Source: Peterkaempfera griseoplana (GTDB lineage: Bacteria; Actinomycetota; Actinomycetes; Streptomycetales; Streptomycetaceae). From it: 34,641 bases of DNA. A program made the position numbers and the translations under genes. Below are positions 1-34,641 of this stretch, one piece after another. Below the pieces are notes generated by a model that did not search any database, was not told the DNA's origin, and saw only the letters and a program-made list of their open reading frames with translations. The first letter of the stretch is position 1. Each line of letters opens with the position of its first letter. The stretch is taken from positions 1-34,641 of the forward strand of contig NZ_LIQR01000199.1 of the NCBI RefSeq assembly GCF_001418575.1, read 5' to 3'.

Positions 1-362
1 CGGCGGAACGCCGGGCGCTGAGCGGCGGCGCCGTGCGCCGGGGCCCTGGTGACCCCACCGGCCGGGAGCGGCACCGGGCGGAGGTGGTCCACCCGGGTTC
101 CTCGCGGCCGCCGGGCCAGGCACGTCCTGGTGAGGCGGTCGCGGGGAGATCCTGGCCGGGGGCGACCCGGGCCATGACGCCCATGTCGCCAGGCCCTCAC
201 CGGCGACCGGGGTGCGCGGCGTCGTCACCTGCCTCGACGGGCCGTCAGCGACGCCCGCGCGACGCCCGCGCGACGCCCGCGCGACGCCCGCGCGGCGCCT
301 GCGGGGAGCGGGTCGGACACGGACGCTTGGCGCCCGGCCACGACAGTGCCGCCCTGTACGAA
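1..362. other. Non-coding or unassigned left edge
   Basis: No convincing gene was found here. The open frames encode Arg/Pro/Ala-rich peptides with no family resemblance, as expected from random GC-rich DNA. The stretch contains the 11-bp tandem repeat block at 248-302 and ends at the terminator hairpin beginning at 363. The end of a gene lying outside the window cannot be excluded. Confidence 0.5.
248..302. repeat. Short tandem repeat, 11-bp unit
   Basis: Four exact copies of GCGACGCCCGC lie head to tail (248-258, 259-269, 270-280, 281-291). A fifth, degenerate copy follows at 292-302. The unit length is not a multiple of three, so it would shift frame in any coding sequence, which suggests a non-coding microsatellite prone to slippage. 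No function is evident. Confidence 0.9.
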
Positions 363-397
363 CGGGTGGCCCGCACCGGAACGGTGCGGGCCACCCG
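363..397 (-). terminator. Hairpin terminator of the dienelactone hydrolase-like gene
   Basis: A perfect 15-bp inverted repeat (363-377 with 383-397) encloses the 5-nt loop GGAAC. There is no long U-tract, as is usual for Streptomyces terminators. It lies about 70 bp past the stop of the minus-strand gene ending at 469. Confidence 0.75.
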
Positions 398-468
398 GCC
401 AAGCGGCAGTCGCCGACCTCCTGAGGGTGCGTCGGGCCCGTCACGGGCGGCCCGCGCCGCGCACCGCG

Positions 469-1275
469 TCAGGGACGCAGCCGGCGGTTGAGGAACGCCA
501 CGACCTCCTCGCGGGCCCGGTACGCCGGGTGGCCCTCCACCTCGCGGACCTCACGGGTCAGGACCGAGTGCGCGCTGCGGCCGAACCCTGTGCTGTTGCC
601 CGGGGAGGAGTCGAGCTCGATGCACTCGAAGGCACTCCCCAGCCGCTCGCGAAGGGCTGTGAAGCGCTCGGCCGGGGCCAGCCGGTCCTCACTGAAGCGC
701 AGACCCAGTACGCACAGCCCGGCGTTCTTGGTCCGGTCGGTGATCTGCTCCAGCTCGTCGGGGGAGAGGCCCGGGTCCGCACGGTGGGCGGCGGTCAGGG
801 GCAGCGGGACCGACGGCTGACTCAGCACCGGGGCGAGGACCACCTCGTCCACGGCGGCGGCCAGGGCGAACCCGCCCGTGAAGCACATGCCGATGACGCC
901 CACCCCCGGGGCCGGGGTGCGGGCGGCCAGATCCCGCGCCAGTGCGCGCAGATAGTCGGCGACGGGCCGGGAGGAGCGCAGCGCCAGCGCCCGGAACTCC
1001 GCCGAGACGCACACCCGGGCGAAGACCAGCAGCGTGTGGGCCGTCGTGTCGCGCCGGCCGGGACTCCCGAAGAGCGAGGGGATCACCACGGTGAAGCCCT
1101 CGGAGACCAGGTGCTCGCCCAGCCCCAGCACCTCGGGGGTGACCCCGGGAATCTCCGGGACGAGCACCACCCCGGGCCCCTCGCCCTTCTCGAAGCAGTC
1201 ATGGGTGAGACCGGCGAAGCTGAAGGCGGTGCTTCGCCAGCCGGTGAGATCGGCCACCGGCGCGGTGTCGGCCAT
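469..1275 (-). CDS. Dienelactone hydrolase family protein
   Basis: This 268-aa alpha/beta-hydrolase-fold enzyme resembles carboxymethylenebutenolidase (dienelactone hydrolase). The nucleophile-elbow motif GMCFTGG carries the likely catalytic Cys131. Asp197 (FSEDRLAP) and His236 or His249 are candidates for the rest of the Cys-Asp-His triad, and Glu41 (VPEIPG) matches the glutamate that primes the cysteine in this family. The protein has no signal peptide and should be cytosolic. The ATG start has a purine-rich Shine-Dalgarno (GAGGCAGGGA). The gene stands alone, with a terminator at 363-397 and a 17-bp palindrome about 120 bp upstream of the start. The natural substrate is unknown; many family members act on esters other than dienelactones. 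Confidence 0.88.
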   Translation of the reverse strand: MADTAPVADLTGWRSTAFSFAGLTHDCFEKGEGPGVVLVPEIPGVTPEVLGLGEHLVSEGFTVVIPSLFGSPGRRDTTAHTLLVFARVCVSAEFRALALRSSRPVADYLRALARDLAARTPAPGVGVIGMCFTGGFALAAAVDEVVLAPVLSQPSVPLPLTAAHRADPGLSPDELEQITDRTKNAGLCVLGLRFSEDRLAPAERFTALRERLGSAFECIELDSSPGNSTGFGRSAHSVLTREVREVEGHPAYRAREEVVAFLNRRLRP

Positions 1276-1393
1276 GGTCCCTGCCTCGGGTGAGCGTCTG
1301 GTGCGGACGGGCCGCCTGGAACGGTGCTGAGCTGCTGCCCGGCCTGGCCGCCTGCGACGGTGGGGCCGGGCCTCCGTACGGGGCCTCAGAACG

Positions 1394-1410
1394 TCTGATG
1401 GCCCATCAGA
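1394..1410. promoter_or_regulatory. 17-bp palindrome, candidate operator
   Basis: TCTGATGG-C-CCATCAGA is a perfect inverted repeat with one central base. On the minus strand a -10-like TAGGGT (1419-1424) sits just upstream, so the palindrome would cover the start of transcription of the dienelactone-hydrolase-like gene, leaving a leader of about 135 nt. The size and symmetry suit a TetR- or GntR-type regulator, but no such gene lies immediately adjacent. Confidence 0.5.
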
Positions 1411-1535
1411 GTCACCCTATCGGGAGGGGTTCCAGCCGTCGCAGGCAGCCTCGGTACGGCGTTTGCGACCGGTGACGGAGCCCCCGGAGGGACACGTGTG
1501 TCTTCCGGCGGGGCCCCTCGCCGCCCGGTCTCCCC

Positions 1536-2177
1536 TCAGTGCGAGACCGCCCACTGCACCCCGTGGTGCCGCGGCGTCTCGATCTCGTCCAGCAGTGCCA
1601 CCGCCAGGTCCGCATGCGATATGCGTCCCTGCCCGACCACCTCGCCGACCGCACTCCGGTAGTGCCCGGTGTCCTCGGCCCCGGCGTCCAGGTCCAGCGG
1701 CGGGACCACCATCAGCCAGTCGAGCTCGGCGGCCGTGGCCCGCAGCAGCTCGAACTCGGCGACATGCCCCTGGGAGAACAACCGGTACTCCTCCGGGAAT
1801 TGGGGATCGTCCATCATCCTCACGCCCGGCGACGTCTCCAGCGTCGTCGCGACGCCCAGGACCAGGAGCCGTCGCACCCCCGCTCGCCCGAGGCCGTCGA
1901 CCAGTGCCCGCGCGGTCGCGGTGAAGTACTGCTCGGCCGGCACGTCCAGCCGCACCGAGGCGTTCACGGCCGCGTCGTGCCCCGCCGCGACCACCGCCAC
2001 CGACCCGGCGTCCGTCGCGTCGCCGCGCACCGCCGTCACCCCCTCCTGGGCGCCGAGTTCCGCATACCTGTCCGGGTCCCGCACCACCGCCGTCACCGTG
2101 TGCCCGCGCCGTACGGCCTCGGCCACCGCCGCGCGTCCCACACGTCCGCCGGCGCCGAAGATCACGATCTTCTTCAT
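1536..2177 (-). CDS. NAD(P)H-binding oxidoreductase (atypical SDR)
   Basis: This 213-aa protein begins with a Rossmann dinucleotide-binding motif (IFGAGGRVGRAA, residues 6-17). The following pattern (VRDPDRY, then an Ala/Val-rich strand and VRGDATD) is typical of NAD(P)H-binding NmrA/BVR-B-like proteins, which are atypical short-chain dehydrogenases without the YxxxK catalytic motif. Expected location is the cytosol. Redox substrate or sensor role is unknown. The ATG start is supported by GGGAGGAACC just upstream. It is divergent from an HxlR-family regulator 96 bp away, a frequent pairing in which the regulator controls the oxidoreductase in response to redox or electrophile stress; that control is inferred. 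Confidence 0.85.
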   Translation of the reverse strand: MKKIVIFGAGGRVGRAAVAEAVRRGHTVTAVVRDPDRYAELGAQEGVTAVRGDATDAGSVAVVAAGHDAAVNASVRLDVPAEQYFTATARALVDGLGRAGVRRLLVLGVATTLETSPGVRMMDDPQFPEEYRLFSQGHVAEFELLRATAAELDWLMVVPPLDLDAGAEDTGHYRSAVGEVVGQGRISHADLAVALLDEIETPRHHGVQWAVSH

Positions 2178-2236
2178 GGTTCCTCCCTGAACTCCCCGTC
2201 GGGGCCTGTCGACTGAGGACAGTAGGAGGGAGGTGC

Positions 2237-2267
2237 CCGGTTACTGCAACGGAACCGGCGCTATCGT
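2237..2267. promoter_or_regulatory. Divergent promoter/operator for HxlR and oxidoreductase genes
   Basis: CCGGTT (2237-2242) and AACCGG (2253-2258) form an inverted repeat around GTTACTGCAAC (2240-2250), itself a GTT/AAC dyad. A -10-like TATCGT (2262-2267) ends 6 nt before the hxlR-family ATG at 2274, predicting a leaderless mRNA. On the other strand TTGCAG (2249-2244) and TACTGT (2224-2219) could be the oxidoreductase promoter. Autoregulation by the HxlR protein is inferred. Confidence 0.5.
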
Positions 2268-2273
2268 CGAGGG

Positions 2274-2636
2274 ATGACAGCGCCCCTGGACGCCGGCGTG
2301 TTCGACCTTCGCTGCAGCCACCGCATGCCCATCCGGGTGGGCGACAAGTGGAGCGGCCTGATCCTGCGCTGCCTCGAGGACGGCGGCCGCCGGTTCGGCG
2401 AGGTGAAGGCGGCTCTCCGGGGGGTCGCCCCGAAGGTGCTGACGGAGACGCTGCGCGCGATGGAGCGCGACGGCTGGGTCACCCGGACCGCGTACGACGA
2501 GAACCCGCCCCGGGTCGAGTACGCCCTCACCGAACTGGGGCGTTCGCTGCTCGGTCCGCTGAATGCCGCCTGCGCCTGGGCGCGGGAGCACCTGGACGAG
2601 CTGCCGCACGCTCAGGAGCGGACACCCACCGCGTAG
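2274..2636 (+). CDS. HxlR family winged-helix transcriptional regulator
   Basis: This 120-aa protein has the HxlR winged-helix domain across nearly its whole length. It has the usual opening with a Cys (FDLRCSHRMP, Cys14), followed by the IRVGDKWSGLILRCL helix, the recognition region (GVAPKVLTETLRAMERDGWVTR) and a wing (NPPRVEYALTELG). The N-terminal cysteine is at the position used for thiol or electrophile sensing in some family members. No Shine-Dalgarno precedes the ATG, and a -10-like element ends 6 nt upstream, consistent with leaderless translation. It is divergent from the NAD(P)H-binding oxidoreductase, its most likely target. Confidence 0.88.
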   Translation: MTAPLDAGVFDLRCSHRMPIRVGDKWSGLILRCLEDGGRRFGEVKAALRGVAPKVLTETLRAMERDGWVTRTAYDENPPRVEYALTELGRSLLGPLNAACAWAREHLDELPHAQERTPTA

Positions 2637-2742
2637 CGCAGGCGCTGCCCCACGACACCGCCGGACCGCCAGACGGCTCCGTCGTGTAGGAATGGAACGG
2701 ACGGCCCGGGATCCGGGGCCGCGGGACACGGGAGGTCGGACC

Positions 2743-4290
2743 GTGGGCGCGCCGGGGTACGCCGAGGACCTCGACGAGCTGCTGCGTGTGGTGCGGCGGC
2801 AGGGGTCGCTCGGGGAGGTGCTGCGCTGGCTGGGGCAGCGGATCGGGGCGGAGGCCGCCTGGCTCGGCGGTTCGGGAACGGTCCGGGCCGCGACCCCGGG
2901 GTTCCCCGGCGCGGTGCTCGGTGCCCTGGACGGGCAGCTGGCACGTCTGGCCCAGGGGCGGCTGGCTGCCGCGACGGCGCAGGTCGGCGGGGTGGAGGTA
3001 CGCCTCGAGGCGTTCGCCGGACGGGAGCCGCGGCCGGTGCTGGTGACGGTCAGCCCGGAGGAGCTGACGCGGGAGGCGGCGCAGCTGGCGTCGAGGACCG
3101 GGGGCCTGGTGGAGCTGCTGGGCAGGGCGTCGGAGGCCGACGGCAGCTCGCGCGGGTACGAGCAGAAGGCACGGCAGGTGCGGTTCGCGGTGCTGACCGC
3201 CCTGATGGCGGGGGACACCACCCTCGCCCGGCGGATGACCACTGGTGACGTGCCGCCGCTGCTCTCCGCCGAGAAGGCACGGGTGTACCTGCTGCACTGC
3301 CCTCCGGCCGACCGGGACCGGCTGGTCCGCGCCTACCAGGACCCCTCCGGCTACCACGGCCCGGACCTGATGGTCCACTGCCCGGCCTTCGACGAGCATC
3401 TGATCTGCCCGGTCGCCGAGGACTCCGGCGCGGGCGGGCAGCTCGGCCGCGGCGCGGTGCTGCGGCGTCTGGTCAGGGAGAACGCCGCGTACGCACTGGG
3501 CGTCAGCAGGCCGTACCCGCTCGACGCCACCGCCAGGGCCTACGGTGAGGCCCTGCACGCCCTGGCCGTCGCCCGCAACTCCCCGCAGCGACTGGCGTCC
3601 TACCGCGGCCAGCCCTCACTGGTGCACCTGCTGCCCGGCCGGGCCGCCCTCGCCTGGGCACGCGCCTATGTGGAGCCGCTGGACACCGTCCCGAGGCTCA
3701 CCCGCGACATCACACGGCTGGCTGTGACCTTCCCGCGCTCCGCGGTCGCGCGTCTGCTGCAGATCAGCCGCAACACCGTGGCCGCGCACTGCCGACGGGC
3801 GGAGGCCGCCCTGGGAGTGGACCTCGGTGAGGTCCGGGTCCGCGCGGCGCTCGACCTGGCGCTGTCGCTGGTCGGTGCGCACAGCGGCTCCCTGGTCCCC
3901 GCAGACGACCCCGGGGATCCGGGGGACGCCGGGAAGGCCGTGCCCACCCTGGAGGAGCTGCTCCGCACCCGGCCCGCGAGGGAATGGGCGGAACTGCTGC
4001 TCAAGCCGCTCCGAGACGACGAGCGCCAGCAGCTGTACCTCACCGTGCGGGCCTGGATCGAGGCAGGCGCGGACGCCCAGCGGACCGCCGGACAGCTGGG
4101 CCTGAGCCGCAACACCGTCCGGGCGCACCTGCGAGCGGTCGAAGGCCTGCTCCAGCGGGACCTCCTGACGACCGGTTCGGGCATCCACGACCTCGTCCAC
4201 GCGGTGCGGGCGGTGACTGGGCACCGTGCACAGCCGGACGCCGAAGCTGAGCAGCGTGCACGGTGGCCCGGGCGGTACGCCGGCTTCTAG
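2743..4290 (+). CDS. PucR-like regulator with two HTH segments
   Basis: This 515-aa regulator starts at GTG 2743, preceded by GGGAGG at good spacing; an upstream ATG at 2692 is possible but has poorer context. Residues 1-130 look like a small sensory domain. Residues 140-330 are of unknown fold, with a PucR/CdaR-like central part. A first HTH lies at about 333-360 (ARLLQISRNTVAAHCRRAE) and a second at about 446-473 (GQLGLSRNTVRAHLRAVE). The two share the SRNTV-AH core, indicating an internal duplication of the PucR C-terminal HTH. There are no membrane segments, so it should be a cytosolic DNA-binding protein. It is followed by a clear terminator at 4495-4533. Ligand and targets are unknown. 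Confidence 0.72.
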   Translation: MGAPGYAEDLDELLRVVRRQGSLGEVLRWLGQRIGAEAAWLGGSGTVRAATPGFPGAVLGALDGQLARLAQGRLAAATAQVGGVEVRLEAFAGREPRPVLVTVSPEELTREAAQLASRTGGLVELLGRASEADGSSRGYEQKARQVRFAVLTALMAGDTTLARRMTTGDVPPLLSAEKARVYLLHCPPADRDRLVRAYQDPSGYHGPDLMVHCPAFDEHLICPVAEDSGAGGQLGRGAVLRRLVRENAAYALGVSRPYPLDATARAYGEALHALAVARNSPQRLASYRGQPSLVHLLPGRAALAWARAYVEPLDTVPRLTRDITRLAVTFPRSAVARLLQISRNTVAAHCRRAEAALGVDLGEVRVRAALDLALSLVGAHSGSLVPADDPGDPGDAGKAVPTLEELLRTRPAREWAELLLKPLRDDERQQLYLTVRAWIEAGADAQRTAGQLGLSRNTVRAHLRAVEGLLQRDLLTTGSGIHDLVHAVRAVTGHRAQPDAEAEQRARWPGRYAGF

Positions 4291-4494
4291 CGTTCTTCCT
4301 GGCAGGCACGGGGGAGCTGCCGTAGCAGGCCCGATGCCGAGGAGCCGCGCCGGTGGCTCCCCGGCGTCGGCCGCCACCCCGCGCCGGGAACCCGCCGGGA
4401 CGCCACGGTACGGCCCGTCCACGGCCGATGCCGCCCGCCTCCCTGCCCGCCTCTCCCCTCGGGCTGGGTTGCCCCTGAACCGCAGTTCCCCATG

Positions 4495-4533
4495 AGCCCC
4501 GTCTCCCGACCTCTCGTCGGGGCGGGGCTTTTT
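4495..4533 (+). terminator. Rho-independent terminator with U-tract
   Basis: AGCCCC and GGGGCT, plus an inner CCCGAC and GTCGGG, form a two-part stem followed by TTTTT (4529-4533). It lies about 205 bp after the PucR-like gene. It is one of the few classical T-tailed terminators in this window. Confidence 0.75.
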
Positions 4534-4635
4534 GTCCTGCCTTGCCGAAGGCTGAGCGATGTCAGCGAAGCTTGACTGCAGCAGAACCCAGCCTTCATCG
4601 TGGCGGCTTGCGGCTCACTGAACGGAGATGTGACG

Positions 4636-5031
4636 ATGCGGCACTTTGTACGACCTGAGGGCGCTCCACCGACGAACGGCTACAGCCATGCGGTGGCATT
4701 CACGGGCGCGGTCGTGGCGGTCTCGGGCCAGGTCCCGGTGGACCACGAAGGCCGACTGGTGGGCGAGGGGAACGCCGAGGCCCAGATACGCCAGGTATAC
4801 GCGAACCTGGCCACTGCCCTCGCGGCAGCGGGCTCGTCCCTCGACCATGTGATCAAACTGACGGTCTACCTCACCGATCTGCAGGATCTGCCGGCATTCC
4901 GCCGCGTACGAGACGAGCACCAGAACCCTGAGCGTCCCCCCGCCTGCTCCCTTGTCCAGGTCGGCGGGTTGGTGCACCCCGCGTTCCGCGTCGAGATCGA
5001 CGCGTGGGCTGCAGTACCCGCCAGCGCGTGA
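4636..5031 (+). CDS. RidA family protein (YjgF/YER057c/UK114)
   Basis: This 131-aa protein matches the normal length of RidA enamine/imine deaminases, which hydrolyse reactive 2-aminoacrylate and related imines in the cytosol as trimers. Visible family features are the start (FVRPEGAPPTNGYSHAV), the VSGQVPVD strand, EAQIRQVYANLATAL, and the C-terminal AFRVEIDAWAAV, where the Arg corresponds to the substrate-carboxylate-binding arginine. ATG 4636 is chosen because GGAG lies 8 nt upstream; a GTG two codons earlier is too close to it. Codon bias is weaker than in the flanking genes, and the neighbours downstream are a small hypothetical and a phage-gene remnant, so acquisition by transfer is possible. 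Confidence 0.9.
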   Translation: MRHFVRPEGAPPTNGYSHAVAFTGAVVAVSGQVPVDHEGRLVGEGNAEAQIRQVYANLATALAAAGSSLDHVIKLTVYLTDLQDLPAFRRVRDEHQNPERPPACSLVQVGGLVHPAFRVEIDAWAAVPASA

Positions 5032-5200
5032 GAGACGGGGTACCTACCGCCGATGCGACCGCCAGAGAGCATGCGGGTGGCTGCGGAGCCCACTGCGGGA
5101 CGGAGAGACGGCTGGGATACGGCACCTTGGATCATCCCGGCTCCTCGGCGCGAGGCGAGCGTTTGACGCCATGCCAGGACCCGGACCTAGGGTTGAACGC

Positions 5201-5509
5201 ATGTCGTCGCATCTCAGCTCCGGCGCATCGGGAGCGATCCGGCGCTTTGCCGGGTGGGTCGCTCGCGGCTCAGTAGGGCACCCCTTGCTGCAGGGCATCA
5301 ACTACTGGGACGAGCTTGAGGACTCACCCAGCCAGATGGAGACGTGCTTCGCCATCTTCGTCAACGTCCTCGAACTTGACGAACATGGAGAGCCCATCAA
5401 CGAAAAGTACGCGGAGCGACGCGCTGCCACGTTTCTCCACCGCTACTGCACCGGCCAGCTCCCACCTGGCGAGCCGGAGCTGGAGCCCTGGGAGTGCGCG
5501 CTTCACTGA
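5201..5509 (+). CDS. Small acidic hypothetical protein (DUF7677-like)
   Basis: This 102-aa protein starts at ATG 5201. It contains a short amphipathic N-terminal region (GAIRRFAGWVARG), a central METCFAIFVNVLELDEHGEP segment, and an acidic, Trp-containing C terminus. It resembles a family of about 100-aa proteins with the METxFAIFVNVLE core that I associate with DUF7677; that assignment is from memory. There is no signal peptide or membrane segment. Third-position GC is visibly lower than in neighbouring genes. Function is unknown; similar orphan proteins often sit next to toxin or polymorphic-system loci, but no partner is visible here. Confidence 0.7.
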   Translation: MSSHLSSGASGAIRRFAGWVARGSVGHPLLQGINYWDELEDSPSQMETCFAIFVNVLELDEHGEPINEKYAERRAATFLHRYCTGQLPPGEPELEPWECALH

Positions 5510-5534
5510 CTGAGCGACTGGCTCTGCCGATCCG

Positions 5535-5960
5535 ATGACCAATCCCTCTGAGGGCCTGTCCCTGGCCGCTGTCGCCCCGATCGTCGAGACCCGCATCCTT
5601 GTGGACACCATCCAGATCTTCCGCCCCGGCCCAGAGGTGCTGAACCCGGACACCGGCGAGTACGAGCCCGGACCTGACGTGATCGTCTGCGAGGGCGCGG
5701 GCGCCGTGTTCGGAGCCGGCGGGCCCGGCCCGGTCCTGTCCTGTCCCTGGAAGGGCAGGCGTGCGCGGACGACACCCGGAACCGCTACCGGGTGCTCACC
5801 ACCCCGCTGGACGCCCCGCTGGCCTCCCGCGACGACCATGTGCGGGCTCTTCCCCCGCGGTACCGGCGGGTGCACAGGGCGGTCCGTACGGCACCGCTCC
5901 GCCGGTCGGGGTGCGGGATTCACTCGCAGGATCGCCGCACAACGTGCGTTGTCGTGAAGA
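5535..5960 (+). pseudogene. Phage minor structural gene remnant (DUF6093-like), frameshifted
   Basis: From ATG 5535 the first frame encodes a segment (VDTIQIFRPGPEVLNPDTGEYEP) resembling DUF6093, a small head-tail or minor structural protein of actinobacterial phages. After about residue 67 the similarity continues in another frame (LEGQACADDTRNRYRVLTT, about 5745-5801). The switch coincides with a tandem duplication of CCTGT (5735-5739 and 5740-5744); removing one copy restores a continuous frame. After about 5850 resemblance fades, so the 3' end is probably also damaged. No other phage genes or attachment repeats are visible nearby, making this an isolated prophage relic. Family assignment is from memory of the motif pattern. 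Confidence 0.6.
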
Positions 5961-6108
5961 TTCTCCCACGCATCGATCACCCCCCTGAAGAAAAACAGCA
6001 CGTCAGAGGGGATATTCTGCCTACTGACGAATTCGGGTCGGCCAAAGGGAGCCGGCCTGTGGGCAACAACGGGATCCCCTCTGGGTGGTCCGGCGAAGGA
6101 GGATGGCG

Positions 6109-7020
6109 ATGCCTCTCGGGCTGCTCCGGGGCAGGCGTTCACGGACGAGCGGGACCGGCGCCCCGCTGCTGCCGGCGCCGCCCCGCGGGTCGGGCGTCAT
6201 CAGCTGCGAAGTGCTGGATCCGATGGGCACCGCACTGCGCGGTGCGGAGATCACCGTCTACGAGGCGCTGACCCGTGCCCCGATCGTGACGGCCACCAGC
6301 GACCCCTTCGGACGGTTCGTCGCCACGCTGCCACCCGGTCAGTACCAGCTGGTGGTGAGCGCGGACAGCCTGGAATCGGTCCGCTCGGAGGTCACCGTCG
6401 CCTCCGGCGAACGCGTCCACGCCGGGCCGGTGCAGCTGATGCCCTCCCCGCTCAAGGAGCTGCCGGTCGCCGGGGCCTGGGTCTTCGACCCGCCGCACAC
6501 CGCCATCCGCTTCATCGCGCAGCACGTGGGCATGGCCCATGTGCACGGCCGGTTCACCAGCTTCAAGGGCGGGATCCGCATCGGGGAGCGGATGGAGGAC
6601 TCGCACATCGAGATCACCATCGACGCGGCCTCCATCACCACCGGCAACCGGACCCGCGACACCCATCTGCGGTCGGCCGACTTCCTGGACGTCAAGCGCT
6701 ACCCGTACCTGCACTTCAGCAGTGACCGCCTGATCCACCGCCACGGCGCCAAGTGGACCGTGCAGGGCGCGCTCACCATGCACGGCATCAGCCGCTCCGT
6801 CCAGCTGGACACCAACTACCTGGGCATGGTCAACGGCGGGTACGGCGAGGAGCTGCGCTGTGCGGCCCTGGCCACCGGTGAGCTCCACCGCGAGGACTTC
6901 ACCCTCAACTGGCGCTCCATGCTGGCCCGCGGCATCGCCGTCGTGGGCCCCCGGATCAAGCTGGAGCTGGATGTCCAGGCCATGCTCAAGGGTCCGGGGA
7001 TGCCGACACCCCCGGAGTGA
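6109..7020 (+). CDS. YceI family protein with N-terminal carboxypeptidase-like regulatory domain
   Basis: This 303-aa protein starts at ATG 6109, with AAGGAGG ending 6 nt upstream. Residues about 20-110 form a beta-sandwich of the carboxypeptidase regulatory/transthyretin-like type (ISCEVLDPMGTALRGAEITV, then DPFGRFVATLPPGQYQLVV). Residues about 118-300 are a YceI domain, a lipocalin-like barrel that binds polyisoprenoids or other long lipids. Its hallmarks are a WVFDPPHTAIRFIAQH start, RDTHLRSADFLDVKRYPYLHF, a GALTMHGISR strand and FTLNWR. No signal peptide is evident, so it is probably cytosolic, unlike periplasmic E. coli YceI. It stands upstream of an Old Yellow Enzyme family gene; a shared function is not established. 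Confidence 0.85.
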   Translation: MPLGLLRGRRSRTSGTGAPLLPAPPRGSGVISCEVLDPMGTALRGAEITVYEALTRAPIVTATSDPFGRFVATLPPGQYQLVVSADSLESVRSEVTVASGERVHAGPVQLMPSPLKELPVAGAWVFDPPHTAIRFIAQHVGMAHVHGRFTSFKGGIRIGERMEDSHIEITIDAASITTGNRTRDTHLRSADFLDVKRYPYLHFSSDRLIHRHGAKWTVQGALTMHGISRSVQLDTNYLGMVNGGYGEELRCAALATGELHREDFTLNWRSMLARGIAVVGPRIKLELDVQAMLKGPGMPTPPE

Positions 7021-7199
7021 TGACCCGCCAGGCCGTCCGTGTGCGGCGGCCGGATGCCTGCGGGGGTCCCGCCACCGCCCGCGGACGGCCGTGTGAGCCG
7101 GACAACAGGGCCGGGGCGGAAGATCCGCTCCGGTCGTGGTGTTGCCGCTGGCGGGCCGCGCCCGAGGAGGGCGGCCCCCGTCGGAAGAGGAGCATCAGC

Positions 7200-8321
7200 G
7201 TGCAGTCCAGGAACACCGCCGACCGTGCCGCGCAGACGCTGTTCCGCCCGTTCTCGGTGGGCAGCCTGACCGTCCCGAACCGCATCGTCATGGCGCCCAT
7301 GACCCGCGAGTTCTCACCCGGCGGTGTGCCCGGCGCCGATGTCGCGGAGTACTACGCGCGCCGCGCCGCGGGCGGCACCGGACTGATCGTCACCGAGGGA
7401 ACCTATGTCGACCACCCGTCGGCGGGCCTGAGCGACCGCGTGCCGCGTTTCCACGGTGAGGAGTCCCTGGCCGGCTGGGCCGCGGTGGCCGAGGCCGTCC
7501 ACCGCGAGGGCGGGCGGATCATCCCGCAGCTGTGGCATGTGGGCATGGCCAGGACCGCGGGCGCGCCGCCGTTCCCCGACGCCCCGGCGGTGGGCCCCTC
7601 CGGCATCGGGCTGGACGGCGCCGCGTCGGGCCGCGCCCTGACGCTGGGCGATCTGGACGACATCGTCGCGGCCTTCGCCACCGCGGCGGCCGCCGCGGTG
7701 CGCGCCGGCTTCGACGGGATCGAACTGCACGGCGCCCACGGATACCTCATCGACCAGTTCCTGTGGGAGGGCACCAACCGCCGCACCGACTCCTACGGGG
7801 GCGACCCGGTCGCCCGTACCCGGTTCGCGGCCGAGATCGTGGCCGCCTGCCGCGGCGCGGTCCCGGCCGACTTCCCGATCGTCTTCCGCACCTCCCAGTG
7901 GAAGATGGGCAACTACGACGCGCGCCTGGCCTCCACACCCGAGGAGCTGGAGGCGATCCTCACTCCGCTGGCCGTCGCGGGTGTGGACGTCTTCCACTCC
8001 TCCACGCGCCGCTACTGGCTGCCCGAGTTCGAGGGCTCCGACCTCAACCTGGCGGGCTGGACTCGGAAGCTCACCGGCAGGCCGGTCATCACCGTCGGAT
8101 CGGTGGGCCTGGACAACGAGTTCATCGCGGCGTTCCGCGGCGAGCAGGCCGGGGTCTCGGACATCCGTCCGCTGCTGGACCGGCTGGAGCGCGACGAGTT
8201 CGACCTGGTGGCCGTCGGGCGCGCGCTGATCGCGGACCCGGAGTGGGCCGCGAAGATCCGCGACGGTCGCGCCGGGGAGCTCGTACCCTTCTCGCCCGCC
8301 TTCCTCCGCTCCCTGCGCTGA
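7200..8321 (+). CDS. NADH:flavin oxidoreductase (Old Yellow Enzyme family)
   Basis: This 373-aa FMN-dependent ene-reductase is a TIM barrel. It shows the N-terminal LFRPFSVGSLTVPNRIVMAPMTR, the active-site HGAH motif (His177, His180) in GIELHGAHGYLIDQFLW, the adjacent NRRTDSYGGD, and the C-terminal VAVGRALIADPEW typical of FMN phosphate binding. Such enzymes reduce activated C=C bonds with NAD(P)H. The GTG at 7200 is chosen because GAGGAG lies 7 nt upstream and the protein then begins exactly at the family N terminus. It is single-domain, with no iron-sulfur extension, unlike 2,4-dienoyl-CoA reductase. It is convergent with the patatin-like gene, whose stop is only 30 bp away. Confidence 0.93.
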   Translation: MQSRNTADRAAQTLFRPFSVGSLTVPNRIVMAPMTREFSPGGVPGADVAEYYARRAAGGTGLIVTEGTYVDHPSAGLSDRVPRFHGEESLAGWAAVAEAVHREGGRIIPQLWHVGMARTAGAPPFPDAPAVGPSGIGLDGAASGRALTLGDLDDIVAAFATAAAAAVRAGFDGIELHGAHGYLIDQFLWEGTNRRTDSYGGDPVARTRFAAEIVAACRGAVPADFPIVFRTSQWKMGNYDARLASTPEELEAILTPLAVAGVDVFHSSTRRYWLPEFEGSDLNLAGWTRKLTGRPVITVGSVGLDNEFIAAFRGEQAGVSDIRPLLDRLERDEFDLVAVGRALIADPEWAAKIRDGRAGELVPFSPAFLRSLR

Positions 8322-8351
8322 TCCCGCACTCCCGGGCCGCCGCGCCGGGTG

Positions 8352-9191
8352 TCAGCCGTTCCAGACCTCGGCCACCGCGGCGGCCAGCGCGGTGGCCTGG
8401 GCGTGGCCCGCGCGGGCGGCGGCGGGCCGGCGTGCGTCGTCCACCATGTTGCGGCCCATCGCGCGGCGCGCGGCCCGGTCCGGGGTGAGGAGGGCGACGC
8501 CCGCCCCGTCCGCGGAGAGTTCGGCGGCCTGCTGCGCGGCGCTGGGGTGCGGCCCGACCGCGCGGGGGAGCGGTACGACCGCCAGCACCCGGCGGTACCC
8601 GCGTGCCAGCTGGAGGTTGGCCGTCGAGCGGCTGCCGCCGTCCATCCAGCGTCGGCCCGCGGCCTGGACGGGCGGCCATACGACGGGCACCGCGCAGCTG
8701 GCCGCCACTGCTTCGAGCAGCGTCACCCCGGAGTGCGAGTCGAACGCCTCGACCTGACCGGTCAGGGTGTCGACGGCGGCGATCCGCAGCTCCCGCGCGG
8801 GCCAGTCGTGTCTGCCGTCCAGGAGCACACCGACGGTCGAGAGGACGTCTGCCTCCGGGCCGGTACGGGCGCGCAGCGCCGCCCGGGCGAGGCGGGCCGT
8901 GGACCGCTGCGGGTCGCGGGAGCCGAGCGCGGCCCAGAGGTAGCGGGCCGTCCGCCCCGCCGTCACCGGCAGCCGGACCGCGTCGGCGCCGGAGAGCTGG
9001 CGCTCGTACAGCTCCCGGGCGGACACGCCGGACAGCAGTCGGGTTCCGAACACGGCTCCGGCGGAGCTGCCGATCACCACATCGGCACGGGCGGGGTCGA
9101 CCCCGGAGTCGGTGAGCCCGGCGAGCACCCCGGCCAGCCAGGCCCCGCCCACCGGTCCGCCGCCGCCGAGCACGAGTGCGGTGTCAGCCAC
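8352..9191 (-). CDS. Patatin-like phospholipase family protein
   Basis: This 279-aa serine lipid acyl hydrolase has all patatin elements. The oxyanion-hole glycine run is LGGGGPVGG (residues 8-16), the nucleophile motif is GSSAG with Ser43, and the dyad aspartate is Asp184 in a DGG motif. The expected activity is hydrolysis of phospholipid or neutral-lipid acyl esters. There is no signal peptide, so it probably acts at the inner face of the membrane. The start is GTG with GGAAGG 7 nt upstream. It is divergent from a TetR regulator, with twin 16-bp operators in the shared intergenic region. Confidence 0.9.
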   Translation of the reverse strand: MADTALVLGGGGPVGGAWLAGVLAGLTDSGVDPARADVVIGSSAGAVFGTRLLSGVSARELYERQLSGADAVRLPVTAGRTARYLWAALGSRDPQRSTARLARAALRARTGPEADVLSTVGVLLDGRHDWPARELRIAAVDTLTGQVEAFDSHSGVTLLEAVAASCAVPVVWPPVQAAGRRWMDGGSRSTANLQLARGYRRVLAVVPLPRAVGPHPSAAQQAAELSADGAGVALLTPDRAARRAMGRNMVDDARRPAAARAGHAQATALAAAVAEVWNG

Positions 9192-9252
9192 GTCTGCGCC
9201 TTCCGTGAGGGTCCGCGGGTGCCCGCGGACGTCCGCGGCCCCCTGGCAGCAG

Positions 9253-9316
9253 AAACGGGGATCAGTCCCCGGTTCTCTGCCGACGATAGCATTCGTACCG
9301 GGGAGTGCTCCCCGTT
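9253..9316. promoter_or_regulatory. Twin TetR operators in the patatin/TetR intergenic region
   Basis: Two copies of CGGGGA-N4-TCCCCG lie at 9256-9271 and 9299-9314, 43 bp centre to centre. In opposite orientations both extend to ACCGGGGA-S-TG-M-TCCCCGTT, so outer bases match as well. Spacing of about four helical turns places both on one DNA face. They lie between the divergent patatin (start 9191) and TetR (start 9336) genes and are the expected autoregulatory sites of that TetR protein. Confidence 0.72.
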
Positions 9317-9335
9317 ACGCTGACAAGACGGAGGC

Positions 9336-9995
9336 ATGGTGGGCGAACCGCCGACGGTGCGCCGGCGCGATGCGCTGCGCAACCGGCAGCTGCTGGTGGA
9401 GGCGGCCCGAGAGGTCTTCGCCGAACAGGGCCTGGACGCCCCGCTCGACGAGATCGCCCGGCGGGCGGGCGTCGGCAACGCCACGCTCTACCGCCACTTC
9501 CCGGGCCGCGCCGCCCTCGTCGACGAGGTCTTCTCCGGTGCGCTCGCGGAGACCACGGCGGCCGGCGAGCGGGCGCGGACCGCCGAGGACGCGTGGACGG
9601 GTCTGACCGGGTATCTGCACACCGTCTTCGCGGGCCTGGCCGCGGACCGCGGTACCAACGACCTGATGACCACCGGCCTGGAGGGCGTCACCTCGCTGGA
9701 GGCCGTCCATGCGCACAACCGGGAGACCGTCGGCGGGCTGCTCCGCCGCGCCCGCCGGCAGGGCACCGTCCGCGCGGACGTCACCACCGAGGACCTGCTG
9801 TTCGCCCTGGCGGCGCTGGGCCGGGCGGTCCCGGCGCTCACCGCGGTCGCGCCGGAGGGCTGGCGGCGCCCGCTGGACCTGCTGCTCGACGGACTGCGCG
9901 CCGGCCCCACCGCGACGCCACTGCCCGCATCCGCCCTCACCGCGGGCCAGCTCGGTGAGGTGCTGCTCAACCTGGGTCGGCAGCGGCAGAGTTGA
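9336..9995 (+). CDS. TetR/AcrR family transcriptional regulator
   Basis: This 219-aa repressor-type protein has an N-terminal TetR HTH at about residues 12-62. It contains RQLLVEAAREVFAEQG, then PLDEIARRAGVGNATLYRHF, the conserved recognition-helix region. The C-terminal ligand-binding domain is all-helical and Ala/Leu-rich. The ATG is preceded by ACGGAGGC. Two strong inverted repeats upstream (9256-9271, 9299-9314) are probable binding sites, implying autoregulation and control of the divergent patatin-like gene. The ligand is unknown and could be an acyl chain or lipid-derived molecule given the neighbour. Downstream are only decayed genes. Confidence 0.92.
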   Translation: MVGEPPTVRRRDALRNRQLLVEAAREVFAEQGLDAPLDEIARRAGVGNATLYRHFPGRAALVDEVFSGALAETTAAGERARTAEDAWTGLTGYLHTVFAGLAADRGTNDLMTTGLEGVTSLEAVHAHNRETVGGLLRRARRQGTVRADVTTEDLLFALAALGRAVPALTAVAPEGWRRPLDLLLDGLRAGPTATPLPASALTAGQLGEVLLNLGRQRQS

Positions 9996-10044
9996 TGCCC
10001 TGACGGGACGTCCGGACCGCGTCCGCCTCGGGCCGGCTGTCACA

Positions 10045-10290
10045 TACGAGCCTCCGGCGGGACTCCATGCGGCTCCCCTGACAGGCCGACGGGAGCGCGC
10101 GAGTCATGCCCTTCACGCCCTGACCCCGACAGGTCTGCGGCCGGACGACAACGTGACGGTCGCGACCACCGACCTCGACACATACGCCGACGACGCACCG
10201 CGGCTCCTCGACCGCGCCCACATCACCAGTGCGGCGCCGGCCGGCCACAGCTACGGCGGGACGGTGATCGCCGCGGCCGCCGATCGCGCT
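10045..10290 (+). pseudogene. Alpha/beta-hydrolase fragment
   Basis: One frame encodes a short stretch resembling the middle of esterase-like alpha/beta hydrolases: PLTGRRERASHALHALTPTG, then TTDLDTYADDAPRLLDRA and the nucleophile elbow PAGHSYGGTVIAAAADRA. In intact relatives these motifs sit in a protein of about 230-280 residues. Here the N-terminal strands and everything after the elbow helix are missing, and the frame runs directly into a degraded LuxR gene. It is interpreted as a dead gene fragment left by deletion. Confidence 0.6.
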
Positions 10291-10392
10291 GACGCCCGAG
10301 GAGAACGGGGGCGGCGTCCGGGCCCCTGTCAGTGGCAGGGGGCGAGGGCGTCCGACAGCTTCGCACGGTCGGCCCGCACGACCGGGGCGTCC

Positions 10393-11356
10393 ATGTCGAG
10401 CGCCCCGGGGATGGACAACATCCGTGCCCTCGCGCGCCGTCCGGACGCGGTCAGTCTGCTCAGCCAGTCGACCGGCGGCCGCAACACCGAAAGTGTCTAC
10501 TATCGCGACATCCTCGCCCCCGCGGGCCTCGCGGACGAACTGCGCGTCACGCTCAAGGCGGACGGGCACACATGGGGCCTCCTCGTGCTCTGCCGGGCGC
10601 CCGACGCCCGTCCGTTCAGCCCGGCGGAGAGACACAGGGCCGCCGCTGTCGGCGCATCCGGTGCCATCGCCCTGCGCCGGGCCCTGCTCCTCGCCGGAAC
10701 GGACGACGCCGCGACCCCGGACGCCCCAGGACTCGTCGTCGCCGACCGGGACGGGCGTGTCCTGTCCTCAAGTCCGACGGCCGACTACTGGCTCGCCCGG
10801 ATCACCGAGCACCACCGCTCCCCGCAGACACCCACCGCCTACGCCCTGTCCGCCGTCCTGAGCCGGGCCCGGCACGGCGAGCCGGGAGCCCCGGCGTCGG
10901 CCCGTGCCCGTGCGCTCAACGGCCGCTGGATCACCATGAACGCCTGGCAGCAGGGACCCCCCGGTGAAGAGATCACCTACGCGGCCATCACCCCGAGCCA
11001 GCCCACCGAACTGGCAGCCCTCGTCCTGGACAGCTACGGCCTCTCCCCCCGTGAGCGCGACGTCACGCAGCAGGTGCTCCACGGCCGGTTCGACGCACGA
11101 GATCTCCGCAGCCCTCCACATCACCGAGTACACGGTCCAGGACCATCTGCGGAAGATCTTCGACAAGACCGGGGTCCGCAGCCGGAGGGAACTCACCACG
11201 ACTCTCTTCACCCGGCACTACCTGCCCTTCCTCGCGCATCCACCGCTGTCCACGGACGGCCGGCTCCTCACGAGCCCGGGCACCGGGGCAGCGGGCCCTG
11301 CCCAACGACCTGGAGTGCGGACGCCGTCCCGAGAGCCGTCCCTGTTCCGCGCGTGA
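10393..11356 (+). pseudogene. LuxR family regulator, N-truncated and frameshifted
   Basis: The frame from about 10393 encodes a GAF-like sensory region (AGLADELRVTLKADGHTWGLLVL, then ARPFSPAERHRAAAV), a linker, and the start of a LuxR HTH (LDSYGLSPRERDVTQQVLHG). The rest of the HTH continues in the next frame from about 11093 (THEISAALHITEYTVQDHLRKIF and TGVRSRRELTTTLF). A net -2 or +1 change near 11090-11100 therefore splits the DNA-binding domain. Relatives have about 100 more residues before the GAF-like part, so the N terminus is lost too. The remnant could not make a normal HTH unless a programmed frameshift operates, which seems unlikely given the truncation. Confidence 0.75.
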
Positions 11357-11441
11357 CGGGCGAGTTGCCCGGCGGCCGGGCCGGGGCCGGTGTACCGGGG
11401 CGGCGCGCAGGCCGGCACGTGGTGGGCGGGGCGGAAGGTCC

Positions 11442-11490
11442 GCTGCGGGGCCGCACCCGGAGTGCCCCGTTCCCCGGGTGCGGCCGCAGC
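11442..11490 (-). terminator. Hairpin terminator of the 2-methylisoborneol operon
   Basis: The arms at 11442-11460 and 11474-11490 pair over about 17 bp with a 2-nt bulge, around a 13-nt loop. The hairpin lies 67 bp beyond the methyltransferase stop. There is no U-tract. Confidence 0.65.
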
Positions 11491-11556
11491 GGATCCACCG
11501 CTCGCGGACCGTCCGGATGGGACGGGCCGCGGGCGGGTCGGTCAGCGAGGGGGTGC

Positions 11557-12426
11557 TCAGACCCGGTCGGCCACGATCAGCAGGTACTGGAAGCTGCCGT
11601 TCCGGTAGGCCGTCAGGAACGTGTCCTCGATGCCCGTGACCAGGTGCTCCGCCTGCTTGCGCAGTTCCCAGTACGGGATGGTGGCATCGGTCAGGTCCTG
11701 CACATGGACGGGTACGAGGCGGTTGGCGGCCATGGCCCGGAAGTAGGCCGACCGGGGGTGGATGTCGCAGATGTAGTGGGAGTTGATGAGGGAGACCTCG
11801 CGCGAGGCCCGTCCGTAGGTGTCGTTGTAGCAGCCGGTGACCGTCACATAGCGCCCGCCCCGGCGCAGCAGCCGGGCGTGCTCGGCGAACAGCAGGTCCA
11901 GTTCGACGTACATGGTGGACTCGTTGTTCCAGGACGCCGCGTACGCCCCGGTGCGGAAGCCGGTGTCGAGCATGTTGCGGTGGTGGTACCGCACCTTGTC
12001 GCTGATGCTCCGCTTACGGGCCTGTTCGTTGGCGAAGTCGGCCTGCTTGCGCGAGATGGTGACGCCGTCGGCGTGGCAGCCGTACCGCAGATGGGCCACG
12101 ACGCTGCCGCCGCCGCGCCCGCAGCCGGCGTCGAAGACCCGGTCGGTGGGGGCGAGCGGCCCCAGGTGACCGGCGAGCAGGTCGGCCTGGGCCTGTTCCA
12201 GCCGGTGCAGCTCGGCGGTGATCCGCGTCCGGCGGCGGGCCGGGTCCGGCTCGTCGAGCACGGACCAGTCGGCCTCACCGATGCCGTAGTGGTGGTGGTA
12301 GAGGTCGTCGATCTTCCCGAGTTCGACGTTGACCGGGTTCTCCTCGGCGTTCCAGTAGTCCGCGACGCGGTTCTGGTACGTGGACTGGGTCGGCACCGGC
12401 GCTGTGGTGGTGTCGGCGGTCGTCAA
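11557..12426 (-). CDS. Geranyl diphosphate 2-C-methyltransferase
   Basis: This 289-aa SAM-dependent methyltransferase carries motif I at residues 97-107 (VFDAGCGRGGG). Family signatures of the 2-MIB pathway enzyme include YQNRVADYWNAEENPVNVELG, YHHHYGIGEADW, WNNESTMYVEL and the GCYNDTYGR segment. It methylates C2 of geranyl diphosphate to give 2-methylgeranyl diphosphate, the substrate of the adjacent 2-methylisoborneol synthase. The start is TTG, backed by GAGGAG 6 nt upstream. The gene is third in the shell-cyclase-methyltransferase order, 60 bp after the cyclase, and is followed by a hairpin. It corresponds to mtf of the cyanobacterial 2-MIB operon. It lacks the long disordered N-terminal tail of the cyclase, so it probably works outside the shell. 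Confidence 0.95.
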   Translation of the reverse strand: MTTADTTTAPVPTQSTYQNRVADYWNAEENPVNVELGKIDDLYHHHYGIGEADWSVLDEPDPARRRTRITAELHRLEQAQADLLAGHLGPLAPTDRVFDAGCGRGGGSVVAHLRYGCHADGVTISRKQADFANEQARKRSISDKVRYHHRNMLDTGFRTGAYAASWNNESTMYVELDLLFAEHARLLRRGGRYVTVTGCYNDTYGRASREVSLINSHYICDIHPRSAYFRAMAANRLVPVHVQDLTDATIPYWELRKQAEHLVTGIEDTFLTAYRNGSFQYLLIVADRV

Positions 12427-12486
12427 CGTTTGCTCCTCATGGTTGTACTGGTGAACTGGAACCGGAAGTGGTCGGGCAGCTGGGAC

Positions 12487-13661
12487 CTACCAGTAGTTCG
12501 GCAGGTGGTAGCGGTGGGAGTTGGTGGCGTGCCACTCGTGGTTGCCGGCGACCCAGGCCGCGAGCCCCTCGGCGTAGCGCGCGACGACCGGGGAGGTGGC
12601 GGACAGCTCCGCGGACTCCTCCTCGAAGGCCTGCATGACGCGGTTGTGGACCTCGACCGCCCGCAGATAGGCGGTCCTGAGCCCGCACTTCTCCCTGGCC
12701 GCGATCACCTGGGGGAGATTGAGATGGGTGGGGTCGTGGGCCAGCTCCTTGGTGAAGGAGTACAGGTCGTTGACGATGGTGGTGGCGTTGCAGGCGAGTG
12801 CGGTGATCCGCTGGATCTCGGGCCGGGAGTAGACGGCCTCGGGCAGTTCGTAGCCGTCCACGGCGTCCACGATCGACAGACAGGGGCGGAAGTTGTTGAA
12901 CTGCCGCATCACCAGGTACTCCCAGACCTCGGGCACATGTCCGGTCTCGGTCCAGGCGGCCTCGGCGAGGTACCCGAGGTGGAGACGGGCGATGTCGTGC
13001 ACAAAGCGGGTCGACTGGCTGGGCGTGGCGAAGGCGGCGTAGTCCCTCAGCGCCAGGTGGTACGAGCGCAGCGGCCCGTCCGCCTGCATCCCGAGCCGCC
13101 ACTGCTCCTCCAGCTCGGGGGTGCCGTGGTACGGGTCGATGGCCGACTGGGCCATGATCAGCCGGCCGCCCAGGCCGCGCGGCGAACCGCCCTTGCCCTC
13201 GTTCTCGCAGTAGCAGTCGTCGACCAGGTTCTCGGCCAGCAGCAGCTCACCGGCCACGGTGAGGCGTTCCAGGTCGGCCGCGCCCGGGTGCTGGAGTACG
13301 ACGGCCCGGCCGACCTGGAACCCGGCGAAGTCCTCCAGCCAGGCCGGGGGGAACAGGTCGAACCGGCGGGCCCAGTCCTCCAGCCTGCGGTCGACCTCCC
13401 TGACCTTCCCGGGGTCGGCGGGTACCGCGGGCCGGTACCGCAGCCCGGGGACGGGCCCGCCGCGCCGGGCCGGGCGTACGGTGCGGGACAGGCTCGGCGG
13501 ACCCGGCAGACGGCAGCGAGGGACGGAGGGGGCGCCGCCCGAGGACGCTCCGGGCACGGGTGCTCCGGCGGGTGCTCCGGCCGCAGGGACGCCGGCCGAG
13601 GGGGCGGCCCCGGCCGCGGCGGTGTCCGGCGGACCGGAGGGGACGGATCCGGTGGGTGCGC

Positions 13662-13665
<4 letters not shown>
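12487..13665 (-). CDS. 2-methylisoborneol synthase (class I terpene cyclase, encapsulin cargo)
   Basis: This 392-aa terpene cyclase converts 2-methylgeranyl diphosphate to 2-methylisoborneol. The Mg-binding acidic motif is DDCYCEN (149-155), the variant seen in 2-MIB synthases instead of DDxxD, and the NSE triad is NDLYSFTKE (299-307). The C terminus has the [10 protein letters not shown] arginine-tyrosine element. Residues 1-100 are a Pro/Ala/Gly-rich disordered tail with an isolated basic and hydrophobic island ([13 protein letters not shown], 48-60). In family 2B encapsulin systems such a tail directs cargo into the shell. Its ATG overlaps the shell gene's TGA (ATGA, 13662-13665), implying translational coupling. 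It corresponds to mic of cyanobacteria. Confidence 0.96.
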
Positions 13666-15107
<1,442 letters not shown>

Positions 15108-15915
15108 ATTCCCTCCCGGTTCGGAACTGGTGCACGAATGGATGCAGACGTGTGCGGGGGAGCACGGAGAAGACGTGCCGGTGCTGCCGGCCGGGGCGAA
15201 GAAAATTGTTACGAATCCGGGGCGACCGCGTCGTCATTTGCTTCTTCGCCGCCTCGCTGCGCACACGTGGTGATCACGGGTGGATACATGCTCCCTGGAC
15301 GAAGCAACTATTCCGGCTCGTGCTCGGAAAACAGAGCGGGAGGGGGGCGCTTATTCGGCCGGGGGGCGCGGGAACGCCGAGGGCGCGCAGTCGGGGCCCA
15401 GGCGCGCCCCATGGCGGGACATCCGTCCGGCTGATGCGTCTTGGCGGTTCTGAGCTGCGGAAACGCGGCGTTCCGCGATCGAGGGCGAGTGCCGGCCCAC
15501 CCACGGGGGCCGGGCGGCTGTCGCTGTTCCAAGTGGCGTGCGTACCGCTGCGGGCAGCCGGTATGCCACCGGCCCATATCCCTCCCGCCGCACTGTCGGC
15601 AGGTTATTGAATATGGTGATAGGACGTTTTCAGCGAAAGGGCGACCGGGGATTCGGGACGGGTGCGTCCACGCGCGGATATGCGCGGCACCCGATCCGGT
15701 GGTTTGTCCCCGGTTTCGGCCGTTGCGAAGTCCGGCGCGGGGTGGCGGCGCGCGAGGTCCGCTGATTTCCGGGTGCCCGTCGGCGGTGTGCGCGGGACAT
15801 GCATGCGACGGCCGCACCCGGCAGTCCCCCGGGTGCGGCCGTCGTCGTTTGCTGTCTGGAGTTGTACGGGACCGGCACAGGAGGTGCGCGGGCCCGGAGC
15901 CGTCCCGGGCCCGGC
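15108..15915. promoter_or_regulatory. 808-bp intergenic region upstream of the encapsulin/2-MIB operon
   Basis: No convincing gene was found. The region must hold the promoter of the minus-strand encapsulin operon. AT-richer islands lie near 15195-15250, 15290-15330 and 15590-15640. GGCGAAGAA (15195-15203) and TTCTTCGCC (15242-15250) form a 9-bp inverted repeat flanking a 38-nt AT-richer interval, a candidate regulatory dyad about 90-145 bp upstream of the shell GTG. The right end holds the ABC operon terminator (15805-15845). No exact promoter can be named with confidence. Confidence 0.45.
15805..15845 (-). terminator. Hairpin terminator of the ABC transporter operon
   Basis: A 15-16 bp stem (15806-15821 with 15829-15844) surrounds the loop CAGTCCC. 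It lies about 70 bp after the permease stop. There is no U-tract on the minus strand. Confidence 0.7.
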
Positions 15916-16776
15916 TCAGCGGGCCAGGCGTCCCAGGAGGGCCGAGGCCGAGACGATCCCGAGGGCGGCGGCCAGGGCGAGCACGCCGAAGTCCGCCGCC
16001 AGGTGGGCATGGACGCCCAGCAGCAGGCCGCGCAGCGCGTCCACCTGGTAGCTCAACGGGTTGATCCTGCTGATCGCCCGCAGCCAGCCGGGCATCACCG
16101 CGACCGGGTAGAGGGCGTTGGAGCCGAAGAACAGCGGCATGGTGATGGCCTGCCCGATGCCCATCAGCCGGTCCCGGGTGAGCACCACACCGGCGATGGT
16201 CATGGAGAGGCAGGAGAAGAACGCCGAGCCCAGCACCACCACGGCCGCGACACCCAGCAGCCGCAGCGGGTTCCAGGTCAGCCCGACGCCCAACAGGGCG
16301 GCGATGACGATCACCACCACCGCCTGGATCACCGACTTCACCCCTGCGGCGAACGCCTTGCCGGTCACCAGGGCGGCCCTCGGCGTCGGGGTGACCAGCA
16401 GTTTGGTGAGGACGCCGGAGTCCCGCTCCCAGATGATCATGATCCCGTAGAAGATGGCGATGAACATCGCGGACTGGGCGATGATCCCCGGCGCCAGGTA
16501 GTCCAGGTACGGGATGCCGCCGGTGGGGATCGCCCGGATCCGGGTGAAGGTCTCGCCGAAGATCAGCAGCCACAGGGCGGGCTGCACCGCCCGGGTGTAC
16601 AGCTCGGTCCGGTCGTGGCGCAGCTTCTGCAGCTCCACCACGCACATGGCGCCCACCCGGGCGGGTGCCTGCCGCCACCCCGGCCGGACCGGAGGGGCGG
16701 TGAACAGCAGCCGCGGTTCGGCCGCCGGGCGCGGCTCAGCCGACACGCGAGGCGGTGCGGCGGGTGCGTCGGACAT
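15916..16776 (-). CDS. ABC-2 type transporter permease
   Basis: This 286-aa integral membrane protein resembles DrrB/ABC-2 permeases. It has a cytosolic N-terminal tail of about 45 residues, then about six hydrophobic segments: LYTRAVQPALWLLIFGETF, YLAPGIIAQSAMFIAIFYGI, VVVIVIAALLGVGL, LLGVAAVVVLGSAFFSCLSM, a further helix after MGIGQAITMPLFF, and a C-terminal helix. The short RDSGVLTKLLVTPTPR loop after TM2 is the typical coupling region of this family. With the ATPase encoded just upstream (41-bp overlap) it would form an exporter of hydrophobic compounds. Its proximity to the 2-MIB genes is suggestive, but they belong to a separate transcription unit about 0.8 kb away. Confidence 0.9.
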   Translation of the reverse strand: MSDAPAAPPRVSAEPRPAAEPRLLFTAPPVRPGWRQAPARVGAMCVVELQKLRHDRTELYTRAVQPALWLLIFGETFTRIRAIPTGGIPYLDYLAPGIIAQSAMFIAIFYGIMIIWERDSGVLTKLLVTPTPRAALVTGKAFAAGVKSVIQAVVVIVIAALLGVGLTWNPLRLLGVAAVVVLGSAFFSCLSMTIAGVVLTRDRLMGIGQAITMPLFFGSNALYPVAVMPGWLRAISRINPLSYQVDALRGLLLGVHAHLAADFGVLALAAALGIVSASALLGRLAR

Positions 16777-17578
16777 CGCGGAAGTCCTCTCCTGCGGGCT
16801 TGTCGAGCCGGCTGCCGGCGAAGTGCCGGAAGACGTCCTCCAGGGTCGGCGGCGTGGCCGTGCCGCCGTCGGCGGGCAGCTGCGCCTTCAGCTCCGCCGG
16901 CGTGCCGAGCGCCCGGATCCGGCCCTGGTGCATCAGGCCGACCCGGTCGCAGTACTGGTCGGCCTCGTCCATGTAGTGCGTGGTGACCAGCACCGTCATG
17001 CCGGTGGCCGTGCGGATCTCGGTGATCCGGTCCCAGACCCCGGTACGGGCGATCGGGTCCAGGCCGATGGTGGGCTCGTCCAGGATCAGCAGCCTGGGGG
17101 CGCTCACCAGCGCCTGGGCCAGCTCCAGCCGCCGCACCATGCCGCCGGAGTAGGTGGCGGCCATCCGGTCGGCGGCGTCGGCGAGGTCCACCGCCTCCAG
17201 CGCCTGCGCCACCCGCTCGGCGCGCTCGGCGCGAGGGACGTCGAAGACCCGGGCGAAGAGCGCGACGTTCTCCCGCCCGGTCAGTCCCGAGTCGGCCGAG
17301 AGCTGCTGCGGCACATAGCCGAGCAGCCGCCGCACCGCCATCCGGTCACGGGCGACGTCCTGCCCGAAGACCCGGACCATTCCGGCCGGTACCGGCAGCA
17401 GGGTGGTGATGGCGCGGATCGCGGTGGTCTTGCCCGCGCCGTTGGGGCCGAGCAGTCCGAAGACCTCCCCGGCCCGCACGGACAGCTCCAGACCGTCGAC
17501 GGCGCGGGTGTCGCCGAAGGAGTAGATCAGGCCGGTGCACCCGACCGCCTCCGCGGCCGGGTCGGACGGTGGGGTCAT
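16736..17578 (-). CDS. ABC transporter ATP-binding protein (DrrA-like)
   Basis: This 280-aa ATPase of the drug-export (DrrA/CcmA) class has Walker A GPNGAGKT (residues 44-51), Q-loop in YVPQQLSADSGLTG, signature TYSGGMVRRLE, Walker B LLILDEPTIGLDP, and H-loop TTHYMDEAD. A C-terminal extension after residue 230 contains PPTLEDVFRHFAG, typical of DrrA-like proteins. It powers the adjacent permease. Its ATG overlaps the MarR stop by 4 nt (ATGA, 17575-17578) and its 3' end overlaps the permease by 41 bp, so the three genes are translationally coupled. Confidence 0.95.
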   Translation of the reverse strand: MTPPSDPAAEAVGCTGLIYSFGDTRAVDGLELSVRAGEVFGLLGPNGAGKTTAIRAITTLLPVPAGMVRVFGQDVARDRMAVRRLLGYVPQQLSADSGLTGRENVALFARVFDVPRAERAERVAQALEAVDLADAADRMAATYSGGMVRRLELAQALVSAPRLLILDEPTIGLDPIARTGVWDRITEIRTATGMTVLVTTHYMDEADQYCDRVGLMHQGRIRALGTPAELKAQLPADGGTATPPTLEDVFRHFAGSRLDKPAGEDFRDVRRTRRTASRVG

Positions 17579-18030
17579 GGGGCTTCCGCCTCCTCGTGGA
17601 GTCCTTCGGCGATCCGGCGCAGGGCCGGCAGTGCGGCGGCGAGGGCGGCCCGGTCGTCGTCGGAGAGCCGGGCGAGCTGCTCGCCGACCAGGGCGGTTCT
17701 CCGGTCCTCCCAGGCGCGCAGCCGGGCGTCGGCGGCCGGGGTGGCGTGCAGCAGTGCGGCCCGGCGGTCCGCCGGGTCGGTCTCCCGTACCAGCAGCCCC
17801 GCCGCCACCAGCTGGTTGACCAGCGTGGAGACGGAGTTGTCGGCCAGCCGCAGCTCCCTGGCGGCGGCGGAGACCCGCAGCCCCGGGCTGTCCTGGACCA
17901 GGCGCAGCAGCTCCACCTGGGCGCCGCGCAGCCGGGTGCCGGGCAGCCCGTGCCGCAGGCGGCGGCGTACCAGGCGCTGGATGCCGGCCAGCAGTCCGGC
18001 CAGCTCGGCGGTGGGGTCGGTGGGGGACAC
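17575..18030 (-). CDS. MarR family transcriptional regulator
   Basis: This 151-aa winged-helix regulator has the core LRGAQVELLRLVQDSPGLRVSAAAREL, recognition helix ADNSVSTLVNQLVAAGLL and the wing arginine-aspartate motif RETDPADRRAA. It leads the MarR-ATPase-permease operon and presumably represses it until a ligand, perhaps the exported drug, binds. The GTG at 18030 abuts the only Shine-Dalgarno-like AAGGAG, which is too close for normal use, so either the start or the initiation mode is unusual. A 19-bp dyad 11 bp upstream is a likely autoregulatory site. Confidence 0.88.
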   Translation of the reverse strand: MSPTDPTAELAGLLAGIQRLVRRRLRHGLPGTRLRGAQVELLRLVQDSPGLRVSAAARELRLADNSVSTLVNQLVAAGLLVRETDPADRRAALLHATPAADARLRAWEDRRTALVGEQLARLSDDDRAALAAALPALRRIAEGLHEEAEAP

Positions 18031-18040
18031 TCCTTCAGAT

Positions 18041-18059
18041 TAGCTCTTACTGAGAGGTA
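18041..18059 (-). promoter_or_regulatory. MarR-type operator upstream of the ABC operon
   Basis: On the minus strand TAcCTCT-cagta-AGAGcTA is a 19-bp dyad with one mismatched pair. Its length and its position just upstream of the marR GTG fit a MarR-family operator. Confidence 0.5.
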
Positions 18060-18615
18060 TTTGAAGGCCTGACGCCGTGTGACGCCGACGGTGGGGGAGG
18101 ACGAGACCTCGGTGCGACCGCGTGGGACGGGGGGCCGGTGTCCGCGTGCGCGCACCGGGCGGCTGCGGAGGGACATCGTCCCCCACCCGCCGGCGCGACC
18201 CGCCGCGGATGCCCGGGTGGGCGGCGCCCCGCGAGCCGGAATCGAGGGCTCCGGCGAACCTCCCCGCTCCCCGGTGCGTCCTGAAGGAAGGGAGATGCTC
18301 CGCAACGGCGGCAGGGGTGTGCGGCAAATCCACAGCAAAGGGTGGTTGTACGAACTGCCCGGCTTATCCGTCGTAATCCGTCACAACCCGCGCGGACGAT
18401 TTGCCGGTGAGAACGGGCCAATCGGCGAATGTGCACCACAACTCGGCATCGGATGCCATCCGATCATATGGCGGGAAATTGCCGGGCGCCTGCGGGGAAT
18501 TTTTCCTGCCGTTCACAGGAGCGCGCGATTCTTTAACAACCCATGGCTTTTGCCGTGAACGCGCCATCCGGCACTCTGGCGCAATCGCTTGATCTCACCC
18601 CTCAAGGAGCGTCAT
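18060..18615. promoter_or_regulatory. Intergenic region upstream of the S53 peptidase gene
   Basis: No gene is supported. The right half (18310-18600) is AT-richer than average, as expected for a promoter region of a plus-strand secreted peptidase. It contains a perfect 17-bp palindrome ATCGGATG-C-CATCCGAT at 18448-18464, about 150 bp upstream of the ATG at 18616, a likely regulator site. Exact -35/-10 elements were not assigned. Confidence 0.5.
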
Positions 18616-19812
18616 ATGCGCCTGCGTTCAAGGCTTCTCGGCATGGCCACCGCAGCCCTGGCGGCGATCCCGCTAGCGCTGCTGGGCCCGGCCGTGGGAG
18701 CCTCCCAGGCCGCGGGGGCCAACCAGGCCACCGCGCACTCCTGTGCGACCGCCAAGCCCGGCTTCGCCGCCTGCAAGGCCCTGGTCCGCACGGACGTCGT
18801 GGCCGTGCAGAAGGCATCCCCCAACGCCACTCCCTCCGGCTACGGCCCCTCCAGCCTCCAGTCGGCCTACAACCTCCCGTCGGGCACCGCCGGCGCAGGA
18901 CGCACCGTCGCCATCGTCGACGCCTACGACGCCCCCACCGCCGAAGCCGATCTCGCCGTCTACCGCAGCCAGTTCGGCCTCCCCGCCTGCACCACCGCCA
19001 ACGGCTGCTTCAAGAAGATCGACCAGAACGGCGGCACGAGCTATCCGCGTGCCAACGGCGGCTGGGCCCAGGAGATCTCGCTGGACATCGACATGGTGTC
19101 GGCGATCTGCCCCAACTGCCACATTCTGCTGGTGGAGGCCAAGTCCAGTTCCTTCGCCAATCTGGGTGCCGCGGTGAATCGTGCGGCGGCCACGCCCGGC
19201 GTCGTCGCGATCAGCAACAGCTACGGCGGATCCGACGCGGCGGACTCCACTTACGGGTCGTACTACAACCACCCGGGAATTGCCGTCACCGCCAGTTCGG
19301 GTGACAGCGGCTACGGTGCGAGCTACCCCGCGTCCTCCCACTATGTGACCGCCGTCGGCGGCACCACCCTGAGCACCGCCTCCAACACCCGCGGCTGGAC
19401 CGAGACCGCCTGGAGCGGTGCGGGCAGCGGCTGCTCCACCTACAACACCGCCCTCACCTCCGCGGCGTCCTTCAGCACCGGGTGCAGCAAGCGTGCCGAG
19501 GCCGACGTCTCCGCGGTCGCCAACCCGTCCACCGGCGTCGCCGTCTACGACAGCACCGCCTACCAGGGCCTGTCGGGCTGGATGGTCTTCGGCGGCACCA
19601 GCGTCGCCTCCCCCATCATCGCCTCGGTGTACGGCCTGGCCGGCAACACCGCCTCCATCGACAACAACTACCCCTACACCCACTCGTCCTCGCTGTGGGA
19701 CGTCACCTCCGGCAGCAACGGCAGCTGCCCGACCTCGCAGTGGTGCAACGCCCGAGCCGGCTGGGACGGCCCCACCGGTCTGGGCACCCCCAACGGCATA
19801 GGCGCCTTCTGA
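18616..19812 (+). CDS. Secreted S53 family (sedolisin) serine-carboxyl peptidase
   Basis: This 398-aa exported endopeptidase has a Sec signal peptide (residues 1 to about 33; RSRLLGMATAALAAIPLALL). Sedolisin catalytic residues are visible: Glu153 and Asp157 in QEISLDIDM, oxyanion Asp230 in SSGDSG, and nucleophile Ser329 in GGTSVASP. Several cysteines (CPNC, CSTY, TGCSK) could form disulfides. Only about 55 residues separate the signal peptide from the catalytic domain, so the large Pro-kumamolisin prodomain of classical sedolisins is absent. ATG 18616 follows AAGGAG at 7-nt spacing. The gene is monocistronic, with an 18-bp hairpin at 19839-19876 beyond the stop. Confidence 0.9.
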   Translation: MRLRSRLLGMATAALAAIPLALLGPAVGASQAAGANQATAHSCATAKPGFAACKALVRTDVVAVQKASPNATPSGYGPSSLQSAYNLPSGTAGAGRTVAIVDAYDAPTAEADLAVYRSQFGLPACTTANGCFKKIDQNGGTSYPRANGGWAQEISLDIDMVSAICPNCHILLVEAKSSSFANLGAAVNRAAATPGVVAISNSYGGSDAADSTYGSYYNHPGIAVTASSGDSGYGASYPASSHYVTAVGGTTLSTASNTRGWTETAWSGAGSGCSTYNTALTSAASFSTGCSKRAEADVSAVANPSTGVAVYDSTAYQGLSGWMVFGGTSVASPIIASVYGLAGNTASIDNNYPYTHSSSLWDVTSGSNGSCPTSQWCNARAGWDGPTGLGTPNGIGAF

Positions 19813-19838
19813 CGCCGGCCGCCGCCTCCAGGCACAAC

Positions 19839-19876
19839 GGCGCCGGGCCGGAGACCCAGGTCTCCGGCCCGGCGCC
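19839..19876 (+). terminator. Hairpin terminator of the S53 peptidase gene
   Basis: A perfect inverted repeat with arms of about 18 bp (GGCGCCGGGCCGGAGACC and its complement) and a very short CA centre lies 27 bp after the stop. There is no U-tract. Confidence 0.8.
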
Positions 19877-20261
19877 GCGGCGTCCCCGGCGAGGGCGTGC
19901 CGGGTTCGACCGTACGGACGCGGGACGTTCCGGCCGTGCCCCGATCCCGGATCCGTCTCGCGGCCTGCGGCTCCCCGCAGACCGGCGCCGGGCTCACGGG
20001 CCCGCCACCGGGCACCGGTGGGCCCCGGCCGTCGCGGCTCGGCCGGTCATGACGCCGGGCCCCCGCGGGTGCGGTCACCAAGTCTCGATGCGGGCGTTCA
20101 TACCGACCCCCGAGCCGGGCACACAGCCGGAGCAGGGGACGGCCGGCACGGTGGCGGCCGTCGCGCCCGCCGGCCGCGCCTTCGCGGCACACCGGCCCGG
20201 GGGCCGTGCGACCGGTGGGGAACCGCTCGACCGTATGCGCCGACGAAGCCAGGGAGGACAG
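19877..20261. other. Intergenic stretch without a recognised feature
   Basis: No gene or clear regulatory element was identified between the S53 terminator and the small hypothetical gene. Base composition is as GC-rich as coding DNA, but no frame resembles a known family. The promoter of the following small gene, if real, must lie here. Confidence 0.4.
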
Positions 20262-20606
20262 GTGCACGAGGACGCGGACGAGGAGAACCTGCGGCTGGAA
20301 CACGGCTGCGCCAGCGCCACACGCCAGTTGCGGGCCCATGTCGAGAAGCGTTACCCGGGCCCCGCCGCGGACGCCCGCCGGGAGGCCGAGTACCTGGCGC
20401 CGACCCGGCTGCGCTCCCGCTTCCCGGTGCCCGGGGTCGCCTCGGGACCAGGGGAGGAGATCCTCCGGACTGCCTGCGTCCCCGGCGTCCACGCCCAGGA
20501 CGTGCTGACCCCGCGGAACGCCGACCGCGCCCTCGCCCTGTGCGGCCGGATGCTGCGGTGCCGGTCCCGGTCGGGCGCGGTCGGTGCCGTACCCCCGCGG
20601 GCGTGA
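20262..20606 (+). CDS. Small hypothetical protein, unrecognised
   Basis: A GTG at 20262 with GGGAGG 4 nt upstream opens a 114-aa frame of very high third-position GC. The product is charged and Arg-rich. An acidic N terminus (DADEENLRLE) leads into predicted helices (CASATRQLRAHVEKRY, then ADARREAEYLAP), and the middle and C terminus contain several Cys. There is no signal peptide or membrane segment, and no family was recognised. A strong hairpin begins 2 bp after the stop, which supports a genuine expressed gene, but the case rests on context only. The final 20 residues (RCRSRSGAVGAVPPRA) look unstructured. Confidence 0.45.
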   Translation: MHEDADEENLRLEHGCASATRQLRAHVEKRYPGPAADARREAEYLAPTRLRSRFPVPGVASGPGEEILRTACVPGVHAQDVLTPRNADRALALCGRMLRCRSRSGAVGAVPPRA

Positions 20607-20607
20607 G

Positions 20608-20642
20608 ATCGGCCCCGGGGTGTCCGCACCCCCGGGGCCGAC
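20608..20642 (+). terminator. Hairpin terminator after the small hypothetical gene
   Basis: TCGGCCCCGGGG (20609-20620) pairs with CCCCGGGGCCGA (20630-20641) around a 9-nt loop. It begins 2 bp past the stop at 20606. Confidence 0.75.
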
Positions 20643-20885
20643 GTCGGCGGCCCACGCCCCGGACCGGCCAGGTGACGCCGCAGACACCTGGGTCGGGCCG
20701 GGGGCGGCAGCCGCCCACCCCCCGGCTGAGAGTCGGTCGGCCGACACCACCCGATCGCGCCGAACCGCCCTCATCTCCCTGCCGTGGGGGAGACCTGTCG
20801 CTGCTCCGGTTCATGGACTGCGGACCCGTCCGGGCGTGGTTCTCCTGCTGCTGCCCGCGCGGTCCCGCAGTGACACAAGCCATCA
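20643..20885. other. Intergenic stretch without a recognised feature
   Basis: No gene is supported between the hairpin at 20608-20642 and the first GAAA/TTTC box at 20886. Confidence 0.4.
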
Positions 20886-21062
20886 GAAAGTTTCGCCGAA
20901 TTTGCGAACGGTCTCGCGGAACCGTAAGGCGGGGCTGACGCCCCGTCAAGGGATCCGGCGCGGCGCTTTGAGTCCTCCTGTCCCTATCGACCGGACAGGC
21001 CGAAACATTTCGCTGCTAATAGCAGGTTGGTGGGCCTTTAGTTTCGAAGAAGTTTCGGAAAC
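20886..21062 (+). promoter_or_regulatory. GAAA/TTTC operator boxes upstream of xlnB
   Basis: Four dyads cluster here: GAAAGTTTC (20886-20894), CGAAACATTTCG (21001-21012), directly abutting CTGCTAATAGCAG (21013-21025), and GTTTCGGAAAC (21052-21062), preceded by TTCGAA (21043-21048). The CGAAA/TTTCG theme resembles the repeat boxes reported upstream of Streptomyces xylanase genes that bind a xylan/xylose-responsive repressor; that link is from memory. The last box ends 8 bp before a -35 element. Confidence 0.6.
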
Positions 21063-21070
21063 GAGACTCA

Positions 21071-21099
21071 TTGACTGACCTCTGACACCACTGCATACT
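21071..21099 (+). promoter_or_regulatory. Candidate xlnB promoter (-35 TTGACT, -10 CATACT)
   Basis: TTGACT (21071-21076) and CATACT (21094-21099) are separated by 17 bp, close to the vegetative sigma (HrdB) consensus. Transcription would begin near 21106, giving a 5' leader of about 400 nt before the xlnB ATG. An 8-bp inverted repeat (CCGTAACG 21121-21128, CGTTACGG 21138-21145) would form a hairpin near the 5' end of that leader. Confidence 0.55.
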
Positions 21100-21508
21100 C
21101 TCCAGCGATCGGAAACCTCTCCGTAACGAAGGCGACGCGTTACGGTCCCACCCCATCCCAACGCCGGACATGTCCCCCACGGACGTGCCCGGAGACCGGA
21201 AGCTGAGGTTGCAGTGATCGTGAAGGCCCTGCACACCCGAAGCTCGTTCGCCTTCGGCAGGGGAAAGCCGCTGTCACACACGTGACATCGGCGGTCCCGA
21301 ACCAGAGCGGATCCAGGTGCTGTCGCATCGACAGCCCCGAACCGGCGCGGAGCCGGCCGATCCGGGCGAGGACCGATCGGGGCAACCGCTGAGGTCCGCT
21401 CCCTCTCCGCACTGTGGTCCCCTCACTGCGGCCACTCCCTCATGAGGCCGCCGGGCTGTGTTGTGCTGCCCGGCGTTCCACCTGCCCTCACCAGGAGGAC
21501 GTACGTCG

Positions 21509-22519
21509 ATGAACTCCCCCCTCACCCGCTCGAGGCTGCTCATCCGTGGCCGCCTCAGGTGGATCCTCGCGATGGTCGCGGCCGTGCTGCTGATCCCGGC
21601 CACCGCGCACGCGGACACCACGGTCAACACCAACCAGACCGGCACCAACAACGGGTACTACTACTCGTTCTGGAGCCAGAACACCGGTCAGGCCTCCATG
21701 ACCATGGGATCCGGCGGCCAGTACAGCACCACGTACAACAACGTGGCGAACTTCGTGGCCGGCAAGGGCTGGAGCACCGGTAACCGCAACCCGGTGACCT
21801 ACTCCGGAACCTGGACCACCAACGGCAACTCGTACCTGTCGCTGTACGGCTGGACCACCAACCCGCTGGTCGAGTACTACATCGTCGACAACTACGGCTC
21901 CTACAAGCCGACCGGCACCTACAAGGGCACCGTCACCACTGACGGCGGCACCTACGACATCTACGAGACCCAGCGCGTCAACGCGCCCTCCATCGAGGGC
22001 GACAGCTCCACGTTCAACCAGTACTGGAGCGTTCGGCAGTCCAAGCGGACCGGCGGCACCATCACCGTCGGCAACCACTTCGACGCGTGGGCGAAGTACG
22101 GCATGAACCTCGGCACCATGAACTACGAGATCCTGGCCACCGAGGGTTACCAGAGCAGCGGCAGCTCCAACATCACCGTGGGCTCCTCCTCCGGGGGCGG
22201 TACGACCGGTGGCACCACGGGCGGCACCACCGGCGGGACCACCGGCGGTGGCGGCAGCTGCACCGCGACCCTCTCCGCCGGTGACACATGGAGCGACCGG
22301 TACAACCTGAACGTCTCGGTGACCGGGTCCAGCACCTGGACCGTGACCATGAAGGTCCCGTCGCCGGAGAAGGTCCTGTCCACCTGGAACATCAACGCCA
22401 GCTACCCGGATGCGCAGACCCTGGTCGCCAAGCCCAACGGCAGCGGCAACAACTGGGGCGCCACCATCCAGACCAACGGCACCTGGACCTGGCCGACGGT
22501 CACCTGCAGCCCGAGCTGA
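21509..22519 (+). CDS. xlnB: GH11 endo-1,4-beta-xylanase with C-terminal xylan-binding module
   Basis: This 336-aa secreted xylanase has a long signal peptide (1-35, cleavage after AHA). The GH11 beta-jelly-roll catalytic domain spans about 36-225, with nucleophile Glu122 in [12 protein letters not shown] and acid/base Glu212 in [11 protein letters not shown] Gly/Thr-rich linker (GGTT repeats, 227-249) joins it to a CBM2-type module (251-333) bounded by cysteines CTATLS and TVTCS. The layout matches Streptomyces lividans XlnB. AGGAGG lies 10 nt before the ATG. The esterase gene follows after 124 bp with no terminator seen, so the two are probably co-transcribed and cooperate on acetylated xylan. 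Confidence 0.95.
22195..22516 (+). repeat. Linker and CBM copy 1 (pair with 23333-23681)
   Basis: The GGTT-coding linker and the CBM of xlnB are duplicated in axeA. The two copies include an uninterrupted 80-nt identical tract (22379-22458 and 23544-23623) that includes wobble positions. The 5' part of the module differs at many synonymous sites. Confidence 0.9.
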
Positions 22520-22643
22520 TCCACCGCACCACCCAGCATGCCTCGGGGGGCCGGGGCTCCGCACTGAGCCCCGGTCCTCCGGGACGCTCGTCCGATCGAC
22601 GCCGTCCGACCAACGGTCGCCTGTACGAGGAGGACCCACCCGC

Positions 22644-23684
22644 ATGCGAACCACATCCCTTCCGTCGATACGCACACTGGTCGCGGGGCTGGCAGTCGCC
22701 GTGATGGCACTGGCCGGCACCCTGACCCTGGACGCGGCGCCGTCGCACGCCGCCACCTGCAACGGATACGTCGGAATCACCTTCGACGACGGACCTTCCA
22801 ACGACCACACCCCGGCTCTGCTCAACGCGCTCAAGCAGAACGGACTGCGGGCCACCCTCTTCAACGAGGGCCAGTACGCGGCCGCCTACCCGGCACAGGT
22901 GCAGGCGGAGGTGAACGCGGGCATGTGGGTCGGCAACCACAGCTACACCCACCCCCACCTGATCCAGGAGAGCCAGGCGCAGATCGACTCCGAGGTCTCC
23001 CGCACCCAGCAGGCCATCTCCAGCGCCGGCGGCGGCACGCCGAAGCTCTTCCGGCCGCCGTACGGTGAGACCAACTCGACCCTGCAGTCGGTGGAGGCCA
23101 AGTACGGTCTGACCCAGGTCATCTGGGATGTGGACTCGCAGGACTGGAACGGCGCCAGCACGGACGCGATCGTGCAGGCCAACGCCCGGCTCACCAACGG
23201 GCAGATCATCCTGATGCACGAGTGGCCCGCCAACACCCTCGCCGCCATCCCGCGCATCGCGCAGGGGCTGGCCGGCCGCGGCCTGTGCGCGGGCATGATC
23301 TCGCCGCAGACCGGCCGTGCCGTCGCTCCCACCGACGGGTCCACCACCGGTGGCACCACTGGCGGGACGACGGGCGGGACGACCGGTGGCACCACGGGCG
23401 GGACGACCGGTGGCGGCGGGAGCTGCACGGCGACGCTGTCGGCGGGTCAGTCGTGGAGTGACCGGTACAACCTGAACGTCTCGGTGACCGGCTCCAGCAG
23501 CTGGACGGTGACCATGAAGGTCCCCTCGCCGGAGAAGGTCCTCTCCACCTGGAACATCAACGCCAGCTACCCGGATGCGCAGACCCTGGTCGCCAAGCCC
23601 AACGGCAGCGGCAACAACTGGGGTGTCACCATCCAGACCAACGGCACCTGGACCTGGCCCACGGTCAGCTGCAGCACCGGCTGA
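22644..23684 (+). CDS. axeA: CE4 acetylxylan esterase / polysaccharide deacetylase with CBM
   Basis: This 346-aa secreted esterase removes O-acetyl groups from xylan. After a signal peptide (1-36, AHA|AT-like site in PSHAATC), the CE4/NodB domain (about 39-225) shows all motifs: TFDDGPS with Asp48/Asp49, the metal-binding HSYTH (His99, His103), RPPYG (137-141), the DVDSQDW segment, and the C-terminal LMHEW with its histidine. A GGTT-repeat linker (232-258) leads to the same CBM2-type module found in xlnB. The arrangement is that of AxeA beside XlnB in S. lividans. GGAGG lies 10 nt before ATG 22644, the same spacing as in xlnB. The gene is followed by hairpins and faces the GH55-like gene. Confidence 0.93.
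23333..23681 (+). repeat. Linker and CBM copy 2 (pair with 22195-22516)
   Basis: This is the second copy of the GGTT linker and CBM, within axeA. The linker is longer here (six GGTT-type units against four), consistent with slippage of the 12-bp coding repeat. Confidence 0.9.
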
Positions 23685-24050
23685 CCCACCGCACGCCCGA
23701 ACCCCCACATCCGTGGCGCGGCGGCCCACCCCCGCCGCGCCGCACCGCTGTCCCCGACAGGGGCCGAGCCGGTCCGTCCGGCGCGGACGGGGACGCCGGT
23801 CCGCAGGCCGGCCGCCCCGGCGGACGGAACGCCGTCGGGCGGGGTGCCCCAGGGCACCCCGCCCGGTCACGGGGGCCGGACGGCAGCACGCTCAGACCGG
23901 CCGGTCCTGCTGCGCACCGGCCGGGGCCTCCCCGGCGGCCTGCCGCGCCCACCGGCCGGACCTGTGGACCGCGCGTCCAGAAGGTCCTCCGGCCGGCGGG
24001 CGCGACCCGGCCGGCCGGGGAGGCCGGTCCCGGTCGGCGCGTCCGGCCGG
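23685..24050. other. Convergent intergenic region between axeA and the GH55-like gene
   Basis: No gene is supported. The region contains the hairpin at 23836-23865 and further GC-rich inverted repeats near 24005-24050 (GGCCGG/CCGGCC series) that could terminate the minus-strand gene. Confidence 0.5.
23836..23865 (+). terminator. Hairpin terminator of the xlnB-axeA unit
   Basis: CGGGCGGGGTGCCC (23836-23849) pairs with GGGCACCCCGCCCG (23852-23865) over 14 bp. It lies about 150 bp after axeA and may work in both directions. Confidence 0.65.
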
Positions 24051-25844
24051 TCAGACGGCGGCCGCGCCGTTGCTGTAGCCCTTCATGCTGTAGGTGCCGA
24101 AGCCGTTCTGCACGGGGTCGCCGCTGTCGTTGATGCAGTGCAGGATGCCGCCGCCGCCCGCGCCGTTGAGGCAGACGGTCATCAGGTCGGTGAAGACCAC
24201 GCCCGGGGTGTCGGGGACCTCGTACGCCCGGTCGGTGTAGATGTCGGCCTCGAGGTTGAAGAAGCAGTAGCTGCCCAGGCCCCAGGCGTGGTGGTCGGTG
24301 ACCGAGTCGGCGACCTTGTAGGCGGCGTAGCCGTTGGTGGTGCCGTGCACCCAGGCGGCCTGGGTGGGGACGTCGTAGGGGTGCTCGTTCTGGAAGAAGT
24401 AGGTGCGGCCGTGGTTGCCGTTCCAGAGCACCTCGTACTTCTGGTAGTGCTCGACGAAGAGGCCGTAGACGGTGACCCGGTCGCCGTTGACCAGGAAGCC
24501 GGTGTCGGCGGGGTTGACCGCCCAGCCGACGCTGCCGTCGTTGCCGTGGTCGGCACGCCAGGCCCAGATGTGGTCGACGATCACGTCGTTGCTGTCGATC
24601 TGGACGCTGACCGCGGCGCCGCCGGGCACGGCACCGCCGATCCGGACGAAGACGTCGAAGAGCGCGGTGGGCTGCTCGGCGTGGTTCTTGCGGCTGCGGC
24701 CGTCGCCGACGCGCAGCAGGACGCCGGAGCCGGCGGAGGCGGCCTCCAGGAGCACACCGGCGATGGAGACGTCGCCGACGTCGGCGACCTCGATCAGCGA
24801 GTTGCCGTGGGTGGCCTGGAGGGTGGCCAGGCCCAGGCCGAGGACGACGGTGCCGGGGCGGGACACCTGCAGCGGGGAGGAGAGCCGGTAGACGCCGGGG
24901 GTGAGCAGCAGGTGCCGGCCCTGGGCGAGGGCGCGGTTGATGGTCTCGGCGGTGTCCCCGGGCCGGGCCACATGGAAGCGGGAGAGCGCGATGCCGTGTC
25001 CGGCGGCCTTGCCGGACGCCCAGGTGGTGCCGGTGGAGTCACGGCGCAGGGCGGGCACGAACACCTGGTACGAGCCGTGGGCGTCCACGGTGAGGAACGG
25101 CTTCTCCCGGACGGCGGGGGTGCGGTCGACCGTGGTCATGGGAGGGGTGGGGAAGCTCTGGGCGGGAGCGCCCTGGACGCCGACGAAGACCATGTTCCAG
25201 TTGGCGCCGGTCCAGCTGCCGAAGGTGTCGTTGCGGGAGAGCCACTGCTGCTGCGAACCGGACTCGACCTGGCCGTCCACCACGCTGTCGGCCAGGAACC
25301 CGCCGCTGGACCAGCGGTTGCCGGGCGGGCTGGGCCACAGGGTCATGTTGCCCTTGACGTGGGTGCGGCGCATCGGCGCCGCCTGGGAGACCGCCCAGCG
25401 CTCCAGGCCGTCCGGCGGGACTATGCAGAGGTTCTCGGCGGCACGCCAGAAGTTCTGGGTGCCGTTGCCGCCGAACCACTGGGCGTCCACCGTGACATGC
25501 CCGTTGATCACGACGTCGTCGGGGCTGTCGCCGAGCCCGAGCACATGGGTGTAGAAGCCGACGTTGATGTCGACGTTGTAGCTGCCCGGCATGAAGGCCA
25601 GGGCGTACCGCTCGGTCCCGAACTGGTTGGACTGCTGAACGTTGAACACGGCGTCGACCTGGGCCTGGATCGCCGCGTCGCCCATGGAGGGGTCGAAGAC
25701 GAGGACGTTGGGGCCCAGGTCCGTGTCTCGGCAGGGGGCTGACGACGCGGAGGCTGCCCCGGTGGAGAGGGTGCCGACCAGTGGCAGTGCGGCGGCGACC
25801 GCGGCGCCGCGGAGCACGGTGCGACGGCTGGGGATCACGGACAT
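24051..25844 (-). CDS. Tat-exported GH55-like exo-beta-1,3-glucanase
   Basis: This 597-aa protein has a twin-arginine signal (SRRTVLRGAAVAAALP, then an Ala-rich cleavage region near 34-36), so it is folded before export. The rest is a paired right-handed beta-helix of the pectate-lyase-3/GH55 type. The segment DLGPNVLVFDPSMGDAAIQA and the FGTERYALAFMPGSYNVD run resemble the Streptomyces laminarinase SacteLam55A, often mis-annotated as 'adenylyl cyclase'. Glu465 (FVEHYQ) and Glu487 (QNEHPYD) are 22 residues apart, matching the catalytic Glu480/Glu502 spacing I recall for that enzyme. The expected activity is release of glucose from fungal or algal beta-1,3-glucan. ATG 25844 follows AGGGAG. The promoter carries a LacI-type palindrome. 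Confidence 0.8.
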   Translation of the reverse strand: MSVIPSRRTVLRGAAVAAALPLVGTLSTGAASASSAPCRDTDLGPNVLVFDPSMGDAAIQAQVDAVFNVQQSNQFGTERYALAFMPGSYNVDINVGFYTHVLGLGDSPDDVVINGHVTVDAQWFGGNGTQNFWRAAENLCIVPPDGLERWAVSQAAPMRRTHVKGNMTLWPSPPGNRWSSGGFLADSVVDGQVESGSQQQWLSRNDTFGSWTGANWNMVFVGVQGAPAQSFPTPPMTTVDRTPAVREKPFLTVDAHGSYQVFVPALRRDSTGTTWASGKAAGHGIALSRFHVARPGDTAETINRALAQGRHLLLTPGVYRLSSPLQVSRPGTVVLGLGLATLQATHGNSLIEVADVGDVSIAGVLLEAASAGSGVLLRVGDGRSRKNHAEQPTALFDVFVRIGGAVPGGAAVSVQIDSNDVIVDHIWAWRADHGNDGSVGWAVNPADTGFLVNGDRVTVYGLFVEHYQKYEVLWNGNHGRTYFFQNEHPYDVPTQAAWVHGTTNGYAAYKVADSVTDHHAWGLGSYCFFNLEADIYTDRAYEVPDTPGVVFTDLMTVCLNGAGGGGILHCINDSGDPVQNGFGTYSMKGYSNGAAAV

Positions 25845-25898
25845 GACTCTCCCTGGCGTGGTGGGGTGGAGAGGGGTGACGCTGGTCCTCTGGTGCAA

Positions 25899-25947
25899 GA
25901 GAGCGCTCTCGCGGGGGAAGTGAAGCACTGGGGCTGTACGGCGTCAA
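25899..25947 (-). promoter_or_regulatory. GH55-like gene promoter with LacI-type operator
   Basis: On the minus strand TTGACG (25947-25942), a 17-bp spacer and TTCACT (25924-25919) form a candidate promoter with transcription starting near 25912. The perfect 12-bp palindrome GAGAGCGCTCTC (25910-25899) lies immediately downstream. It has the AGCGCT centre of LacI-family sugar-regulator sites such as the CebR box of streptomycetes. A repressor there would block elongation or open-complex formation until sugar is present. Confidence 0.6.
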
Positions 25948-26092
25948 TAGCCTGTAGACAGGGGAGCTTTCGCTGCTCCGCTGTGTTCAACTGGTGAAGA
26001 TGCGACGTCAGGCCGCCTGTGGTGAAGGTGTCGTCGGGGAATGTCCCGGATCGCACCGGCCTGGCGGTGGCGGCCCTCCTGCGGGGACGCCT

Positions 26093-26146
26093 GCGCCCGG
26101 GATGGTCCGTCCTCCGACCGGCCGGAGGACGGACCATCCCGGGCGC
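26093..26146 (-). terminator. 24-bp perfect hairpin terminator
   Basis: The arms 26093-26116 and 26123-26146 are perfectly complementary over 24 bp around a 6-nt loop (ACCGGC). The hairpin lies 30 bp beyond the stop of the PEBP-like gene and ends its operon. Confidence 0.85.
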
Positions 26147-26175
26147 GCTGTCCGTGCGGGCCGCCCGGCCCGGGC

Positions 26176-26748
26176 TCAGCGTTCGTAGGTGCCGGTCAGC
26201 CGCCCCCGGCCGAGGACGGGAGCGGCGACGCCGGCCAGCAGGGCGCGGGGCCGCAGCCGGTCCACCGCCGCGGCGCCGGTGGAGCCGTCCAGCGGCGCTG
26301 CCAGGGCGAAGAGTTGGAAGACGTAGCGGTGCGGCCCATGGCCCCTGATGGGCGCCGGACCGTGGTAGCCGCGACCGATGGTGGCACGGAGCACCCGCAC
26401 CCCGGCGGCGGGCTGCCTCGCATCGAGGGCGCCGGCGTCGAGGTGGCCGGACGCCGGGTCGATCAGCGCGACGCAGTGCACGGCGGGCCTGTTCAGGGGG
26501 ACGTCCGGATCCTCGACGACCAGGAGGAGCTGGGCGGTCCCGGGCGGCGGAGCCGACCAGGCCAGCCGGGGGGAGAGGTTGTCGCCGCCGATGACCCCGG
26601 CGCAGTGCTTCAGCGGCAGGGGGCCGCCGTCGGCGAAGTCCCCGCTGGTGAGCGCCAGCAGTTCGGGTCCCTGCAGCTGGGGCAGTCGCCACGCCGTGCG
26701 GCCCTCTCCGGCCCTGCGGTTCCTCAGAAGTCGGCCGAGCAGGGTCAT
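26176..26748 (-). CDS. YbhB/YbcL family (PEBP, Raf-kinase-inhibitor-like) protein
   Basis: This 190-aa protein of the phosphatidylethanolamine-binding protein superfamily shows the ligand-pocket motifs VVEDPDVP (DPD-x-P) and GHGPHRYVFQLFAL (GxHR-like). It also has NLSPRLAWSAPPPGT, a family signature. Bacterial members are small soluble proteins of mostly unknown role, some affecting sensitivity to reactive compounds. There is no signal peptide. It is the last gene of a MarR-MFS-isochorismatase-PEBP cluster; its ATG overlaps the isochorismatase-like stop by 4 nt (ATGA, 26745-26748), indicating coupling. Confidence 0.87.
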   Translation of the reverse strand: MTLLGRLLRNRRAGEGRTAWRLPQLQGPELLALTSGDFADGGPLPLKHCAGVIGGDNLSPRLAWSAPPPGTAQLLLVVEDPDVPLNRPAVHCVALIDPASGHLDAGALDARQPAAGVRVLRATIGRGYHGPAPIRGHGPHRYVFQLFALAAPLDGSTGAAAVDRLRPRALLAGVAAPVLGRGRLTGTYER

Positions 26749-27326
26749 CGGGTCGCCTCCACCCGGGTCGCCTCCACCATGGCGATGACCTCGGCGGTGG
26801 TGGCGGTCTCGCCGAGCTTGGGGAAGATGCGCCGGACGCTGTGGCGGTGCGCCTCGGCATCGGGGTCGGTCATGGCGTCGGTGGCCAGCACCACGTGGTA
26901 GCCGTGGTCGGAGGCCGAGCGTGCGGTGGACTCGACGCCGGAACTGGTCGAGATCCCGGCGAGCACGACCTGGGTGACGCCCAGGTCCCGCAGCAGGGTG
27001 TCGAGTCCCGTGTCGTGGAAGGCGCTGCGCCGCCGCTTGGTGATCAGGTGGTCGGTCGGCTGTACGTCCAGTTCGTCGACGAGGTCGGCCCAGCCGGCGG
27101 GCGGTGCGTCACCGCGGCCGGACCGTGCGGACTCGGTACGCCCCGGCGCGCGTCCGGTGACGTTGACCAGGACCACGGGCAGGCGGTGCCGCCGGAACCG
27201 GGCGGCCAGCCGGGCCGCCTGCCCGACGGCACCGGCGACGGGACCGCCGGTGAGGGCCCGGACGATGCCCTTCTGCAGGTCGATCACGACGAGCGCGGAC
27301 ACGGGGTCGATCGTTGTCAGTGCCAT
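26745..27326 (-). CDS. Isochorismatase-like hydrolase family protein lacking the catalytic Cys
   Basis: This 193-aa alpha/beta protein of the cysteine hydrolase (isochorismatase-like) family retains the triad aspartate Asp16 (VVIDLQKGI) and the lysine region (ITKRRRSAF, Lys97). The nucleophile motif, usually GVxTxxCVxxT, reads GISTSSGVESTARSA, so Gly130 stands where Cys is expected. Such variants occur in related actinobacterial proteins and cannot use the standard thiol mechanism; they may bind ligands or use another chemistry. It is cytosolic. It lies between the MFS exporter gene (75-bp gap) and the PEBP-like gene (4-bp overlap). GAGGAG lies 12 nt before ATG. Confidence 0.85.
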   Translation of the reverse strand: MALTTIDPVSALVVIDLQKGIVRALTGGPVAGAVGQAARLAARFRRHRLPVVLVNVTGRAPGRTESARSGRGDAPPAGWADLVDELDVQPTDHLITKRRRSAFHDTGLDTLLRDLGVTQVVLAGISTSSGVESTARSASDHGYHVVLATDAMTDPDAEAHRHSVRRIFPKLGETATTAEVIAMVEATRVEATR

Positions 27327-27401
27327 GGTGGCGGTTGTCTCTCCTCGGAGGTGGTCGGGAGGCCCGTTCGGCCTTCCGGCGGGGCAGGCGGTGGGCCGGT
27401 C

Positions 27402-29165
27402 TCAGCCGCTGGTGCACCTGTCCTGTCGCGTGTGACGGTCACCGGTGGCCGCCTCCTGTCGTCCCGGGTGGGCGGTGGCGGGGCTGTCGCCGCGCAGCAG
27501 GGAGGCGATCGCGGCGAGCAGGGCGAGGGCGGCGCCGAAGGCGAACACGATGACCAGCCCGGAGTGGAAGGGCCCGGAGATCAGGGCCGGGAAGAACTCC
27601 CGTCCGGTCAGGGCCTGTTGCTGCGCCGCCGTCAGGTGGGTCAGGGCGCCGCTGGGCCGGAGCAGGTGCTCGATCGGGTTGACGCCCAGTTGGGCGGCGA
27701 ACAGGGAGGCGACCGGGGGCAGGCTGCCGACCTGGGCGGCGACCGGGGCCGGTACGCCCTGCTGCTGCAGGCCGGCGGCGAGGGAGTGCGGGAGGCTGCC
27801 GGCCAGTCCGGCGATCATGAGGGAGAAGAAGACGCCGATGGAGACGGCGGTGCCGGAGTTCTGGAAGGTGGCACGCATGCCGGAGGCGACACCGCGCAGC
27901 TGCGCGGGCACACTGCCCATGATCGACGAGGAGTTGGGGGAGGCGAACATGCCGCTGGCGATCCCGTTGAGCGCGATCAGCACCGCGAAGGCCCAGTAGG
28001 CGAAGTCGAGGGGGAGGAGCATCAGGCCCAGGAAGCTGGCGCCGAACAGCAGCGCGCCGCCGGTGGACAGGCCCCGGTGGCCGAGCCGGTCGGACAGGTA
28101 CCCGGAGACAGGCCCGGCGGCGAGGAATCCGGCGGTCAGCGGCAGCATGAAGATTCCGGCCCACAGCGGGGTGTCGCCGAAGTCGTAGCCGTGCAGGGGA
28201 AGCCAGATGCCCTGCAGCCAGATGATCAGTACGAACTGCATCCCGCCACGGCCGATCGAGATGGCCAGGCCCGCCAGGTTGCCGAAGGTGAAGGCCCGCA
28301 GACGGAAGAGGGTCAGCTGGATCATCGGCGCACCGACGCGGTTCTCGATGGCGACGAACGCCGCCAGCAGGGCGAGTCCTCCCGCGATCAGCCCGTCGAC
28401 CAGCGGGTTGGCCCAGCCCATGGTGTGCCCGCCGTAGGGCTGGAGGCCGAAGGTGACCGCCATCAGGACCGCGCTCAGGCCCACCGCGAAGGTGATGTTG
28501 CCCCACCAGTCGACCCGGCCGCCGCCCCGCCTGCCGGTCTCACGGAGGGTGCGGTACGCCCAGAGCGTGAAGAACACCCCCACGGGCACGTTCACCCAGA
28601 ACACCGCCCGCCAGTCCCAGGCGGACAGCAGACCGCCCGCGACCAGACCGATGAACATCCCGGCCAGGCCGGCCACCTGGTTGATGCCCAGGGCGAAGCC
28701 GCGCTGCTCGGCGGGGAAGGCGTCGGTCAGGATGGCGGCCGAGTTGGCGGTCAGCATCGAGCCGCCGACGGCCTGCACCACCCGCCAGGCGATCAGCCAC
28801 ATCGCCCCACGGCCGCCGTCGAAGGGGTCGAAGGACAGCAGGACGGAGGCGAAGGTGAAGACCGCGAACCCGGAGTTGTAGATCCGGACCCGGCCGTACA
28901 TGTCGCCCAGGCGGCCCACCGTGACCACCAGGACGGCCTGGACCAGCCGGTACCCCATGATCATCCACAGCAGGTAGGCGATGTTGCCCGGCGCCAACGG
29001 GTCCAGGTGCACACCGCGGAAGATCGCCGGCAGGGCGATCAGCACGATGGAGCCGTCCAGCGCGGACATGAAGACCGCGGCGGTGGTGTTGGTCAGGGCG
29101 GTCCACTTGTACCGGTCGTCACCGGGTGCGGGGTGCGGGGCGCGCGTCGTGGGGGGAGCCGTCAT
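27402..29165 (-). CDS. MFS transporter, DHA2 (14-TM) family
   Basis: This 587-aa drug:H+ antiporter-type permease has about 14 hydrophobic helices. Family markers are the TM1 motif FMSALDGSIVLIALPAI (motif D1-like), motif A GRLGDMYGRVR after TM2, and motif C-like GLVAGGLLSAWDWRAVFWVNVPVG. A second half-repeat contains GPVSGYLSDRLGHRG. A periplasmic loop between TM13 and TM14 (about 470-535) carries a VPAPVAAQVGSLPPVASLF segment often seen in this subfamily. It would export hydrophobic drugs or metabolites using the proton gradient. It follows the MarR gene by 29 bp, so it is probably repressed by that regulator. Confidence 0.93.
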   Translation of the reverse strand: MTAPPTTRAPHPAPGDDRYKWTALTNTTAAVFMSALDGSIVLIALPAIFRGVHLDPLAPGNIAYLLWMIMGYRLVQAVLVVTVGRLGDMYGRVRIYNSGFAVFTFASVLLSFDPFDGGRGAMWLIAWRVVQAVGGSMLTANSAAILTDAFPAEQRGFALGINQVAGLAGMFIGLVAGGLLSAWDWRAVFWVNVPVGVFFTLWAYRTLRETGRRGGGRVDWWGNITFAVGLSAVLMAVTFGLQPYGGHTMGWANPLVDGLIAGGLALLAAFVAIENRVGAPMIQLTLFRLRAFTFGNLAGLAISIGRGGMQFVLIIWLQGIWLPLHGYDFGDTPLWAGIFMLPLTAGFLAAGPVSGYLSDRLGHRGLSTGGALLFGASFLGLMLLPLDFAYWAFAVLIALNGIASGMFASPNSSSIMGSVPAQLRGVASGMRATFQNSGTAVSIGVFFSLMIAGLAGSLPHSLAAGLQQQGVPAPVAAQVGSLPPVASLFAAQLGVNPIEHLLRPSGALTHLTAAQQQALTGREFFPALISGPFHSGLVIVFAFGAALALLAAIASLLRGDSPATAHPGRQEAATGDRHTRQDRCTSG

Positions 29166-29194
29166 AGGCCTTTGTCTCCATGGTTCCGTCGGCG

Positions 29195-29635
29195 TCAGAT
29201 GTTCTGCGCCAGCCGCTCCAGCAGCGGTGCGGCCGCCGCGAGCTGCTCCAGCTCCGCCGGGGTGAAGGTGCCGCTGGTCAGGGCCCTGGCGAGGAGTTCG
29301 GCCCGTGCGTTGCGCTTGTCCTTCAGCGCCCGCCGTCCGGCGGGGGTCACCGTAAGCACCACGCGTCTGCCGTCGTCCGGGTCCGGCCGCCGTTCGACCA
29401 GGCCGCGGGCGCGCAGTGCGCCGAGCGTCGCCCCCATGGCCTGTGCGGTGATCTGCACCTCCCTGGCGAGCGCCGAGGAGGTGGTGGGGCCCGAGCGTTC
29501 CAGCTGTGACAGTGCGGTCCGCTCGGGCATCGTGAGTCCGCCGTCGACCGGCGCCTGGCGCACCCGTCGCACCAGCAGGCTGAGGCTTGACAGCAGCGCT
29601 GAGGCGACCGCCTCGGGGTCCGGTTCCTCGGTCAT
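29195..29635 (-). CDS. MarR family transcriptional regulator
   Basis: This 146-aa winged-helix protein has the MarR core: LTMPERTALSQLERSGPTTS, recognition helix AREVQITAQAMGATLGALR and wing RRPDPDDGRRVVLTVTPAG. It is the first gene of the minus-strand cluster with the MFS exporter and two accessory proteins. A 10-bp-arm inverted repeat (29637-29670) covers its promoter region, consistent with autorepression relieved by a phenolic or drug-like ligand. Confidence 0.92.
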   Translation of the reverse strand: MTEEPDPEAVASALLSSLSLLVRRVRQAPVDGGLTMPERTALSQLERSGPTTSSALAREVQITAQAMGATLGALRARGLVERRPDPDDGRRVVLTVTPAGRRALKDKRNARAELLARALTSGTFTPAELEQLAAAAPLLERLAQNI

Positions 29636-29636
29636 A

Positions 29637-29670
29637 TTGCTAAGGCTACTTTATCAACCTGCCTTAGTAA
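29637..29670. promoter_or_regulatory. MarR-type inverted repeat at the MFS operon promoter
   Basis: TTGCTAAGGC (29637-29646) and GCCTTAGTAA (29661-29670) match as inverted arms at 9 of 10 positions with a 14-bp AT-rich spacer. The block starts 2 bp upstream of the marR ATG and is AT-rich against its surroundings. Confidence 0.6.
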
Positions 29671-29862
29671 ATCGCCCTTTCTCGGGAGCTCCGGCGGAGG
29701 GTGCCCCGGGCGGCCGCGACTGTGATCCCGGTCACTGAACCCCCACTTTCCCCTGGGTGCCTATCGGCCCGGCGGCGATAGCTTCGCTGAGTCCGCACAA
29801 GGGACTTGAAACGCCGGAACACCGGACGCCGGAGCATCCGACGTCGGAACAGGGGAACGAAG

Positions 29863-30681
29863 ATGATCGCGGTGACGGGAGCTACCGGAAACGTCGGGCG
29901 ACCGCTGGTGCGGGCGCTCGCCGAGGCGGGCGAGCAGGTGACGGCCGTGTCGCGCAAGGCGGCGGAGGTGCCGACCGGAGTCCGGTCCCAACAGGCCGAT
30001 CTGACGGAGCCGGAGAGCCTGCGGCCCGCCCTGCGGGGGGCGTCGGCGCTGTTCCTGCTGACACCCCCCGACGTCATGGCGCGCGGCGGCATCGGTGCGG
30101 TGATGGACGTCGTGCGCGAGGCGGGTGTCCGCCGGGTCGTGCTGCTGTCCTCCCAGGGTGTGGGCACCAGCCGGCACCCGTCGGATCTGGAGGACGCCGT
30201 CCGGCGGTCGGGACTGGACTGGACGATGCTGCGGCCCGGCGCCTTCGACTCCAACGCACTCCAGTGGGCCGATGCGATCCGCACCCGGCGGACGGTGGAG
30301 GCGCCGTTCGGCGACGTCGCGCTGCCGGCCGTGGACCCGGCGGACATCGCCGCCGTCGCCGCCGTCGCCCTGCGTGAGCGCGGCCACGAGGGCGGCGTCT
30401 ACACGCTGACCGGCCCCGAGCCGGTCTCTCCCCGGCGGCAGGCGGCAGCGATCGGGGACGCCCTGGGGGAGCCGGTGCGGTTCGTGGAGCTGACCCGCGC
30501 CGAGGCGCGGGACCGGATGCTGGGCTACATGCCCGAGCCGGTGGTGGAGGCCACCCTGGACGTCCTCGGCGTACCCTCCGCCGACGAGCAGCGGGTCAGC
30601 CCCGATGTCGAACGGCTCCTCGGCCGCCCGCCGCGGACCTTCGCCGACTGGGCGGCGCGGAGCGTCGCAGCGTTCAAGTGA
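29863..30681 (+). CDS. NmrA-like NAD(P)-binding protein
   Basis: This 272-aa atypical short-chain dehydrogenase has Rossmann motif VTGATGNVGRPLV (residues 4-16). The 'VRRVVLLSSQGVG' strand, LDWTMLRPGAFDSN and DPADIAAVAAVALRERGHEG are typical NmrA/SDR-a5-like elements. These proteins act as redox sensors or quinone/NAD(P)H oxidoreductases. ATG 29863 is chosen because the Rossmann fold starts there; AGGGGA lies upstream. It is divergent from the MarR-MFS operon (227 bp), so shared control by MarR is possible. A 10-bp hairpin (30694-30717) follows the stop. Confidence 0.87.
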   Translation: MIAVTGATGNVGRPLVRALAEAGEQVTAVSRKAAEVPTGVRSQQADLTEPESLRPALRGASALFLLTPPDVMARGGIGAVMDVVREAGVRRVVLLSSQGVGTSRHPSDLEDAVRRSGLDWTMLRPGAFDSNALQWADAIRTRRTVEAPFGDVALPAVDPADIAAVAAVALRERGHEGGVYTLTGPEPVSPRRQAAAIGDALGEPVRFVELTRAEARDRMLGYMPEPVVEATLDVLGVPSADEQRVSPDVERLLGRPPRTFADWAARSVAAFK

Positions 30682-30693
30682 ACCGTCGGCCCG

Positions 30694-30717
30694 GGGGCGG
30701 CTGGATTCAGCCGCCCC
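30694..30717 (+). terminator. Hairpin terminator of the NmrA-like gene
   Basis: GGGGCGGCTG (30694-30703) pairs with CAGCCGCCCC (30708-30717) around GATT, 12 bp after the stop. Confidence 0.75.
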
Positions 30718-30757
30718 ACCGGGCTCCGTGGGCCGCTGTCCGGTGTCGTCCCCCTTG

Positions 30758-30799
30758 TGACAACGGGGGGTTGACGTGACAACCGGGGGTTGTCATAGT
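30758..30799 (+). promoter_or_regulatory. Promoter overlapped by two abutting 19-bp operators
   Basis: TGACAACCGGGGGTTGTCA (30777-30795) is a perfect 8-bp-arm palindrome. The 19 bp directly before it, TGACAACGGGGGGTTGACG (30758-30776), is the same site with three differences. TTGACG (30771-30776) and CATAGT (30794-30799) are spaced 17 bp apart as -35 and -10. The operators thus occupy the -35 region and the spacer through the -10. The -10 ends 6 nt before the ATG at 30806, predicting a leaderless transcript. Confidence 0.72.
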
Positions 30800-30805
30800 G
30801 GGGCC

Positions 30806-31024
30806 ATGGCGGAGACCAAGGACCTCTCGATGCACCAGCCGGCTTTCGACCGCCTCCGGGAGGTACGTGAGCAGGCAGTCCAGCACGCGCGCCTGGCAAG
30901 GCAGTTCGCAGCAGAACGCCGCGAGCTGATGCAGGCCCTCATCGACCAGGGCGTGTCGCAGGCGGACATCGCCCGGGAGCTGGGAGTGACACGCCAGGCC
31001 ATCCAGAAGATGCTGGCCTGCTAG
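30806..31024 (+). CDS. Small HTH protein, apparently leaderless
   Basis: This 72-aa protein (ATG 30806) has a predicted long N-terminal helix (AFDRLREVREQAVQHARLAR, continuing to about residue 45) rich in charged heptads. A C-terminal helix-turn-helix follows (QADIARELGVTRQAIQKMLAC, about 52-72), resembling sigma-region-4/resolvase-type HTHs. It could dimerise through the helix and bind DNA as an autorepressor at the twin 19-bp palindromes on its own promoter. No Shine-Dalgarno is present. A GTG ten codons upstream falls within the operator and is not preferred. Targets beyond itself are unknown. Confidence 0.75.
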   Translation: MAETKDLSMHQPAFDRLREVREQAVQHARLARQFAAERRELMQALIDQGVSQADIARELGVTRQAIQKMLAC

Positions 31025-31026
31025 AG

Positions 31027-31068
31027 ACCCGGCCACCGCGGCGAAGGCCCGCCGCCTCCCGGCCGGGT
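31027..31068. terminator. Bidirectional hairpin between convergent genes
   Basis: ACCCGGCC (31027-31034) pairs with GGCCGGGT (31061-31068), with an inner GCGGC/GCCGC stem. It lies between the convergent small HTH gene and alpha/beta hydrolase gene and probably terminates both. Confidence 0.6.
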
Positions 31069-31074
31069 GCCCGG

Positions 31075-31908
31075 TCAGCGCCGTGAACCGTGCGCGACGC
31101 GGCTCTGCTCTCCGATCACCTGGTGAAGCCGCTCCGCGGTCGCACGGGGACGGAAGACATATCCGTTGTGCCCGCCCGGGAACGTCCGGCAGGCGGTCCC
31201 CAGCTCCTCGGAGAGCAGCCTGGCGCACCTGTGCGGCCAGGTGTGACCCGAGTTCTCACTGGCACCGGGCACGATGCGGACGGGGGAGTTCCTGAGCGCG
31301 TCCAGATCGAGGACGTGCTCCCGCAACGCCGGCGTGTCGTACGTGAGGAAGTACTCCTGGTTCGCCCGCTGCTCCGGACCCGGGACACGCAGCTCGACAT
31401 CGGGCTCGCGGTCTGTCGGGTCGATGTCGGCGAACTCCCTGAACCTGTCCAGCGCGGAGGAGACACCCTCCGTCCTGAACGCCTCCACGACCCCCCGCAG
31501 ATCCCCGACGGCGACGGTGCGCTGCGGCTCGGGCAGCAGCTGGGTGACGGGCGGTTCGTGCGCCACGACCAGGCCGAGCTGCCCGGGGTGCCGGACGGCG
31601 ACCTCCAGGGCGATCAGGGCTCCGAGGCTGGAGCCGTAGACGAGGGCGGGTCCGGTGGTGAGGGCGGAGAGCAGCCGGGATGCGTCGTCGGCGTGGGTGG
31701 CCAGCGTCAGCCCGGGGGTGTCGGTGGTGCTGCCCGACAGGCCGCGGCGGTCGTAGGTGACGACCGTGTACCTGTCGGAGAGGTGAGTGGCGAGAGCGCG
31801 GTTCACGGAGGCGTCCCCATGGCCTCCGGCGATGAGCAGCAGCAGCGGGCCCGAGCCGCGCACGAAGTGACGCAGCCGCGCGCCGGGTACGTCCAGTACG
31901 GATTCCAT
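31075..31908 (-). CDS. Alpha/beta hydrolase
   Basis: This 277-aa alpha/beta-hydrolase-fold protein starts at ATG 31908. It shows the oxyanion-hole strand (LLLLIAGGHGD), YDRRGLSGST after strand 4, and a nucleophile elbow GSSLGAL (Ser in G-x-S-x-G). A C-terminal GHNGYVFRP holds the likely catalytic His. A candidate acid is in the PGASENSGH region. It is cytosolic with no export signal; the ester, lactone or epoxide substrate is unknown. It is divergent (163 bp) from an XRE/MmyB regulator, which is its likely controller. Confidence 0.88.
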   Translation of the reverse strand: MESVLDVPGARLRHFVRGSGPLLLLIAGGHGDASVNRALATHLSDRYTVVTYDRRGLSGSTTDTPGLTLATHADDASRLLSALTTGPALVYGSSLGALIALEVAVRHPGQLGLVVAHEPPVTQLLPEPQRTVAVGDLRGVVEAFRTEGVSSALDRFREFADIDPTDREPDVELRVPGPEQRANQEYFLTYDTPALREHVLDLDALRNSPVRIVPGASENSGHTWPHRCARLLSEELGTACRTFPGGHNGYVFRPRATAERLHQVIGEQSRVAHGSRR

Positions 31909-32071
31909 GGTGAAACCGCCTTCGTCCCTGAGAGAGGAGTTCGTCGTCCGGCGGCCCCCGGTGGGCCGCACCCCGACTATGCCGTCGCCACGGAGGCGGC
32001 AGGAGTGGAGCGCTCTTCCCAGGATCGGCGGTCCCAGGATGCGTCCGGCGAACCGGGCTACCGTTGCGGGC

Positions 32072-32935
32072 ATGGAGATGCACCGCGGCGACCTCGCAGA
32101 CTTCCTGCGCCGGTCCCGGGAACGGCTGACCCCACGGGACGTCAGACTGCCCGAGGGGCCGAGGCGGCGCACGCCGGGGCTGCGCCGTGAGGAGGTCGCC
32201 GCGCTCGCCGGGATGTCGACCGACTACTACATGCGGCTGGAGCAGGCCAGGAGCCCGCAGCCCTCGGTCCAGATGCTGGCGGCGCTGACGCGCGCGCTGC
32301 GGCTGACCGCCGACGAGCGGGACCATCTGTACCTGCTCGCCGGGCACCGCCCGCCGGAGGGAGCGCGGGCCGGGGAGTACCTGCGGCCGGGCATGCTCTA
32401 CCTCCTCGACCAGCTGGACGGCGTCCCGGTCCAGGTCCTGGGCGATCTGGGCGACCTGCTGGCGCAGAACGACATGGCGCTGGCCCTGTTCGGGTGCGTG
32501 TGCACGGTGGCCCGCGAGGACCGCAACGTCGTGGTGCGCTGGTTCACCGAGCCGGACGTACGGAGCCACATCCCGGCCGAGGACCACGAGGGGCGCGCCC
32601 GGCAGCTGGTCGCCGACCTGCGGGCCGCGGTGGCCCGCAGGGGTGACGATGCGTCATCCCGCGCGCTCGTCACACGGCTGCGCGCGGCGAGCGCCGAGTT
32701 CGCGGTGCTCTGGGACCGGCACGAGGTCGCGGTGCGCAGGTCGCATCCCTACCGGGTGATCCATCCCGAACTCGGCAGGATCGAGTTCGACTGCGAGGTG
32801 CTGGCGACGCCCGCGGCGGACCAGCGGCTCCTGGTCTTCACCCCGCCGCCCGGCGGTACCGGCGCGCTGGAGATGCTGCGCGTACTCGGCCCGCAGCACC
32901 GGTGCGGCACCGCCGCGCCGGGTGTCCGTCAGTAG
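32072..32935 (+). CDS. XRE family regulator with MmyB-like ligand-binding domain
   Basis: This 287-aa regulator has an N-terminal HTH (about 20-85: GLRREEVAALAGMSTDYYMRLE, then a second helix pair through LTADERDHLYLLAG). The MmyB-like domain (about 100-275) is a PAS-type fold that binds fatty-acid-like ligands in studied members; it contains LDQLDGVPVQVLGDLGDLLAQN and HPELGRIEFDCEVL. No Shine-Dalgarno precedes ATG 32072, but TACCGT (32060-32065) lies at leaderless -10 distance. It is divergent from the alpha/beta hydrolase gene, a common pairing for this family. A long hairpin (32982-33022) follows. Confidence 0.92.
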   Translation: MEMHRGDLADFLRRSRERLTPRDVRLPEGPRRRTPGLRREEVAALAGMSTDYYMRLEQARSPQPSVQMLAALTRALRLTADERDHLYLLAGHRPPEGARAGEYLRPGMLYLLDQLDGVPVQVLGDLGDLLAQNDMALALFGCVCTVAREDRNVVVRWFTEPDVRSHIPAEDHEGRARQLVADLRAAVARRGDDASSRALVTRLRAASAEFAVLWDRHEVAVRRSHPYRVIHPELGRIEFDCEVLATPAADQRLLVFTPPPGGTGALEMLRVLGPQHRCGTAAPGVRQ

Positions 32936-32981
32936 GAACCGCCGGGACCGCCTGGGCTCCTGGGCGTTCGGCCGCCCGCTC

Positions 32982-33022
32982 GCCCCGCGAGGGGCGCCCG
33001 GGTCGGGCGCCCCTCGCGGGGC
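32982..33022. terminator. 18-bp perfect hairpin between convergent genes
   Basis: GCCCCGCGAGGGGCGCCC (32982-32999) pairs fully with 33005-33022 around a GGGTC loop. It lies between the convergent XRE regulator gene and the DUF4190 protein gene and should stop transcription from both sides. Confidence 0.85.
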
Positions 33023-33028
33023 GGGTGG

Positions 33029-34549
33029 TCAGACCGCCTGGCCCGACGTCCCGCCGCCGCCCCCGCTGTCCACCGTGTCCCCGGTGGCGAGACCGAGGAC
33101 GGCGCGGGCCTTCCTCGCCTGCTCGTAGCCGTCGTGCACGGAGGCCCTGGCCAGGGCCAGCCGCTCGGAGCCGACGTCCCGGGCGGCTGCGGCCTGCCGC
33201 CAGTAGGGGATGGACCTGCGGATCTCGCGGACCAGGTCGGCGATCGGCTTCCGTGCCTGCGCAGGCCAGTCCCCGGCTTCGAGCTGCTGCGCCTCCAGCT
33301 CCGTGGCGTCCGCGACCTGGGCCGCCCAGACGCGGTAGGCGTGCAGGGCCTGCCCGGGATCCTCCTTCGGCTCCCGGCCGAGGGCGTCGTTGTGGTCCCG
33401 GGTGCAGTCCAGGTAGTCGAGCTGAGCGCCGTTCAGGTCGGTGTAGTCACGCCGGACGGAGCCGGTCCGCTTTCCCTTGCTGTCCACGAAGACGCAGAGG
33501 GCGTGCGGGTCCTTCGCCCACTGGGTGGCGCTCGGATAGTAGTAGTACATCTGCAGGGTGGCCGGGTGGGCCCAGCTGTCCATGATGTACCGGTCGACGA
33601 GGTCCCGACAGCCCTGCTCGGACTGGTCCTGGGCTGATTGGGCCCCCGGGTAGAAGCCGGAGGTGCCGTCGATCCGCGCCTGGCCGAACGCCTCCTCCTC
33701 ATGCGGCTCGCCGCACGGCAGGACGGTCACATAGCGCACCCGGTCATGCAGGGGAGCCTCGAAGCAGTCGCCGGTCCGCACGCTGAACACGGAGGTCGTA
33801 CCAGGCGGCAGCCCGTCGGCGCTGGGCAGGCCCGGGTGGGAGACGACGGCGGCGACGATCAGGGTGATCCAGGCCAGGGCCCAGACGGCGGACAGGACCA
33901 GGCCGGTGCGGGCCAGCCCCCGGCCCCGCTGTCCGGTACGCCGGATCTGCCCCAGCGCGGTGATGCCGAACCCGGCCGACAACGGCACCAGGCAGGTGAA
34001 GCCGAGGACCAGTGAGGCGACGGCGAACCCGTTGACGCCCGGCGGTGGCGCGAGCTGCGGCCAGCCCGCCGGCCCGCCGTAGGGCCACGGTGGGCCGGGG
34101 GGCAGCGACTGCGGGCCGCTGCCGACAGGGGTGGTTGGCCAGGCCGTGGCCGTGCCCGGGCCGGGGGGCGCCCACGGGTCGAACGGCTGCGCGGCACCGG
34201 GCGTCCCGGCCGGCGCAGCGTGGGCTCCCGGCGGGGCGGCGGCCGCCTCGGCGGGCCCCGCTGCGGACGCCGGGCCGGACGCCGCGCCGGTGGCGTCGTG
34301 CCGCTGCGTCGCGGGGGCGTCCGGCCCTGGGGCGGTCGGGCGGGGAACGGGCGCCGCGGGGCCGGCGGACCCGGCAGTGCCCAGCGGCGGCTGCACCGCG
34401 CCGGTCTCCTCCGGCACCCGGGGTTCAGGCCCGGACGGCTCCGGCGCGGAAGCACCCGGCCCGGACGCGTCCGGCGCGGAGGCGCCCGACGCGGGATCGC
34501 CCGACGGGGGTGCGCCTGGTCCGGGGGCGCTGGGCGGGGGTGTCGGCAT
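33029..34549 (-). CDS. DUF4190 / septum-formation domain membrane protein
   Basis: This 506-aa protein has three parts. Residues 1-170 are a Pro/Ala/Gly-rich cytosolic tail. Residues about 172-240 are a DUF4190 module of two transmembrane helices (NGFAVASLVLGFTCLVPLSA, and LARTGLVLSAVWALAWITLI). The remaining extracytoplasmic part starts with a septum-formation-like domain (VRTGDCFEAPLHDRV through LPCGEPHEEEAFGQ, about 258-293), then a Cys-containing alpha-helical region and a Gly-rich C terminus. The name 'septum formation' comes from the Pfam domain; the role here is unknown and may be cell-envelope related. ATG 34549 is chosen with a distant GGAG. The gene is monocistronic. Confidence 0.82.
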   Translation of the reverse strand: MPTPPPSAPGPGAPPSGDPASGASAPDASGPGASAPEPSGPEPRVPEETGAVQPPLGTAGSAGPAAPVPRPTAPGPDAPATQRHDATGAASGPASAAGPAEAAAAPPGAHAAPAGTPGAAQPFDPWAPPGPGTATAWPTTPVGSGPQSLPPGPPWPYGGPAGWPQLAPPPGVNGFAVASLVLGFTCLVPLSAGFGITALGQIRRTGQRGRGLARTGLVLSAVWALAWITLIVAAVVSHPGLPSADGLPPGTTSVFSVRTGDCFEAPLHDRVRYVTVLPCGEPHEEEAFGQARIDGTSGFYPGAQSAQDQSEQGCRDLVDRYIMDSWAHPATLQMYYYYPSATQWAKDPHALCVFVDSKGKRTGSVRRDYTDLNGAQLDYLDCTRDHNDALGREPKEDPGQALHAYRVWAAQVADATELEAQQLEAGDWPAQARKPIADLVREIRRSIPYWRQAAAARDVGSERLALARASVHDGYEQARKARAVLGLATGDTVDSGGGGGTSGQAV

Positions 34550-34641
34550 GCGGTCGGGCTCCGGTCTCGTTCGGGTGTTCGGCAGCGGCTGCGAGACTCT
34601 AGCCGACCGTGATCACTTCTGTCGTGGCACATCCGCACGTG

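Follow-up and report, generated by a model that had tools for sequence, protein, structure and literature searches.

In a soil actinomycete, a unit of ~270 bp joins two 19-bp dyads to a gene for a 72-amino-acid helix-turn-helix (HTH) protein, and the dyads supply parts of the promoter from which that gene would be transcribed. Sequence comparisons make it likely that the gene is a solitary, leaderless autorepressor – with its own promoter as the sole strong target that we detected. With operator, promoter, start and regulator all inside ~270 bp, this is among the smallest complete regulatory circuits readable from sequence, and it is conserved down to single bases across actinobacterial families amid changing surroundings.

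Operator and promoter of the 72-amino-acid gene

In the window (the whole stretch of 34,641 nucleotides that was analysed), the two dyads abut exactly, upstream of the gene, at 30758-30795. Feature by feature, the unit reads as follows, with counts referring to the 31 loci defined in the next section.

30758..30776, + strand: dyad 1, TGACAACGGGGGGTTGACG, arms TGACAAC and GTTGACG around a GGGGG centre; 2 of 14 arm positions off; right arm is the source of the -35; kept in 31 of 31 loci
30771..30776, + strand: -35 hexamer TTGACG (promoter scan); TTGAC in 31 of 31 loci
30777..30795, + strand: dyad 2, TGACAACCGGGGGTTGTCA, arms TGACAAC and GTTGTCA around a CGGGG centre; perfect 7+7 arms with a 5-nt centre; kept in 31 of 31 loci
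30794..30799, + strand: -10 hexamer CATAGT (promoter scan), separated from the -35 by 17 nt; second base A and sixth base T in 30 of 31 loci, with spacers of 16-18 nt
30800..30805, + strand: 6-nt stretch GGGGCC from -10 to start, 5-7 nt in 31 of 31 loci; transcript start predicted at or within 1-2 bases of the ATG
30806..31024, + strand: ORF for the 72-amino-acid helix and HTH protein, ATG 6 nt past the -10; dN/dS 0.07-0.23 in 8 pairs

The sequence-only reading had described two back-to-back 19-bp dyads over the -35 region and spacer, and a -10 ending 6 nt before an ATG that lacks a Shine-Dalgarno sequence. This anatomy held, and the leaderless layout recurs in all 31 loci. TTGACG/CATAGT, 17 nt apart, is the single sigma-70-like pair that the promoter scan returned for 30680-31080; dyad 2 fills the interval between the two hexamers and contributes the first two bases of the -10. 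GGGGCC, ahead of ATG 30806, contains no Shine-Dalgarno-like stretch. The arms of the dyads are symmetric and their G-rich centres asymmetric.

Taken by themselves, the palindromes are no more than mildly unusual for one window. These two sites are the window's only matches to the dyad when up to 3 mismatches are allowed, against a mean of 0.44 in shuffled windows, and 8 of 100 shuffles reached two. The perfect dyad occurs once in the 8.24-Mb genome, which at up to 3 mismatches holds 42 dyad places versus 68 for a reversed-pattern control – that is, the motif is not enriched.

Two inverted repeats lie close by. Directly after the stop codon, ACCCGGCC/GGCCGGGT (31027-31034 and 31061-31068) was seen by eye and might act as a terminator lacking a T run; none was listed by the terminator scan. 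A 17-nt imperfect inverted repeat (88%; 30630-30646 and 31039-31055, 392 nt apart) flanks the unit and is probably due to chance in G+C-rich DNA.

Operator and gene are conserved as one unit

The 31 loci comprise the window, 21 usable loci from a genome-contig scan that had found relatives at 30 loci, and a further 9, non-redundant, from same-family genomes. Excluded were L043 (the same as L022, at a contig edge and without upstream DNA), the broken copies L025, L055 and L057, loci with only a general HTH in other proteins (L058-L063 and L027-L033), the duplicates L011, L012, L015, L016 and L026, and the own-genome rows L001, L002 and L006. Identity to the window protein is 46-83% across the set.

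All 31 loci carry both dyads, a -35 in the right arm of dyad 1, the start of a -10 in the right arm of dyad 2 and a 5-7-nt leader. The shared pattern is CAAC-(5-6)-GTTGAC, a short gap and CAAC-(5-6)-GTTGTC, with the final C serving as the first base of a CANNNT -10; single loci deviate by one base in an arm or in the -10. Because it is conserved in 31 of 31 loci, the pair of sites stands well above chance. The -35 is TTGACA in 20 loci, TTGACG in 9, and TTGACC and TTGACT in one each, followed by a spacer of 18 nt (19 loci), 17 nt (11) or 16 nt (1). From -10 to start is 6 nt in 24 of the 31, and the start codon is ATG in 29 and GTG in 2. The exact abutment seen in the window is not general: the distance from one dyad centre to the other is 20 bp in 19 loci, 19 bp in 10 and 18.5 bp in 2. 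Because of one-base differences in dyad spacing from locus to locus, the frame ahead of the ATG is not preserved.

Conservation stops at the edges of the unit. Mean identity between loci is 82% over the first 18 nt of the operator and 30% over the 60 nt upstream of it. When positions -900 to +1100 of the window were compared by BLAST with the 30 other loci (plus strand), all 31 resulting segments overlapped the unit. Twenty-two of them begin between -50 and -47, close to the first base of dyad 1 (-48), and 28 stop between +203 and +228, near the stop codon (+216 to +218). Similarity between loci spans dyad 1 to the stop codon, and the flanks share nothing. What had been called a compact, self-contained circuit from the letters alone is, by these segment bounds, the whole conserved unit.

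Operator and gene also occur together. A search of 394 same-family genomes detected the double-operator pattern in 15, each time at the 72-amino-acid gene and never in a gene-less genome (reversed control, 0). Two genuine carriers gave no match: in G014 the gene is broken, and in G137 the copy begins at a contig end. Three broken copies (L025, L055 and L057) were inspected, and no operator remnant was seen at any of them.

The inner five bases of the centres vary between loci and, within a locus, tend to match from one dyad to the other, direct or inverted. In the 28 loci with 7-nt centres, 110 of 140 positions matched versus 97.7 in shuffled pairings, with 7 of 20,000 shuffles as high in a test that does not control for relatedness. 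This suggests that the operator centre may also be read and that the two dyads may evolve together.

The protein and its nearest known families

As the sequence-only reading had proposed, the 72 residues form a long helix and a terminal HTH. The AlphaFold2 model (pLDDT 94.9) has one helix at residues 8-47 and an HTH of helices 52-59 and 63-71 at the very C terminus, with no helices after it. The dN/dS values listed above indicate purifying selection, and the genome encodes no paralogue of the protein at E below 0.1.

No named regulator family is convincingly matched in Pfam and NCBIfam comparisons, in keeping with the initial failure to recognise one. The nearest profile is phrog_686 – phage small HTH DNA-binding proteins – which aligns almost full-length (E 7.4e-10; residues 13-71 on positions 12-70 of 76, in a collection, PHROGs, without a curated cutoff) and is of similar length. 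Small HTH proteins of actinophages share the overall fold and rank among the best structural matches over the whole length (for example Microbacterium phage ValentiniPuff, TM 0.85/0.81, Foldseek E 0.098), a likeness known by fold alone that does not imply their membership of phrog_686. Unlike phrog_686, the 72-amino-acid family is chromosomal and solitary, with no close relative in 50,697 phage records.

KorA, TrfB and ArdK are small autoregulating plasmid repressors. The protein shares their HTH helix pattern, and KORA-domain chains ranked next after BurrH in a sequence search of the PDB; however, it scores 26.3 bits against the curated KORA (PF16509) cutoff of 26.7, covers only part of that profile (positions 14-50 of 84), and has an HTH that ends the protein. 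The HTH_3/XRE score (PF01381) is 23.5 bits against a curated 23, with only profile positions 1-29 of 55 covered. Fis likewise places a C-terminal HTH after a long helix, and Fis chains appear among the VIA-align matches (Z 5.0, rmsd 2.7, 49 residues), but this Z lies in the range of a common arrangement and the Fis HTH_8 score (PF02954) of 17.8 bits is below the curated cutoff of 22. Among PDB folds there was no Foldseek match at E 0.001 or better and no VIA-align Z above 5.6. None of the NCBIfam models came near its own cutoff, PADLOC gave weak HTH matches only, and a literature search with thin coverage of subscription papers found no description of the family or its operator.

Lambda cI and TetR are autoregulated. 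The 72-amino-acid gene resembles leaderless repressors of this type in encoding a small regulator on a transcript predicted to be leaderless, and differs in having no recognised element, conserved partner or divergent gene to repress. One study links leaderless transcripts in E. coli to regulators of mobile elements and names lambda cI, TetR of Tn1721 and E. coli prophage regulators as leaderless repressors of such elements (PMC4681348).

Distribution and mobility

Of 394 genomes of the same family, 20 gave a protein match: 17 real (E 6.4e-16 or better) and 3 to a general HTH (~1e-4). The usable contig-scan loci come from Streptomyces, Actinacidiphila, Streptacidiphilus, Frankia, Kutzneria, Pseudonocardia, Nocardioides, Actinomadura, Sphaerisporangium and Hamadaea, and from several metagenome bins, one labelled Acidobacteria. 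A profile search of 396 genomes phylum-wide returned a single match at E 1e-8, the genome of the window itself; it scored 14 candidates per genome, and misses are possible.

In a tree with mostly weak support, Frankia and Kutzneria rows fall among Streptomyces rows and one Streptacidiphilus row groups with Sphaerisporangium. Together with presence in 17 of 394 family genomes, this placement suggests horizontal transfer or repeated loss, and the ~270-bp unit of operator and ORF has, to judge from these comparisons, probably spread horizontally among actinobacterial chromosomes. A recent insertion is not supported, because no clean empty site was found in the genomes compared (the window flanks against 41 relatives, and the flanks of two carriers against 35 and 14 genomes of their own genera). 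In one of these two genus comparisons, the only genome with both flanks of the carrier at high identity, G111, has them ~29 kb apart.

We recognised no mobile element around the gene. A home on phages or plasmids was considered and rejected: the protein had no match among 72,556 plasmid or 50,697 phage records. In viral contigs the double-operator pattern occurs at 23 loci, none of which codes for the 72-amino-acid protein; all have a G+C content of 53% or less and, judged by eye, the remaining conserved positions of the operator are missing from them. A G-rich single dyad matched three times in viral contigs, and a profile search there gave 7 loci that match mainly in the HTH. The phage relative L127, used as a query, found no match in the phage records.

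Dyads elsewhere and neighbouring genes

Further copies of the 19-bp site had been expected to reveal a regulon. That expectation was not borne out: at near-perfect match, the 17 gene-bearing genomes yielded no additional operators beyond chance or the sites of another regulator. At up to 1 mismatch they hold 23 forward matches, of which 17 lie at the gene and 6 away from it (none for the reversed control). Three of the 6 represent one type of site that lies, by eye, between LysR-type and quinone-oxidoreductase-like genes; the other three are in G038, G087 and G108. Searched for at up to 2 mismatches, the LysR site type matched in 18 of 61 genomes, 17 of them without the 72-amino-acid gene. These carrier searches covered near-perfect sites only, and weaker sites may lie elsewhere in the genome. 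L110, L111 and L113 show a conserved CGACAACC/GGTTGTC dyad in the LysR/quinone-oxidoreductase intergenic region (~1500-1520), which is frequent in genomes of the family.

All-against-all BLAST of ORFs in 32 loci identified no conserved neighbour beyond a 4-locus group; the larger clusters of neighbour ORFs are frames that overlap the 72-amino-acid gene itself. Thirty neighbours scanned against Pfam are diverse, including reductases, hydrolases, transporters, a tRNA synthetase and methyltransferases. The protein was also considered, and rejected, as the antitoxin of a type II toxin-antitoxin pair: apart from the gene and its overlapping frames, no neighbour family is common to more than 4 of the 32 loci. 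The 4-locus group consists of deep-branching loci in which the gene is closely followed, on its own strand, by a related ORF (L042:1785-2615, L052:3500-4099, L053 ~3185-4303 and L056:3202-3858). By eye this ORF looks like a TIM-barrel glycosidase, and its L042 and L052 versions have no Pfam match at 1e-6.

Proposed autorepression and alternative readings

A dimer of the 72-amino-acid protein, probably paired through its 40-residue helix (8-47), would bind each GACAAC...GTTGTC dyad via the C-terminal HTH. The tandem dyads may allow dimers to bind cooperatively, as the sequence-only reading had proposed. Protein on both dyads would occupy the stretch from the -35 through the spacer into the -10 and so compete with or exclude RNA polymerase; excluding it, the gene would keep its own output low. 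We favour autorepression because bound dyads would exclude RNA polymerase from the -35/-10 region. Consistent with this reading, an operator that overlaps the gene's own promoter and is conserved with the gene was found in 31 of 31 loci and in 15 of 15 double-operator genomes. The -10 is placed for a start at the start codon (5-7 nt) in all 31, and in the window the transcript is predicted to be leaderless, beginning at or near ATG 30806. In S. coelicolor, leaderless transcripts account for ~21% of primary start sites, and -10 motifs read TANNNT (PMC4895711). The fast response that the sequence-only reading had ascribed to leaderless translation does not follow, as leaderless starts are ordinary in this group (PMC4895711), and leaderlessness alone is not evidence of speed. 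The logic of autorepression is ordinary too; what is unusual is the very small size of the unit, its precise bounds, its solitary state and its apparent lack of other targets.

There is no obvious benefit in a repressor for which the only strong target detected is its own gene, and this counts against the autorepressor reading. A second point against it is that a symmetric dimer would have to read centres that are themselves asymmetric. Most known solitary HTH regulators have targets, and it is conceivable, if on balance doubtful, that the gene's own promoter is only the strongest site, that the real regulon lies at weaker or half sites or is reached with a partner, and that autoregulation is ordinary feedback. 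Such a protein would differ from the autorepressor described above only in its role besides self-repression. The restriction of carrier searches to near-perfect sites leaves room for this, as does the downstream ORF of the 4 deep-branching loci (of 31), a possible co-transcribed partner. Against it, neighbours are not conserved, and of the 6 off-gene matches (of 23) in the 17 carriers, 3 are of the LysR type seen in 17 gene-less genomes.

The position of dyad 2, exactly between the -35 and -10, recalls MerR-type operators, which lie in an overlong promoter spacer of 19-20 bp; protein on dyad 2 might then twist the promoter into an active state. We regard auto-activation of this kind as improbable because the spacer here is of normal length – 17 nt in 11 loci, 18 in 19 and 16 in one, with a near-consensus -35 – and dyad 1 covers the -35 too. 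Very improbable, in our estimate, is control of the gene by a different, host-encoded regulator to which the dyads belong. Its half-site type does occur before other genes, at the LysR/quinone-oxidoreductase pair and at the CHASE3-kinase loci described below, but the double operator is absent from all searched gene-less genomes, was not found at broken copies and accompanies the gene in unrelated neighbourhoods across actinobacterial families. Chance palindromes combined with a conventional start upstream, for example at the in-frame GTG 30776 that would give an 82-amino-acid ORF, would fit the 8 of 100 shuffles noted above; conservation in 31 of 31 loci and the unconserved upstream frame refute this explanation, to which we assign next to no likelihood.

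Should binding be confirmed, the unit would offer actinomycete research a minimal autorepressor ready for use, as well as a clear way to test how two neighbouring dimers occupy a single promoter. As no regulon was detected, one may ask what selects for a seemingly self-only repressor.

A second HTH family with the same half-site

A search of 15 carriers for GACAAC-N4..6-GTTGWC returned 23 perfect sites with a 4-nt centre, largely at CHASE3-kinase or response-regulator loci; 19 were inspected in detail, the other four being in L190 and L191. Eight of the 19 precede a different small HTH protein, of 103-126 amino acids or fused to a response regulator. These loci – L192 (1049-1095), L196, L197, L198, L202, L205, L207 and L209 – lie mostly beside a gene resembling a CHASE3 sensor kinase, an assignment confirmed by Pfam for L209 and made by eye for the others. 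In all 8, which were chosen for having the HTH ORF, the right arm of the dyad provides the -35, which a spacer of 17-18 nt separates from a TANNNT -10, and a leader of 6-7 nt follows.

This second family resembles the 72-amino-acid family in its GACAAC/GTTGTC dyad, its -35 in the right arm and its leaderless layout; it differs in having a single dyad with a 4-nt centre, a longer protein and a more constant neighbourhood. In both families the recognition helix opens with (S/T)RQ(A/G), which suggests, by analogy, that a recognition helix of this type may read GTTGTC and indirectly supports the binding proposed above. Exactly these HTHs are aligned by hhalign, but we do not claim homology because the match is weak (E 0.013, probability 3%). 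The two families hint at a wider shared design. More speculatively, and with odds that we place against it, the ~270 bp may be a self-regarding unit with its own promoter as sole strong target, perhaps silencing incoming copies, within a wider, undescribed design whereby small HTH proteins with an (S/T)RQ(A/G) recognition helix would read GACAAC/GTTGTC and have it positioned over the -35 of the leaderless promoter of their own gene.

The four remaining sites form two pairs. In L190 (~1492-1556; G000:C178:26891-26955) and L191 (G208:C5:302620-302684) alike, a TetR-family gene has two GACAAC-N4-GTTGTC dyads at its 3' end, spaced 49 bp apart, and its product carries an extra HTH-like stretch, ISRQAARKRWP, at the C terminus; the two genomes share this arrangement.
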